A DNA stretch of 64,000 bases from Nitrospira sp. (GTDB lineage: Bacteria > Nitrospirota > Nitrospiria > Nitrospirales > Nitrospiraceae), in NCBI GenBank assembly GCA_030123625.1, contig CP126121.1:639001-703000 (forward strand), in the 5' to 3' direction. The translations under genes and the position numbers were made by a program. Of the stretch, positions 1-64,000 are shown one piece after another (the stretch's first letter is position 1; each line of letters starts with the position of its first letter). The notes under the pieces were generated by a model. That model worked only from the letters and a program-made list of their open reading frames with translations, did no database searches and was not told the origin of the DNA.

Positions 1-6
1 TTATCC

Positions 7-1974
7 TCAACCAACAAGACCGAGATGTTGTCCGGCACCGTTCTGTTCATGAACGCTCTCCAGCGTGAAATAAAATGTCGCGCCTTCGTCCAGTTTTCCA
101 TCGGCCCACACCCGGCCCCCGTGGCGATGGACGATCCGATGCACAAGAGCCAGCCCCACCCCGGTCCCCTCGAAGTCCTCCGCTCGATGCAGCCGCTGAA
201 ATACTCCGAATAGTTTGCCCACATATTGTTGATCGAATCCCACTCCATTGTCTCGAATCCAATAAACCACGCTGCTCGGCTGCTGCTCATCCCGGTGCCA
301 TCCGATCTCGATCCGGGCAACTTGGCGTGGGCGGGAGTATTTCCAGGCATTGGAGAGGAGGTTGACCCATACCTGCTTGACCAGGCGGCGATCGGCCAGG
401 CATTTGGGCAGATCATCGACAATCAATTCCACGGATCGATCCGGATCCTGTCGCCGTAGTTCGACCCACGTTTCGAGAATAACCCGCCGGATATCCACCG
501 CCTGCCGATCGAGCACCGATCGGGACAGGCGTGAAAACTCCAGCAGGTCGTCGATCAGCTCGCCCATGCGCCCGGCGCTTTTTTGGATGACGTTCAGACA
601 TCGCTGCGCCTCCTGAGGCAAGGATGGGCCGAAGTCCTCGACCAACATCTTGGCGAATCCGTTGATTGATCGTAACGGCGCGCGCAGGTCATGCGACACG
701 GAGTAACTGAACGCTTCCAGCTCCTTGTTGGCCTCCCGTAGCGCGCGCTCGGCCGATTTCCGTTCCGTGATATCACGGGCGATGGAGGAGATGCCGAGAA
801 TCGTCCCGGCGGCGTCCATAATCGGCGAGATCGTCAAGGACACGTCTATCGCGCGCCCGTTTTTATGACGTCGCACGGTTTCCCGTTGTTCGACGCGCTC
901 GCCCGATCGAATACGGTCGAGAATTTGCGCTTCCTCCTCCACACGATCGGGAAACAGCAGGCGAGTCACCGGTTGCCCGATGATTTCTTTCGCCTGGTAC
1001 CCGAACAGCCGTTCGGCGCCGCTGTTCCATGTCGTAATGATCCCATCCAGCGTTTTGCTGAGGATGGCATCGGTCGAAGACATGACGATGGCGGCGAGCC
1101 GAGCCGTGGCTTTTTCAGCTCGCTTTCGTTCCGTCACATCGCGAATGACGACGGCGTGAGACCCTGCTTGCTCATCCCGGAGCGCGGTGATCGTGATATT
1201 CGCGATGAACCGCGTGCCGCTTTTTTTCATCATCTGCCGATCCATATCGGTTCGCGCCGCCAGTCCCGCCGCCGCCTCAGTCGCCTGTTGCAAGTCGTTC
1301 TCAGGCCGGCATAATTCGACATCGCCCGGAGCATACAAGCGCGTGTAGGGTTGGCCGAGGATCTCTTCGCCGCGATAACCCGTCAGACGCTCCGCTCCAA
1401 TGTTCCAGGTGGCCACTTTGCCGTCCGCGTCCACCAAGAAAATCGCGTAATCTTCAATCCCCTCGACCAACTGTCGGAATCGCTCCTCGCTCTGCCGCCT
1501 GGCCTGTTGCTGGGCCCATTCTCGAAGTCGAAACAATTCGACGAACGCGTCCACTTTGTGCCGGAGAATGTCGGGCTGGACCGGCTTGACTAAATAATCC
1601 ACGGCCCCGCTCGAAAGCCCTCGCACGACGTGTGCATCCATCGTGTCGACGCCCGACAGGAAAATGATGGGAGTGAAGCGGGAACGGTCCCGTTTCCGAA
1701 TCAATGCGGCCAATTCGAAACCATCCATCTGCGGCATCCGGACGTCGAGAACAATGACCGCGCAATCATGGCGCAACAGATGCCGCAACGCGTCCTGACC
1801 CGTTTGCGCGGTCAGGACCGTGCGGCCGGGACCTTCGAGGAGAGACGCCATGGCGAGGAGAATGCCGGGGTCGTCATCGACGAGCAGAATAGGCGCGGGA
1901 ATTTCGTTCAGCGCGGAGTCGTCCCCGGTGGACGCGGGCATTTTCCTGGACCAATTCATCGACGCCTCGGACAT
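7..1974 (-). CDS. Hybrid histidine kinase: receiver, PAS, PAS, HisKA, HATPase
   Basis: This is a soluble 655-residue sensor kinase with no membrane segment. An N-terminal receiver (about residues 28-145) has phospho-acceptor Asp77 in VIVLDVRMP. Two PAS domains follow (about 165-285 and 290-410). The dimerisation and phosphotransfer domain has the H-box SVSHDLRAPL with His428. The ATPase domain has DNGVGFD and GTGVGLAL. The protein should autophosphorylate and exchange phosphate with its own or a partner receiver. It starts five bases after the stop of the 2006-residue kinase upstream, with GAGG about 13 bases before the ATG, so the two are probably translated from one message. A receiver at the N-terminus usually means the kinase itself is tuned by an upstream kinase, and the neighbour is the obvious candidate. 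No DNA-binding domain is present. The signal sensed by the PAS domains is unknown. Confidence 0.93.
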   Translation of the reverse strand: MSEASMNWSRKMPASTGDDSALNEIPAPILLVDDDPGILLAMASLLEGPGRTVLTAQTGQDALRHLLRHDCAVIVLDVRMPQMDGFELAALIRKRDRSRFTPIIFLSGVDTMDAHVVRGLSSGAVDYLVKPVQPDILRHKVDAFVELFRLREWAQQQARRQSEERFRQLVEGIEDYAIFLVDADGKVATWNIGAERLTGYRGEEILGQPYTRLYAPGDVELCRPENDLQQATEAAAGLAARTDMDRQMMKKSGTRFIANITITALRDEQAGSHAVVIRDVTERKRAEKATARLAAIVMSSTDAILSKTLDGIITTWNSGAERLFGYQAKEIIGQPVTRLLFPDRVEEEAQILDRIRSGERVEQRETVRRHKNGRAIDVSLTISPIMDAAGTILGISSIARDITERKSAERALREANKELEAFSYSVSHDLRAPLRSINGFAKMLVEDFGPSLPQEAQRCLNVIQKSAGRMGELIDDLLEFSRLSRSVLDRQAVDIRRVILETWVELRRQDPDRSVELIVDDLPKCLADRRLVKQVWVNLLSNAWKYSRPRQVARIEIGWHRDEQQPSSVVYWIRDNGVGFDQQYVGKLFGVFQRLHRAEDFEGTGVGLALVHRIVHRHGGRVWADGKLDEGATFYFTLESVHEQNGAGQHLGLVG

Positions 1975-1979
1975 GATCG

Positions 1980-4900
1980 TCAGATCCTCGCTTTTTTCTT
2001 ACCGAAGAGCCAGATGCGCATGAGGGCGAGCAGCTCTTCCGTATTCACCGGTTTGGCGATGTAATCGGACGCTCCCGCCTGCAGGCACCGCTCCCGATCT
2101 CCCTTCATGGCCTTGGCCGTCAATGCCAAAATCGGGAGCAACTGATGCGCCGGGTTGCTGCGAATGCGGCGGATCGTCTCATATCCGTCCATTTCCGGCA
2201 TCATGATATCCATGAGAACCATATCGAGGTCCGGATCCGACTCGACCAGTTCGATCGCTTCCCGGCCTGTTTCGCAACTCGTGACGGCCATGCCGTGCAG
2301 CTCGAGCAAGCTCGTGAGCGCGAAGATGTTGCGGACATCGTCGTCCACGACCAAGATTTTCTTCGCGATGAGCGAGTCGTCGCTCTGCCGTACCCGTTGA
2401 AGCATCGCCCTCTTCTCCGGCGCCAATTGTGCCGTGAGGAGATGGAGGAAGAGCGTCGCTTCGTCCAGCAACCGTTCCGGAGACTGCACGCCTTTGAGCA
2501 CGATGCTTTGGGACAAGTCCCGAAGCCGCAGTTCCTCTTCGCCGGTCAATTCCTTTCCGGTGAACACGATGACCGGCACATCCCGCAGCGAGGATTCTTG
2601 GCGGATGCGCTCCAGGATGTCGAATCCCGACATATCCGGCAGCCGCAAATCGAGCACAACCGTGTCGAACGGTCGGCTCGTCAGCGCGCGCCAAGCCTGT
2701 GCGCCGTCCGCGGCCGTCTCGATATCCACCTCGTCATGTCCGAGGAGCAGCGACAAACTGTGGCGTTCGATCTCATTGTCCTCCACGAGCAACAACCGCT
2801 TGCGGCGCGGTTGCGTAAAGGCGACCAATCGATCGAAGGCCTTTCCCAATTCTTGCGTCGTCGACGGTTTCAAAATATAGGCATAGGCCCCATGGCCTAA
2901 TCCGTGTATCCGCTCTTCCTCGACGGTCAGGATCTGAACCGGGATGTGACGTGTCTCCGGCTCCTGCTTCAGGTGGCTCAACACCGTCCAACCCAACATG
3001 TCGGGAAGAAAGATATCGAGCGTAATGGCCACAGGGTTATATTGACGGGCCAATGGCAGCGCCGAGCGACCGTGCGCGGTCACGATCCCCTTGAAGCCTT
3101 TCTCGCGGACCAAACCCAGCAGCACTCTCGCGAAGTGGGGATCGTCTTCCACGATCAGAATGGTCGGTTCGCCGGGGACCAACGTGTCACGGTCATCGGG
3201 GATGTCGTCGAATCGCTCGGCCTGTTGGACCAGCACTTGTTGGACCAGCGACGAAGCCTGCCGGCTCAAGCGGGCCTCTTCGCGAAGGGAACCGACGGCG
3301 TCTCCCATGTATGTTTCAGGGAGATACAGCGTGAACGTGCTCCCTTCGCCCGGCACGCTGTTGAGCCGGATTTCCCCTCCCAGCAGCATGGCCAATTCCC
3401 GGCTGATGGCGAGGCCCAGACCGGTGCCTCCGTACCGCCGGCTGGTGCCGGCTTCGGCTTGTTGAAACGCCTCGAAGATGATCTTTTGTTTTTCTTGCGG
3501 GATGCCGATGCCGGTGTCTTGCACCTCGAACGCAATCACGGAGGGGACGCCGGTGAGAATCTGATGATCCACACTCCACCCGGCGATCGCCCGCCTGATG
3601 CGGAAGGTCACGTGTCCGTGCGACGTGAACTTGAAGGCATTGGACAACAAATTCTTCAACACCTGCTGCAGCCGCTTGAAATCGGTGACCATGTTCCGGG
3701 GAAGCGTCGCGTCGATCTCCACGCGGAACGCCACATGCCGCGACTCGGCCACATGCCGAAAGCCGCGCTCCGCCGCTTCGCGAATCCTCGCGAACAACAC
3801 CTGTTCGGGCTCCACCGTGACGGTGCCCGATTCAATCTTGGAGAGATCGAGAATATCGCTGATCAAATTGAGCAAATCCGCGCCGGCGGCATGGATATTC
3901 TTGGAAAATTCCACCTGCTTCGCGGTGAGATTGCGTTCAGGGTTGTCGCCGAGCTGCTGCGCGAGAATGAGGATGCTGTTGAGCGGTGTTCTCAACTCAT
4001 GCGACATGTTGGCGAGGAACTCCGACTTATACTTGGAGGCGAGGGCGAGCTCACCGGCTTTTTCCTCCAAGGCAAATCTGGCTTGCTCGATCTCGCGATT
4101 CTTCCGTTCGACTTCGGCGTTCTGCTCCGCCAACTGTTGCGCTTTGTTGGCCAATTCTTCGTTGGTTTGCTGAAGCTCCCGCTGCTGCGTTTGCAGTTCG
4201 CCCGCCAATTTTTGGGATTGTTGCAGCAATCCCTCGGTTTTCATCGTCGCTTCGATCGTATTCACGACGACCCCGATGGTTTCGGTCAATTGCCCGATCA
4301 GCGCCAACTGTGCCGGCGTAAATTCCGACAGGGAGGCCAATTCGATGACCGCTTTGGTCTGTCCTTCGAACAGCACGGGCAACACGACCAGCGTCCTCGG
4401 GGCGGCATTTCCCAGACCGGATCGGATGGTCACGTAGTGTGAGGGAATGTCGGTCAGCAGCAGCCGGCGTTTTTCCAACGCACACTGGCCCACCAAGCCG
4501 TTTCCGAGAGGAATATCGCACACCGTGTCCAGCGGTTCACCGGACGCATAGCTCGCCAACGGTTTGAGCGCCGACGTACCGTTCATCGTTTCCATTTGAT
4601 ACACGACACCGTACTGGGCGTTCACGAGCTGCGTCAACTCCGACAACAACATCTGTCCCACGGTGACCAAGTCCCGCTGGCCTTGCATCATGCGGGTGAA
4701 CTTGGCCAAATTGGTTTTCAGCCAATCCTGCTCCGTATTCTGATCGGTGGTGGCGCGAAGGGTTCGAATCATCGCATTGATATTGTCCTTCAATTCGGCC
4801 ACTTCCCCGCGTGCCTGCACCTGGATGGAGCGGGTCAAGTCTCCCTGGGTCACGGCGGTGGCGACTTCCGCGATGGCGCGGACCTGAGTCGTCAGATTGG

Positions 4901-7900
4901 CGGCTAGAAGGTTGACGCTTTCCGTGAGATCTTTCCAGGTTCCCGCCACGCCGGGAACGGCCGCTTGACCCCCCAACTTGCCTTCCGTGCCCACTTCGCG
5001 CGCCACCCGGGTGACTTCGGAGGCGAAGCCGCCGAGTTGATCGACCATGAGATTGATGACGTCTTTAATCTGTAAAATCTCTCCGCGCACATCGACCGTC
5101 ACTTTACGGGTCAAATCGCCGTTTGCGATCGCCGTCGCGACTTTAGACATGTCCCGCAGCTGCACGGTCAGGTTACTGGCCATCGCATTGACGTTGTCGG
5201 TCAGATCCTTCCAGGTGCCGGCGACACCCGGCACGACCGCCTGGCCGCCCAACTTGCCTTCCGTCCCCACTTCCCGGGCGACTCGAGTGACTTCCGCTCC
5301 GAAGCTCCGCAACTGATCCACCATCGTGTTGATGGCCTCTTTCAACTGTAGTATCTCGCCGCGAACATCAGCGGTGATCTTTTTGGATAAATCGCCGCTG
5401 GCCACGGCGAAGGTGACGTCGGCGATATTCCGCACTTGGCCGGTCAAATTGCTGGCCATGGAATTGACGCTGTCGGTCAGGTCCTTCCAGGTGCCGGCCA
5501 CACCCGGAACGGCCGCTTGACCGCCCAGCTTGCCTTCTGTTCCCACTTCCCGCGCCACCCGGGTGACTTCCGCCGCGAAGGCATTCAATTGATCCACCAT
5601 CGTGTTGATGGTGTCCTTCAACTGTAATATCTCGCCGCGGACATCCACCGTGATCTTCTTCGAGAGATCGCCGTTCGCCACCGCAGTCGTGACCTCGGCG
5701 ATGTTCCGCACTTGGCCGGTCAGATTGCTGGCCATGGAATTGACGCTGTCGGTCAGATCCTTCCACACACCGCTCACGTCGCCGACTTGCGCCTGCCCGC
5801 CCAGCTTGCCTTCCGTCCCGACTTCCCGCGCCACCCGCGTGACTTCGGCGGCGAAACTGCGGAGCTGATCCACCATCGTGTTGATCGCTTCTTTCAATTG
5901 AAGAATTTCGCCATGGACGTCGACCGTAATTTTTTTCGACAGGTCGCCGTTCGCCACGGCGATCGTCACGTCCGCGATGTTTCTCACCTGCCCGGTGAGA
6001 TTGCCGGCCATCAAATTGACGCTTTCGGTCAAATCCTTCCAGACACCGCTCACGTCGCGAACCTGCGCCTGCCCCCCCAGCTTGCCCTCCGTGCCGACTT
6101 CCCGAGCCACTCGCGTCACTTCCGCTCCAAAGCTTCGCAACTGGTCCACCATCGTATTGATCGCTTCTTTGAGCTGGAGAATCTCTCCGCGCACATCGGC
6201 AGTGATCTTCTTCGACAAGTCGCCGTTCGCCACGGCGGTGGTCACCTCCGCGATGTTCCGCACTTGATTGGTCAGATTGCTGGCCATAGAATTCACGCTG
6301 TCGGTCAGATCCTTCCACGTGCCGGCGACATCCGGCACGACCGCCTGGCCGCCCAACTTGCCCTCCGTCCCGACTTCACGTGCCACCCGCGTGACTTCGG
6401 CGGCGAAACTGCGCAATTGATCCACCATCGTGTTGATGGTGTCCTTGAGTTGAAGAATCTCCCCGCGTACGTCGGCGGTGATTTTCTTCGACAGGTCGCC
6501 GTTCGCGACCGCCGTGGTGACTTCGGCGATGTTCCGCACTTGGCCGGTCAGATTGCTGGCCATGGAATTCACGCTGTCGGTCAGGTCCTTCCACGTGCCG
6601 GCCACACCCGGCACGACTGCCTGGCCGCCCAACTTGCCCTCCGTCCCGACTTCACGCGCCACCCGCGTGACTTCCGACGCGAAGCTCCGCAACTGGTCCA
6701 CCATCGTGTTGATCGCTTCTTTGAGTTGAAGAATCTCCCCGCGCACGTCGGCGGTGATCTTCTTCGAGAGGTCGCCGCTGGCCACCGCCGTGGTGACTTC
6801 GGCGATGTTCCGCACTTGGCCGGTCAGATTGCTGGCCATGGAATTGACGCTGTCGGTCAGGTCCTTCCACACACCGCTCACGTCGCCGACTTGCGCCTGC
6901 CCGCCCAGCTTGCCCTCCGTCCCGACTTCCCGCGCCACTCGCGTGACTTCCGCGGCGAAACTGCGCAATTGGTCCACCATCGTGTTGATGGTGTCCTTGA
7001 GTTGGAGAATCTCCCCGCGTACGTCGGCGGTAATTTTCTTCGACAGATCGCCGTTCGCCACCGCAATCGTCACGTCCGCGATGTTCCGCACTTGGCCGGT
7101 TAGATTGCTGGCCATGGAATTCACACTGTCGGTCAAATCCTTCCATGTCCCGGCGACACCCGGTACGACCGCCTGCCCGCCCAGTTTGCCTTCCGTCCCC
7201 ACTTCACGGGCGACCCGCGTCACTTCCGCGCCGAAGCTTCGCAGCTGGTCCACCATCGTGTTGATCGCTTCTTTGAGCTGAAGAATCTCCCCGCGCACGT
7301 CGGCGGTAATCTTTTTCGACAGATCGCCGTTGGCGACCGCAATCGTGACGTCCGCGATGTTCCGCACTTGATTGGTGAGATTGCTCGCCATGGAGTTGAC
7401 GTTTTCAGTCAGGTCCTTCCACGTGCCGGCGACACCCGGCACAACCGCCTGGCCGCCCAACTTGCCTTCCGTCCCCACCTCACGCGCGACCCGAGTCACT
7501 TCTGCGGCAAAGGCATCGAGCTGACGGACCATTTCATTGACTGTTCTGGCGGTCTTGAGAAATTCACCTTTGAGATGATGATCGCCCGTCTCGAGCGCGA
7601 CGGTTTGCGTCAGATCCCCCTTTGCCACTCCGCCGATCACACGGGCCATGTCGTTCATGGGACGAACGAGATCATTGATGAGTCCGTTGAATGCTTCGAT
7701 TTCCGATTTCCAAGCCCCCGACGCATCCGGGATTGATACCCGCTCGGAAAGGCGTCCCTTCTTGCCCACGGCATGACTGACCTGCTTGATTTCCTCGATG
7801 ATTTTGCCGTTTTGCTCGATAATTGAGTTCAATTCGTCGGCGATCTTGCCGCCGATTCCCGTCCACTCGACAGGCACCTGCACGGTCAAGTCTCCCCGCC

Positions 7901-8000
7901 TAATCGACTTCAAAACCTGCAGCAACACTCTCGGATCGAGCGTCTCTTCACCGAGGCTGTGATTCACCGATGATCTCGTTTTCACATGCCTTTTAGACAT
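1980..8000 (-). CDS. Giant hybrid histidine kinase with 12 HAMP units, GAF and three receivers
   Basis: The protein has 2006 residues. Two divergent HAMP units (about 28-175) are followed by ten nearly identical 92-residue HAMP units (about 175-1090), each carrying [10 protein letters not shown] and a GDLS or GDLT turn. A GAF-like domain follows at about 1120-1250, then a coiled coil and the H-box [13 protein letters not shown] with His1334. The ATPase domain (DTGIGIP, GTGLGLA) precedes three receivers with predicted phospho-acceptors Asp1662, Asp1784 and Asp1931. There is no signal peptide or transmembrane helix, so this is a cytosolic HAMP array rather than a membrane relay. The design recalls fungal group III (Nik1/Os-1) kinases, which have five or six such repeats and respond to osmotic stress. 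Twelve is unusually many. The start ATG has only a weak upstream purine stretch. Two CTAGGG palindromes lie 66 and 126 bp upstream. The 655-residue kinase follows directly. Confidence 0.95.
4790..7560 (-). repeat. Tandem 276-bp repeats encoding HAMP units
   Basis: Ten units with an exact period of 276 bp (92 codons) lie inside the giant kinase gene. For example, the word for GTEGKL recurs at about 4980, 5256, 5532, 5808, 6084, 6360, 6636, 6912, 7188 and 7464. Units are nearly identical at DNA level. They come in a few sub-types, with linkers [18 protein letters not shown] or QVGDVSGVW. That mixture is what recombination or gene-conversion shuffling would leave. Confidence 0.95.
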
Positions 8001-8065
8001 AGCTACGAACCCATTTCCGCCTTATTCAGCATCTGCCTTGTAGTGAAATGAACGACAAAACAGAA

Positions 8066-8081
8066 CTAGGGCCGTCCCTAG
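8066..8081. promoter_or_regulatory. CTAGGG palindrome, site 1
   Basis: CTAGGG, a four-base spacer and CCCTAG form a perfect 16-bp inverted repeat, 66-81 bp upstream of the giant kinase start. This is the best-conserved member of the motif family described in the findings. A dimeric regulator operator is inferred. Confidence 0.5.
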
Positions 8082-8125
8082 GAGACAGTGAAAGATTTTG
8101 ACGGTGGCCCACTATCCATCCACAC

Positions 8126-8141
8126 CTAGGGAGTCTCCCTG
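8126..8141. promoter_or_regulatory. CTAGGG palindrome, site 2
   Basis: CTAGGG, a five-base spacer and CCCTG lie 45 bp beyond site 1. Two sites in front of one gene suggest cooperative binding. The function is inferred. Confidence 0.4.
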
Positions 8142-8250
8142 TAGAAAACGGTCATCGCACAGAGTAGGGTGAACCTAAGAACTCGCAGTGGAAACGTTGT
8201 CACACATAGTGGAAACGCTATGAGAGCAATGTAAAAATTGCAAGTTCGGG

Positions 8251-8285
8251 AAAGCTCCGCTTTCGAAAGAAAGCGGAGCTTTTTT
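8251..8285 (+). terminator. Strong hairpin with GAAA loop and T-run
   Basis: A perfect 14-bp stem (8251-8264 with 8269-8282) closes a GAAA tetraloop and runs into a plus-strand T-run ending at 8285. It is a textbook intrinsic terminator, but no plus-strand gene lies upstream of it. Either a short unannotated plus-strand RNA ends here, or the hairpin insulates the radical SAM gene from read-through. Confidence 0.75.
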
Positions 8286-8373
8286 ACGATCGGCGACGGC
8301 CCCGCGTCGCAGGACTATCGCACTTGCCGTGGTCGATTTGCAATCGGCGGAACACCTCGCCGTCCAGCCACAC

Positions 8374-8416
8374 AACAAAGCCTCCGTTTTCGGAAGAGCG
8401 CGGAGCTCGTTTTTAT
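8374..8416 (+). other. Diverged second copy of the hairpin
   Basis: The sequence resembles the 8251-8285 hairpin base for base over about 37 positions (AAAGC, TCCG, TTTCG, AAGA, GCGGAGCT, T-run), with an imperfect stem. It lies just upstream of the radical SAM gene and is probably a duplicated, partly decayed terminator or attenuator. Confidence 0.45.
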
Positions 8417-8460
8417 GGCATGCAACATTCCACAGGCGATGTAACGAACAATAACATCCC

Positions 8461-9555
8461 ATGGATCTGTCATGCGGGTCGCCGCCGATCATCGAGCCTT
8501 CGAAGCATAACGATTCGTCATTCGAGTCGGATGCCGCCGACGCGCGATCATTACACGCCGCTCCTCCGCTTCCAGCTTTTCTCCAAATCGAGCCGGTCGG
8601 CCAGTGCAATCTCGCCTGCGTAATGTGTCCCGTCCACCAACGGGTCGACGCGCCGACGGACGGCAGACCCGCGCTCATGCCGTTCGAGCGATACACCGCA
8701 CTCCTTGCTCAATTTCCCAACCTGAAAGAATTGCATCTGCAGGGCCTCGGAGAGCCGATGATGCACCCTCGCTTTTTCGATATGGTTGAGACCGCCGCAT
8801 CCAAAGGGATCAAAGTCGGATGCAATTCGAATTGCACGCTGGTGAGCGACGCCCGCGCGGAACGTTGCGTGACCAGCGGACTGCATGAGCTGCACGTGTC
8901 GATCGACGGCGCGACGGCCAGGACGTACGAGCGCATTCGACGCGGCGCCCGGTTCGATCGCGTCATCGCCAATATCCTGAAAGTCCAGCGGGCGCGACGA
9001 AGATACCGGAGCCGTACCCCCGAGTTGATCCTCACCGTGGTCGTCATGCGACAGAACGTGCACGAGCTGCCGGACCTCGTCCGTTTGGCGCACCGTCTCT
9101 CGATCCGTTCGGTCTTCGTTCAGCATTTAGGACATGAACTTGCGGAGCCCTCTCTCCCGGCTGTCTATGCTCCGTTTCGCATGTTCATACAGGAACAATC
9201 GCTCGTGAGTATCGATCGCGATACAGTCAAATCATTGTTCGCAACGGCCCGCGCGGCGGCACAGGAGCTGAATATCACGCTGCGGCTCCCACGCCTGGAA
9301 GAACTGCCCATGCTTCCCGGCTCGGCGCGGCGTTGCGATTGGCCTTGGACCTCCTCCTACATCACCTACCAAGGCTACGCCGTGCCCTGTTGCATCATGG
9401 CCACCCCGGATCGCGCACACTTTGGAAATGTCTACGAGCACGGCGTCAACGACGTGTGGCATGGCGCGGAAGCGGAGGATTTTCGGCGACGCCTCGATTC
9501 CACCGATCCGCCGGATCCTTGCCGATCCTGCTCCGTCTATAAAGGCGTGTTTTGA
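8461..9555 (+). CDS. Radical SAM protein with C-terminal SPASM-like domain
   Basis: The 364-residue protein has the cluster motif CNLACVMC, with Cys49, Cys53 and Cys56 binding the 4Fe-4S cluster that cleaves S-adenosylmethionine. The radical SAM barrel fills about 40-270. The C-terminus carries more cysteines (RRCDWPW, VPCC, DPCRSC) typical of a SPASM or twitch domain with auxiliary iron-sulfur clusters. SPASM enzymes modify peptides or proteins, or act on small molecules. No precursor peptide or partner gene is visible on either side, so the substrate is unknown. No clear ribosome-binding site precedes ATG 8461, and a start further inside the poorly conserved first 35 residues is possible. 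Confidence 0.88.
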   Translation: MDLSCGSPPIIEPSKHNDSSFESDAADARSLHAAPPLPAFLQIEPVGQCNLACVMCPVHQRVDAPTDGRPALMPFERYTALLAQFPNLKELHLQGLGEPMMHPRFFDMVETAASKGIKVGCNSNCTLVSDARAERCVTSGLHELHVSIDGATARTYERIRRGARFDRVIANILKVQRARRRYRSRTPELILTVVVMRQNVHELPDLVRLAHRLSIRSVFVQHLGHELAEPSLPAVYAPFRMFIQEQSLVSIDRDTVKSLFATARAAAQELNITLRLPRLEELPMLPGSARRCDWPWTSSYITYQGYAVPCCIMATPDRAHFGNVYEHGVNDVWHGAEAEDFRRRLDSTDPPDPCRSCSVYKGVF

Positions 9556-9618
9556 AAGATCGAGCAAGGCCGTCAGGACATGGCCGGACTCAGCAGTGAA
9601 AGGCGGGGCGTGAATACG

Positions 9619-10923
9619 TTACTGATCCACTGAATCGACAGCTTCAATGATCGCAGCGTGGAGCTGCTCCACCGCCGTGTCTTTGGGAAGGACGGTGGCC
9701 GCCCCAGCTCGCTTCATCACATCACTGTTTTCGTCTCCGGCATTGACCGAGATTCCGACCACGGCAATTCCCGGCCAGTGAGCCTTGATACGGGTCGTCG
9801 CCTCGATCCCGTTCATTTTCGGCATATTGATGTCCATCACCAGCACTCGAGGTTGCGATTCTTCAACCAGTCTCAAGGCCTCCGCTCCATCGCCGGCTTC
9901 TCCGACGACTTGGATATCCTCGTAAGCATCCAGAACAGCCCGAAGTCCTTGCCTCACCATCGCATGGTCGTCGGCCAGAAGAACACGAACGGAACGCCGC
10001 CTGTGTGAATGGTCGATGTTTAATGGTGAATGATCGGAAGAAACTGATGTCCTTTTCCCATCCTTCATCAACCATTCACCATCAACCATTCCGTCCGCCA
10101 CACTCGGCTTCCCAAGCGGCAGCGTGAGGGTCGCAGTCGTGCCCCGGCCTAGTGCCGATGTGATGTCGAACGATCCGCCCAGCGCCCGCATTCGTTCTTG
10201 AATGCTATACAAACCAAACTTCGAAGAAATGCCGCCGCTAGGAATTCTAGCAGCAGCAGCAAGATCGAAGCCTCTGCCTTCATCGCAGACTTCAATCTGA
10301 ATCTGATCTTCGCGTTGAGTCATTCGAACAGTCACTGTGCCGGTCCCTGCATGTTTCGAGGCGTTGATCAGAAGCTCACGCACCGATTGAAAGAGTAATA
10401 CGCGCTGATCTTCCGGCAGTTGGAACCAATCGCCTTCGGGCACGATCACCGTCACGTTCTGCTCATGTTTCTTCTTCATGTACTCCGCGAGCCACTTCAG
10501 CGCGGCGGCCAAGCCATGGTCGCGCAGCACGGGCGGGCTGAGCTCCGCCACAAGCGTGCGGCTATAGGCCAACGCATCCGATAAAATGTCTTCCACTCGT
10601 TTCAACACGGTCTCACATTCGGGAACGCCGCTCGCCAAGCGTTTGCCCTGCCCGACTGTCAACTTGCCGACGACCAGCATCTGCTGCAGATGGTCGTGCA
10701 ACTCGGTGGCCAGCCGCTTGCGTTCGCGCTGCTCGGTCAGATTCAGTTCGCTCGCCAATGCGCGCAGCCGTTCCTGAGATAGGGTCAGCTCCTCCGTGCG
10801 TTCGGCGACTAACTGTTCCAATTGCTCGGCGAAGATGCGGAACCGCTCTTCGCTTCTGCGTAGCGCTTCTTCGCCTTGCTTGCGCTGCATGGCGATGGCG
10901 ACCTGATCGGCGACGGTCTTCAT
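9619..10923 (-). CDS. NarX-type histidine kinase fused to a receiver, N-terminally short
   Basis: The 434-residue protein has a coiled coil (about 15-55), a HisKA_3 dimerisation domain with the ELHDHLQQ H-box, an ATPase domain ending at about 275 and a C-terminal receiver (about 312-430, phospho-Asp in VLVMDINMP). It lacks an HTH output, so the receiver may pass phosphate onward or regulate the kinase. The first residues, KTVADQVAIAMQR, look like the last helix of a GAF domain. The frame stays open upstream for about 24 codons with more GAF-like sequence before a stop that lies inside the preceding gene's terminator. The gene therefore seems to have lost its sensory front end. It is a paralogue of the protein at 23795-25480. 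Confidence 0.85.
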   Translation of the reverse strand: MKTVADQVAIAMQRKQGEEALRRSEERFRIFAEQLEQLVAERTEELTLSQERLRALASELNLTEQRERKRLATELHDHLQQMLVVGKLTVGQGKRLASGVPECETVLKRVEDILSDALAYSRTLVAELSPPVLRDHGLAAALKWLAEYMKKKHEQNVTVIVPEGDWFQLPEDQRVLLFQSVRELLINASKHAGTGTVTVRMTQREDQIQIEVCDEGRGFDLAAAARIPSGGISSKFGLYSIQERMRALGGSFDITSALGRGTTATLTLPLGKPSVADGMVDGEWLMKDGKRTSVSSDHSPLNIDHSHRRRSVRVLLADDHAMVRQGLRAVLDAYEDIQVVGEAGDGAEALRLVEESQPRVLVMDINMPKMNGIEATTRIKAHWPGIAVVGISVNAGDENSDVMKRAGAATVLPKDTAVEQLHAAIIEAVDSVDQ

Positions 10924-10972
10924 GAGCGCGAGGTCCTCAGTTCTGATTCTAGCTTCATGCTGAAATGGAACG

Positions 10973-11013
10973 GAAAAAGCGGCCGGGGCCGACCGTCACA
11001 GGTCGGTCCCGGC
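10973..11013 (-). terminator. Intrinsic terminator of the outer-membrane protein gene
   Basis: Arms at 10982-10994 and 11001-11013 form a 13-bp stem with one mismatch or wobble pair. On the minus strand a run of five T follows. It lies 54 bp past the stop of the beta-barrel gene. Confidence 0.8.
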
Positions 11014-11067
11014 TTCAAACGAGGTGAGGTCTCACTGAAAGCTCAAGCAGATTTCCTCCGTCAAACC

Positions 11068-11967
11068 CTAAAAATGCACGGCCAGTCCTCCCACGAAGTG
11101 GCTTGCACTGTAGTTGCCCTGGATGCCGGACTGGGCACCATAAGCCCGTGCAAAGTCGAAACCGGCATGGTTAAACTTGTACTCGCCGAAGATCGACACG
11201 TTCCGGTGCACGAAATATTTCGCACCGGTCAGAAAATTCACTCCGACTTCACCAAGATCACTGCTCTGCCCGTTTACGTTGGACGTCTGGGCAAAGAATA
11301 TCGCCGGACCGACTCCGGCATAGACTTGTAGCGGGCATCTGTCGTTCTCGTCTTCCGGCGACCACCCATCATAATGCCGACCATTCTTTTCGTAATGCCG
11401 ACCATACGTATCGTAGGTGGCGTTGCGGATGCGATCGTAGTGGGTACGATCGTTGTCCCGGCAGCCTAGTCTTTTCCTCGCGACAACATTGAACGCCAAT
11501 GTGGTCACACGAAGGTTGGATCCGATCAAGCCGTCTTGCTGCTTCAAATGCGGCGTGGTATTGAACCCTTCCACTTCAAAACCCAGCCAATTCAATCGCG
11601 CAGGGAGGAAGTAGCCGGCTTTCATACCGTATATCACCGAATTGGCCGTATCAAAGTTGCCTATGTTTTGCGTCGCCAGCGTCCCTATTCCATTGACGTT
11701 CGAGAAACCCTGCCCTAGCGTAAATCCGCCGAAGCCGGCCACATAGAACTCGCCCTCGTGTCTTTGCTCCACGACACGTTCCTCCACTATGACGCGATCA
11801 CGGGGCTCTTCCACCACGACCCCATTGCGCACGGCTCCATCACGGACCGTGGCGCCCGTGTCGGAATCGATCGTTCGATCGGGAACGGTGGTCTGCGCAT
11901 ACGATATCGTGGCTCCGGCCATAATACCGAGCATTCCGGACATGATCCCTCTCATCCACTTCTTCAT
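11068..11967 (-). CDS. Outer-membrane beta-barrel protein
   Basis: The 299-residue protein starts at ATG 11965-11967, preceded by GGAGGT at good spacing; the in-frame extension upstream is unlikely. A signal peptide (MKKWMRGIMSGMLGIMAG, cleavage near SYAQ) is followed by an Arg/Glu/Val-rich linker (about 45-70). A barrel domain then ends in phenylalanine (GGLAVHF), the usual signature for insertion by the BAM complex. Glycine- and aromatic-rich alternating segments fit an OmpA-like or OmpW-like eight-stranded barrel. The segment at about 160-200 is rich in His, Tyr, Arg and Asp and probably forms a surface loop. The gene stands alone with its own terminator. The ligand is unknown. Confidence 0.8.
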   Translation of the reverse strand: MKKWMRGIMSGMLGIMAGATISYAQTTVPDRTIDSDTGATVRDGAVRNGVVVEEPRDRVIVEERVVEQRHEGEFYVAGFGGFTLGQGFSNVNGIGTLATQNIGNFDTANSVIYGMKAGYFLPARLNWLGFEVEGFNTTPHLKQQDGLIGSNLRVTTLAFNVVARKRLGCRDNDRTHYDRIRNATYDTYGRHYEKNGRHYDGWSPEDENDRCPLQVYAGVGPAIFFAQTSNVNGQSSDLGEVGVNFLTGAKYFVHRNVSIFGEYKFNHAGFDFARAYGAQSGIQGNYSASHFVGGLAVHF

Positions 11968-12024
11968 AAAGATACCTCCATTAAAATGTAACGGCAGAAC
12001 ATAGGACTGCGGACTGGAATGCAA

Positions 12025-12048
12025 ACTATGCGCCCTTATGCGCATAGT
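12025..12048. promoter_or_regulatory. Inverted repeat upstream of the outer-membrane protein gene
   Basis: ACTATGCGC and its exact complement GCGCATAGT are separated by six bases, 58-81 bp upstream of the beta-barrel start. The position suits an operator. The binding protein is unknown. Confidence 0.35.
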
Positions 12049-12275
12049 GGCGGCGTGTGAGTGCTCTGCGCGAATGAACCGCTTTTCCGAGGAATTCTAC
12101 TTATTTAGCGGGAATCGACGCGTGGGTTCGCATCTCGGAATGCCTGCGGATACTTGGGTGTGAACGGACAGGCTGTCCGGCATCGCCCAACTCGTCCACG
12201 ACAGGTGCCATCAAAAGAAGATATCTGCGGAGCCCGCGGCAGTTTCCTGGTAGGCTGGTAGGATGGACAAGCACT

Positions 12276-13154
12276 TCAAGCGATCTTGCGTCGCGTTCGA
12301 TCTGAACGAGCGCCTTTCGACTGCGTCGAGGAAAACCGGCGTCCCTTCGCCTTGTCCTGCACGCTTCGCTTGAGCAGCGCCATCAGGTCGACTACGTTCC
12401 CCCGACTGGGCTCCTCCTCATCTGTTTCGGAAGCGTCCGTGGTGGTGATGATCTCGGTCTCTCCGGCTTTGATCCGTTTGTCGATCAACGCGAGCAGGTC
12501 CTCATGATAGGTATCATGATAGTCCTTGGGATTCCAGTCACCCGTCATTTCCTCCACGAGCTTCACGGCCATATCGGTCTCCCGAGGCGTCACACCGGCG
12601 GCTTTCACATTTTTCGGAGGAACGTCCAACTCATCAGCAGCCTTGACCTCATCGGCATACCGTAGCGTGTTCAGGACGATCACATCGTCCACCGGGATCA
12701 GCGCGGCCACATACTGGCGTGTGCGAATCACGACATTGGCGATGCCGACTTTATGCGTGTGCTTCAATGTTTCCCGCAACAGCGCATAGCCCTTTTCCCC
12801 TCGCCGGTCGGGAGCCAGGTAATAGGGCGTCTCAAAATACATCGGAGTAATCTCGTTCCCTTCCACGAAGCGCAAGATATCGATCGTCTGAGTCGCCTCG
12901 ACGTTCGCGCGACGGAAATCTTCGTCGGTGAGCACCACATAGCGCTCCTTCTCATACTCATATCCCTTGACGATCTGATCCCAGGGTACCTCCTCCCCCG
13001 TCTCTTTGTTGTATCGTTTGAAACCGACGGGCTTCATATCACGGCGATCCAACATGGTCAGGTCGAAATTGTTTCGCTTTTCAGCGGAGTAGAGTCCGAC
13101 AGGGATATGGACGAGTCCAAAACTGATGGCTCCTTTCCACAGAACTCTCGGCAT
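12276..13154 (-). CDS. ku: Ku, DNA end-binding protein for non-homologous end joining
   Basis: The 292-residue protein has normal length for bacterial Ku. The start MPRVLWKGAISFGLV and the core containing VPVDDVIVLNTLRY match the family's ring-forming beta-barrel. Ku homodimers thread onto broken double-stranded ends and recruit LigD. The C-terminal tail (about 262-292) is rich in Lys, Arg and Ser, as in Ku proteins whose tails contact DNA and stimulate ligase. No ligD is present in the window, so the partner must be elsewhere. Neighbours are a channel and membrane-stress proteins, which hints at desiccation or stationary-phase stress. Confidence 0.96.
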   Translation of the reverse strand: MPRVLWKGAISFGLVHIPVGLYSAEKRNNFDLTMLDRRDMKPVGFKRYNKETGEEVPWDQIVKGYEYEKERYVVLTDEDFRRANVEATQTIDILRFVEGNEITPMYFETPYYLAPDRRGEKGYALLRETLKHTHKVGIANVVIRTRQYVAALIPVDDVIVLNTLRYADEVKAADELDVPPKNVKAAGVTPRETDMAVKLVEEMTGDWNPKDYHDTYHEDLLALIDKRIKAGETEIITTTDASETDEEEPSRGNVVDLMALLKRSVQDKAKGRRFSSTQSKGARSDRTRRKIA

Positions 13155-13193
13155 CGGCGCCCCCTTCTCCGTGGGGAAATATTCGGGACCGCA

Positions 13194-13751
13194 TCAAGCC
13201 CCTGATGAACGGTCGGACTCAGACGGTCGAGGCTTCAACAGCGTGATCGTATTGGTGATCAACAGCGAATTCGGCACCAGAAATGTCTTCTCCTCTTGCT
13301 CCAACTTCGTGTACCGCAAATCGATTTCCGAGACGACTCCTTCAAGGCCCGCCACGATGATGCGGTCGTAGAGATCAAACGGCCGATAGAGAAGGATGAG
13401 CACACCCGACACGATATTGGCGAGTATATCCTTGAGGCCGAAGCCCAGGGCAAATCCCGTCAGACCGAGACCGGCCACCAATGCGGAGACATCCACGCCG
13501 ATCGTCCCCAGGGCCGTCACCACTCCGAATATCATTAGACCGGCTGCGCTGATGCGACCGGCCAGACTCATGACATACGCGGTGGTCGCTTCCGTTTGCC
13601 GGCTGAGGCGAAGCAGGACCCGGCGGACAATGAGGCCGCCGAGCACCGATCCTGACACGATGACGACTGCGATGAGAAGTTGAGGCATCCATCCCATCAC
13701 GCCCATCACGTCTCGGCCGATCTCTTGCAGCTCCCTCGTCTGATCGAGCAT
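13194..13751 (-). CDS. Short MscS-family mechanosensitive channel
   Basis: The 185-residue protein has two N-terminal membrane helices (about 20-42 and 60-85), then the glycine- and alanine-rich pore helix with the GLGLTGFALGFGLKD motif. The beginning of the MscS beta domain follows (YDRIIVAGLEGVVSEID, FLVPNSLL). The usual cytoplasmic alpha/beta vestibule is missing: E. coli MscS has 286 residues and this ends right after the beta domain. It should still form a tension-gated pore if the beta domain suffices for assembly. The start ATG 13749-13751 has no clear ribosome-binding site. It lies 40 bp upstream of ku on the same strand, so the two may share a transcript. Confidence 0.85.
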   Translation of the reverse strand: MLDQTRELQEIGRDVMGVMGWMPQLLIAVVIVSGSVLGGLIVRRVLLRLSRQTEATTAYVMSLAGRISAAGLMIFGVVTALGTIGVDVSALVAGLGLTGFALGFGLKDILANIVSGVLILLYRPFDLYDRIIVAGLEGVVSEIDLRYTKLEQEEKTFLVPNSLLITNTITLLKPRPSESDRSSGA

Positions 13752-13800
13752 ACATGTTGGAACGAACCGCTATTCACGAACCTGGGGAACGAGGCGAATA

Positions 13801-14421
13801 TTATCGGCGGGACCCATGTGATAAAGGGGGTCCCATAGATCTCAGGATCGCCGGCACGACCTCCTTGGCCATATCCCGCGCAAATTCCCGAATGGCATAC
13901 CCCAGCGCGCCTTTCGAGCGCTCCATTTCAGCGGAAATATTCGCTTTCACATCGCTCCATAGGTCCGATGAAAAAGAGGAACGGCTTCTGTTCGCCTCCT
14001 CCTGGTGCCCTCCCGGAAAATACGGATAGACACCGGACCGGGTCTCTCCGCTTTCCTCTTCTCCTTCCGAAGGCATCACCGGTACGCCATGCGCTTTGGG
14101 AGCGTAATAGGGATAGACTTTCGCGCGACGAAATCTCTTTTCAAACATTCCAATCGCCACCCCGAACAACACGATACCCGCGAGTGCCGCCCATGGACGT
14201 CCATTCATATGAGGAACCGGATTCAACGTCCGAGCGGATCGGTCGATGAACTCTTTTCCCGTCTCCGCCACATTGGCGGCCAGACCGGACAATGTCGTCT
14301 TCATGTTCTCCATCTCATAGCGTGCCTTTTCATCGAGCAACTGTATCTTCCGGCTGATCTCAAGACGAGTTTCAAGGATATCTTTTATGTCTTGTTCAAC
14401 GATATTTGTTCTTTGATCCAT
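13801..14421 (-). CDS. Single-pass membrane protein following a holin-family gene
   Basis: The start is placed at ATG 14419-14421 (MDQRTNIVEQDIKDIL), which overlaps the previous gene by 37 bp; a longer frame upstream just re-reads that gene. The 206-residue protein has an N-terminal helical region (about 1-60), one membrane helix (WAALAGIVLFGVAIGMF), a tyrosine- and proline-rich middle (VYPYYAPKAHG) and a C-terminal amphipathic helix. The arrangement resembles DUF3618-type partners of Phage_holin_3_6 proteins. Its function is not known. The overlap suggests a stoichiometric complex with the holin-family protein. Confidence 0.65.
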   Translation of the reverse strand: MDQRTNIVEQDIKDILETRLEISRKIQLLDEKARYEMENMKTTLSGLAANVAETGKEFIDRSARTLNPVPHMNGRPWAALAGIVLFGVAIGMFEKRFRRAKVYPYYAPKAHGVPVMPSEGEEESGETRSGVYPYFPGGHQEEANRSRSSFSSDLWSDVKANISAEMERSKGALGYAIREFARDMAKEVVPAILRSMGPPLSHGSRR

Positions 14422-14810
14422 TGTGCGTCTTCCTTCATCGAGCGCAACGTCCTGCGCGGCATCAAATTGAAATTTTGCAACGATTGCTTGGCCTTGATGA
14501 GCAGTGCGCCACCGACGGCGAGAAGAATGACGCCGATCAACCCGTAGCATGCCCACAAGGGAAGAGAGGCGTACTGATGGAGCACGTGGACCAGCATGAT
14601 GAACACAAACAAACCTCCGATGATGGTCACCCCTATTCCCGCTCCGACTGCGACGGCCGCTTGGCGTATCTTGTCGATCTCCAGGAAAAACTCATCGCGT
14701 AGTAATTGAAGCTCTTGGCGGAACAAGGTCCGCACATCTCCGACCAGCCCACCGATAAGCCCGACGATTCCGTTCCTTGTCGTATGCGTTTCTTCCTGTT
14801 GCGTCGTCAC
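14385..14810 (-). CDS. Phage_holin_3_6 (DUF1469) family membrane protein
   Basis: The 141-residue protein starts at GTG 14808-14810, with GGAGG six bases upstream. A soluble helix (VRTLFRQELQLLRDEF) is followed by two membrane helices (about 50-75 and 83-108) and a basic C-terminal tail. Proteins of this family are chromosomal and widespread, usually paired with a DUF3618-like membrane protein as here. They are thought to act in envelope stress rather than phage lysis. Nothing phage-related is nearby. Confidence 0.75.
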   Translation of the reverse strand: MTTQQEETHTTRNGIVGLIGGLVGDVRTLFRQELQLLRDEFFLEIDKIRQAAVAVGAGIGVTIIGGLFVFIMLVHVLHQYASLPLWACYGLIGVILLAVGGALLIKAKQSLQNFNLMPRRTLRSMKEDAQWIKEQISLNKT

Positions 14811-14933
14811 GGCAGCCTCCGACTGCGAGACGCGACATCGTCCGGTCCCGCTCCTAGTGTGGGTATGATCGTGTCCGCACGGTCGATACGATCGCCATTT
14901 TTCATCGTCGCCTTGCTCTCATGAGTGCCTAAT

Positions 14934-14970
14934 CTGATCTCTCCGATCTGATCTCCAGATCTGATCTCCA
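14934..14970. repeat. Short GATCTGATCTC tandem repeat
   Basis: Three imperfect copies of GATCTGATCTC stand head to tail in the gap between treY and the holin-family gene. The remaining gap of about 250 bp shows no gene. Confidence 0.6.
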
Positions 14971-15064
14971 TGTGATTTTGATCGTATCATGGCGACTTGA
15001 AGCGACTACTCGGTAACGCCCTAGCCCGCATTCTTTATGAACACTTCTGCTGCAATCGCGAACG

Positions 15065-17944
15065 CTATGAGCCGGCGACGAGACACCCCACAGGGCAGGC
15101 GGCAAAGATTTCCGAGGCCCGCACCATATCATGCTCTCCTTTGCGCTGGGGAACGACCGAACGTCCGGTAAGAATGTCCTGAAGCTGCGACACCTTCCAT
15201 TCCGAAGGCATCATGACCCACGTCTCATCCCATATCGAGCCCTTCGCTTCCGCGGAACGCAAGGCGACAAGCCGCGGCACAGCCGCCACAACCATGTGCG
15301 CCCCCTGGAGACGCGCGAAGGCGAGCAGATGTTTCGCCTCAGGTCCCTCCGCCGCCAGCGGCACGTATCGGCCCTGCTCAAAGACGTCCGCGTGCATCCG
15401 GCGACAGTGAAGACCCGCCAAAATGAGGTACAGTTTGATGCGGCCGTCCGCGGAATGACGCACGAGGTCCTGAACGGCATCGAACCGGTCGGGCCGCTCG
15501 AGCACTGCCTGGAGTTCCCGGATGAGCGTATGGCGTCGCGCATAGTCGACGGGCCGCCGGTTGTCCGGGTCCACGAGATTCCAATCCCACAGTTCCGATC
15601 CTTGATAGAAATCAGGAGTCCCCGGAGCCGTCACCTTGAGGATCGTCTGCGCAAGTGAGTTGAACACACCGGCGGCGGCGATCCGCTCCTTGAACGGCAA
15701 GAAGTCGTCGAGGAATTTGTTGAGACGGCCGTCGTCGAGGATCGCCTGAACGAAGCGCCGCACCCCATCGTCATACTCACGATTCGGATTGATCCAGCTT
15801 GTATGGACCTTCGCCTCATGGATGGCCTTCTCCATATACTGCTGAATGCGGGTGCAGAAGTCATTGCGTTCATCGGGGCGCAGCTCCCCTAACGGCCATG
15901 CGCCCAAGAGCGTTTGATAGAGGAGGTATTCATCGTTGGCCTCCGGGATCTCCTCGCTTTCCTGCGTGACGCGATATTTGGCGTTCAGCTTCATCCATCT
16001 GGTCACACGTGCTTTCCATTCGTCGGGTATCTCGGACAACACATTCAATCTGGCACGCACGTCTTCCCCCCGCTTGGTGTCGTGGGTCGCAGTGGCCGAA
16101 AGCCCTTTCGGCCACCGGGCTTGTCGGTCGACCATGCGGCGATGGAATACCTCCGGGGCGATGCCGAATCGTTGCGGTTCTCCTCCTACTTCGTTGAGAG
16201 ACATGAGCCGGTTATATCGGTAAAATACGGTATCCTCGATTCCCTTGGCCGTCACGGGACTCGTCGTCTGCTGAAATTTCATGACAAACCGTTCGTACTC
16301 ATCGGCTGTATCCCCTTCAGGGCGGCGTTCCTTCAACAGAAGACCCCGTATAAAGTCGAAGACCTCGCCGCCGATGGTAGGATTTCGCCGTTTGGCTTGG
16401 GCCACCGCCCGATGGATGAACGCTTTATCCCGCTCGCTGACCGGCTCCGCCCCCACCGTCACATACGTCCGATACACGGGGAAACACGCGATGATTTCTC
16501 GAATGGCATTGGTCAGGCTGTTCAGCGTGAAGTCTCTCGATCGTCGATCTTTCTCGGACAGCACATTGAGCTGATGGCCGAGCACGTTGATCTCGCTCGC
16601 CATGGAGGCCCGCATGATCAGTTGCTTTGCCTCATAGACCACATCGGCATAGGGCTGAGAGCGATTGGTTATGCGCCGATAGAGATCACTGAAGGCCCGT
16701 TCGCGGGCAGGGTCTACGAACAATCCGTTGACCGTGTTGAGAAACTCGTATCCCGTCGTTCCTTCGATAGGCCAGGACTCGGGCAGCGGTTCATCGAGTC
16801 CGAGTATTTTTTCCACCACGACAAACAGCGGACGCTCTGTCGACGAGCCGTCGTTCAACTCACGCCTTGCCCAGCTCTGCAGGTGCTGAAGATATCCACC
16901 GGGATCGTACAGGCCGTCGACATGGTCGATTCTCACTCCCGTCGCCATGCCGTCGCGAAGGAGTTTAAAAATGACTTCATGGGTCGCGTCGAACACTGAA
17001 CACTCTTCCACACGAATCGCGGCCAGATCGTTGATGTCGAAAAATCGTCGGTAATTGATTTCCTCCGAGGCGACCTTCCACGATGCCAACCGATAGGCCT
17101 GTTGATTGAGCAACTCGTCCAGCAGATTAAAGCTGCATGGTTCTCCGGCGGTGCCGTTAAAGAGGCGAAGATTGTTCTGGACAAATGCCGCGATTCGTTG
17201 ATGGTGCGCCATGAGCACGGCGATTCGTTTACGGATGACTTCTTTTTCCCTCTCGCGCTCCTCCCGCTCATCCTGTGTGCTGTCTTCATGATCGGGAAGA
17301 TGCCGAATGGCCGTCAAAATGCTTTGCAGTTCCGTGAGTCCTTCACTGTCGGCCTGCGCCATGCCCTCGGACAACAACGCATCGAGTCCGTACGACAAGA
17401 CGGTGCTCCACGATTTTGGGGCGAGCGGCAGGCGGCAGGCTCCATAGCGGACCAGAAACCGGTCCTCTTCATAAGCGACGGTAATGTCCTGATTCTCCAG
17501 CACGACACCGTAGTGATCCGATAAGATCGGCAGTAAGACCTTGTTGTGCAATTCCCGCTTGAGCGGGTGCCAGTCGATATCGAAGGCGGCGGCATAACGG
17601 GATGACGATCCGTTTTCCAGCACGTCGTACCACCACCGATTCAATGCATTGGCGATCCCCATGTGATTGGGAACGACGTCCAGAATCAGCCCCATGCCGC
17701 GGTCATGCAAACTGCGGCACCACGCCTGGAATTCCTCTTCCGTACCCAGTTCCGGATTCACACGTGAGGGATCGATGACATCGTAGCCGTGCGTGCTGCC
17801 CGGCATCGCGGCGAGAATGGACGAACTGTAACAATGCGTGATGCCGAGGTCGTGCAGATATGCGGACACGTCACGCGCACGGCGGAATCCGAAATCGGCA
17901 TTAAGTTGAAGCCGATACGTCGCCAGCACATGCTTGCCGGACAT
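15065..17944 (-). CDS. treY: Malto-oligosyltrehalose synthase
   Basis: The 959-residue GH13 enzyme converts the reducing-end alpha-1,4 bond of maltodextrin into an alpha-1,1 bond, the first step of the TreY-TreZ route to trehalose. The start is MSGKHVLATYRLQL with GGAG five bases upstream; the longer frame overlaps glgC and is rejected. Visible GH13 motifs are DVVPNHMG (region I), GVRIDHVDGL (region II, catalytic Asp) and VVEKILG (region III, catalytic Glu). The late catalytic-site sequence SATATHDTKRGED is also present. It begins 14 bp after glgC, which supplies ADP-glucose for glycogen. treZ is not in the window. The product probably protects against desiccation or salt. Confidence 0.95.
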   Translation of the reverse strand: MSGKHVLATYRLQLNADFGFRRARDVSAYLHDLGITHCYSSSILAAMPGSTHGYDVIDPSRVNPELGTEEEFQAWCRSLHDRGMGLILDVVPNHMGIANALNRWWYDVLENGSSSRYAAAFDIDWHPLKRELHNKVLLPILSDHYGVVLENQDITVAYEEDRFLVRYGACRLPLAPKSWSTVLSYGLDALLSEGMAQADSEGLTELQSILTAIRHLPDHEDSTQDEREEREREKEVIRKRIAVLMAHHQRIAAFVQNNLRLFNGTAGEPCSFNLLDELLNQQAYRLASWKVASEEINYRRFFDINDLAAIRVEECSVFDATHEVIFKLLRDGMATGVRIDHVDGLYDPGGYLQHLQSWARRELNDGSSTERPLFVVVEKILGLDEPLPESWPIEGTTGYEFLNTVNGLFVDPARERAFSDLYRRITNRSQPYADVVYEAKQLIMRASMASEINVLGHQLNVLSEKDRRSRDFTLNSLTNAIREIIACFPVYRTYVTVGAEPVSERDKAFIHRAVAQAKRRNPTIGGEVFDFIRGLLLKERRPEGDTADEYERFVMKFQQTTSPVTAKGIEDTVFYRYNRLMSLNEVGGEPQRFGIAPEVFHRRMVDRQARWPKGLSATATHDTKRGEDVRARLNVLSEIPDEWKARVTRWMKLNAKYRVTQESEEIPEANDEYLLYQTLLGAWPLGELRPDERNDFCTRIQQYMEKAIHEAKVHTSWINPNREYDDGVRRFVQAILDDGRLNKFLDDFLPFKERIAAAGVFNSLAQTILKVTAPGTPDFYQGSELWDWNLVDPDNRRPVDYARRHTLIRELQAVLERPDRFDAVQDLVRHSADGRIKLYLILAGLHCRRMHADVFEQGRYVPLAAEGPEAKHLLAFARLQGAHMVVAAVPRLVALRSAEAKGSIWDETWVMMPSEWKVSQLQDILTGRSVVPQRKGEHDMVRASEIFAACPVGCLVAGS

Positions 17945-17958
17945 CACGACTCCATTGC

Positions 17959-19197
17959 TCAGGAAACGGATTGCATCAGATTCATCGGCACTTTGGTGTC
18001 GCGCGGAATGACGACCAAGCCTGTGGGAGAGAGATGACAGCCGGGAAGGAGAGACGATTCCTGGAAACCGATTTCGCTCTCGGCGGGAATACTGCTGAAC
18101 CGGTCGGCGATTACGCGATGCAGCCGCGCATGCGCCCCGATGCGCACGCCGTCCATGATGACGCACTCCTCCAGACGCGCGCCGGGTTCGATGTGGACGC
18201 CGCGCCCGATCACGGAACGTCGAATTTCCGCATCCACGATATGGCTTCCCTGACCGATCATGGATTGATCCACATACGTCCGCACGATCGACGCCATGGG
18301 GCCCTCATATCCGGCTGACACAATCGGCCATTCATCGTTTCGGAGATCGAACGGCGGCGCCTCGCCTAATAGATCCATATTACTCCGCCAGTAGGCATCC
18401 AGCGTGCCCACATCCCGCCAATATCCCCGCTCCTCATGTCGACGGAGACCGGGCACGTCGTTGCGCAAAAAATCATACGCATAGACCTTCCTGCCGCCGA
18501 TGAGATCCGGAATGATGTTGCGGCCGAAATCATGCGTGCCCGGCTGGGCCGCGTCCCGCTCCAACGTGCGCAACAGCAGGGAGGTATCAAAAATATAGTT
18601 TCCCATCGAGGACAGGGCCATGGTGGGGCGTCCCGGCATGGCCTTCGCGCTGACGGGCTTTTCCTCGAATCCGATCAACCGATCTTCGGCATCGACTTCG
18701 AGGATGCCGAACTGGGATGATTGCTCGATCGGCACAGGCAATGCCGCCACCGTAACGCAGGATCCGCATTCCCGATGGAACTGGATCATCTGTGAGATAT
18801 CCATTCGGAAGATATGATCCGCACCGAATATGGCCACGACGTCGGGTCGAAAGTCGGCGATTAAATTGATGTTGTGGTAGACCGCGTCCGCCGTTCCCTC
18901 ATACCAACCGCCTCGTGCCCGCATCTGGGGAGGCACCACCGTAATGAACTGGTCTTTGAGCCGGCCGGCGATACTCCAGGATTCCCGCACATGTTCGATC
19001 AACGATTGGGAACGGTATTGCACCAACACATAGTTGGCGGTGATGCCGGAGTTGAGCATGTTGCTGAGGACAAAATCGATGATGCGATACTTTCCTCCGA
19101 ACGGCACGGCCGGCTTGCTGCGCACGGCCGTGAGCGGCATGAGCCGCTCGCCTTTTCCTCCCGCCATAATCATGGCCAACACTCGCACAGGTCTCAT
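17959..19197 (-). CDS. glgC: Glucose-1-phosphate adenylyltransferase
   Basis: The 412-residue enzyme makes ADP-glucose from ATP and glucose-1-phosphate, the committed step of bacterial glycogen synthesis. The nucleotide-binding motif is MAGGKGERLMPLT, followed by SKPAVPFGGKYRIIDF. GADHIFRMD carries the metal-binding Asp, and FEEKP belongs to the sugar pocket. The C-terminus forms a left-handed beta-helix (VIGRGVHIEPGARLEE). It lies directly upstream of treY on one strand, so storage glucan synthesis and its conversion to trehalose are probably co-expressed. Confidence 0.96.
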   Translation of the reverse strand: MRPVRVLAMIMAGGKGERLMPLTAVRSKPAVPFGGKYRIIDFVLSNMLNSGITANYVLVQYRSQSLIEHVRESWSIAGRLKDQFITVVPPQMRARGGWYEGTADAVYHNINLIADFRPDVVAIFGADHIFRMDISQMIQFHRECGSCVTVAALPVPIEQSSQFGILEVDAEDRLIGFEEKPVSAKAMPGRPTMALSSMGNYIFDTSLLLRTLERDAAQPGTHDFGRNIIPDLIGGRKVYAYDFLRNDVPGLRRHEERGYWRDVGTLDAYWRSNMDLLGEAPPFDLRNDEWPIVSAGYEGPMASIVRTYVDQSMIGQGSHIVDAEIRRSVIGRGVHIEPGARLEECVIMDGVRIGAHARLHRVIADRFSSIPAESEIGFQESSLLPGCHLSPTGLVVIPRDTKVPMNLMQSVS

Positions 19198-19258
19198 GGC
19201 GAGCCCATCCTAGTGATCCGGGATTAGGCCAGGTACTCGTAAAAACCCCAGCAACCTG

Positions 19259-19744
19259 CTAGAGCTTGAGGGCCTGTCGGATCACATCCACAATCTTAAC
19301 CGGACTGTCTGCCGTATCGACCGTCAGAGTGTCATCGAGCGGTTCTTCCAACGTTTCTAATTGGCTTTGGAGCAAGATCGGATTCGCGAAGTGGCCGCGC
19401 CGTCGTCTGAGCCGCTCTTCGAGCACATGGGTCTCGGTCCGCAAATACACGAACACCACTTCGGGGCCGACGTGTAAATAGCGGCGGTACGCACGTTTGA
19501 GGGCTGAACAGGCCAGCACGGCGTCCCGATGTTGGCTCACGCTCTCTTGAATAAGTCCTCTGAGGCGGGCGAGCCACGGCCGGCGATCTTCATCATTCAA
19601 TGGGATACCGCGATTCAATTTGGCGCGGTTCGCCTCCTCGTGAAAATCATCCGCGTCTATGAACGTCCATCCCAGCGCTTCGGCTAAAGCACTCCCCACC
19701 CGAGTTTTACCTGTGCCGGTTACTCCGAATACCACAATCACCAT
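19259..19744 (-). CDS. gntK: Gluconokinase
   Basis: The 161-residue P-loop kinase phosphorylates D-gluconate to 6-phosphogluconate for the pentose phosphate or Entner-Doudoroff route. The Walker A motif is GVTGTGKT. DADDFH and CSALKRAYR are hallmarks of the GntK branch of the shikimate-kinase fold, and the lid contains RRRGHFANP. It lies 61 bp upstream of glgC on the same strand and may lead the glgC-treY transcript. CTAGGG sites lie 76 and 105 bp upstream. Confidence 0.93.
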   Translation of the reverse strand: MVIVVFGVTGTGKTRVGSALAEALGWTFIDADDFHEEANRAKLNRGIPLNDEDRRPWLARLRGLIQESVSQHRDAVLACSALKRAYRRYLHVGPEVVFVYLRTETHVLEERLRRRRGHFANPILLQSQLETLEEPLDDTLTVDTADSPVKIVDVIRQALKL

Positions 19745-20292
19745 CGACAGCCTTCATAGACATTCTACCGGTCCTGAGCAAAAGACTCAGCACTCCATGA
19801 TGCGTTCTTGGCATCCTGACCCTAGGGAGAGGCCACCGATAAATCGAACTAGGTTGGCCCCTAGGGACGCGCGTCGGTTCGGCAACCCACGGAGCTTTCT
19901 TGGTCGCACATCGTGAAATAGAAATGGACTGGTTCAAGACAAGGCGAACGAACCCGGCCAGAATCTTCCACGGAATGATGGAGTCTTGCTGGATATTAGT
20001 TGTGAGCCATTCGTGCATCGCTGATGATCTTCAAAATCACCGGACGATACCGTTCCTCAATAGGGCTTGACTCCGATGACGAATGCGATCATGGTGATTC
20101 TGATGACGTATTGAGCTACGCTGACTATCCCATCGCTCGCGCCGTCTCTTTTCATGCCGTTCGTGCGCGTCTGATTCCCAGGTCTTCGCCGCTTCTACGC
20201 CTGATCTCTCCTATTCGCTTTCTGCCGGGACGCGAGAAGTGTCTGGCGGAGAGGAGTGGAGCCTCATATTTCTATTTCACCAAGGAGTTCTT
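19745..20292. other. 548-bp divergent region between gntK and the CsbD-like gene
   Basis: No convincing gene is present. A self-complementary CCCTAGGG (19820-19827) and the 16-bp CTAGGG palindrome (19849-19864) lie on the gntK side. The rest shows only short frames without ribosome-binding sites. Confidence 0.6.
19849..19864. promoter_or_regulatory. CTAGGG palindrome, site 3
   Basis: CTAGG, six bases and CCTAG form a 16-bp inverted repeat, 105 bp upstream of gntK. A related self-palindrome CCCTAGGG stands at 19820-19827. It belongs to the motif family reported in the findings. Confidence 0.45.
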
Positions 20293-20535
20293 ATGAATAA
20301 GGAACAGTTCGGACAATTTTGGGAACAGCTCAAGGCGCCTCTCAAGGCCAAGGTGGCGGGCATCACCGAAGAGGACCTCGTTGAGATCCACGGGAACCTC
20401 GATACGTTCGTCTCAGTCCTTCAAAAACGGTACGGTGAGCTGCGCAAAGATCACGTGGTGACGTGGGCTAACCGGCGCTACTGCCACTGGTCGGGGAACT
20501 ATATGGGCTATAAGGAAGAGACCCCCGCGGTGTAG
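20293..20535 (+). CDS. CsbD-like stress protein
   Basis: The 80-residue acidic helical protein starts at MNKEQFGQFWEQLK, with AAGGAG six bases before the ATG. The pattern WxQLK, ITEEDL, LDTFV and QKRYG matches the CsbD family, a general-stress protein induced by sigma-B in Bacillus and abundant in many proteobacteria under stress. The molecular role is unknown. It begins a group of small stress-type genes. Confidence 0.8.
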   Translation: MNKEQFGQFWEQLKAPLKAKVAGITEEDLVEIHGNLDTFVSVLQKRYGELRKDHVVTWANRRYCHWSGNYMGYKEETPAV

Positions 20536-20585
20536 ATCGAAGTCATTCGGTGGCGAGAAACGGCGGCTACGGCAAGGGAGCGACC

Positions 20586-20939
20586 ATGAAGCGAATCGTG
20601 ATCAACAGGAGCTACGGCGAATTCTGCATAAGCCACAGGGCACTGGTTCGGCTGCGTGAATTGAGGCAACGGGAAGCGCTGGACGAAAAGGATCCTGGAA
20701 TCTATTGGCCTGTGGCTGCGGGACCGCGGGAACCGAGCCTGAACCAATATGGGAAATCCATTCCACGGGATGATGAGAACCTCGTTCGCGTGGTGGAGGA
20801 ACTTGGGGAGGCAGCCGATGGGCATGCCGCGAGCCTCAGAATCGTCACAATCCCGGAAAATGTGAAATGGGTGATTACCAACACGGAGGGTGGCGAGCAG
20901 GTGAGTGAAGCTCATCGCACATGGGGAGGAACGAAGTAG
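20586..20939 (+). CDS. Conserved small protein of unknown function
   Basis: The 117-residue protein starts at MKRIVINRSYGEFCIS, with GGGAG before the ATG; an in-frame start 36 bases earlier is less likely. It shows a beta-alpha pattern with LVRVVEELGEAADG followed by LRIVTIPENVKWVI and a C-terminal HRTW. It resembles a widespread uncharacterised family of about 110 residues, whose function I do not know. It follows the CsbD-like gene by 50 bp. Confidence 0.7.
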   Translation: MKRIVINRSYGEFCISHRALVRLRELRQREALDEKDPGIYWPVAAGPREPSLNQYGKSIPRDDENLVRVVEELGEAADGHAASLRIVTIPENVKWVITNTEGGEQVSEAHRTWGGTK

Positions 20940-20983
20940 CACTATCCCCGTGAGGATATCGTGAAGACTGATCGCATCGAACA

Positions 20984-21024
20984 GGAACCCGAAGGGATGG
21001 TGGAATCGTACCCCTTCGGGTTCC
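20984..21024. terminator. Hairpin between convergent genes
   Basis: A perfect 13-bp stem (20984-20996 with 21012-21024) has a 15-base loop. There is no T-run on either strand, but it sits exactly between two convergent genes, so it may stop transcription from both sides or protect 3' ends. Confidence 0.5.
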
Positions 21025-21042
21025 CGTAGAACGTGTGGGCGG

Positions 21043-21369
21043 TTAATAGCGGCCGCGGTTGTGTCCGCCGCCGGAACGTCCGCCGCCGCCTGACCGACCG
21101 CCACTACCGCCGAAACGTGGCTCCATCGGTTTCGCCTCATTGACGGTGAGCGATCGTCCGTCCATCTGTGAACCGTTTAAGGCCGTGATCGCCGCCTTGG
21201 CTTCCTCGGCGGTCGACATTTCGACAAAGCCAAATCCTCGAGATTGACCGGTGAATTTGTCCGCAATGACGCGGGCAGATTCGACCGTGCCATGCTCGGC
21301 GAACAGCGTGGAGAGTTGAGATTCAGTTGTCGAATATGGCAAGCCGCCAACATAGAGTTTTGTACTCAT
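21043..21369 (-). CDS. RNA-binding protein with one RRM and a glycine-rich tail
   Basis: The 108-residue protein starts at MSTKLYVGGLPYST, with AAGGAGG upstream. RNP2 is LYVGGL and RNP1 is RGFGFVEM. The RRM ends near residue 80, followed by a Gly, Arg and Ser-rich tail (about 85-108). This is the cold-shock type of bacterial and cyanobacterial RRM protein, which binds single-stranded RNA and stabilises or remodels transcripts. A long leader between its promoter and ATG could be thermo-regulated, but I see no clear structure. Confidence 0.93.
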   Translation of the reverse strand: MSTKLYVGGLPYSTTESQLSTLFAEHGTVESARVIADKFTGQSRGFGFVEMSTAEEAKAAITALNGSQMDGRSLTVNEAKPMEPRFGGSGGRSGGGGRSGGGHNRGRY

Positions 21370-21629
21370 GGTCGTCCTCCTTGTAGGAATAACATTGTCC
21401 ATGACGCGAGAGGACTTCGGAAAGGAACGAGAGAGCCGAAGACGTAGTTGATGAAAGGCTCAGGTCAGGCTTCCGATCAGATTCTCGGTAGGAACAACAT
21501 CGGTGGTAGGCCGTTTTGATCTCGTTTCATGCGAGGCCCGGCGCGTTGAAACAGTGAGAGTGTACCAAGTAGCACGAGGAATAGCTATCATTCCTCCCCC
21601 GTCGGATTCAGTCACCACCGGCACGGTCA

Positions 21630-21926
21630 TCACTGGACCCCTAACACGTGCGGTCCATGCCAGACTAAGTAGGGCGGTTTTTTCATAATCGTAACGGCAC
21701 CCGGATAAAGCAGGAGGGCATAGCCATAGGCAGACTCTTGAGCGCTCATGCAGGTCGAGGCTGCAAAGTCGTGCGAGAGAACTTGGAACGCTATACGGCC
21801 ATCGTTCCCGAGCAGTGCATTGTACAAAACGCAGGAGAACTCTCTACCTGCTGAGTTCTGTGTACTGATCACCAGATGCGATCCATCTGGAAAAGTCATA
21901 AGCGGATCTAAATTGAGGCGACTCAT
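21630..21926 (-). CDS. Small hypothetical protein
   Basis: A 98-codon frame begins MSRLNLDPLMTF, with AAGGAG about nine bases upstream of the ATG. The sequence looks protein-like (GRIAFQVLSHDF, IMKKPPYLVWHG) and shares the start pattern and strand of its small neighbours. I do not recognise a family. It could be a lineage-restricted stress gene. Confidence 0.5.
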   Translation of the reverse strand: MSRLNLDPLMTFPDGSHLVISTQNSAGREFSCVLYNALLGNDGRIAFQVLSHDFAASTCMSAQESAYGYALLLYPGAVTIMKKPPYLVWHGPHVLGVQ

Positions 21927-22009
21927 GAAGGTGCTCCTTCGTCTGGATGGCAGAGGTTGACTGTGATCTCTGCCCCCATGACGTTACCCAATGTTTCATT
22001 AACGGTTCA

Positions 22010-22198
22010 TCAATACAGCGGAGGTTGGGGACCCCATCGCAAACCGACGAGGTCCGGGTCTTCCCCCTCGATGGCCGGGCGACGATTCAGCTTGTGAGCC
22101 TGGCGTTGGGCGCGTCGCTCTTCCTTCTCCCGTTGCTTTTGGTGACGCGCTCGTTCGCGATCCCGTTTGCCGCTGGTTGTTTTTCCTGGTCCTCCCAT
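22010..22198 (-). CDS. Small highly charged protein
   Basis: The 62-residue protein starts at MGGPGKTTSGKRDRER, with AAGGAGG before the ATG. Residues 10-40 are a continuous Arg/Lys/Glu/Gln helix, followed by EGEDPDLVGLRWGPQ. The charge suggests nucleic-acid or ribosome binding. I know no function for it. The strong ribosome-binding site argues that it is expressed. Confidence 0.6.
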   Translation of the reverse strand: MGGPGKTTSGKRDRERARHQKQREKEERRAQRQAHKLNRRPAIEGEDPDLVGLRWGPQPPLY

Positions 22199-22233
22199 GA
22201 TGTCCTCCTTCCGATACACCGCCTGAAGCCGGT

Positions 22234-22436
22234 CTAGGAGCGGGCTCCGCGCAATCGCGTGGATCCAGCCACCTTGGAAACGGACTGCCGAGATGCTGCC
22301 TTCTTTCTCAGAAGGAACGAACCGGCATCCGTCAATGAGCCTTCATAAGCTTCCGTTCGATGACGCACTCTCGTTCCATTGGGAATTCTCACCCACCGAT
22401 TTGTCGGGGCGATAAGTTAAACGTAGCGGTACTCAT
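22234..22436 (-). pseudogene. Frameshifted small gene
   Basis: An ATG at 22434-22436 has GAGGAGA upstream and opens MSTATFNLSP, but stops after 15 codons. A shifted frame then reads TNRWVRIPNGTRVRHRTEAY onward for about 55 residues to a TAG at 22234. The change of frame falls near a CCCC run, so either a one-base indel broke the gene or the second frame uses another start. Confidence 0.35.
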
Positions 22437-22916
22437 GGTCTTCTCCTCTCATCTGTCGTTCGTGGGGGAGTTCCCGTGAGTTCAACACCCACTACAGATC
22501 AATACAAGATTTGATCGCTGACATAACGGCCTTTGCCGGACGATCAGAACCCACAGTGATTATTTCAATCGCGCAAGGACAAAACGAGGAGGGAAGAGAG
22601 CGCGAGGATCAGAACTTGATTGGTAGGGAGTGTACCATACAGAGGCCGAGATTGCGAATAGGGCTACATAGTGATCCGTTGCGAGCTTTTTGACAGGTGT
22701 TCGTGATAAAGCGTGATAAAGATTTCTTGCCGCTGGAAGAAGTCAATGGCGCGGGCCTCCCTATCGGTCACGGTTCCCGTAATCTATTTCAACCATCCTC
22801 CATCCCACTCAGCTCCGATCGTCTAGGGTTCTGCCCAGGTCTGTTCCAAGATGGAAATCCGTACAATGAGCTGCTTCCATACACAAACCGGCCATCATTC
22901 CGTCTCGGAGGACACC
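22437..22916. other. 480-bp gap upstream of heme oxygenase
   Basis: No supported gene is present; frames seen here have no ribosome-binding site and an unnatural composition. It contains one CTAGGG palindrome at 22823-22838. Confidence 0.5.
22823..22838. promoter_or_regulatory. CTAGGG palindrome, site 4
   Basis: CTAGGG, five bases and CCCAG lie 79-94 bp before the heme oxygenase start. It has the same 16-bp span as the other sites. Confidence 0.4.
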
Positions 22917-23603
22917 ATGCTCATAGACAGTCTTCTGTTCGAGAGATTACACCACGCAACCCGCTTGGCTCATCGGCGGCTCGAACGTCAAGTGGACCTC
23001 TATCGTCCGAGCTTCGATGTCCACAATTATCGACGGCTGCTCCAAGGCTTGTGGGGGTTTTATCAACCGCTGGAGCGCAAGCTCGTCGTCCTCGCAGACC
23101 ATCACCTTCCTTCATCTTATTCACAACAACGATGCAAGGCCCCTCGTCTGGAGCAGGATCTATTGGCGCTCCGCATGACCGAGGCCGACATTGCGGCGCT
23201 GCCGCTGTGTGGACGTCTGCCGGCGATTCCTACCCTTCCGCAGGTGTTCGGCGTGCTGTACGTCATCGACGGAGCCGCCCTGGGTGAACGAATCACGACC
23301 ATACATTTAGGAGGCAACAATCTCGGGATCAGTCCATCGCAAGGGGGATCATTCTTTTCCAGCTTAAGCGCATCTCATGGCCCATTCCTTGATACGTGTC
23401 CGCCTCACTTTATCGCTATGGCTGAAGCGGTGGAAGAGTCGGACCACCAGGACTTGGCTATCCAATCGGCCATAGATACCTTAGAGTGCTTGGAGAGATG
23501 GCTGGACCATCGAAAGCAATCTCACTGTAAGAATTCTATGCTCATGAATGCTATGCGATGGAATGCTCACTTGGAGTCGAGCTATTCCGTACTGAGCGCA
23601 TAA
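22917..23603 (+). CDS. Biliverdin-producing heme oxygenase
   Basis: The 228-residue protein starts at ATG 22917, with GGAGG upstream. HHATRLAHRRLERQVD carries the proximal-histidine motif of bacterial heme oxygenases. VLYVIDGAALGERITT corresponds to the distal glycine helix. The enzyme opens heme to biliverdin, iron and carbon monoxide. In many bacteria the gene sits beside a bacteriophytochrome that uses biliverdin as chromophore. The next gene here is a kinase, but it has only a PAS domain and no phytochrome GAF/PHY module. Heme or iron recycling is therefore as likely as a photosensory role. Confidence 0.82.
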   Translation: MLIDSLLFERLHHATRLAHRRLERQVDLYRPSFDVHNYRRLLQGLWGFYQPLERKLVVLADHHLPSSYSQQRCKAPRLEQDLLALRMTEADIAALPLCGRLPAIPTLPQVFGVLYVIDGAALGERITTIHLGGNNLGISPSQGGSFFSSLSASHGPFLDTCPPHFIAMAEAVEESDHQDLAIQSAIDTLECLERWLDHRKQSHCKNSMLMNAMRWNAHLESSYSVLSA

Positions 23604-23794
23604 GTGATATCGATAAAGCCAAACAGCCATACCGTATCGGATGATCTTCTCTCCCATGCTTCTGTCGGAGGATTGGCGCGTGGAGAAGTTACTGCGTCGT
23701 TACGGCGGGCCGCCCAGCAATGCATCGCCTACGTTGCTTCATTGATCATCTCCTTTATGGATGCCGGTAAAGTCACGATGCACTCCTCAGGATC

Positions 23795-25480
23795 ATGACA
23801 CACGTGGATACCATGGTTCACATCATGGAACGCAAGCAGGCGGAACAACTACCACAGGGTACGGAAGAGCGGCTACGCCTTGCGGTTGAGTCGGCGGATA
23901 TCGGCACGTGGGACATCAATCTTGCCACGGGGACTACCTGTTGGGACCGTCGGTGCAAAGCGATGTTCGGATTGCCGTCCGACGCCGAGGTGCCTTATGA
24001 GCGATTTCTTGCCCTGGTCCATCCAGCCGATCGTTCGCGCGTCATCGCCGCCCTCGAACATTCGACGGATCCTTCAGGAGACGGTTCCTACGACATTGAA
24101 TACCGGATCGTGCGTCCGGACCGTCGTGAAGTGTGGATCAGAGGTATAGGCCGGTCCTTTTTTGAGGAACGCGACGGAAAACGACAGGCGGTCCGGTTTA
24201 TCGGTACGACGCTCGACATTAATGAAAGCAAGCGAACGCAGGAACATCTCCAACGTTGGGGCAGCGAACTGCAACAGGCCGTGAACCTCAAAACCACGCA
24301 ACTTGTGCAATCCCAGGAACGGTTGCGGGCGCTGACGAACGAGCTCAACCTGACTGAGCAACGAGAGCGGAAACGACTCGCAGGGGATTTGCATGACTAT
24401 TTGGCACAACTGCTCGTCGTCATGCGCATGAAGCTCCGTCAAGCGGTACCGCTTGTACCGACTGAGAAGGCGACGGCGCTCCTGAAGGACGCCGATCAAG
24501 CGCTCACACAAGCTCTTGACTATACCCGATCGTTGGTCAGCGAATTGGCTCCGCCGTCGTTGCATGAATTCGGGCTCTTGCAGTCAGTGGAGTGGCTGGC
24601 GTCCCAGATGCGGCAACATGGCCTCGCGGTGGAGGTACGCCCTGCCGCCGAAGCGCTCTTCTTGCCGGAAGATCAGGCCATTTTGCTGTTTCAATCGGTG
24701 CGCGAACTTCTCTACAACGTGCTCAAACACGCCCACACGGACGAGGCGACGGTTTCGATGACGATTATCCCGAACAGTGAACTGCGCATCACGGTGGAGG
24801 ACAGGGGCAACGGATTCGACGCCGCGGCGCTTGAGCTGCACAGCGCCGACTCCGCCCGCTTCGGTCTCTTCAGCCTGAAGGAGCGCATGGCCACCATGGG
24901 GGGACGAGTCTCCATCGACTCCGCCGTCGGTCGAGGCACAAGGATCACCTTGCTCATGCCCTATTGGCCGGTGAGACCAAGCGGCGAACGCGCTGAACAG
25001 ATCGTGCCGATCGCCGAGCCATCGAACCGCGCCCACCGCTCCGAATCTGCAATATCCCTCAGCCACCGAGGACTCCATGTCCAGGACTCGGCACTTCATG
25101 AGCAACCGCGCATCCGTGTCTTATTGGTGGACGATCATGCGATGGTACGCCAAGGCCTACGGAGCGTTCTGGAAGGCTATCCCGACATCGAAGTCGTCGG
25201 GGAAGCAGACGACGGAAAGGCATCGCTCGTCTCCGTCGAGCATGTGCGGCCCTCCGTCATCGTCATGGATCTCAATATGCCGAGGATGAACGGCATCGAC
25301 GCCACGGCAATCATCAAATCCCGCTACCCTGAGACCATTATTCTAGGATTGTCTGTGAACGCCGGTGAAGAGAATCAAGCGGCCATGATTCGAGCCGGCG
25401 CGTCCGCTCTATTGACGAAGGAAGCAGCGGTTGACCAACTCTATGACATGATCCATGACGCCGTCGCGGCACGACCATGA
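23795..25480 (+). CDS. PAS domain NarX-type histidine kinase fused to a receiver
   Basis: The 561-residue soluble protein has a PAS_3-like domain (about 25-150), a coiled coil and a HisKA_3 domain with H-box DLHDYLAQ. The ATPase domain contains DRGNGFD and ends at about 388. A linker leads to a receiver (about 438-555, phospho-Asp in VIVMDLNMP). It lacks an HTH, so output must pass to another protein; two NarL-type regulators lie just downstream. It is a paralogue of the 434-residue protein at 9619-10923, but with an intact sensor. The start could also be an internal Met a few codons in. Confidence 0.9.
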   Translation: MTHVDTMVHIMERKQAEQLPQGTEERLRLAVESADIGTWDINLATGTTCWDRRCKAMFGLPSDAEVPYERFLALVHPADRSRVIAALEHSTDPSGDGSYDIEYRIVRPDRREVWIRGIGRSFFEERDGKRQAVRFIGTTLDINESKRTQEHLQRWGSELQQAVNLKTTQLVQSQERLRALTNELNLTEQRERKRLAGDLHDYLAQLLVVMRMKLRQAVPLVPTEKATALLKDADQALTQALDYTRSLVSELAPPSLHEFGLLQSVEWLASQMRQHGLAVEVRPAAEALFLPEDQAILLFQSVRELLYNVLKHAHTDEATVSMTIIPNSELRITVEDRGNGFDAAALELHSADSARFGLFSLKERMATMGGRVSIDSAVGRGTRITLLMPYWPVRPSGERAEQIVPIAEPSNRAHRSESAISLSHRGLHVQDSALHEQPRIRVLLVDDHAMVRQGLRSVLEGYPDIEVVGEADDGKASLVSVEHVRPSVIVMDLNMPRMNGIDATAIIKSRYPETIILGLSVNAGEENQAAMIRAGASALLTKEAAVDQLYDMIHDAVAARP

Positions 25481-25504
25481 CACGGCGCTCTCTCGCGAGG
25501 CACT

Positions 25505-25996
25505 CTACGACGAATATAGACTGTTCGGAAAGAAAATGGAGTGGAGGAGAAAAGGTACCCCCTGACTAGGGGCATACCCAGTAGTGGGACGGAAAGGTAG
25601 ATAGGTATTTCTATCTTTACCGATGCACGAGCTTATGACCGACGGCATTCTTCGTGATAGGGTCCCTAGAAGTACAACAGGATAGGAAGGCTCACCGGCA
25701 CGCCCAATAGCCAGAGAATGAAATAGCGGATGATTATATCCTTTGTATAAGTATATGTAAGGACGCCTCTGCACGATACAAGGATGCCTTGCCATCCATG
25801 GTGGAAGAATATGCCGTGATGGCAGGACTTGTGGAATCGGTGGACGACTGGGAGGCGAAGGAGGCTGAGGACCGGGTAATGGAGGTTGCGGAGGAGGAAA
25901 CGGCGTGGGATCAGGGGGCAGAGGATCGGGATCGGGGTCCGGACCGGGCCGCTGATATCGCCTCTTGATTATCCTCCGACATTCAACCATCATCAT
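25505..25996 (-). CDS. Doubtful proline-rich frame
   Basis: A 163-codon frame whose residues 18-60 are mostly proline with Asp, Gln and Ser (PDPDPDPLPPDP and similar). There is no ribosome-binding site at the ATG. The C-terminal half covers a CTAGGG palindrome and has no recognisable domain. It may be a short cell-envelope proline-rich protein or simply a low-complexity open frame. Confidence 0.25.
   Translation of the reverse strand: MMMVECRRIIKRRYQRPGPDPDPDPLPPDPTPFPPPQPPLPGPQPPSPPSRPPIPQVLPSRHILPPWMARHPCIVQRRPYIYLYKGYNHPLFHSLAIGRAGEPSYPVVLLGTLSRRMPSVISSCIGKDRNTYLPFRPTTGYAPSQGVPFLLHSIFFPNSLYSS
25566..25581. promoter_or_regulatory. CTAGGG palindrome, site 5
   Basis: CTAGGG, five bases and CCCAG lie 86 bp past the kinase stop and about 600 bp before the regulator gene. 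A half-site CCCTAG stands at 25664-25669. Confidence 0.35.
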
Positions 25997-26031
25997 GGGG
26001 ACAGTATAGCAGTGGTTCTATGTCCGGCAGA

Positions 26032-26047
26032 CTAGTGGGTCCCCTTG
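26032..26047. promoter_or_regulatory. CTAGGG-type palindrome, site 6
   Basis: CTAGTG, four bases and CCCTTG match ten of the twelve arm positions of site 1. The site lies 134-149 bp upstream of the NarL-type regulator start. Confidence 0.35.
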
Positions 26048-26180
26048 AGATCAGCGCATATTCTCGCTTTCCAAGTCATGGCGGCAGCCTGGACTGATGC
26101 ACAGGAATAATGAGACATATTTGAAGGTGTAGCACGCGCTCTACGTTCGATTTGTGACAAGCAGAGGAGGAGAGTCGCCC

Positions 26181-26834
26181 ATGAATACTCAACCTACCAT
26201 CTTGCTGGCGGATGATCATGTTCTTGTCGCCCAGGGGATTCAAAAACTATTGGAACCGGAATTCGAATTGTTGAGGATTGTTCCGGACGGTCGCGCTTTG
26301 CTCAAAGCCGTCGAGGAATGTTCGCCGGACGTGGTGATCGCCGATATTTCTCTGCCGCTGCTGAATGGATTGGATGCCTCCCGTCAAATTTTAAAACATA
26401 ACCCGGCCATCAAAGTCATCGTCCTGACGATGCACTCGGAGCCGAGTTTCGTGACGGAAGCGCTTCGCATAGGCGTATCGGGTTATGTATCGAAGCAGTC
26501 GGTAGGATCGGAATTGGTGCAGGCTCTCAAAGAAGTCTTAAACGGCAACACGTTCGTTTCTCCCATTGTCGCCGACCAGGGGGTCCATTCCCACGCTGAT
26601 GAGAAAACCGAAGAAGCCCCGGAAGGGTTTGCCCATACCCTTAGCTTGCGACAGCGGGAGGTTCTGCAGCTGGTGGCTGAAGGTAAATCCATCAAAGAAG
26701 TGGCGGCCGTCTTGAACGTGTCGATCAAAACCGTCGAATTTCACAAAACGCGCATTATGAGGCAGCTCGGCATGCGTTCGGCGGCTCAGCTGACGAAGTA
26801 TGCGATCGCCAACGGGCTCATTGCCATTCACTAG
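26181..26834 (+). CDS. NarL/FixJ-type response regulator
   Basis: The 217-residue protein starts at MNTQPTILLADDHV, preceded by GAGGAGG. The receiver (about 5-120) has its phospho-Asp in VVIADISLP. The LuxR-type helix-turn-helix (about 150-212) reads LRQREVLQLVAEG, then SIKTVEFHKTRIMRQL. Phosphorylation by a NarX-type kinase should promote dimerisation and DNA binding. The kinase at 23795-25480 is the nearest donor. The 3' end faces a second regulator of the same class 32 bp away. Confidence 0.95.
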   Translation: MNTQPTILLADDHVLVAQGIQKLLEPEFELLRIVPDGRALLKAVEECSPDVVIADISLPLLNGLDASRQILKHNPAIKVIVLTMHSEPSFVTEALRIGVSGYVSKQSVGSELVQALKEVLNGNTFVSPIVADQGVHSHADEKTEEAPEGFAHTLSLRQREVLQLVAEGKSIKEVAAVLNVSIKTVEFHKTRIMRQLGMRSAAQLTKYAIANGLIAIH

Positions 26835-26866
26835 CCCGATAGAGTGAGCCGGCCCGATCGATATCG

Positions 26867-27508
26867 TTACAAAGCCGTCATCCCGGACGCCAGCGCCACG
26901 CGGATCAAATCGGAGGTGGTACGGACACCGAGTTTGCGGGTAATGTTGGCTTTGTGAAATTCAACCGTCTTCATCGAAATGTTGAGCTCCTTGGCGATAT
27001 TTTTGGTGGAAGATCCGTTGGCAAGCATCGCAAGGATTTGACGCTGTCGCTCGGTTAAGTTGGTCGTATAGCCTTCCGGTCGCGACCATTGGCATTCCAT
27101 CGCTTCGCGAACTTCCATATCGAGCTTGGAAGACACAAATCGTCGATTCGCCATGACGCTCTTGACCGCGGCATGGAGTTCGTCCGAAGCATCCTGCTTC
27201 AAGACATACCCCATCGCTCCCGCACGGAACCCCTCGCTCACTGCAATCGCTTCGGTCAACATCGTGACAAAGATGATTTTGACCGCAGGCAAGAGGGTTT
27301 TCAGTTTTCGAGCCGCTTCAAATCCGTTCATCCCCGGCATGTTGGCGTCCATCAGCACGATATCCGGATGCAACTTTTGGGCTTGTTCCAGTACTTGCTG
27401 CCCTGTCTGTGCAGTCCCTACCACTGAAAAGTCCGGCTCGAGCAACTGCTTGACGCTCTCTAAAACGAGCGGATGGTCGTCTGCGAGCAAAATTCTTGCG
27501 CTATACAT
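26867..27508 (-). CDS. NarL/FixJ-type response regulator, convergent
   Basis: The 213-residue protein has a receiver (about 4-120) with the phospho-Asp in IVLMDANMP and a LuxR-type helix-turn-helix (about 148-210) reading LTERQRQILAML and SMKTVEFHKANI. It is clearly related to the convergent regulator at 26181-26834, so the pair probably arose by duplication and inversion. A CTAGGG palindrome lies 145 bp upstream, compatible with autoregulation or cross-regulation. Confidence 0.95.
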   Translation of the reverse strand: MYSARILLADDHPLVLESVKQLLEPDFSVVGTAQTGQQVLEQAQKLHPDIVLMDANMPGMNGFEAARKLKTLLPAVKIIFVTMLTEAIAVSEGFRAGAMGYVLKQDASDELHAAVKSVMANRRFVSSKLDMEVREAMECQWSRPEGYTTNLTERQRQILAMLANGSSTKNIAKELNISMKTVEFHKANITRKLGVRTTSDLIRVALASGMTAL

Positions 27509-27652
27509 AACCGATCCTCCGCCTCAAACGACCGACCCGATTCTGCTTACCATCTCGTTGTGCGCAATCACTCATTCTCATCAAGCACTCTACAGACCCA
27601 AAATGCACTGGAGGCACTTCGTCATCATGGCAGTCACTGCACGATAATCCGA

Positions 27653-27668
27653 CTAGGGATATCCCTAA
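27653..27668. promoter_or_regulatory. CTAGGG palindrome, site 7
   Basis: CTAGGG, ATAT and CCCTAA form a near-perfect 16-bp inverted repeat, 145-160 bp upstream of the minus-strand regulator and just past the stop of the DUF2238 gene. Confidence 0.45.
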
Positions 27669-27673
27669 CCAAG

Positions 27674-28309
27674 TCATAAATTACCCGATATTCCATGATT
27701 GTTATGCTGGTTTTGAAATGTTTTTGGAATCAGTCGCATGAGAGCTGTCATGAGCGCGGCACCCGCAAGCGCCGCGGCCATATCCTTTTGTGCATCCCAT
27801 TCGTCCCCTTGCGTGCCGAGATACGCGGCGCCTAGGTCTGGACTTACAATCTGTGCGACGAATGCTTCAACGATTTCGAAAAACCCGCTTTGTGCCAGGA
27901 TGCCGCTGACGGGGAGGTAGACCGACCAAAAATCACCCACACGACCGGTTCGTATGAGCAATTCCTTCAGCGGGTAAACCAATAAGAACCCGAAGGCAAA
28001 ATGAACGATACGGTCGAACGGATTTCGGCTCAGCGACAGAGCATTCTTCAGCCAGAAGCCCAATGGAACTTCCGCATAGGTGTAATGGGCTCCCACCGCG
28101 TGGAGAGTCATGAACAGCGTGATGAGCACGTAAGAAAGTGAAGAAAAGCGAAATCGCCGATGCGTCGCGATCAACGTGCCGACGACAGCCACCGCCAATG
28201 TATTTTCTAACGCCCAATCCTTTCGATCAAATGGAGCGATCGCGAGAAGACTCCACCACATGACATACCAGGCCAACAAAATATGGGGAGCCGAAACGCG
28301 GGTATGCAT
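27674..28309 (-). CDS. DUF2238 (YjdF-like) membrane protein
   Basis: The 211-residue protein has about six membrane helices and the family signatures HYTYAEVPLG, RNPFDRIVHFAFGF and GTQGDEWDAQKDMAAA. Acidic, His and Arg residues in these motifs are conserved, which suggests an enzymatic or ion-handling pocket in the membrane. No function has been established for the family. It directly follows a second paralogue. Confidence 0.88.
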   Translation of the reverse strand: MHTRVSAPHILLAWYVMWWSLLAIAPFDRKDWALENTLAVAVVGTLIATHRRFRFSSLSYVLITLFMTLHAVGAHYTYAEVPLGFWLKNALSLSRNPFDRIVHFAFGFLLVYPLKELLIRTGRVGDFWSVYLPVSGILAQSGFFEIVEAFVAQIVSPDLGAAYLGTQGDEWDAQKDMAAALAGAALMTALMRLIPKTFQNQHNNHGISGNL

Positions 28310-28343
28310 CCTCCTCCGTACGAGATGTGGGGAAACCCGCTTC

Positions 28344-29015
28344 TCAGGATGACGAGCCCGGCACCCGACTCACCGGCTCACGTTCCTCCATTTCAGTATA
28401 TGCGGTTCCGAGAGAGATCTTGTGCAAGATACGAAAACCAAGGAGTATTCCCATGCACAAAAGAGAGCCGTACATTGCGGCAGCCATATCTTTTTGGGCG
28501 TCCCACACATCGCCCTGTGCCCCCAAATAAGCCGGACCGAGCTCCGGATGGACCGCCTGGGTCACCCAGGCTTCCAATATTTCCCAGAGGGCGCTCAGTC
28601 CCAGTACCGTGATCACAGGCAAGTAGTAGAGCACCCATCCCCGCGTACGGCCGAGCAGACGAAAAGTCTCCTCCATGGGATACGCCAACAGAAAGCCGAA
28701 ACTAAAATGCACGATGCGGTCGAAGTGATTGCGACCCAGGTGCAACACGTCGTTCAACCAGGCCCCCGCCGGGACTTGAGCATACGTGTAATGGACCCCG
28801 ACCGTATGGAGCGTCAAAAATCCCATGATCAGGATATACGACAGCGGAGAGAGCGGCACATATCGGTAGCTTGCGACGAGCCCAATCACGAAGAGTACCG
28901 GCAGCACGCTGGCCATCGCCCAGAATTGGCGATCCACAGGGGAATACGCCAACCAGGCAAACAGTCCGATGTACCATGTCATCAATCCGATCAACAGGCA
29001 TTTAACTCGGTCCAT
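28344..29015 (-). CDS. DUF2238 (YjdF-like) membrane protein, second paralogue
   Basis: The 223-residue protein shares all signatures with its neighbour (HYTYAQVPAG, RNHFDRIVHFSFGF, GAQGDVWDAQKDMAAAM) and the same membrane topology, with a longer cytoplasmic tail (EMEEREPVSRVPG). The gene is 34 bp upstream of the first copy, so the two form a tandem duplicated operon. They may work as a heterodimer. Confidence 0.88.
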   Translation of the reverse strand: MDRVKCLLIGLMTWYIGLFAWLAYSPVDRQFWAMASVLPVLFVIGLVASYRYVPLSPLSYILIMGFLTLHTVGVHYTYAQVPAGAWLNDVLHLGRNHFDRIVHFSFGFLLAYPMEETFRLLGRTRGWVLYYLPVITVLGLSALWEILEAWVTQAVHPELGPAYLGAQGDVWDAQKDMAAAMYGSLLCMGILLGFRILHKISLGTAYTEMEEREPVSRVPGSSS

Positions 29016-29365
29016 GGGTGAAAACGACCTCCAATATTCATTGCTTTCTCATAATCAGCACATGATGCTACCGGTTGACCACGTATCCTTGCAAGTTTGT
29101 CAAGGCCTCCGCCCCACGGACCATCTTGTGATGCGCGGTTCCGGCTTAGGTACAAATCCGACCCCATTGAAAAGTAGACTTAAGGCAGAACAGTAAAGAT
29201 GGAAGCGATGAGTGAGGAGTCTCTGACATGAGGCGGGAGCTTCCGGCGCAGACAAGCGAATCTCACTTGTCTGCGCCGGTATTGCAGCGCTTATGAGCAA
29301 ACCGAGAATCTTTTTCGACCGAACCGGCAGTGTCGGTTCGGTCGATCCCGATTTGCGATTTTGAC
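29016..29365. other. 350-bp gap with two hairpins
   Basis: No gene is visible. Two strong stems lie at 29243-29279 and 29316-29344, downstream of the Rh transporter gene, and the rest is promoter space for the DUF2238 pair. Confidence 0.5.
29243..29279 (-). terminator. Hairpin downstream of the Rh transporter gene
   Basis: A perfect 14-bp stem (29243-29256 with 29266-29279) has a nine-base loop but no T-run. A second 11-bp stem (29316-29326 with 29334-29344) stands closer to the stop codon. Together they probably end or stabilise the transporter message. Confidence 0.45.
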
Positions 29366-30670
29366 TTAGGCAATCGGCCTCGGCTCCTCGCGCACGGAGC
29401 GGATGTGCGCTTCCGTCCGGACAAGCAATTCCTTTTGCAAGGCTTCAATATCGGCCTTGGCGCCTAATGCGAGTTCCTCAACCTTGCGTTCGCTTTCAGG
29501 CCCCGGCACATGGGAAAACTCATGGCAGTCTTCATACGCCTGTTCCGTCGTACCAGTGGCTCTGATTACCATACCGGCAATCACCCCTCCGACCACCGCG
29601 ATGATGAGCGTCATTGCGATACCTACGAGTTGGACCCCCACGACATTCGGAACGACGGCGATCGCGCAGAGTCCGCCCAACAGACCCGGCATCCCATGCA
29701 GATTGTGCACGCCGCAAGTATCAACCAATTTGATTTTTGATTCCAGCATGGGCTGAATAAAGACGAACCCTATTACGGAGAGCGCACCGGCGAGCAATCC
29801 GATACCAAACGCACCGGTGGGGCTCACGAGGTTACAGGTCGAGCCGATGGAGACCCCACCAGCCAATGTCGCATTGGCCATATCCACCATTGAAGTTTTT
29901 CCATGATGAAAATGTGTGCTGAGAAAATAGGTGGCCAGCGTGGCCCCGCTCAGAGCCAGGATCGTATTGACGATGGTTTGAGGCATTTGCTCAAAGGGCA
30001 CGATTGCGGTTGCAAAACTCGGCCAAAACAACCATAGGACCATGGAGCCAAGCATTGCGAACCGATCGGATGTCGGATCGGATTCGATCGGTTGACTACG
30101 CTGCTGCGCAGTCGTCAGAACCAGCGATGCGGCCAATCCGAAATAGGCGCCGAACGCATGGATGACGATCGACCCTGCCGAATCCTGAAATCCTTTGGTC
30201 AGCCCCGAGCCATTATCCAACACCAAATATTCGTTCAGCGCATAGAGCGGCACCAACAACAGCGTGAGTAACGCGTATTGAAACACACGCAATCGTCCGA
30301 GCACCGCTCCCATCGCGATCAACGCCGTCGCCACCGAAAATTCAGCCAGCATCAGCGTCTCGACCGAATGGGCCTGTATCGAATGTCCCACTATCCCGTT
30401 GGCCCGCAACAACATGTACAAGGGTAACCCGGTCGCGACCACAAGATAGGTACCGGTCGTTGCCCCAAATCCATACCGTCGGACGAACACCATGAGAAAT
30501 CCGAAGCCGACCACCAACATGGCGAGGATGTGAATCGAGTAATTGTATTGCGCGACCAGACGCGCCTCATTGACGGCACCCGCCGGCTCTTCGGCGCCGA
30601 CCCAACTCGTGACGCACAAGAGAAACAGACTTGCTGCGCTGAGCGTCTTCAACCAGAAGCTGTTCCGCAT
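29366..30670 (-). CDS. rh50: Rh-type ammonium transporter
   Basis: The 434-residue protein begins with a signal-like segment cleaved near SWVGAEE, followed by about eleven membrane helices. Rh rather than Amt character is shown by FQDSAGSIVIHAFGAYFGLA (first pore His), DMANATLAGGV and KLVDTCGVHNLHGMPGLLGG (second pore His region). Rh proteins pass ammonia or ammonium, and possibly carbon dioxide, down a gradient. The gene has a very strong ribosome-binding site (AAGGAGG) and its own hairpins, with no glnK beside it. Rh50 proteins occur in Nitrosomonas and in clade A comammox Nitrospira. Other Nitrospira generally carry Amt, from what is published. Confidence 0.93.
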   Translation of the reverse strand: MRNSFWLKTLSAASLFLLCVTSWVGAEEPAGAVNEARLVAQYNYSIHILAMLVVGFGFLMVFVRRYGFGATTGTYLVVATGLPLYMLLRANGIVGHSIQAHSVETLMLAEFSVATALIAMGAVLGRLRVFQYALLTLLLVPLYALNEYLVLDNGSGLTKGFQDSAGSIVIHAFGAYFGLAASLVLTTAQQRSQPIESDPTSDRFAMLGSMVLWLFWPSFATAIVPFEQMPQTIVNTILALSGATLATYFLSTHFHHGKTSMVDMANATLAGGVSIGSTCNLVSPTGAFGIGLLAGALSVIGFVFIQPMLESKIKLVDTCGVHNLHGMPGLLGGLCAIAVVPNVVGVQLVGIAMTLIIAVVGGVIAGMVIRATGTTEQAYEDCHEFSHVPGPESERKVEELALGAKADIEALQKELLVRTEAHIRSVREEPRPIA

Positions 30671-31099
30671 GAAGGCCTCCTTGGACAGTAGGAGTGAATG
30701 GGGGGTTGTTAGGGGGAGCAGTGTACTCCACCAGCAAGCGCCCTTGTCAAACCCACCTATGGCCTACTCACAAGGGTGGTAACCCAATAGCGGCCTCAAT
30801 ACGTCAAGGGGAACTGCAGAGCAACGACGAAGTGGGCGATAAACCAAATAAAGTACGGTTTTTCAGGTAAAATCTATCGTGGAGAGAAGGACATTCCACG
30901 TTTCCATCTCGACCAGCGGTTTCGTCCCATGCCACCTCCGGCGCCTGCTTCACCGCACCATTTTTACCGCCGGCTAGACAGCCGATCTTCGCTGAGTATA
31001 ATGACATGCAGCTCACACATAAATCGGACTTCCGGTACTGCTCGTCGGTTTCATGACATCCTCGGAACCTGCGCAGACAACATCATAAAGGATCATTTC
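30671..31099. other. 429-bp divergent promoter region
   Basis: The region separates the Rh transporter gene from thiD. A minus-strand TTGACA with TACACT 19 bases on (about 30720-30750) could be a weak promoter for the transporter. No gene or riboswitch is recognised. In particular, no TPP motif precedes thiD. Confidence 0.4.
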
Positions 31100-31900
31100 A
31101 TGTCGAATACGTTGAAACAGGTGCTCACCATTGCCGGCTCCGATTCCGGCGGAGGCGCAGGTATTCAGGCGGACATCAAAGCCATGTCCGCCAACGGTGT
31201 GTTCGCCATGTCCGTCATCACGGCGATCACGGCTCAGAATACCGAAGAAGTGACGGATGTCTTCGAATTGCCGACGACCATCATCGCGTCGCAACTCGAC
31301 GCGGTCTTCGACGACTTCGACGTCGCCGCCGTCAAGACCGGCATGCTGTCTTCGGCAGCCATCGTCGAGGTGGTCGTCGCCATGCTGGGGCCGCAACATG
31401 TCGCTCACGTGGTCGTAGATCCGGTGATGATCTCCAAAAGCGGTTATTCCCTCTTGCGGGCGGACGCCGTCGAAGCCGTCAAGACGAAGTTGCTCCCGCT
31501 TGCCTCGGTCGTGACACCGAACGTGCATGAGGCGCAGCAGCTGTCGGGGATTGAAATTGCCTCGTTAGCCGATGCTCGACGAGCGGCCAAAGTGATTCAC
31601 GGCTTCGGATGCAGGCATGTCCTGATCAAAGGCGGACATCTGCTCAATGAACGAGCGACGGATCTGCTCTATGACGGACGGTTTTTCAATGTCTTGAAGG
31701 GAGAGTTCATCGAGACCCGCCGCACACATGGCACCGGCTGTACGTTCGCCTCTGCATTGGCCGCTCATCTGGCACGAGGCAGATCCGTCCTCGATTCTGC
31801 GCAAGCCGCCAAGTCCTATGTCACGGAAGCGATCCGACACGGCTTAGCGATCGGCCATGGACAAGGTCCGACGGACCATTTTTATTTCCTGGAGCGATAA
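31100..31900 (+). CDS. thiD: Hydroxymethylpyrimidine/phosphomethylpyrimidine kinase
   Basis: The 266-residue protein starts at MSNTLKQVLTIAGSDS, with AAAGGA before the ATG; the longer frame upstream has no family match. Ribokinase-fold motifs are GSDSGGGAGIQADIK, VDPVMISKSG, LIKGGH and the catalytic THGTGCTFASALAA. It phosphorylates HMP and then HMP-P to HMP-PP for thiamine synthesis, acting after ThiC, whose gene lies 24 kb away. It is followed after eight bases by a membrane protein. Confidence 0.95.
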   Translation: MSNTLKQVLTIAGSDSGGGAGIQADIKAMSANGVFAMSVITAITAQNTEEVTDVFELPTTIIASQLDAVFDDFDVAAVKTGMLSSAAIVEVVVAMLGPQHVAHVVVDPVMISKSGYSLLRADAVEAVKTKLLPLASVVTPNVHEAQQLSGIEIASLADARRAAKVIHGFGCRHVLIKGGHLLNERATDLLYDGRFFNVLKGEFIETRRTHGTGCTFASALAAHLARGRSVLDSAQAAKSYVTEAIRHGLAIGHGQGPTDHFYFLER

Positions 31901-31908
31901 CACATCCG

Positions 31909-33234
31909 ATGTTCGCTCGAACCATTTCCCCTCTTACGTTTTGCATCACGGGTTTCAGCTGGCTGGTGCTGGCCTCGATCCTTGGCATGGCGACGGTGGT
32001 CGGGCTGGTTCACGGGACCCCGTTGCCGTCGTGGGTCAGAGCGCTCCATGTCCATGCAACCTTGGTCGGGGGTATAGCCCAGATCATTCTCGGCGGACTC
32101 ATCGTGATGATCCCTTCGCCCAGCTCGGCAGACCGAAAAGAAGCGGCCCCCCATCCCTTCGCATTTGTGGCGATGAACGGCGGTTTGATTGGAATGCACA
32201 TGGGGTTCTGGCTGCATCGGGATCAGATCGTGGCTATGGCCGGCTTCGTGGTGATTGCCGCGTTTCTTTCCATCATCTCTACCGTGTGGGTACGTGCGAG
32301 CCGGGTCTGGAAGTTCTCAATCAAAGATTCTTGGTATTACGCGCTCTCCCTCTTCTGCCTTGTGGGGGGATCGGTCTGCGGAGAGATTGTAGCGCTCGGG
32401 TACCTTCCGGAATCCTATGGCTACATGCGTCTCGCGCACATTCACCTGGTGGTGCTCGGCTTTGTAGTCTTGGTCGTCATCGGGATGGTGCATCATCTCC
32501 TGCCGACGGTCTGGAACCGTCCTCGATTGGCCCCTAAGCTTGCCCGTATCGGAACGATCTTGATACCGATAGGCGTGGCCGTCTTAATCGGTGGATTCTT
32601 AAACTCATCGGTCCCGATTGAACTGGCCGCCGCTTCCATCCTTTTCCTGGGAGGGATGCTCTGGGCCGGCACTCTGTTTCGAACGTGGCTCTCCTCAACC
32701 CATACCGAAAGCGCCGCCTCGGACCATCTCTTCGTCAGCGCGTTCTTTCTCATCTTTACCATCATCCTAGGCATGCTTGTCGGGGCCAATAACCTATCCA
32801 GCCCGCAGACGTTGCCTTACGGCAAGCTGCACTTGGTCGCGTATACACATATGACATTCGTCGGCTTCATCATGAATGCCGTCATGGGTGCATTCTCCTA
32901 CATGATTCCAATCCTTCTCGCGACTGATCGCGTTTCGAGCCATAAGAAACGGGGAACCTATCTTGACCAGCTCATGACCATGATGAACCGCTGGCGTACC
33001 GCTCAAATCGCCACACTCAACCTAGGAACCATGGGACTCGGCATCTTGGCGGCGTTGAGCTGGAATGTGCCGCTAACCTCGATTTACATCCGAGTTGCAA
33101 GCTGGACCAGCCTGGGTTTCCTCATGGCCGGCTTGGTCATCTTTTCAGTCAAGCTGACCTCAATTCTTGCCAAGAAACCCGACCAGCTTCGGACAGGGCA
33201 GATCTCCACCGACGAACTCAAGCTCACGGCTTGA
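31909..33234 (+). CDS. Heme-copper-oxidase subunit I-like membrane protein
   Basis: The 441-residue protein has about twelve membrane helices. Conserved histidines fall where heme-copper oxidases have theirs: LHVHATLVGG (helix 2), LAHIHLVVLGF and GMVHHLLPTVW (the CuB region, with a double His) and LVAYTHMTFVGF (helix 10, heme ligands). It is shorter than a canonical subunit I, and no subunit II or III or cytochrome c gene is adjacent. It may be a divergent COX1/NnrS-like heme or copper protein used as a sensor or NO-handling protein rather than a full oxidase. It lies between thiD and a hydrolase in one probable operon. Confidence 0.5.
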   Translation: MFARTISPLTFCITGFSWLVLASILGMATVVGLVHGTPLPSWVRALHVHATLVGGIAQIILGGLIVMIPSPSSADRKEAAPHPFAFVAMNGGLIGMHMGFWLHRDQIVAMAGFVVIAAFLSIISTVWVRASRVWKFSIKDSWYYALSLFCLVGGSVCGEIVALGYLPESYGYMRLAHIHLVVLGFVVLVVIGMVHHLLPTVWNRPRLAPKLARIGTILIPIGVAVLIGGFLNSSVPIELAAASILFLGGMLWAGTLFRTWLSSTHTESAASDHLFVSAFFLIFTIILGMLVGANNLSSPQTLPYGKLHLVAYTHMTFVGFIMNAVMGAFSYMIPILLATDRVSSHKKRGTYLDQLMTMMNRWRTAQIATLNLGTMGLGILAALSWNVPLTSIYIRVASWTSLGFLMAGLVIFSVKLTSILAKKPDQLRTGQISTDELKLTA

Positions 33235-33293
33235 ACCTCGGCTGGTTCACTCTCATCCTCACCTCGGGCACCGACTCTGATACAATCTCTTCC

Positions 33294-34070
33294 ATGGAAG
33301 AACGGTTCTCATTTCTCGATCCTCACGGCCATCGAATAGCCGCCATCTTGACCAGCCCCGGCGAAGAGACGGACAAGGTCTGCATCCTGTGTCACGGGTT
33401 TCTTTCATCGAAAACCAGCTCGACGAACAATGCACTGACACGCATGCTGATCGGTCACAGCATCGCCACATTCCGCTTTGATTTCTTCGGCCAGGGAGAA
33501 AGTGAGGGCCCGTTCAATCAGATCACCGTCAGCTTGACGGTCGAACAGGCACATAGAGCGGTCGAGCTCTTGAGAGATCGCGGGTATCGTCGCATCGGTC
33601 TGATGGGATCGAGTTTCGGCGGTCTGGTCTCGATTCTGACTGCTTCGCAACGGACCGACTTGGCCTGTCTCGCCCTGAAATGTCCGGTCGTCGACTTCGC
33701 CGAGGAGCTGCGGCTCGAATTCGGGGATGTCGGAATGGCGCAATGGAAGGGCACCGACACGATTCCGAACATCATGGGCGGCCTAGACCGAATCCCGCTT
33801 CACTATGGCTTTTATGAAGATGCTCTTCGGCAGGTTGCTTATGCTCCCGCACGATCGATCACGGCCCCGACCGTCATCGTGCAGGGCGATTGCGATGAGC
33901 ATGTCCCGCTGCACCAAAGCAGACGGCTCTATGAAGCACTACGAGTCCGGAAACACCTTGAGATGCTGCCAGGAGCGGATCACCAGTTCACGAAGGGTTC
34001 AGACTTCACGCGGATGACCCAGGTCATAGCCGATTGGCTGACACAGCACCTGTCGGTCACTCCCTCATAA
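33294..34070 (+). CDS. Alpha/beta hydrolase (serine aminopeptidase S33-like)
   Basis: The 258-residue cytosolic protein starts at MEERFSFLDPHGHRI; the TTG that overlaps the previous stop would add 21 unlikely residues. The oxyanion region is CHGFLSSK, the nucleophile elbow is GSSFGG, and the acid and base are in GDCDEHVP and GADHQFTK. It probably cleaves an ester or peptide-like bond. The substrate is unknown. Confidence 0.85.
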   Translation: MEERFSFLDPHGHRIAAILTSPGEETDKVCILCHGFLSSKTSSTNNALTRMLIGHSIATFRFDFFGQGESEGPFNQITVSLTVEQAHRAVELLRDRGYRRIGLMGSSFGGLVSILTASQRTDLACLALKCPVVDFAEELRLEFGDVGMAQWKGTDTIPNIMGGLDRIPLHYGFYEDALRQVAYAPARSITAPTVIVQGDCDEHVPLHQSRRLYEALRVRKHLEMLPGADHQFTKGSDFTRMTQVIADWLTQHLSVTPS

Positions 34071-34183
34071 CAGCCCCGTCACGTCGCGCTGTTCATTCCG
34101 TTCATATTGCTCAGTATCGGCCGGGGAGGACAAAAATCCCGCTTCACTGCGCCGTCGAAAGGACCTGAGGCTCTCACGCCATC

Positions 34184-34579
34184 CTATGGATGGATAACTT
34201 TCAAACCGAGGTGCTCTTCAAATGGGTCGTAGTTTCGATCGTTGTGAAGCAATGCGTGTCCCTCAACGAGGCAGAACGTTGCAATGAGACAATCGATCGT
34301 TCTTCGAACGGTCCGCCCGACAGCACGAAGTCGGCGATAGTTTGTGGCCGCTTCAACCGCAAGTTCAATGGTTCCTGTCTCGTGGACTTCGAACCTCAGC
34401 AATTCAGCTTGAACGGCATCGAATTGAGCGTCTGTCCCAACCCCTTGCAGAACCTCGCACAGAATGAGATCGGTCAGTCCAAGTCGTTCAACCGCCAGAT
34501 TGGATTCAAGCCACGCCGAATGGGAAGAAGAGGTCCCTCGCAGATAATCCACCCATACCGTCGTGTCAACAATGATCAT
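34184..34579 (-). CDS. vapC: VapC-type PIN-domain toxin
   Basis: The 131-residue PIN ribonuclease has acidic active-site residues in MIIVDTTVWVDYL (Asp5), the Glu of ILCEVLQG, the Asp of RTIDCLIATF and the Asp of HNDRNYDP. VapC toxins cut tRNA or rRNA when freed from the antitoxin. Its start overlaps the antitoxin stop by four bases, the usual arrangement. Confidence 0.93.
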   Translation of the reverse strand: MIIVDTTVWVDYLRGTSSSHSAWLESNLAVERLGLTDLILCEVLQGVGTDAQFDAVQAELLRFEVHETGTIELAVEAATNYRRLRAVGRTVRRTIDCLIATFCLVEGHALLHNDRNYDPFEEHLGLKVIHP

Positions 34580-34785
34580 GAGGCAGCCTTGATACGGCTC
34601 TCACGCATCACGCCGAGATCACCCTCCCATACTACCTTTCCCCGCAACCGACGAATGCCTTCTTGCCCCTTGACCTTGATCAGCAACCGAAGCCCCTCCT
34701 CGACTACCGCTTTCTTTGTCGAGAGCCCAGTGGCTTTCATCGCCTGCCGCATGAGACCGTTATCGATCACAATATTTGTACGCAT
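34576..34785 (-). CDS. vapB: VapB-type antitoxin
   Basis: The 69-residue protein of the DUF2191/VapB type begins MRTNIVIDNGLMRQAM, has a ribbon-helix-helix DNA-binding front and a C-terminal tail that would occupy the VapC active site. GGGGAGG precedes the ATG and an AT-rich stretch (about 34808-34825) could hold the promoter. It should repress its own operon together with VapC. Confidence 0.9.
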   Translation of the reverse strand: MRTNIVIDNGLMRQAMKATGLSTKKAVVEEGLRLLIKVKGQEGIRRLRGKVVWEGDLGVMRESRIKAAS

Positions 34786-34917
34786 AGCCTCCCCTAGAAA
34801 TGGAGTGTATATAATGTTTAATCGTACACACGCTTATGAGGGGAAGCAAGAAGAGGAATACAGTGCCTCATAAATGAAGACCCTTCTCCTTCAGCATGCA
34901 CAGTTTCCCGGCTTCGC

Positions 34918-35673
34918 TTACGACTCTTCCAGTCGAATCGTCTCCACACGGACCAGGGCGACCCCTTTGTCGACAAATCCAAGCTGTTCGGCTGCTCCTT
35001 CGCTCAAGTCGATGATCCTCTTCCCCGAATCAGGATTGTGCTGACTGGGGAAAGGGCCGCGGTCATTCACTCTCACGATGATTACTCTTCCATTTTCCAA
35101 GTTCGTCACCTGCACATGGGTCGGAAGCGGCAGATACTTATGGGCTGCCGTCAATGCTCGCGGATTAAACAGTTCGCCGTTGGCCGTCATAGAGCCCTTG
35201 TTCTGGCGCCTGGTTTCTTCCCCATACCAAGATGCCAGGCCCGTCTCTCCATAGGTCTGGGCACTGGAGACGCTCATCGGCACATAATACCGGCCGTTGA
35301 CGGTATAGGGTGCGGTTTTCACGCGCCCAAGGCGAATCGCCTCCTTGACCGGGAGTCCATCCATGGTTTGAACGTCGTCCCTCACCAAGGGATATTCCAA
35401 GGGAGCACGGACGACTTCAAAGGTAAACTTGCCGATTCGGTAAACAAGTTTGGTCGTTCCTTTGGTAAATTGATAAGCTCCTCGCACAACCCATACGGTC
35501 CCTTTCACCGTTCCCTTAATGACTCGATAGCCCGTCTTGATCGTCGAGAAAGTCGTCTCGATCACCGAACAGGAGGCAAGATTCAGGATGGCGAGAAGTA
35601 GAAGCAGTGAAAGATAAGTAACCGTCTTAAAGCCTTCGCAAACACGCCGTAAGGGCAGATGATGAGATTTCAT
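34918..35673 (-). CDS. rlpA: RlpA-family septal lipoprotein
   Basis: The 251-residue lipoprotein has a signal peptide with lipobox LASC. An unusual basic segment (about 40-95, TGYRVIKGTVKGTVW) precedes the double-psi beta-barrel with GLASWYGEE, GELFNPRALTAAH, VRVNDRGPF and IIDLSEGAAEQLG. RlpA proteins cut peptidoglycan lacking stem peptides or bind it at the septum. The SPOR domain found in many homologues is absent. Confidence 0.9.
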   Translation of the reverse strand: MKSHHLPLRRVCEGFKTVTYLSLLLLLAILNLASCSVIETTFSTIKTGYRVIKGTVKGTVWVVRGAYQFTKGTTKLVYRIGKFTFEVVRAPLEYPLVRDDVQTMDGLPVKEAIRLGRVKTAPYTVNGRYYVPMSVSSAQTYGETGLASWYGEETRRQNKGSMTANGELFNPRALTAAHKYLPLPTHVQVTNLENGRVIIVRVNDRGPFPSQHNPDSGKRIIDLSEGAAEQLGFVDKGVALVRVETIRLEES

Positions 35674-35727
35674 TGCCTAACAGTTGATACCGTCAGAGTT
35701 CTTGCCCCTGCCAGCGAGACTTGAGAG

Positions 35728-36210
35728 CTAAGCAGCTTTTCTGGACGAGGTCTTAACTCGAACCTGGAGTTCTACTTCACAATCCAACACATGGAGCAAT
35801 GAAAGAAGTTGATCAATAGATTTCCTATAGTTGGTTTGATCGAGTAGGCGATAAAACTGTGTGGCTGACGTGCTAAGCCGTCTAATAATCTCGCGCTTTG
35901 ATAAAGGACTTCCTTTGGCTCGCTTCTGCGCCTCAATCGTCAGCTTATACAGCACGGCATCTCGCAAATAATTAGGATCTTGATTGTATTGGAGCACCTG
36001 TTCGCTATGAACCGTCCCTTCCTTACCCGATTCCAGCACATAGGTGAACCCTTCTCCTGCCAGCTCTCTATCCACACGTACCGTAACAATTGGATCCTTG
36101 ACACTCGGTCGAGGCTCGACCTTCGAATAGGGAAACGGGAGCAATCCCTTCGACATCTTCACCTGAAATGCCTTCTTACGATTGTTGCAGCGTACCGATT
36201 GGATTTTCAT
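35728..36210 (-). CDS. Partner protein of DUF4160, with C-terminal helix-turn-helix-like region
   Basis: The 160-residue protein begins MKIQSVRCNNRKKAFQV. The first half is a DUF2442-like beta-rich domain (FPYSKVEPRP, FTYVLESGKEGTVH). The second half is helical, and KREIIRRLSTSATQFYRLL looks like a helix-turn-helix. Its start codon overlaps the stop of the DUF4160-like gene as ATGA, so translation is coupled. DUF4160 and DUF2442 proteins are commonly paired in mobile or toxin-antitoxin-like loci, but no activity is established. Confidence 0.7.
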   Translation of the reverse strand: MKIQSVRCNNRKKAFQVKMSKGLLPFPYSKVEPRPSVKDPIVTVRVDRELAGEGFTYVLESGKEGTVHSEQVLQYNQDPNYLRDAVLYKLTIEAQKRAKGSPLSKREIIRRLSTSATQFYRLLDQTNYRKSIDQLLSLLHVLDCEVELQVRVKTSSRKAA

Positions 36211-36374
36211 ATCTCACCCTCAGACTCCAGTTTTTCAATTAATTCGCGGACTCGTCGTGTCGCCTTTCCTCTCATCGGCACGTTATTGTCCAAATCCCAT
36301 TTCACGACGAACACGCCATCTCGATAGACATGCACATGCCTGGGAGAATGGTCGCCTTTCCAGGTAACAAACAC
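36207..36374 (-). CDS. DUF4160-like small protein
   Basis: The 55-residue protein starts at GTG 36372-36374, with GGGGCGG upstream and an in-frame TAG just before. It reads MFVTWKGDHSPRHVHVYRDG and ends KLESEGEI. The HVHV and RDG motifs and small size fit DUF4160. The stop TGA shares its bases with the ATG of the next gene. The gene is too short for usual gene finders but well supported by the coupled arrangement. Confidence 0.7.
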   Translation of the reverse strand: MFVTWKGDHSPRHVHVYRDGVFVVKWDLDNNVPMRGKATRRVRELIEKLESEGEI

Positions 36375-36489
36375 ATAGCCGCCCCGCTAAATCTTCCCTA
36401 TTGTAGAGTTACCTTAATAGATAGCCCTGTCAATGCGTTCGCTGTGCATAGAACAAGGCGTGATATAGTCAGGACAGCAGAGTGTTTGG

Positions 36490-36843
36490 CTAGAGCACAG
36501 GGGTTACAGACGATCGATCAACCTCAACCAGCGTATGAGTTTGGAGAGCGCGTTCAATGGACGGCAAGTGTCGACCAATTAACGTGGTCAAGTTTTGGGT
36601 AGATATGTTGCCAGTCTTGATCAAGAGCAACCTCCAAGGCCGTCCGTAGAGCACATGAGAATACACAAAATCCGAATCCTTGGTGACCACGACCCGCTGT
36701 TCCGTCACGGAAATCAGGCTAATAACCGAGTCTTTCGTATGATTGCCTGCCGAAAGATTCAGCGTGTGCGTGGCATCATGTCCATGTTTGTCGAGCAGGG
36801 TACAAAGGCGGCGCGGGAGATGCGCATCGACCAGAAATTTCAC
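36490..36843 (-). CDS. DUF5615 PIN-like protein, putative toxin
   Basis: The 117-residue protein has MKFLVDAHLPRRLC with the first acidic residue, and VVTKDSDFVYSH with two more, typical of the Mut7-C/PIN-like DUF5615 nuclease fold. It overlaps the DUF433 gene by four bases. These pairs are predicted toxin-antitoxin modules. Confidence 0.85.
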   Translation of the reverse strand: MKFLVDAHLPRRLCTLLDKHGHDATHTLNLSAGNHTKDSVISLISVTEQRVVVTKDSDFVYSHVLYGRPWRLLLIKTGNISTQNLTTLIGRHLPSIERALQTHTLVEVDRSSVTPVL

Positions 36844-37079
36844 GTCAAGGCCAGATGAACACTCTTGACTGCCAGCATCTTACGTGAAAGCTCCAGGCAG
36901 GCCAAAATATCGTCTCGCTCTAGGTCGGGAAACTCGGCCAAGACCTGCTCCACGGAATCCCCTCCGGCCAGATATTCAAGAATACTTTCTACGGGGTACC
37001 GCAGGCCGCGAATGCAGGGCTTCCCGTGACAGAGTTCCGGATCGACCGTGATACGTGAAAGCAGATTGTCGTACGACAT
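36840..37079 (-). CDS. DUF433 protein, putative antitoxin
   Basis: The 79-residue protein carries the DUF433 pattern RITVDPELCHGKPCIRGLR followed by a helix-turn-helix (SVEQVLAEFPDLERDDILACL). It presumably binds its own promoter and neutralises the DUF5615 partner. A second such pair lies at 61624-62234. Confidence 0.88.
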   Translation of the reverse strand: MSYDNLLSRITVDPELCHGKPCIRGLRYPVESILEYLAGGDSVEQVLAEFPDLERDDILACLELSRKMLAVKSVHLALT

Positions 37080-37253
37080 GCAGCTATTTTACAGCTCCCC
37101 GCCAAAGATGCCAAGGTAATTACTTCAGAAATGAGACGGAGGCGAGAGAAGAGCTGTATGCGGCGACAACAGCGCGCTCAAACACTATGTCAGACCAGGC
37201 ATTGCCCGGGCGCTGCGATACTGGCATGCACAAGACGTGACCTCAGTTAGTCT

Positions 37254-37550
37254 CTATGCATGAGCGTTCTCCACTAGCGTGGCAATCTGCACGAACTCGA
37301 CGCTAGGGCGAACGCCGTAGAGACCTGTCACACGCTCCAAAAGCGCATCGGTAAAAAAGGCTTTGGCCGCGTCTTCTGAGTCCCAAACATAAAAGTTCGT
37401 GGCCTCACGCTTTCCGGAGTTGACGGTGAAGGCCTTGGAGCGTAACCCAGGCATTCCCTCAAACTTCGCGCGTACTGTCTCTGCGATCTTCCGTACTGCT
37501 TGCTCATCGAAATTGTCTCCGTAGCGAAAAGTTACAATTACACCAATCAT
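37254..37550 (-). CDS. YdhR-like putative monooxygenase
   Basis: The 98-residue protein starts at MIGVIVTFRYGDNFDE, with AAGGAG upstream. It has a ferredoxin-like dimeric alpha/beta barrel pattern with MPGLRSKAF, FYVWDSEDAAKAFF and VEFVQIATLVE. The closest known group is the YdhR family of small putative monooxygenases. The substrate is unknown. Confidence 0.7.
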   Translation of the reverse strand: MIGVIVTFRYGDNFDEQAVRKIAETVRAKFEGMPGLRSKAFTVNSGKREATNFYVWDSEDAAKAFFTDALLERVTGLYGVRPSVEFVQIATLVENAHA

Positions 37551-37699
37551 TACCTTGCTCCTTTTGAAAGAAGGAATCAGTGTCAAGTCTTGCAATCACA
37601 CATGAGACTACCATCCGTGCTTCAGCCAGCGGTGCACAATGCGCGCTTGCCATTTGAATGTCAACCAATAGAGACCAAAGTCAGAGATAACTTTCCCCC

Positions 37700-37795
37700 T
37701 CAATAAATAATTCCCCCAACCACTCAGTGCCGATCATCCGGAATATTGAACCGTCCGGTAAGATTCATGCGGGCCAGCTGCGAACCGATCTTATC
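37700..37795 (-). pseudogene. Decayed 3' end of a methyltransferase gene, copy A
   Basis: The minus-strand translation reads DKIGSQLARMNLT, then IPDDRH, a stop, and VVGGIIY before a terminal stop. It matches the C-terminus of the intact methyltransferase at 38970-39629 (DEIGSQLARMNLTR, IPDDRHWVVGGIIY). TGG has become TGA at 37724-37726 and a few codons are lost. Confidence 0.85.
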
Positions 37796-38167
37796 TCCTG
37801 CTAGTGGCAATTTGTCCAACGCCGGCGGACCGCCTCAGGTGGAGCTGCATAATGTTGGGAATCAACGCAGCTTGGATCGGACACGAACTGATGGAAGTAA
37901 TAGATTCACGCTACGGGACAGAAGTCCTTTAACATCACGAGCACGATCCGATAGAGGCGTTCGACCGCCGCTTCATGAGCAGCGTTCCGCGCAGATCCTT
38001 TCGAGCTTAAAGGCCAAGAGATTGTCATTTTGCGCGTCGGACACCGCCGACAAATCTACAAAATGCTGAGCACCTCACTCTTTGGACAAATTAGCGACTT
38101 CAGGAGCCACAAAGTTATCCATCCTAAGAGTAACGCTGATTGGTTCCACCACTATCGCTCAGTGGAT

Positions 38168-38262
38168 GATCCCACCCATCCCAGTGCCGATCGTCTGGTC
38201 AATAATCGCGTGAAATTCATGCGGAGCGAGCTGGGAGCCGATTTCACATCCTCGGTGAAGGC
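38168..38262 (-). pseudogene. Decayed 3' end of a methyltransferase gene, copy B
   Basis: The minus strand reads AFTED, then a frame change, then RMNFTRLL. This matches AFTEDEIGSQLARMNLTRLL of the intact gene at 38970-39629. The DNA match continues through the region for DDRHWVVGG. Frameshifts make it non-functional. Confidence 0.8.
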
Positions 38263-38369
38263 GCAGCCCCGTCCAAAATCGTGATCAACGGCTGAGAATA
38301 GGATTGCGCGTCTGTAATTGATCTTTGGCGGCACTCGTTGTAAGGTAACGGCCAGCAGGACAAACGATC

Positions 38370-38576
38370 ATGACGAGCGTACACGAACAAGCGTTCCTCG
38401 AAAAGCTTCGCCATCTTCCCCCTGAACAGGTGGTGGAAGTAGAGCATTTTGTCGACTTCCTAGTCCAGCGCGGAGCCGAAGAACATCGATTGACGCAGGC
38501 TGCCAGCCAAGTCGCGGAACCCGCCTTCTCCCGTGTTTGGGATAATCCCGACGATGCCGACTATGACCGGCTATGA
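38370..38576 (+). CDS. Antitoxin-like small protein (DUF2281 type)
   Basis: The 68-residue acidic protein begins MTSVHEQAFLEKLRHLPPEQ and contains VVEVEHFVDFLVQR, the DUF2281/MazE-like pattern. It overlaps the MazF-type toxin gene by 14 bp. Confidence 0.75.
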   Translation: MTSVHEQAFLEKLRHLPPEQVVEVEHFVDFLVQRGAEEHRLTQAASQVAEPAFSRVWDNPDDADYDRL

Positions 38577-38901
38577 GTTCGGGGAGATCGTCCTCGTCCC
38601 GTTTCCCTTCACCGATCAATCCGCCACGAAGCACCGCCCGGCCGTAGTCATCAGCAGTACCGCCTATCATCGGGCGCGCCCCGACCTGATCATCATGGCG
38701 GTCACGAGTCAGCAGCCAACCTCGGACGCTCTCGGGGAAGTGGTGGTCGAAGACTGGCGGGCAGCTGGACTGCTCAAGCTATCTGTGCTCAAACCAGTCC
38801 TGACGGCGATTGATCCAACGCTAATTCTGAAGAAGCTCGGACGACTTACCACGTCAAATCAAGTGCACCTGCGACAGGCACTTGCACAAATTATCGGCTA
38901 A
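38563..38901 (+). CDS. MazF/PemK-type endoribonuclease toxin
   Basis: The 112-residue protein starts at MTGYEFGEIVLVPFPFTD. Family marks are GEIVLVPFPFTDQ, KHRPAVVIS and the later KLSVLKPVLTAID. MazF toxins cleave RNA at short sequences. The paired upstream gene is the likely antitoxin. Confidence 0.9.
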   Translation: MTGYEFGEIVLVPFPFTDQSATKHRPAVVISSTAYHRARPDLIIMAVTSQQPTSDALGEVVVEDWRAAGLLKLSVLKPVLTAIDPTLILKKLGRLTTSNQVHLRQALAQIIG

Positions 38902-38969
38902 TCTCTTCGGCAACGAGGCGCACCATATGAAGATGGGCTGACAATCCTGGTCCTGGTTCACCGTCCATC

Positions 38970-39629
38970 TCAATAAATGATTCCCCCGACCACCCAGTGC
39001 CGATCGTCCGGGATGTCGATCAATAATCGCGTGAGATTCATGCGGGCCAGTTGAGAGCCGATCTCGTCCTCGGTGAAAGCGGCCAGGAGGGAATTGTAGA
39101 AATCCCGGCGTAAAATGTCAGGCTCATTGGCAGCGTACTGATCCACGATAGTTTGTGCCGCTTCCGGTGAGTCTGGTCGCAGCAAGTCCATCACCAGCAC
39201 TGGTGCCCCAGGTTTCACTAACTGACGAAGCTTCTGCCAGAACTGCAACGGATTGGGCAGATGGTGAAGGAGACTATTGGAAATCGTGGCGTCAACGATT
39301 CTCGCGCCAGCCGTCTCCTCAAACCGTTCGCATCGTAAGGTGATGCGGTCGGCCAACCCGGCATGCTTCACTGCTTGCTCTCCTAACTGAATCATCGGGG
39401 CAGAAGCATCGATTCCAATGACCTGACAGGACGGATAGAGTTTGGCGAACCGGATTGGAATATCAGCCGGACCGCAGCCGAGATCTAATACCTTCCCCTG
39501 CGCAAACTCCGGGAAGTATTCTTTGAATCGATCGACGAATCCCTGATTCTCTTCCGCGAAGTCAGCGAGCGCGTAGGCTTCGGCTTGTTTCGGATCGTCC
39601 ATGAGTTCCGGTTCGAGTACTCGATCCAT
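38970..39629 (-). CDS. Class I SAM-dependent methyltransferase
   Basis: The 219-residue protein starts at MDRVLEPELMDDPKQ, with GGAGA before the ATG. Motif I is VLDLGCGPADIPIRFA, with VIGIDASAPMI as the acidic loop that binds the adenosyl ribose. ISNSLLHHLPNP is the post-II motif. The substrate is unknown. Two broken copies of its 3' end lie within 1.3 kb downstream. Confidence 0.9.
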   Translation of the reverse strand: MDRVLEPELMDDPKQAEAYALADFAEENQGFVDRFKEYFPEFAQGKVLDLGCGPADIPIRFAKLYPSCQVIGIDASAPMIQLGEQAVKHAGLADRITLRCERFEETAGARIVDATISNSLLHHLPNPLQFWQKLRQLVKPGAPVLVMDLLRPDSPEAAQTIVDQYAANEPDILRRDFYNSLLAAFTEDEIGSQLARMNLTRLLIDIPDDRHWVVGGIIY

Positions 39630-39661
39630 TATGTCTCCGTTAATGGTTATTCGGTTCACGT

Positions 39662-40150
39662 TTAACGTCTTTTCACCTCAACATACACTGCGTCTCCCGG
39701 TCGCACAACTCCACCACGCAACACTTTCGCATAGACGCGACTCCAGCCCGGGTTTAACTTCTGCGAAATGCGCGAGAAGTCCTCATCACGAAACCACCGC
39801 TTATTATGAATACAGGGCGTTGTGTAGCTCGTCACCTCGAGTTGGATCTCAGGCCCGATCGTCAATCTAACCCCAGGCCTCACCAGCTCCCACTCTAATC
39901 CGGACAAGGTCAGGCTTTCTCCTGATGACCCAGGATCAATCGAATGGCCTTCATCCTGCAGCCGTTCAATAAGCTCCAGCGAAAATAGGCACACAGCACG
40001 GTCAGGTCCTCCGTGGAATTTGAGGTTCCGCTGTCGATCGCCATCCAAACCCCGTTCACCTACCTTGGCCTCCCAAACCGGCAACTTTGGAACGCCTCCG
40101 TCGGAGACATTGATCTGATGGACATGCGGATAAGGCGGCCTGCCCGACAT
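39662..40150 (-). CDS. MOSC-domain protein (YiiM-like)
   Basis: The 162-residue protein starts at MSGRPPYPHVHQINV two bases after the prmA stop. It has GLDGDRQRNLKFHGGPDRAV and SSGESLTLSGLEW, hallmarks of MOSC domains that handle molybdenum cofactor or sulfur. TSYTTPCIHNKRWF contains a cysteine in the family position. It may detoxify N-hydroxylated bases, as E. coli YiiM does. Confidence 0.85.
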   Translation of the reverse strand: MSGRPPYPHVHQINVSDGGVPKLPVWEAKVGERGLDGDRQRNLKFHGGPDRAVCLFSLELIERLQDEGHSIDPGSSGESLTLSGLEWELVRPGVRLTIGPEIQLEVTSYTTPCIHNKRWFRDEDFSRISQKLNPGWSRVYAKVLRGGVVRPGDAVYVEVKRR

Positions 40151-40152
40151 CG

Positions 40153-41070
40153 TTACGCCTCTGCGTCGCAGGATTCCGGCCTGAAGAATTTCATCGCCAC
40201 CCAACCTTCATCTTCACGGCGTTCCGAGCACGCCAAACCGAGACCGGAAAACCGGTCAACGATCTCGAGCTGCTGCTCGACGAGAATACCGGAGACCATG
40301 ATTCTCGCTCCTTCCGATGCCGAGCTCACTAAATCGCCGGCAAGGTCCAAAATCGTCTGCCGATCGAGATTAGCCAGCACAAGCTCCGCGACCTTTCGCT
40401 TTTCTTGCGGCAAATCAACCAAGCTACCGCAGAGGATTTCAATCCGGTCTTTTAATCCATTCTGTACGACATACTCTCTCGCACAATCCACCGCAACAGA
40501 ATCAACCTCGACTCCAATAGCGGATGCTGCGCCGAGCTTGACTGCGGCCATGGCCAGAATCGCGCTACCCGTCCCCACATCCAGGACCACTTCTCCACCG
40601 TGGATTTCCTTTTGCAGCCATTCCAGCATCATGCGAGTGGTCGCATGGTGGCCAGTGCCGAACGCCTGTTTAGGGTCAAGCACGATTTCGATATCCTTTG
40701 GGCTCAGCGCGACCGGCTCCCAACTCGGACGAATGATCAATCGACCGATGCGAAGCGCTTTCACGGAGCGAGCCCATGCCTCGTTCCAATTTTGATCCGG
40801 CACCTGTCGTACCGAGATCGGAACGTCCCCGATCCATGGTGCGAGATCTGCCAGGACCAGGCGAACCGCAGCAAGCCGTGTTTCGTTCCATTGGTCCGCC
40901 GGCCAATAGAGATGGACGAATCCTTCATCTTCCCAAGCGCCCTGGATGTCGGGATCATCAAGACGACTCAGCAACTCGCCTGCATCGAAGCATTCTTGAA
41001 TACAGACGTCAATCCAGTCGGTCGCCATTGCCATTCCGAAATTGATGAAACGCGACAGGCTCTCTTTCAT
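40153..41070 (-). CDS. prmA: Ribosomal protein L11 methyltransferase
   Basis: The 305-residue protein carries PrmA signatures: QNWNEAWARS, LDPKQAFGTGHHATTRMML, the SAM motif VLDVGTGSAILAMAA and ANLDRQTI. It trimethylates ribosomal protein L11. The first ATG has no ribosome-binding site, and starts at Met13 or Met15 (41034 or 41028) are plausible. It is the first gene of a three-gene minus-strand set. Confidence 0.9.
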   Translation of the reverse strand: MKESLSRFINFGMAMATDWIDVCIQECFDAGELLSRLDDPDIQGAWEDEGFVHLYWPADQWNETRLAAVRLVLADLAPWIGDVPISVRQVPDQNWNEAWARSVKALRIGRLIIRPSWEPVALSPKDIEIVLDPKQAFGTGHHATTRMMLEWLQKEIHGGEVVLDVGTGSAILAMAAVKLGAASAIGVEVDSVAVDCAREYVVQNGLKDRIEILCGSLVDLPQEKRKVAELVLANLDRQTILDLAGDLVSSASEGARIMVSGILVEQQLEIVDRFSGLGLACSERREDEGWVAMKFFRPESCDAEA

Positions 41071-41147
41071 CGTGGGCCCACAAGATTCGCTCTGACACTC
41101 GTGTCGGTATTTGACGTTCCCGTCCGTTCCCAGTAAGGTCGCCTATT

Positions 41148-43007
41148 ATGGCAGGCTCACGCATCGTCCAGATCGAGACGATGATTCGGCGCACCGATCG
41201 TCTCATTTCTCAAGGAATCAGGACCAGCGCAACGTTCACACGATGGCGGTTGGCTATTTTTCTCATCGGTCTCGTCGGAACCGTGACCCTCTACAAGCTC
41301 GATTGGTATCACAGCGGCAACCTGGCCCTCGGCGTATTCCTTGCCATTTTCGTCACTGTGGCCGCATATCATAACAGGGTGGAAACTGGGATTCACCGGC
41401 TTCGCCAATGGAAGCAGATCAAGCTGACTCATCTGGCTCGGATGGCATTGAATTGGGTCGCAATTGTCCCAAGACTCGGTGAAGCTCCGAAGTCTCATCC
41501 GTACGCCGCTGACCTGGATCTCTTCGGCGCGCACTCCTTAACGCATCTTCTCGACACCACCGTGTCGGACCATGGCCGAGCGCGTTTGCATGGTTGGCTG
41601 CTGGAGCAACCCCCTACTCCATCACATTGGCACACACGACAGCTTTTAGTGAAAGAACTGGCATCTCGCTCCCTGTTTCGTGACCGCCTTGCGCTCGAGG
41701 CCAACCTCACAGGAGACCAGGAAATCAACGGCAGGCGATTGACCGCTGTCCTTGAACATCCGATCGGCTTGCCTCACCTAGACACCATCCTTGCCGTCCA
41801 AATCGTCCTTGCTCTTACCACAATCGGCCTTGCCTCAGCTTCGATGCTCAACCTGCTTCCCGGTTATTGGATGTTTTCGTTCGCGGTCTATGTGTTGGTT
41901 TACTTCATGACCGATCAAGGAGAAGAATTGCTGGAGCATGCCGTCGGGCTTCATCATGAAACTGAGCGGCTTGCCACGGTCCTTGGTTATATTGAGCGGC
42001 ATGCAAGGCGACGAGGCACGGCGCTCGCTTCTGTCTGGACGAACCGGATCGGTAAAGCAAGTCCCACCCTGCATCTCAACCGCGCCGCACGCACGCTCCA
42101 TGCGATCAGCATCAAGGCACATCCACTCGTCCATCTAGCCGTCAACGCCCTATGCCCATGGGATCTCTGGTTCACTCGCCGACTGAGTCGGATCCAGCAT
42201 GAGATTAAAGATGCTCTCCCTCTGTGGTTGGATTGCTTGGCAGAAGTCGAAGCGGCATCGGCTCTGGCTACCTTTGCCTATCTCCATCCCGATTACGCAT
42301 GGCCGACTCCCCTCGTCGCAGCCGGCGAATGGAACGGCACACCTCCTGCTTTCCATGCCGACCGACTCGGCCATCCGTTACTGCCGGCTAAAACCCGTGT
42401 TACCAACGACGTGCATCTGACTGAACTCGGCTCAATCCACCTAATCACCGGCTCCAACATGTCCGGTAAGAGCACATTCCTACGAACGATCGGGATTAAT
42501 CTCTGTCTGGCGCAAGCCGGAGGTCCCGTTTGTGCACGCTCGCTTGAATGGACCTGGAGCCGGCTGGCCTGTTGCATTCGTGTCGACGATTCACTCGATG
42601 CCGGTCTGTCGTTCTTCTATGCCGAGGTCAAACGACTCAAGACGATCCTCGATGCCACCAAAGAAATGACCGCACCACCCGTGCTGTTCCTGATCGATGA
42701 AATCTTCAAAGGCACCAATAACCGGGAGCGGCTCATCGGCAGCCGGGCCTACATTACCGCACTGTCGCAAGGAAACGGTTTCGGCCTCGTGAGCACCCAT
42801 GATCTGGAGTTGGCGGATCTGGCGTCCGTCGTGCCGAGACTCATCAATGCGCACTTTCAGGAAACCGTATCAGCCGGTACACTCGAGTTCGATTACCGGC
42901 TCCGGCCAGGCCCGTGCCCCACGACGAACGCGCTGAGAATTATGGAGTTGGAAGGCCTCCCTATTTCCCCGGCACCAAATATCAGGCAGAATGCTCCTCA
43001 CGGATGA
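41148..43007 (+). CDS. Membrane-anchored MutS-like ATPase
   Basis: The 619-residue protein has two membrane helices near the N-terminus (about 33-52 and 58-78) and two more at about 215-260. The lever-like helical region leads to a MutS domain V ATPase with Walker A GSNMSGKST (near residue 435), Walker B VLFLIDEIFKGTNNRER and the switch STHDLEL. The mismatch-recognition domain I is missing, so mismatch repair is unlikely. Membrane MutS-like proteins form a poorly studied branch. The stop overlaps the ATG of the Aas-like gene, hinting at a membrane or lipid-linked function. Confidence 0.85.
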   Translation: MAGSRIVQIETMIRRTDRLISQGIRTSATFTRWRLAIFLIGLVGTVTLYKLDWYHSGNLALGVFLAIFVTVAAYHNRVETGIHRLRQWKQIKLTHLARMALNWVAIVPRLGEAPKSHPYAADLDLFGAHSLTHLLDTTVSDHGRARLHGWLLEQPPTPSHWHTRQLLVKELASRSLFRDRLALEANLTGDQEINGRRLTAVLEHPIGLPHLDTILAVQIVLALTTIGLASASMLNLLPGYWMFSFAVYVLVYFMTDQGEELLEHAVGLHHETERLATVLGYIERHARRRGTALASVWTNRIGKASPTLHLNRAARTLHAISIKAHPLVHLAVNALCPWDLWFTRRLSRIQHEIKDALPLWLDCLAEVEAASALATFAYLHPDYAWPTPLVAAGEWNGTPPAFHADRLGHPLLPAKTRVTNDVHLTELGSIHLITGSNMSGKSTFLRTIGINLCLAQAGGPVCARSLEWTWSRLACCIRVDDSLDAGLSFFYAEVKRLKTILDATKEMTAPPVLFLIDEIFKGTNNRERLIGSRAYITALSQGNGFGLVSTHDLELADLASVVPRLINAHFQETVSAGTLEFDYRLRPGPCPTTNALRIMELEGLPISPAPNIRQNAPHG

Positions 43008-46000
43008 CCACTTCGGCCCGTTCTGAAACTCAACGTCTGTCACATCCCCTTCGGGGTCTCTTGATCGCCCAGTTCTGCGGCGCCTTCAACGATAACGCAT
43101 GGAAACTGATGGTCGCCTTGCTCGCCATTCGGCAAGCCACAGCAGGTATGCCGGCGGGCCCTGCCTTGGAGACAGTCGCCCAGACACAAACCGCAATGGC
43201 ATTCGTGATTTTCACGCTGCCGTTGGTGCTTCTCTCTCTCGTCGGAGGCACATTGGCCGATCGCGTGAGCAAGCGGACAGTCATCATTTCGATCAAAGTC
43301 ATCGAGGTCTTTCTTATGGCCGCCGGCATGCTTGCGCTCCGGCTGAATCCAGCCGGAGGCGTCCTGCCTTTGGTCGTGTTATGCGGCATGGGTGCGCATA
43401 GCGCCCTCTTTAGTCCTTCGAAATATGGCATCCTTCCCGAATTGATCCCGCACGAGCGACTTGCTGTCGGCAACGGTTTGTTGGAAATGTGGACCTTTGC
43501 CGCAATTCTAACGGGGACCGCAGCGGGGGGATTTCTTCTACAAATCGCCGGAGAGCAAACCTGGCTGGCCCCGCTGGCATTGACCGGCCTCTCGGTCATC
43601 GGTCTCATAACCGCCTTGAGCATTCCACACGTGTCACCCGCCCGCACGGCCGGGGGGGTGGGAGCCACCCTCCAAGGCGCATGGGCGGCGATTCAATCCG
43701 AACGGATGCTGCGCATGGCCGTTCCCATGGAAGTCATGTTCTGGACGATTGCGAGCCTGTTCGGACAGAATGTGCTTGTCTATGCAAAAGCTGTCTTGCA
43801 TCTGTCTGACGCGATGTCGGGCCTTCCCCTCACCATTCTGTCGGTGGGCATCGGAATCGGCGCACTACTTGTCGGACGACTCTCCCGGAACCGGGTCGAG
43901 TACGGATTGATTCCTTTAGGCGCCATCGGCGTGTTTCTGACATTGCTGTCGCTCGGCATCTTGGCACCCCCGCTGGCAGGAACATTCCTCATGATGGGAA
44001 TACTCGGAATTGCCAGTTCATTCATCTTCGTTCCGTTAAACGCCATCCTCCAATGGAAATCCCCCTCCAATCGGAGGGGCGCCGTCATTTCGTTTTCCAA
44101 CACATGCGTCTTCACCGGCATCTTGATGGGATCACTGGTCGGCGGTTCCTTGGCCAATGCCGGCCTCTCGACGACCGGCATTTTCCTGGCCGCGGCCGCA
44201 ATGACGGTGGGCGGCATAGGATGGGCGCTTTGGTTTTTGCCAGACACGTTGATTCGGCTGGTGCTGGTCATTCTCACCAACACCCTCTATCGGCTCCGCA
44301 TCATCGGTCAGTCTCATGTTCCACAATCCGGTGGAGCGCTTCTCGTTCCCAATCATGTCTCCTTTGTCGATGGCTTTTTACTGATCGCCGCCTTGGATCG
44401 GCCCGTGCGTTTTGTCGTTGATTCGCAATATACCGAACAGCCGATCTTCAAACCTTTCATGAAGGCGCTCGGCGTCATTCCCATTTCCTCTCATGGAGGC
44501 TTGCGGGTCGTTTTAAAAGCGCTCCGCGATGCCGGTGCGGCTATCGACAAGGGAGAACTCGTGTGCATCTTCCCTGAAGGCCAGATTACTCGTACGGGAA
44601 CGTTGTTGCCGTTCCGACGGGGTTTCGAACGGGTCGTGAAAGGGCGAACGGCTCCCATCATCCCGGTTCATCTTGACCGGGTATGGGGCAGTATCTTCAG
44701 CTTCAATCATGGCCGCTTTCTCTGGAAAATACCCGAACGATTTCCCTATCCCGTCACCGTTTCGTTCGGCGCACCGCTGCCGCCAAATACGACGGTGCAT
44801 GAGCTGCGCGGAAAGATTCGCGAACTCGGCGAAGCAGCCTGGCAACTCAGGAAACCGAGTCGCCGACCGCTTCATCGTGAATTTATCCGTTCGATGCGTC
44901 GCTATCCTTTTCGCCTGGCTATGGCCGACCAGAATCGCCCCCACGTCTCATCCTTGCAAGCGCTCATTGGATCGATCGTCCTGGCAAGAACGCTTCAGCC
45001 GTATTGGGAGGGCCAACAACGAGTGGGCGTCTTGTTGCCGCCCACCGTCGCCGCAGCTCTGGTGAATGTCGCCGCGCCTCTCTGCGGAAAAACCATCGTG
45101 AACTTGAACTATACGGTCGGGAAATCCGGACTAGAGGCTGCCGTAGAACTGGCGGACCTGCGCACAGTCGTGACAAGCCATGCCTTCGTTGAAAAAGCCA
45201 AACTTGAACTGCCGGATGGGCCATCGATGATCTGGCTCGAAGATGTGGCCAAGACAATCGGCCTCCGACAGAAAGTGCCGGCTGCCCTGCTGGCCCTCTT
45301 CGCTCCCTGCCGCGTCATCGAACGCGCCTGTGGGCAGACAACACCGCTCACACCCGACAGCATGGCCACGATCATCTTCAGCAGCGGCAGCACCGGAGAA
45401 CCCAAAGGCGTCATGCTTTCGCACTTCAACATCGATGCCAACAGTCAGGGTGCCATGCAAGTGCTCCATTTCTATCAGAACGAACGAGTCCTCGGCATTC
45501 TGCCGTTCTTCCATTCATTCGGCTATATGGTGTTCTGGTTTGTCATGTCCAATAATGCAGCGATGATCTTTCATCCCTCTCCGCTCGACGTGGCGGCGAT
45601 CGGCGAACTCATCCGACGGTATCGGATCACCTTTATCGTCACCACACCGACGTTCCTGCAACTCTATTCACGCCGTTGCACGCCGGAACAATTCAGTTCG
45701 GTGCGGGTGATTCTCACCGGCGCGGAAAAACTGCCGGCCCGACTCGCTGAGGCCGTTGAAGACAAATTTGGAATCGGCCCCATCGAAGGCTATGGCGTCA
45801 CGGAATGCGCCCCTGTCATTGCCGTCAACTGCCCGGACTTCCGCGCAGCTGGCTACTATCAACCGGCCTCACGCCGAGGTACCGTCGGTCAGCCGCTTCC
45901 CGGTGTGTCGGTGCGGATCGTCGATCCCGATAGTGACGCGCCATTGCCCACCGGCACACCCGGCATGTTGCTCGTGAAGGGACCGAATGTGATGAACGGC

Positions 46001-46450
46001 TATCTTGGGCGCGAAGATCTTACCGCTCAGGTCATGCGGAACGGCTGGTACATTACCGGTGACATCGCCATGTTAGATGATGATGGGTTTCTCACCATCA
46101 CGGACCGGCTGTCGCGATTCTCGAAGATCGGAGGCGAAATGGTTCCCCACGGCAAAGTCGAAGAGGCCTTGCAACAAGCGGCCGGATCCGACACCCAGGT
46201 GTTTGCTGTGACCGGTCTTCCTGACGAGAAAAAAGGAGAGCGTCTGGCCGTCCTCCATACGCTTGAGGAATCCCGCATTCCTCCAATCCTGGAGAAGATC
46301 TCGGCGAGCGGCCTGCCCAATTTATTTATTCCCGGAAAGCACCAGTTCGTCAAGGTCGACGCGTTACCGGTCCTTGGGACCGGCAAGCTCGATTTACGGG
46401 GCGTGAAACGCATTGCGATGGAACGACTGAAGGGAAGTATCGAGTCCTGA
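43004..46450 (+). CDS. aas: Aas-like trifunctional lysophospholipid repair protein: MFS, acyltransferase, acyl-ACP synthetase
   Basis: The 1148-residue fusion starts at MTTSARSETQRLSHPL. Residues 15-420 are a 12-helix MFS (LplT-like) lysophospholipid flippase (QFCGAFNDNAWK). About 430-620 is a PlsC-type acyltransferase with NHVSFVDGF and FPEGQITRTG. About 650-1140 is an AMP-binding acyl-ACP synthetase (IIFSSGSTGEPKGVML, GYGVTECAP, YITGDIAMLDDDGF, GKLD). It takes up lysophospholipids and reacylates them. In E. coli lplT and aas are separate genes; fused forms occur elsewhere. It is translationally coupled to the MutS-like ATPase through ATGA. Confidence 0.93.
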   Translation: MTTSARSETQRLSHPLRGLLIAQFCGAFNDNAWKLMVALLAIRQATAGMPAGPALETVAQTQTAMAFVIFTLPLVLLSLVGGTLADRVSKRTVIISIKVIEVFLMAAGMLALRLNPAGGVLPLVVLCGMGAHSALFSPSKYGILPELIPHERLAVGNGLLEMWTFAAILTGTAAGGFLLQIAGEQTWLAPLALTGLSVIGLITALSIPHVSPARTAGGVGATLQGAWAAIQSERMLRMAVPMEVMFWTIASLFGQNVLVYAKAVLHLSDAMSGLPLTILSVGIGIGALLVGRLSRNRVEYGLIPLGAIGVFLTLLSLGILAPPLAGTFLMMGILGIASSFIFVPLNAILQWKSPSNRRGAVISFSNTCVFTGILMGSLVGGSLANAGLSTTGIFLAAAAMTVGGIGWALWFLPDTLIRLVLVILTNTLYRLRIIGQSHVPQSGGALLVPNHVSFVDGFLLIAALDRPVRFVVDSQYTEQPIFKPFMKALGVIPISSHGGLRVVLKALRDAGAAIDKGELVCIFPEGQITRTGTLLPFRRGFERVVKGRTAPIIPVHLDRVWGSIFSFNHGRFLWKIPERFPYPVTVSFGAPLPPNTTVHELRGKIRELGEAAWQLRKPSRRPLHREFIRSMRRYPFRLAMADQNRPHVSSLQALIGSIVLARTLQPYWEGQQRVGVLLPPTVAAALVNVAAPLCGKTIVNLNYTVGKSGLEAAVELADLRTVVTSHAFVEKAKLELPDGPSMIWLEDVAKTIGLRQKVPAALLALFAPCRVIERACGQTTPLTPDSMATIIFSSGSTGEPKGVMLSHFNIDANSQGAMQVLHFYQNERVLGILPFFHSFGYMVFWFVMSNNAAMIFHPSPLDVAAIGELIRRYRITFIVTTPTFLQLYSRRCTPEQFSSVRVILTGAEKLPARLAEAVEDKFGIGPIEGYGVTECAPVIAVNCPDFRAAGYYQPASRRGTVGQPLPGVSVRIVDPDSDAPLPTGTPGMLLVKGPNVMNGYLGREDLTAQVMRNGWYITGDIAMLDDDGFLTITDRLSRFSKIGGEMVPHGKVEEALQQAAGSDTQVFAVTGLPDEKKGERLAVLHTLEESRIPPILEKISASGLPNLFIPGKHQFVKVDALPVLGTGKLDLRGVKRIAMERLKGSIES

Positions 46451-46483
46451 GGTCCGCGAGGCGACGAATAAGCGACTGTGTTG

Positions 46484-47665
<1,182 letters not shown>

Positions 47666-47667
47666 GA

Positions 47668-48189
47668 CCGATCTATCGGGCGCTGGCGCAACGGAGATTA
47701 CCCTTCTTGAGCCATGTCGGCTACGAATTCAGTCTGATCGGCAAGGACCAATCGCTCGGAGATCCCGATTGGCTCCGCCCGGCATTGGAAGAAGGAGTGA
47801 CCGTCATCGCGGCCCATGCCTGCAGTTACGGCCTCATGTTTTATGAAAAATTCATTCCGACTTTCCGGGATTTGTGCACGCGTTATTTAAACTTCTATGC
47901 CGACATTTCCGCCCTCACCCATCCGCATCGATTGAAGATGCTGTTGTATCTTCGGCATCACCCGGGGCTTCAATCCCGTCTCCTCTTTGGAACCGACTAT
48001 CCACTGTCGGTCTTCCATGTGGCAGCCTGGGGACGCGTCGGCTTCAGCACGTTGTGGAACATGATTCGTACAAAGAACCGCTTCGATCGGCAAGTTACGG
48101 TCTGTGAAGGGCTCAATCTTTGTTTTCGCTCGCTCGGAGACATGCTGCAGGCTCAGCGACTCGTGGAGACGACCGGTGAAGGATCGTGA
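47668..48189 (+). pseudogene. Amidohydrolase fragment, 5' end lost at the IS110 element
   Basis: The frame reads PIYRALAQRRLPFLSHVGYE, then VIAAHACSYGL, YADISALTHP and LLFGTDYPLSVF. These match the C-terminal half of an amidohydrolase_2 metal enzyme, with a His and the catalytic Asp of FGTDYP. The first half, including the metal-binding HxH, is absent: the frame ends at the IS110 boundary and nothing on the far side continues it. Insertion with deletion, or recombination between two elements, is inferred. Confidence 0.8.
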
Positions 48190-48225
48190 CGTGACGAATA
48201 TGAATAAGAGACCGTTCGTCCCTAG

Positions 48226-48263
48226 AATAAGAAAAGGGCCGTCCCTCGGAGAAGGACGGCCCT
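48226..48263 (-). terminator. Intrinsic terminator of the lipoprotein gene
   Basis: A 10-bp stem (48235-48244 with 48254-48263) is followed on the minus strand by TTTTCTTATTC. It lies 28 bp past the lipoprotein stop. Confidence 0.8.
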
Positions 48264-48290
48264 GTGATGCTGCAAAGACATGCGGATCGG

Positions 48291-48977
48291 CTACGGACTG
48301 ACTGAGATCCGATCCTTGATCAGGTCGAAGGTTTCTTTAGGAACCACGTTTTTCGCCACCAATTCACCCTTCACGCGATAGGGGCGATTGCTTACGATGC
48401 GATCGGCCTCATCTTGCTTCAATCCGAGAAAGAGGATCATGTCGTTTGCTGAAACCTTATTAATGTTCATCGCCGCCGAAGCCGCTGCCTGAGGAGCCGT
48501 CGCAGTTCCTGGCGAAGCCTGGCTTGGAGCCACGGTCGCCGTTTGAGGCGGCACCCCGGCATTGGAACGATCTTTGAGCTCCTTTTGGTAACGGGCGACC
48601 AGTGATTTCAGCGTGTCGTTATGGCGTTTCACGTCCTGATATTCCTGCCGCACGTTCTTATTCTGCGCCGATAACGCTTTGACTTTATCCTCGAGTTCCT
48701 TGGTTCGTCCTTCGATCGCGCCCCGCTCCGCGTCGCGTCCGTGCTCAACGCGCTGGAGTTCATCGCGGGCCGCTTGCGCCTCATTCCCGAACTTCACGTT
48801 CAGTTCTTTGAGGGTTCGGACCTGTTGCTCCATGGCGCTCTTCTGTTGGCGGGTTTTCTCCAGTTCCATTTTAACGTTGTCTGCCTCGGCCAACGCGTCT
48901 TGGTATTTCTTGTTGGATACGCACCCCGTGGTCAACACCGCCCCAACCAACACTATCGCCGTCCACTCGCGTCTCAT
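48291..48977 (-). CDS. Coiled-coil lipoprotein with C-terminal helix-hairpin-helix-like domain
   Basis: The 228-residue protein starts at MRREWTAIVLVGAV, with GGAGGGAGG upstream. The lipobox is LTTGC (Cys about 19). A long coiled coil (about 25-135) is followed by a Pro/Ala/Thr linker (about 140-168). A C-terminal domain INKVSANDMILFLGL to IKDRIS resembles the ComEA-type helix-hairpin-helix, which can bind DNA but also appears in envelope proteins. The role is unknown. Outer- or inner-membrane anchoring with a periplasmic coiled coil suggests a spacer or peptidoglycan-associated function. Confidence 0.75.
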   Translation of the reverse strand: MRREWTAIVLVGAVLTTGCVSNKKYQDALAEADNVKMELEKTRQQKSAMEQQVRTLKELNVKFGNEAQAARDELQRVEHGRDAERGAIEGRTKELEDKVKALSAQNKNVRQEYQDVKRHNDTLKSLVARYQKELKDRSNAGVPPQTATVAPSQASPGTATAPQAAASAAMNINKVSANDMILFLGLKQDEADRIVSNRPYRVKGELVAKNVVPKETFDLIKDRISVSP

Positions 48978-49272
48978 GCGACCCTCCCTCCATCCAATCC
49001 AAACCCTACGGTTTGCCTGTGTATGATGTGGAACATCACTTCCCCTCGGCTGCAACCGTAGTTCTCCGATTTCTTTCACTTGTGTGTATGCCAACACCCA
49101 GACGTTGTCAACATATTTGCTTTTGTGGGAACTGATTCAGTTCCAATACATTATGGCAACGCCTGTGCTTGACGGATTGTCGTCGCTCTGTGATCATCGC
49201 TCACATTCTACCAAAGATGGCCGTAAAGGTTGAACCTCGCTCACTATTCTAAATCCTAACCATGGTGTACGC

Positions 49273-50148
49273 ATGAATGAATGGGGCCCAACGCTCGCAG
49301 TGATACTGGGAATCGTCGAAGGACTCACTGAGTTCTTGCCCGTCTCGTCCACGGGGCATCTCATCCTGGTCGGCCATGCTCTCGGCTTCACCGGAGACGT
49401 GGCAGCCAATGCGGAAATCTCCATCCAGCTGGGTGCGATTCTTGCCGTCATCGTCTTTGAGCGGGAGAAAATCGGGCGGCTTCTGTCCGGCGCCTGGCAG
49501 GAACAGAAAGCGTTGCGCGCAGCTTCGGCAAACCGGCCTCGTGCCGCATGGTCCGACCGCGTCAAGGCCTCCATGCGCAGCCACCCCAATTTATGGTTCT
49601 TGCTGGGACTCGGAATCGCCTTCATGCCGGCGGCCATACTCGGCCTGTTGGCTCATGGGTGGATCAAATCGTATTTGTTCACTCCCCAAACAGTGGCGGC
49701 GACTTCGATCCTCGGGGGTGTCATCATCCTCATCGTTGAAGCCAAGAAACGAACCGGCCATACGATGAGCCTGGATCAGGTGTCGGCGGTCCATGCCTTT
49801 TGGATCGGCCTGGCACAATGCGCCTCTCTGATTCCTGGTATGTCCCGCTCCGGCTCAACCATCATCGGAGGCCTGCTCGCCGGGCTCGACCGAAAAGTAG
49901 CCACGGAATATTCCTTTTTTCTCGCGCTCCCGACCATCATCGCAGCCACAGTCTATGAAACATGGAAGGCACGGGGCGCGTTTACCGACCAGGATTTTTT
50001 GGCGCTTGGCCTCGGCATGCTCGTCTCATTCCTGGTGGCCTGGGCCGTGATCGCCGCTTTTTTGACCTATGTCCAACGGCACACCTTGCGCGTCTTTGCG
50101 TACTATCGTATTATTCTCGGGATTTTGGTCATCTTGGTCGTCCGCTGA
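49273..50148 (+). CDS. uppP: Undecaprenyl-diphosphatase
   Basis: The 291-residue protein has about eight membrane helices and the signatures EGLTEFLPVSSTGHLIL and PGMSRSGSTI. It dephosphorylates undecaprenyl diphosphate to recycle the lipid carrier of cell-wall synthesis and gives bacitracin resistance. It is followed 12 bp later by a DUF2024 gene. Confidence 0.96.
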   Translation: MNEWGPTLAVILGIVEGLTEFLPVSSTGHLILVGHALGFTGDVAANAEISIQLGAILAVIVFEREKIGRLLSGAWQEQKALRAASANRPRAAWSDRVKASMRSHPNLWFLLGLGIAFMPAAILGLLAHGWIKSYLFTPQTVAATSILGGVIILIVEAKKRTGHTMSLDQVSAVHAFWIGLAQCASLIPGMSRSGSTIIGGLLAGLDRKVATEYSFFLALPTIIAATVYETWKARGAFTDQDFLALGLGMLVSFLVAWAVIAAFLTYVQRHTLRVFAYYRIILGILVILVVR

Positions 50149-50160
50149 AAGGAGTTGTTC

Positions 50161-50421
50161 ATGTCTTCCGATACGCTTCATGTCTACGATACGTGGGTCA
50201 ACGGCAAGAGCGGTCGCATTCACTTCGATGTCATGACGACGGATGAAGCCACCGCCCTCAAACTCGCCAAAGAGTACCTGATCAGCATCGGGGAACCGGA
50301 TGCGACGGTGACGACGAAAGAATGCCAATTCTGTCACAGCGAACCGCTGTTCATGTTCTCGGCGGAGCAGCAAAAACAAGCCAAAGAAAAAGGCGGATTT
50401 ATCGTCCGAATGCCGGCCTAG
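50161..50421 (+). CDS. DUF2024 family protein
   Basis: The 86-residue protein starts at MSSDTLHVYDTWVNG, with AAAGGAG upstream. The pattern HFDVMTTD, AKEYLISIGE and ECQFCHSEP is the DUF2024 signature. The CxxC pair could bind a metal. Function is unknown. It is probably co-transcribed with uppP. Confidence 0.85.
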   Translation: MSSDTLHVYDTWVNGKSGRIHFDVMTTDEATALKLAKEYLISIGEPDATVTTKECQFCHSEPLFMFSAEQQKQAKEKGGFIVRMPA

Positions 50422-50431
50422 CCCGAGTTTA

Positions 50432-50473
50432 GTGTTGAGTTTTGAGTTCAACTCAGCACCCACAACTCAACAC
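50432..50473. terminator. Inverted repeat between convergent genes
   Basis: GTGTTGAGTT (50432-50441) pairs with AACTCAACAC (50464-50473), with a smaller TTGAGTT/AACTCAG pairing inside. It lies between the convergent DUF2024 and lspA genes, so it may be a bidirectional stop or a degenerate repeat family member. Confidence 0.4.
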
Positions 50474-50490
50474 GAAAAGTCCTCACTGTA

Positions 50491-51015
50491 TTACGGGACG
50501 GAAGAGGTCTCGGAGGCAGTGGGAGGTTCGGCTCGTTTCTCAAAGGCGAAGTGAATGATCAGGACGATCACTCCGACGGTGATCGCAGAATCCGCTACAT
50601 TGAACGCAGGCCAGTGATAATTTTCGACATAGACATCCAAAAAGTCGATCACTTCTCCGAACCGCAGCCGATCGACGAGGTTGCCGATTGCGCCGCCGAG
50701 AATTCCCGCAACACTGACCCGGCCCATCCAATCCTGTTCCGGCATCCGTAACAAAATCGTGCCCAGCAGCCCAAGGGCAAAGATCGACGTCACCCCAAAG
50801 AAGACCATCCGAAACGCGTTGCTGCTCCCGGCCAAGAGGCCGAATGCCGCCCCGGGATTTCGGATATACGTCAGGCTGAAGAGGTTAGGGATGACGGAGA
50901 TCGATTCATGGAGCCGCATGGTTTGCATGATCTGCTGTTTGGTCAGCTGATCAAGAAAAATGATGCCGCCGGTCACCGACGCGAGCGCCAGATTGCGAAG
51001 GCCTGACGCACTCAA
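50491..51015 (-). CDS. lspA: Lipoprotein signal peptidase
   Basis: The 174-residue inner-membrane aspartyl protease cleaves prolipoproteins. Motifs are [33 protein letters not shown] and [11 protein letters not shown], with catalytic Asp in GNLVDR and NVADS. The start is placed at TTG 51013-51015, because GGAGG stands seven bases before it and the TTG shares bases with the ileS stop (TTGA), giving coupled translation. An ATG 18 bases upstream has no ribosome-binding site. Confidence 0.93.
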
Positions 51016-53825
51016 CGGATCGCCTCCACGCATCGATCGCACAGTGTTGGGTGAGCGGCATCCTTGCCGACCGCTTCGCGATAGTTCCAGCAACGTTCGC
51101 ACTTACGATGCGTCGACTTGGTCACCGAGACGGTGAAATCGGTTGTCGCATCGGGCCGTTGTTCGACGGTTACCTGCGATACAATAAATAACGCGCCCAA
51201 GTCCGCACGTGCGACGTTCAGCCATTGACCGGTCGGCACATCGGTTGTGAGATGAACATGGGCTTCGAGCGAGGAGCCGATGACTTTCTCACGGCGCCGC
51301 TCCTCCAGAACGCCTTGCACCTGCGTACGATATTTCAGCAGCCGCTCCCATCGCTCGGCCAGCTTCGCATCGGCCCAAGCCGGATCGGGATCGGGAAACG
51401 CGGCGAGATGCACGCTCGCCGTTCCCGCCCCTCCCGGTACCTGCACGGCCAACGTCCTCCAAATTTCATCCGCCGTAAAACTCAACACCGGCGCCATGAG
51501 TTTTGCCATAGCCACAACGATGTCGTACAGGACGGTCTGAGAGCTGCGACGCTCCTGTGCGTCCTGGCGGAACGTATAAAGCCGGTCTTTCAGAATGTCG
51601 AGATAGACGGCGCTCAAATCGACGGAGCAGAAGTTGTTCAATGCGTGAAAGATCGTGTGAAACTCAAAGTCTTCATAGGCTCGCCGCACTTTCGTGATCA
51701 GTTCCCCGAGACGCAACAACGCCCATCGATCCAGGTCCGGCAGTTTTCCATGGGGGACACGATGCGTTGCCGGATTGAAATCGTACAGATTGCTCAGCAA
51801 GAAGCGGGACGTATTGCGGATCTTCCGATAGGCTTCGATCAGATGATTCAGGATTTCCTGTGAGATGCGGAGATCTTCACGATAGTCTTGGGCCGCCACC
51901 CAAAGCCGGAGGATTTCCGCACCGGACTGTTTGATGACGTCCTGTGGCGCGACCACATTCCCGGCCGACTTGGACATCTTTTTACCCTGCCCGTCCACGA
52001 CAAAGCCATGGGTCAATACCGCCTGATAGGGTGCCCGATGATCGGTCGTGACCCCGGCCAGTAAGGCGCTATGGAACCAACCGCGGTGTTGGTCGGAGCC
52101 TTCAAGATACAAGTCAGCCGGCCACCACTTCCTCGGTTTCAGCACAGCTGCGTAACTGACGCCAGATTCAAACCATACATCGAGAATGTCATGTTCTTTT
52201 TCAAACTGGGTTCCTCCGCACTTTCGACATGTCGTTCCAGCAGGGAGCAAATCAAGCGCGGACCGTTCAAACCAGACGTCGGCCCCTTTGGATTCCATCA
52301 ATGCTGCGACATGTTCGATCACGACAGGGTCGGCAAGGACATCATGACAGGTCTTACAAGTGAACCCAGGAATCGGCACCCCCCATACCCGCTGGCGCGA
52401 TAGGCACCAGTCCGGCCGGTTTTCGATCATGCCGAAAATCCGATCACGACCATAGCTTGGAATCCATCGAACCTGTTCAATCTCCGCTAGGGCCTCCCGC
52501 CGCAAATCATTTATCTCCATGGACACAAACCACTGTTCAGTCGCACGAAAGATCACCGGGCTCTTGCACCGCCAACAGTGAGGATATGCATGGCTCAGCG
52601 AACCATGTCCGAGCAAGCGCCCATTCGCCTGCAGATAGTCGACGATTTTTGGATTGGCCTTCAAGACATGTTGGCCGGCGAACTCCTTCACGACCGACGT
52701 GAACCGTCCAGCGTTGTCGACCGGAGCCAGGATTTCGAGACGCTCGCCGGGTGAAGCCTTGGCGTTGTACTCGAGTACGAGGAGATAGTCCTCCATACCG
52801 TGTCCTGGCGCAATGTGGACACAGCCGGTTCCTTGCTCGAGAGTCACAAAGTCACCGAGCAGAATCGGTGACAGGCCGGTAGACAACGGACGTTGCGTCT
52901 CCAACCCCTCGAAGCCCTCCCCGCCTTTCCTCACTCCCAACACCCGATAGTCTTCGAACTGGCAAGCTTTGGCCACGCTCTCGATCAACTTCTCGGCCAT
53001 AACTAAAATTTCATCGCCCACCTGCAAGAATGCATAGTTGATGTCGCGATGAAGGCAGACCGCTTGATTGGCTGGCAGTGTCCAGGGCGTCGTTGTCCAG
53101 ATAACGATTGAGATCAGCTTCACCCCTTCCGGAAAGAAAATACCAGGGAAAGTCTTGCCGAGAGCGGATGGTGAGGTGACGACCGGGAACTTCACATAGA
53201 TCGATGGAGAGGTGTGGTCATCGTACTCGACCTCCGCTTCCGCCAGCGCCGTCTGGTCCTGCGTACACCAGAGCACCGGTTTCAGGCCTTTGTAGACTCC
53301 GCCACGCTCAACAAATTTCCCAAACTCACGAATAATCGTGGCTTCATAGCTTGGCGTCATGGTGAGGTAAGGACGCTCCCATTCTCCCAATACTCCGAGC
53401 CGTTTGAATTCATCTCGTTGAATATCGACGTACTTTTCGGCATAGGCACGGCAGAGTTTGCGGATCTCCGAGACAGCCAAGTTTTTTTTCTTCTCACCAA
53501 GCTCCTTCATCACTTGATGTTCGATCGGCAAACCGTGACAATCCCAACCCGGCACGTACGGCGCCTGAAAACCGGCCATGGTCTTAGACTTCACGATGAT
53601 ATCTTTCAAAATCTTGTTCAATGCGTGCCCGATGTGGATACGGCCGTTGGCATACGGAGGGCCGTCGTGGAGCACATACCGAGGCCGTCCATGCCCCATC
53701 GCCTGAATTTGCTCGTAGAGCTTCTGTTGCTCCCACCAGGCCAACATTTCAGGCTCGCGCTGCGGCAGATTGGCCTTCATCGGAAAATCGGTTTTCGGAA
53801 GATTGAGCGTTGATTTGTAATCCAT
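51012..53825 (-). CDS. ileS: Isoleucyl-tRNA synthetase
   Basis: The 937-residue class I synthetase starts at [21 protein letters not shown] appears in [15 protein letters not shown] and KMSKS in [16 protein letters not shown]. The editing domain includes [10 protein letters not shown]. The C-terminal zinc site is CERCWNY to CDRC, typical of the bacterial type. It is coupled to lspA, as in many bacteria. Confidence 0.97.
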
Positions 53826-53917
53826 AGGCAATGGGACCCGGACATTCACCGGATGATCATACGGGATCGATGGACTATACCGGAATGGCGGGCGAGGTAC
53901 CAGTCCTTACCCTTCTT

Positions 53918-54043
53918 GCGGGATCGTCAAAAACGTCTTCCAGCAAGGCCGCAGCGAGCGAAAGCCCGAGGCGTACAGGTTTGCGTACGTTGAGGGTTTG
54001 AGCGACGCGAGAACGCAGCTGGAGGCGTTTTTGACGATCCCGC
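53918..54043. repeat. 126-bp palindromic repeat element abutting nadA
   Basis: Perfect 18-bp terminal inverted repeats (53918-53935 with 54026-54043, GCGGGATCGTCAAAAACG) enclose an imperfect inner hairpin, with CGTAC/GTACG near its apex. The last base coincides with the first base, on the plus strand, of the nadA stop codon. It resembles a REP or MITE-type interspersed element without its own gene and may act as the nadA transcript end. Confidence 0.85.
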
Positions 54044-55146
54044 TAACTGATGGCCATCATACGGTCAAGCGCAACCTTCGCCCAGCGTTTATCGTCTTCC
54101 GGCACCACAATACGGTTGACGACCTGGCCTTCGGCTAGATTCTCCATCGCCCAGCAGAGGTGCGCCGCATCGATTCGGAACATGGTGGCACACTGACAGA
54201 CTGTAGATGATAGGAAGAACACTTTCTTGTCAGTGAGTTCGTGTTTCAGTCGATTGACGAGATTCAATTCCGTCCCAATCGCCCACGTCGTGCCGGCCGG
54301 CGCGGCGGTCACCGTGCGGATGATGAACTCGGTCGATCCGATGAGATCCGCCTTATTGACCACGTCTTCGTGACATTCCGGATGCACAATGACCTTGCCG
54401 TCCGAGTACTGCCTGCGGAAGTGATCCACATGGACCGGTTGAAACATCTGATGGACGCTGCAATGACCTTTCCATAAGATCAGTCTGGCTCGTTTGATGG
54501 CGTCCTTGGTATTCCCGCCGTTGGGTTGATAGGGATCCCACACGATCATCTGTTCGCGCGGAATGCCCATCTTGTTCGCCGTATTGCGGCCCAAATGCTC
54601 ATCAGGAAAGAAGAGAATTTTTTCCCGCCTGGCCCAGCACCATTCAATCACGGCTTTGGCATTGGAGGACGTGCAGGTGATTCCCCCATGCTCGCCACAA
54701 AACGCCTTGAGCACCGCCGCGGAGTTGACATAGACCGCCGGCATCACGGTATCTTCCACGGGAACCACACGCCCCAACGTTTCCCAGCACTGGTCAACCT
54801 GTTCAATCGCCGCCATATCGGCCATTGAACAACCCGCAGCCATGTCCGGCAAAATGACTGTTTGTTGAGAGCGGCTGAGGATATCCGCCGTCTCGGCCAT
54901 AAAGTGCACGCCACAAAAGACGATGTAAGGGCGTTCGGACCGTTCGGCGGCCAATTTCGCCAACAACAGCGAGTCGCCGCGAAAGTCGGCATGCTGGATG
55001 ACTTCGTCCCGCTGGTAATTATGGCCCAAGATCATCACCCGTTCACCAAGCGTGCTCTTCGCCGCTGTCGTTCGGCGATATAATTCTTCTGCCGATTGCG
55101 TCTGGTACTCGGTGATTGGCCTCGCGAATGTCGCAGTCGCCGTCAC
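54043..55146 (-). CDS. nadA: Quinolinate synthase
   Basis: The 367-residue enzyme condenses iminoaspartate with dihydroxyacetone phosphate to quinolinate for NAD synthesis. The 4Fe-4S cysteines are in IVFCGVHFM, VHPECHEDV and STVCQCATM, and MILGHNYQRDEV is the N-terminal signature. It stands alone, with nadB and nadC not in the window. Confidence 0.96.
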   Translation of the reverse strand: MTATATFARPITEYQTQSAEELYRRTTAAKSTLGERVMILGHNYQRDEVIQHADFRGDSLLLAKLAAERSERPYIVFCGVHFMAETADILSRSQQTVILPDMAAGCSMADMAAIEQVDQCWETLGRVVPVEDTVMPAVYVNSAAVLKAFCGEHGGITCTSSNAKAVIEWCWARREKILFFPDEHLGRNTANKMGIPREQMIVWDPYQPNGGNTKDAIKRARLILWKGHCSVHQMFQPVHVDHFRRQYSDGKVIVHPECHEDVVNKADLIGSTEFIIRTVTAAPAGTTWAIGTELNLVNRLKHELTDKKVFFLSSTVCQCATMFRIDAAHLCWAMENLAEGQVVNRIVVPEDDKRWAKVALDRMMAIS

Positions 55147-55315
55147 AATATTCCTCCTCCCGTAAGGGAATTCATTCTACGATAGCCCCCCTCCACAATC
55201 AACGAATGGCCCTATGAGGAAAAGTCCTAGTCGGCCGCCCCAAATGATAGTAGACAGAATGGGTCTAATAGCCGATTGACTTGGCTCATCTCCGAGGAAT
55301 ACGATCAGCACCAAT

Positions 55316-55415
55316 AGCTAGAGCTAGGGGGGCCTTGAGGCTGAGAGTCCGAACGATCGGACGACCCTCACAACCTGAACTGGGTAATACCAGCGTAGGG
55401 AAGCCGGACGACAGC
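55316..55415 (+). promoter_or_regulatory. TPP riboswitch (THI element)
   Basis: GGCTGAGAGTC and the conserved 3' block with CAACCTGAACTGGGTAATAC and CAGCGTAGGGAA match the thiamine pyrophosphate riboswitch. It lies about 115 bp before thiC and should switch off thiC-thi4 when TPP is abundant. Confidence 0.95.
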
Positions 55416-55426
55416 GGATCGTGTGA

Positions 55427-57460
<2,034 letters not shown>

Positions 57461-57544
57461 TCGTTATTTGTTAAACGTTAAACGTACGAATAGTATGTAT
57501 GATTCACAGGTCAACGATTCACGGTTACGATGAACGAGGTTGCA

Positions 57545-58345
57545 ATGCCTAAGCCACGACCTGCACCGTTGCGAGAACGAGATATCACCCGGCAGATCGC
57601 TCGGGAATACTATAAAGAATTTGATCAACTGATCGAAAGCGACGTGATCATCGTCGGTGCGGGACCATCCGGGCTTATTTGTGCACGCGATGTGGCCGCA
57701 ATGGGATTTCGCACCGTCCTCATCGAGCAAAGCCTGGCCCTCGGTGGTGGATTTTGGTCCGGCGGGTATCTCATGAACAAGGCCACCATCTGCGAGCCGG
57801 CCAATGAAATTCTCGAAGAGATCGGCGTGCCTTGTAAGCGGATCAAAGAGTGTGAAGGGATGTATATGGTCGATCCACCGCACGCGACAGGAGCCTTGAT
57901 TGCTGCCGCGTACAATGCCGGCGCCAAGACCATGAATCTCACGCGCGTGGTCGATTTGATCCTGCGCAATGACGGCCTTTTGGAAGGAGTCGTCGTCAAC
58001 AGCACCACCGCCGAAATGGCAGGTCATGATATCATCCATGTCGATCCCATCGCCCTTGAGAGCAAGATCGTGGTCGATGCCACCGGCCACGATGCTGTGC
58101 TGGTCGAACTCCTTCACAAACGGAACCTGTATAATAAGGTCCCGGGAAACGGTGCCATGTGGGTCGCACGGTCCGAAGAAGAGGTGATGGATCGTACGGG
58201 AGAAGTGTATCCCAATTGCTTCGTTATCGGATTGGCCGTCGCCGCCGTCTATGGTACCCCAAGAATGGGCCCGGCCTTCGGCTCGATGCTGCTGTCCGGA
58301 CGATATGGGGCGGAATTGATTAGGAAGAAATTGAAACAGGAGTAA
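57545..58345 (+). CDS. thi4: Thi4-family thiazole synthase, sulfide-dependent type
   Basis: The 266-residue protein uses ATG 57545, with GAGG five bases upstream (ATG 57530 is an alternative). The dinucleotide-binding motif is VIIVGAGPSGLICARD, followed by GGGFWSGGYLMNKA and DATGHDAVLVELL. At the position of the yeast suicide cysteine the sequence is GHDIIHVDP. The histidine there marks the multi-turnover form that takes sulfur from sulfide, as in methanogens. It makes the thiazole moiety of thiamine from NAD and glycine, complementing ThiC and ThiD. Confidence 0.93.
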   Translation: MPKPRPAPLRERDITRQIAREYYKEFDQLIESDVIIVGAGPSGLICARDVAAMGFRTVLIEQSLALGGGFWSGGYLMNKATICEPANEILEEIGVPCKRIKECEGMYMVDPPHATGALIAAAYNAGAKTMNLTRVVDLILRNDGLLEGVVVNSTTAEMAGHDIIHVDPIALESKIVVDATGHDAVLVELLHKRNLYNKVPGNGAMWVARSEEEVMDRTGEVYPNCFVIGLAVAAVYGTPRMGPAFGSMLLSGRYGAELIRKKLKQE

Positions 58346-58433
58346 ACCGGTCAAAGGTCATCGGTCACTGGTCATTGGTATGAATGGTGAGCTCATGACC
58401 AATGACTATTGACTAATGACATATGTTACACAC

Positions 58434-58949
58434 ATGGATATCCAAGATTTTTTGGTTCAGGGAGAAGGGCGCGAGGAAGACAAGCGCCAGGCGTGGGATC
58501 TCTTTCAGCAGGCCTATGAACAACAGATGAAGCGTGAGCTTGAAGAGGCCGTCAACCTTTACAAGAAATCACTGGCCACCCATCCCACTGCTGAAGCCTA
58601 TACGTTCTTGGGATGGACCTATAGCTGGATGGGACGAATTGACGAGGCCATTGATGAATGCCACAAGGCTATCGCCCAGGATCCGGACTTCGGCAACCCC
58701 TACAATGATATCGGCGCCTATCTGATTGAGAAGGGGGAATTCGACGAAGCCATTCCCTGGTTTCAGAAGGCGATACATGCCAAGCGTTACGAGAGTCCGG
58801 CTTATCCTCACCTCAATCTCGGCCGCGTGTACGAGCGAAAAGGAAACTGGACGGAAGCCATCGATTCGTATAAGAGAGCGCTCGCGCTGGATCCAAACTA
58901 TGCGCTGGCGCGGAAGGCGCTCGGACGGTTGGTCAGTTCTCTGAACTGA
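58434..58949 (+). CDS. TPR repeat protein
   Basis: The 171-residue protein starts at MDIQDFLVQGEGRE; ATG 58416 is possible. It has three to four TPR units (about 20-160), for example AEAYTFLGWTYSWMGRIDEA and SPAYPHLNLGRVYERKGN. TPR proteins scaffold complexes. The next gene is a YgfZ fusion 129 bp downstream, so an assembly role is possible. The preceding gap contains GGTCA-type short repeats. Confidence 0.8.
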   Translation: MDIQDFLVQGEGREEDKRQAWDLFQQAYEQQMKRELEEAVNLYKKSLATHPTAEAYTFLGWTYSWMGRIDEAIDECHKAIAQDPDFGNPYNDIGAYLIEKGEFDEAIPWFQKAIHAKRYESPAYPHLNLGRVYERKGNWTEAIDSYKRALALDPNYALARKALGRLVSSLN

Positions 58950-59078
58950 CCACGTTGAGGTCACGGTCGAAGTTAAGCAGTCACCTCAAATTGCCTTGGT
59001 TCACGAGATGCCTTACGACTCTTGAATGAATACTCGCTTGTATCAGATAGACCTCAACCTTAGCCTGAACCTAAGCCT

Positions 59079-60584
59079 ATGACCGAAAAAATCATCCTCG
59101 TTGCGATTACCGATCTATTTTTCTACACCAAAGTCCGGGATGCATTGCGTCAACCGGAATACCGGCTTGAAAAAGCACGTACACAACAGGATATTGTCGA
59201 CAAAGCCTTGTCCGCCAACCCAAGAGCCATTCTCTTCAATATGAACGACCCGACTCTTGACGCCTTTCAGGCGCTGGGGAAGCTGCAAGCCGATCCACGA
59301 CTGAAGGGCATTCCGACGTTGGCCTTCGCCAATCACGAAGAAGTCGATACCTGGAACCGTGTGAAAGCGCTGGGCGTGACGAAAGTCGTCTCGCGCAATG
59401 AATTTTCTGCTCGGACAAAAGAGCTGGTGGAAGAAGTCCTCGCTGCCAGGCCTCGGCAATCGCCGCCCGGCGCAACATCAAACGGGAAGTCGATGAAACG
59501 ATCCCGGCTTCATGGGCAACATGCCCGACTTGGAGCGACCTTTGAAGACATCACCGGCTGGGAAATACCGGCCCACTACGGCGATGTCGCAGCTGAACAT
59601 CGTGCCGTCCGCCAAGCAGTGGGAATAGCCGATCTCTCTCATCGCGGCAAGCTCCGTGTCACGGGCGAAGATCGCGTGAAGTGGTTGCACAGCGTCATCA
59701 GCAACGACATCCTTGCTCTCCAACCAGGACAAGGCCGTTATTCCAGCCTGTTGACCCACAAAGGCAAGATGCTCACGTACTTCCGTGTGTATATGCAGAC
59801 AGAAGCCGTCATGCTGGAGGATGTCGGCGAGATCGGGGACACGACATTCCAGGCCCTACGCAAATTCCTGCTCTATGGAACCAAAGCCAAAATGGAAAAC
59901 TGTGCCGAGAGCTGGGGGTTGCTGTTGATCAGCGGACCGAAGGCCCCGCATGTGATGCAATCCGCATTCGGGGTGGACGTCACGGACTTAAAGCCGGTCA
60001 ATTTTGTCACCGCACACATCGGCGGACATCATGCTCTCGTGTTACGCACCGAAGAAACGGGGGAGATTGATATCGAGGTGCTGCTCCCCGCGGATAGTCT
60101 CCTGGCGGCATGGACCAGTGCCACGCAGGTAGGGAACAAATTCGGCATGAAGGCCATCGGAAGCCACGCGCGACAGGCCTTACGCATCGAAGCCGGCCTC
60201 CCTCAAGCCGGGTCGGATTTGAACGAAGAAATTGTTCCACCCGAAGCCAATCTTGAGGAAAAGGCTTTCAGCTTGAACAAAGGATGCTATCCGGGACAAG
60301 AAGTCGTTGCGCGCATGGATACATACGGCAATGTGCGCCGCAAGCTGGTTGGGCTGCTCCTTAAAGATACAGGCGTTCCGCCGCATGGAGCCAAACTCTA
60401 TAGCGGTAATCGCGAGGTCGGCTGGATCAGCAGCGCAGTCTGTTCTCCCCAGCTCAATAAGACCATTGCATTCGGATTTCCTCTGCGCGACTTCAGTAAA
60501 CCCGGCACGGAACTGGCCGTGGAGTTCGAGAGCGGCAGACATCCGGCCGTTGTTCAGACCCTGCCCTTCTACACCAAGCATTAA
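59079..60584 (+). CDS. ygfZ: Pseudo-receiver fused to YgfZ/GcvT-like folate-dependent iron-sulfur protein
   Basis: The 501-residue fusion has residues 3-125 in a receiver-like fold (ILVAITDLFF, AILFNMNDPT, IPTLAFANHEE). The phospho-acceptor position reads FNMN instead of Asp, so phosphorylation is unlikely. Residues 140-500 are the YgfZ/GcvT-like domain (GWEIPAHYGDVAAEHRAVR, VKWLHSVISND) with the diagnostic KGCYPGQEVVARM, which carries the catalytic Cys. YgfZ uses tetrahydrofolate to help assemble or repair iron-sulfur proteins. It is followed 21 bp later by a truncated hemoglobin gene. Confidence 0.9.
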   Translation: MTEKIILVAITDLFFYTKVRDALRQPEYRLEKARTQQDIVDKALSANPRAILFNMNDPTLDAFQALGKLQADPRLKGIPTLAFANHEEVDTWNRVKALGVTKVVSRNEFSARTKELVEEVLAARPRQSPPGATSNGKSMKRSRLHGQHARLGATFEDITGWEIPAHYGDVAAEHRAVRQAVGIADLSHRGKLRVTGEDRVKWLHSVISNDILALQPGQGRYSSLLTHKGKMLTYFRVYMQTEAVMLEDVGEIGDTTFQALRKFLLYGTKAKMENCAESWGLLLISGPKAPHVMQSAFGVDVTDLKPVNFVTAHIGGHHALVLRTEETGEIDIEVLLPADSLLAAWTSATQVGNKFGMKAIGSHARQALRIEAGLPQAGSDLNEEIVPPEANLEEKAFSLNKGCYPGQEVVARMDTYGNVRRKLVGLLLKDTGVPPHGAKLYSGNREVGWISSAVCSPQLNKTIAFGFPLRDFSKPGTELAVEFESGRHPAVVQTLPFYTKH

Positions 60585-60605
60585 CACCAGCCCCCGCAAA
60601 GATCT

Positions 60606-61025
60606 ATGTCTGTTGATGAACAGGAAGACAGCATGCAAACCACTCCGTATCAAGAAGCGGGTGGACTTGAGGGAATCACCCGCTTGGTGAACGAATTTTA
60701 CCTCAATATGGATATGCTGCCTGAAGCGGAAACCATCAGGAGCATGCATCCTCCCGATCTAAGCGAATCGCGCAAGAAGTTGACCTATTTCCTGTGCGGC
60801 TGGCTGGGAGGCCCCAGGCTCTTTCAGCAGCACTATGGGCCGATCAGCATTCCGGGATTCCACAAACAGTTTCCCATCGGGTACGAAGAACGCGATGCCT
60901 GGCTGCTCTGCATGCAACGGGCCATTGCAGTCCAACCCTACAGCGAGCAATTCAAAGACTATCTTTTAGCCGCACTCCGTATCCCGGCAGAACGAGTGCG
61001 AGAAGTGAACGCAGGAGAGTTCTAG
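60606..61025 (+). CDS. Group 2 truncated hemoglobin
   Basis: The 139-residue protein (or 129 from Met11) has the group 2 pattern FYLNMDMLPEA, KLTYFLCGWLGGPRLFQQHYG and the proximal-histidine helix FHKQFPIGYEERDAWLLCM. The conserved Trp and Tyr positions are present. Truncated hemoglobins bind oxygen, NO or peroxide. Its position after the YgfZ fusion suggests protection of iron-sulfur clusters. Confidence 0.9.
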   Translation: MSVDEQEDSMQTTPYQEAGGLEGITRLVNEFYLNMDMLPEAETIRSMHPPDLSESRKKLTYFLCGWLGGPRLFQQHYGPISIPGFHKQFPIGYEERDAWLLCMQRAIAVQPYSEQFKDYLLAALRIPAERVREVNAGEF

Positions 61026-61623
61026 TCCTCCCCCCACCTGGACAGGATCAGTTCCCCATGTGGATTACTTCCACGCACATTGGGATACACCCCTGCATCC
61101 TCCAGCATGCAGGTCTCAATCATCATAAGGTCTGCTTGATGAACCGATTGCCTTTGAAATCGACGCAATATCAGAAAAACTCGGCACTCTCTGTCCAATC
61201 ACTCGGGCGGCATTCTCCTTGCTCTACCCAAAATGAGAAGAGATCTCGGTGGGCCGAAATTCATGAAGGACGAGATGACTTTCCGCTTCAATCATTCCAA
61301 CGGGCGGCCACTCTCCTGCTCACTCCAGGTGGAACCGATCTCGATCGGTTGCGAAGCGTGGATCGACGTGGATCGGTTTTCAACGAGAGAAAAGTCCCTA
61401 CAAACGCTCCCTGGTAATCCGAGGGTATCTAGAGGTCACTCAAGTTCGTTTCGTGCCCACAATTCTCTCACGAAATCGTTCGCCCTCCTCCGTAGGAAGC
61501 TTAAGCGAGGTTCTGCCGAAAGCCTGGGCTGACACAACCGCAATACAACCAATTCCTCATCCCTTCGCTCGGCACTGTGCGAGTTCTTTACCGTGATTGC
61601 TCAACCTCAAGGCCAGTGCTATC
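61026..61623. other. 598-bp gap without a supported gene
   Basis: Open frames here (for example from 61233) have weak codon bias and no family resemblance. One ATG at about 61272 has GGACGAG upstream, but the frame loses protein character after 40 codons. I see no strong hairpin or repeat. Confidence 0.5.
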
Positions 61624-61905
61624 ATGCCTTCAGAAGATACGCAGCGCATAAAAAGAGTGTGTCTATCCATCGTGAAGACTGACCTTCTCCAACGTATCAC
61701 TATCGAGCCAGGCAAATGCGGAGGTCGCCCTTGCATCCGCGGCATGCGAATCCGTGTCCAAGACATTCTGGATATGCTGGCAGCAGGTACGTCTGAAGAA
61801 GAGATTCTGCGCGATTATCCCTACTTGGAGCGTGATGATATCCGAGCCGCAATCACCTATGCCGCTGCATACCTGAGCCATACGATCGTGCCGGCAAAGA
61901 CCTAA
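61624..61905 (+). CDS. DUF433 protein, putative antitoxin
   Basis: The 93-residue protein has the DUF433 core ITIEPGKCGGRPCIRGMRIR and the helix-turn-helix SEEEILRDYPYLERDDIRAAI. A GTG about 15 codons in (VKTDLLQRITIEP) would give the usual family length and may be the real start. It shares one base with the next gene (TAATG). Confidence 0.85.
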   Translation: MPSEDTQRIKRVCLSIVKTDLLQRITIEPGKCGGRPCIRGMRIRVQDILDMLAAGTSEEEILRDYPYLERDDIRAAITYAAAYLSHTIVPAKT

Positions 61906-62234
61906 TGAAATTCCTGGTGGACGCGAACCTTCCGCCAGGCCTCGTTGCTTGGCTCCGCGAGCACAACCACGAAGCAATTCACGTCAACGATCAGCTCGGC
62001 ATAGCGCTCGACGATCGCTCTATCTTCGAATTTGCCCGCCGAAACGGATTCATCATTGTCTCGAAGGACGAAGACTTTGCCACCCTCGCGATGCTCGGCG
62101 ACAAACTGGCTTCGGTCGTGTGGATACGCTTCGGCAACGCGACGAACGCGAAGCTACGCGACTTGCTCGAACCACTTCTCTCTGAAATCGTGCAGCGGCT
62201 TGCTGCTGGGGAAACGCTCATCGAAGTAGTCTGA
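61905..62234 (+). CDS. DUF5615 PIN-like protein, putative toxin
   Basis: The 109-residue protein has MKFLVDANLPPGLVAWL and IIVSKDEDFATLA, the acidic residues of the PIN-like fold. It pairs with the DUF433 gene upstream, as at 36490-37079 but on the opposite strand and with different sequence. Confidence 0.88.
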   Translation: MKFLVDANLPPGLVAWLREHNHEAIHVNDQLGIALDDRSIFEFARRNGFIIVSKDEDFATLAMLGDKLASVVWIRFGNATNAKLRDLLEPLLSEIVQRLAAGETLIEVV

Positions 62235-62344
62235 TGCAACCAGAATGGCTAGAAAGCCATTCTAATTTTCCTGTCACATGAAGTGAATCCTGGTTACATT
62301 TTCCGACCAAGTCGGACGTTAGGTACTACATGAAGGAATTGCGC

Positions 62345-62584
62345 ATGAAGCCACGTGTGGGATGGTACGTAGCAAAGACAGTTTTTCAGCATTACCATGA
62401 TACCGCTAGAGGCTGTTTCGAGGAGCGCATCGTCCTACTGAAAGCACGGGGATCCAAAGAAGCAATCAAACTTGCTGAGGCCGAGGCCCGGCAATACGCA
62501 AAAGATGTTGGCGGATGCAAATATCTTGAGTTCGTTAACGTTAATTTTGCAAGAAGTCCCTGCATGCGTATCGACTCGACTTGA
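62345..62584 (+). CDS. DUF4288-like protein, probably truncated
   Basis: The 79-residue protein starts at MKPRVGWYVAKTVFQHY, with AAGGA seven bases upstream. FEERIVLLKARGSKEAIKLAEAEA resembles DUF4288. After YLEFVNV the sequence loses family character (NFARSPCMRIDST) and stops, so the end may be replaced. Confidence 0.5.
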   Translation: MKPRVGWYVAKTVFQHYHDTARGCFEERIVLLKARGSKEAIKLAEAEARQYAKDVGGCKYLEFVNVNFARSPCMRIDST

Positions 62585-62702
62585 ACGACCACTCTTTCGA
62601 TTGGTTGACAGGCATGGCTCTACCGACTGCCAGCAGTGAGTGATCACCGACGAATCCGTCAGAGTCGTTATCGCTTCGTCGGCTCCGGCGTGCTGAGCGC
62701 CA

Positions 62703-63920
62703 TCAGTCCGTCTTCGTTACCGCTACGGATGGTGTCTTTGCCTCGGACTCTTCTGTCGTGACGAGGTCATACCCCTTCCTTGGCGTGACGATGCGTACCT
62801 GGTCGCCTTCGAGCAACGTGTGGGGGGGATTATCGATGAGGCGGTCGCTCTCGGAAAGTCCCGCTGACACCTCGACCTCGCTGTCCATGAGATTGCTCAC
62901 GGTGATCGGCTTCAGGTGCACGCGGTTGTCCTCCGTCAGCACGGCCGCCTGTACGGCATCGTCCTTTTCATAGACCAGGGCGCTGGTCGGGATGACAAGG
63001 GCCTGCCGATTAATCGGGGCCGTGAGGTGAACTTCAGCGTAGGAACCGGGCCAGAGCGCATGGTCTTCATTGTCGATCGTGAAGACCGACGTCGCCGTCC
63101 GCGTCCCGACGTCGAATCCACGGGAGACCGTGAGGAACTTGGCGGTCCAATGACGATTGGGCAATTGCGGCACCGTCACGTCGGCCGTCAAGCTTGGGCG
63201 AAGGAAGGGTCCGAAGTACGCCGGTACCTTGATAAAGAGACGCAATTTATCGATGACGGCCACGGTATAGAGGTTGGTTTTCGCATTGGGGGTGTGGAGA
63301 GTCCCCTGTTTACTGATCAAATCTCCGACGTTGATGTTGCGCTGGACGACCACGCCGTCAAAAGGGGCGACGATCTTTTTGAACCCTATGAACGCCTCGA
63401 TGTTCTTGACCTGGTGATGCGCCACCTCGACCGCCGCCGCCTGGGCTCTCAGTTCTTGTTCCTTCACCGTGATCGCCTGCTCAGAGACGGCATGATTGGG
63501 GCGGAGGGCACGCCACCGCTGCGCGGTCACCTCAGCGAGCCGATACCTGGCGCGTTGCGATTCCAGACTCTTGATGGCCTGCCGATATTCGGCGTCGAGA
63601 TCCGGCGTGTTGATTTCGGCGAGGATGTCGCCTTTTTTCACCCAGTCTCCGTATTTCTTGTGCCACATCTTCACATAGCCCGTGACCCGGGCGTACGTCG
63701 TCGCCTCATACCAGCCTTGAATTGTGCCGGGAAGCGTGATGCTCTCCGTCGCGGACACCGGCTTGGGAGAGATGATGGATACGGGAGGAGCGATGGCGTT
63801 GAGCGTCGTCTCGCGGAGCATTGCGGCGTAACTTCTGTTGTCATAAATCCGGTAGCCGAGATAGAGCAGGCAGAGCAGGAGCGCGACCACCGCCATGTAT
63901 TTTCCGCTGAATTTCTTCAT
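62703..63920 (-). CDS. RND efflux periplasmic adaptor subunit
   Basis: The 405-residue membrane fusion protein has an N-terminal membrane helix (about 8-26). The barrel-sandwich and lipoyl half-motifs are GYVKMWHKKYGDWVKKGDILAEI and APFDGVVVQRNINVGDLI. A helical hairpin lies at about 110-170, then beta-barrel and membrane-proximal domains. It links an inner-membrane RND pump to an outer-membrane channel. Its ATG overlaps the stop of the pump gene as ATGA. The substrate is unknown. Confidence 0.93.
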   Translation of the reverse strand: MKKFSGKYMAVVALLLCLLYLGYRIYDNRSYAAMLRETTLNAIAPPVSIISPKPVSATESITLPGTIQGWYEATTYARVTGYVKMWHKKYGDWVKKGDILAEINTPDLDAEYRQAIKSLESQRARYRLAEVTAQRWRALRPNHAVSEQAITVKEQELRAQAAAVEVAHHQVKNIEAFIGFKKIVAPFDGVVVQRNINVGDLISKQGTLHTPNAKTNLYTVAVIDKLRLFIKVPAYFGPFLRPSLTADVTVPQLPNRHWTAKFLTVSRGFDVGTRTATSVFTIDNEDHALWPGSYAEVHLTAPINRQALVIPTSALVYEKDDAVQAAVLTEDNRVHLKPITVSNLMDSEVEVSAGLSESDRLIDNPPHTLLEGDQVRIVTPRKGYDLVTTEESEAKTPSVAVTKTD

Positions 63921-64000
63921 CGGGAGGCGAGTCCTTTTGGCTCAGCCGGTCGCCGGCTATAAACAATCGCGTAGACACAGGGCACAAAGGACAGGGTAAA
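63917..64000 (-). CDS. RND efflux permease, C-terminal end (partial)
   Basis: Only 27 codons lie inside the window. FTLSFVPCVYAIVYSRRPAE fits the last membrane helix and cytoplasmic tail of an AcrB-type pump. It is translationally coupled to the adaptor gene by the ATGA overlap. Confidence 0.75.
   Translation of the reverse strand, partial: FTLSFVPCVYAIVYSRRPAEPKGLASR

Follow-up and report, generated by a model that had tools for sequence, protein, structure and literature searches.

The described system closest to the element analyzed here is MITEPsy1/ISPsy2 of Pseudomonas syringae. In the sections of that report cited here, MITEPsy1 is a 100-nt MITE whose assignment to IS5 carries a question mark in the table; it inserts after CTAG or YTAA with a 4-nt duplication, its transposition in vivo was shown, and its end includes CTGAAAAAGCC, as in the family described below (PMC3189936). 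Also similar are ERIC, Correia and RUP, which the cited part of the source presents as dispersed repeats of ~107-155 bp with long stem loops, ERIC being co-transcribed with its neighbours and affecting mRNA stability (PMC2229807). QMITE2 of Coxiella resembles the element in being a long-palindrome MITE located mostly 3' of ORFs, and is described in the cited excerpts as a hot spot for IS1111 insertion (PMC5896051; PMC10969869).

The window, a 64,000-nt stretch of a Nitrospira sp. genome (CP126121.1, positions 639,001 to 703,000), contains a comparable palindrome that takes up the interval from the nadA stop to the start region of ileS, both genes being on the minus strand. A sequence-only reading of this DNA had reported a palindrome with perfect 18-bp ends at 53918-54043, and direct reading verified it: GCGGGATCGTCAAAAACG occupies 53918-53935 and its exact reverse complement 54026-54043. 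The DNA folding energy of the palindrome was -40.2 kcal/mol, whereas shuffled sequences averaged -23.3 (z -6.4, 0 of 200 shuffles reaching this value), and RNA folding gave z values of -7.6 and -9.4, one per strand. The reported one-base overlap with nadA was also seen, base 54043 being the G of its stop TAG; a transposon reading assigns this base to the duplicated target, TTAG, and makes the element itself one base shorter at either end (Table 1). From nadA outward the window reads CAGTTAG, then CGGG, and at the far side CCCGCAAGAAGGGTAAGGACTGG, where relatives have the empty sites given in the table. Judged by this comparison, the nadA copy is a short form that has lost its far end except for ~10 nt and TAAG; the degraded right end and its TAAG count against the IS5 reading proposed below. 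The Rfam model search gave no match to the element, its hits being a nearby TPP riboswitch and one chance-level match under the gathering score. The riboswitch lies at 55316-55418, ahead of an ORF at 55490-57460.

Table 1. Features at the nadA-ileS junction, in window coordinates
Feature	Position	Strand	Remarks	Basis
Palindromic element, short form, 124 bp	53919..54042	-	End A (CGGGATCGTC..) at 54042 adjoining nadA; end B at 53919	Sequence, BLAST family, aligned orthologous copies
Terminal inverted repeat, end A	54026..54042	-		Aligned with family end CAGGMTGYTGAAAAAG
Terminal inverted repeat, end B	53919..53935	-	Inner partner of end A in long copies	
Target copy TTAG (YTAR)	54043..54046	-	Includes nadA stop TAG	Sequence; empty sites CAGTTAGGGCTGG or CAGTTAAGGCTGG in relatives
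Far right end remnant	53906..53918	-	~10 nt, then TAAG as degraded second target copy	Filled CCCGCAAGAAGGGTAAGGACTGG vs empty TTAGGGCTGG
nadA	54043..55146	-	Ends at element	ORF; 79 related loci
ileS ORF	51012..53849	-	Downstream, same direction	ORF call

A BLAST search of the genome, proposed with that earlier reading, found the nadA copy to be one of a family rather than single-copy: it matched 41 places in 4.69 Mb. The earlier description of a gene-less, mobile-looking palindrome with an internal hairpin thus extends to a multi-copy, MITE-like family, which is old, since the other copies matched by BLAST are 72-91% identical to the nadA copy. The end pattern CAGGNTGNTNAAAAAG occurred 91 times in the genome (52 forward and 39 reverse; 0 for the reversed-letter control), and by pairing ends, 64 elements could be defined, which measure 120-444 bp and have no transposase gene. 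Longer copies were modular, with extra hairpin units placed within common outer arms. One recurrent double-hairpin unit was present in 24 distinct versions (a manual count), which had several stem sequences and conserved loop motifs; the first stem was paired at 6 of 6 positions in 22 versions and at 5 of 6 in the other 2. When copies were oriented on inner motifs, by which ends A and B were assigned, a stop triplet stood ahead of end A in 39 of the 64 copies and ahead of end B in 3. Also, a third end copy was found past end B in 17 of 64 (score at least 12 of 15; 0.3 expected from shuffles). These two observations give a full element that reads YTAR-CAGG...palindrome...CCTG-tail-CAKCCTG-YTAR. 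Two further copies were enlarged by an inserted IS110-family element (PF01548, PF02371). These insertions lie within a hairpin module of the two copies (C1:3975855-3977287 and C1:4672790-4674201, loci L215 and L225) and resemble IS1111 in QMITE2 of Coxiella. Besides, a divergent copy (C1:2737708; 1599-2076 of locus L201) stops 5 bp ahead of a tmRNA gene.

The element ends CAGGMTGYTGAAAAAG often adjoin YTAR, the motif duplicated by IS5 according to the cited text (PMC10359306). YTAR formed the left flank of 31 of 64 copies, its background frequency being 0.2%. The cleanest duplication was found at C1:4528286, where CTAA-CAGG...CCTG-CTAA lies between two convergent genes with an exact 4-bp repeat. 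The element was absent from all 17 other loci listed for this gene; 11 of these (L257-L267) have a single YTAR in which the two convergent stops overlap, and both stops are regenerated once the element is inserted. Against the IS5 reading, only 1 of the 15 elements with a readable third end had an exact 4-bp duplication, and 9 matched at three or more of the four positions (permutation expectation 5.0, p 0.006), so that most duplications have decayed. A copy at the end of a 437-aa gene (C1:2755784), whose filled and empty versions differ on the right side by other than a clean excision, was excluded from this evidence.

Further analysis of the ends suggested a likely mover. Another genome of the phylum has a 37-nt minimal element (L340) which is essentially two ends back to back. 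Used as a query against plasmids, this bare end pair matched the ends of IS5-family insertion sequences, and in a phage collection it gave weak partial matches; the palindrome itself had no match among plasmids. Pattern searches of viral contigs gave 1 and 20 loci (including L316). In an IS5 element of Bradyrhizobium ottawaense both ends are CAGGCTGCTGAAAAAG and CTAA is duplicated, the identical 16-bp end thus being present on a plasmid of another phylum; copies in Burkholderia glumae and Caballeronia are similar, with duplications TTAG and TTAA. The Bradyrhizobium-type transposase belongs to NCBIfam IS5_4 (E 2e-82; Pfam DUF772 and DDE_Tnp_1), and 47 of 76 genomes of the genus had a match to it. 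The window's genome has no intact gene of the IS5_4 type, only fragments (best E 9e-10), another point against the IS5 reading. Of 30 IS5 loci examined in the genus, 18 could be delimited (1.2-1.4 kb); the others (L372, L384, L385, L388, L390 and L394-L400) were excluded because their ends were absent, truncated or low in score. Exact 4-bp duplications, mostly CTAG, were present in 13. Their ends, such as CAGGCTGCGGAAAAAC, CAGTCTGCTGAAAAAC, CAGGCTGTTGAAAAAAG and CAGGCTGTTGACAAAC, are mostly 1-3 positions off those of the element, which, together with the location of the exact 16-mer on a plasmid of another phylum, counts against the IS5 reading. Element tails resemble two of the IS subtypes, TTTGTCAACATCCTG followed by CTAG and TTTTTCCGCAGCCTG followed by CTA.

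The family thus has the features of an IS5-derived MITE: terminal inverted repeats in common with autonomous IS5 elements, a 4-bp YTAR duplication, and a short body free of transposase. Because of the like ends, the YTAR duplications and the likeness of tails to insertion sequences of the genus, we consider the element to be probably a non-autonomous MITE from the IS5 subgroup of the IS5 family (probability about 0.83), which would be mobilized in trans. Of the two possibilities raised earlier, a REP or a MITE family, the second is favored by the long terminal repeats, the YTAR flanks and the IS5-like ends. The expectation that some element encodes the mobilizing enzyme was borne out in so far as autonomous elements with like ends encode a probable one. 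It is, however, most likely an IS5-family DDE transposase, probably acting in trans, and not TnpA(REP). Such a transposase would bind the ends RCAGGMTGYTGAAAAAG in trans, cut out or copy the element and insert it in YTAR with a 4-bp duplication. Insertion in the stop of one gene, or in a stop common to convergent genes, would duplicate the stop and leave the proteins unchanged, and copies directly at stop codons could thereby survive. The RNA would then carry a long hairpin behind the gene, which might plausibly influence where transcripts end or how stable the mRNA is.

This reading offers a simple reason for the position of the copies at gene ends. YTAR contains TAA or TAG and reads as a stop on both strands, and a protein remains intact after insertion at the gene end because duplication of YTAR regenerates the stop. 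An in-frame stop was located exactly at end A in 22 of 64 elements (20 under an earlier, stricter gene rule), at the far end in 11, and at either in 29, the far-end rule being lenient. For comparison, of 65 window YTAR sites that were intergenic or in stops, 14 (22%) were in stops, a rough expectation based on simple ORF calls. The proportion of copies that adjoin an in-frame stop, at least 29 of 64, is thus about double the approximate chance value; among autonomous IS copies it is 4 of 18, close to expectation. Since YTAR is itself a stop and the autonomous copies follow expectation, the target motif explains the siting in kind. The twofold excess of short elements may reflect counter-selection at other sites, a selective benefit of having a hairpin at the gene end, or errors in gene calls.

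In a different explanation the palindrome is a selected RNA element, either a bidirectional terminator or an mRNA-stability hairpin behind genes, and its mobile origin is secondary. In 31 distinct nadA copies, 20 of 33 tested base pairs had changed on both sides in a compensatory manner, and the covariation score was 0.280 against 0.132 for shuffles and at most 0.076 for slid versions, with none of 500 shuffles reaching it. The alignment comprised the window and 30 of 34 candidate loci, which with the exception of L089 held no inserted modules; L089, L106, L149 (a duplicate) and L162 were left out. These data show that complementarity of the arms and the inner stems is maintained at nadA. In addition, A tracts and T tracts border the GC-rich arms on both strands, and gene context is shifted toward convergent pairs (23 convergent, 33 tandem and 6 divergent among 64 elements, 2 not assigned, versus 10, 25 and 11 among 46 window gaps). 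Complementarity could, however, persist without selection if template switching corrected one arm against the other or if subfamilies inserted repeatedly, and independent insertions may inflate the counts. A terminator scan was also negative, though its loop limit excludes a structure of this kind. Distribution at nadA argues in the same direction. Among 47 loci, the site was filled in 24, empty in 14 and in another state in 9. On a nadA tree of the window and 46 of the 79 related loci (length-matched only), at least 12 changes were needed for the three states, and gain or loss of the filled state was forced at least 10 times by well-supported branches. The closest relative of the window has an empty site. 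Because presence is patchy and this relative is empty, the earlier suggestion that the element may have been fixed as a transcript end was not supported; the element may at most have a local effect there. Selection for an RNA function is considered possible but less than probable as the primary explanation. Several other Nitrospira have unrelated palindromes (e.g. TTTTGAGTTATAAGTTGTGAG..) directly after the nadA stop (L097, L113, L115, L118, L121, L123 and L150); of these, L097 comes from a record named Nitrosospira, yet its nadA falls within Nitrospira, and the assembly is probably mislabelled.

Other mobile systems account for the data less well than an IS5-derived MITE. REP and REPIN elements are defined by a linked Y1 (TnpA-REP) transposase, and a palindrome moved in this way would agree with the strong hairpins and with four Y1_Tnp genes in the genome. 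The ends, however, adjoin YTAR, a second terminal repeat is present in long copies, the same kind of ends occurs on autonomous DDE insertion sequences, and the ORFs at the two Y1 loci that were read (L061 and L062, of four) showed no link to the element. The search for a transposase with the same ends, also proposed earlier, succeeded for IS5-family elements of the genus and of plasmids and failed for these two Y1 loci; a REP origin is highly improbable. REP size was likewise a poor fit, the element being ~124 bp with long terminal repeats and a REP a 20-40 bp palindromic repeat in the cited text (PMC3733652). At L061, ORF translations contain a VKGSGLVSC-like stretch on both sides of the Y1 gene, suggesting that it has a different flanking repeat of its own. 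A RUP-like MITE of the Tc1/mariner (IS630) group, which duplicates TA, must be considered since every YTAR contains TA and many genomes (50 of 76) have IS630 transposases. However, none of 30 PF13358 (IS630) loci checked carries the element ends, and the duplication measures 4 bp in both the IS5 copies and the family's own clean copy, which makes this origin very unlikely. Recombination sites of the attC kind are ~120 bp long, keep structure over sequence and are positioned behind stop codons. The element shares this length, retains its structure as sequence drifts and lies directly after stop codons, but its terminal inverted repeats, the duplication of YTAR and the existence of DDE insertion sequences that match it are at odds with a dispersed integron, the least probable of the explanations considered.

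The ends of the proposed MITE are widespread. The pattern TARCAGGNTGNTGAAAAAG was found in 67 of 79 genomes of the genus and 168 of 395 of the phylum, with 0 for the reversed control throughout. Loci examined in four high-copy genomes had common ends and differing palindromic cargos: that of G411 was the same as in the window, G247, G143 and most loci of G414 had other hairpins, and L340 was the bare end pair. At loci L320-L345 of G247 and G143, the YTAR-flanked common ends surround TGTCATTGCGAG-type and GTCATTCTGAGGAGC-type palindromes. It is conceivable, though we regard it as doubtful, that IS5-type ends are a general shell for palindromes which are captured or swapped by a general mechanism, and that transposition or survival needs a hairpin cargo; such a cargo might serve, for example, as a strand-folded intermediate or as a tolerated hairpin at gene ends. 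No record of the end sequences or of the family was found in the open-access literature, where texts containing one end string were unrelated by title. A widespread and apparently unnamed palindrome family of Nitrospirota can now be tied to a probable enzyme, and nadA-ileS and C1:4528286 provide natural filled and empty pairs for studying the effect of a gene-end hairpin on transcripts.

Compared with known systems, ERIC, Correia and RUP differ from this family in having TA termini and other end sequences, and RUP is linked to IS630 (PMC2229807, cited part). QMITE2 has another sequence, and the cited excerpts describe no IS5 link (PMC5896051; PMC10969869). MITEPsy1, although closest, is low in copy number and reported in genes and other transposons, and the cited sections describe neither modular palindromic cargo nor siting at stop codons (PMC3189936). 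An IS5-family MITE as such is therefore known, whereas modular, exchangeable palindromic cargo within common IS5 ends, together with stop-codon siting, appears to be new.
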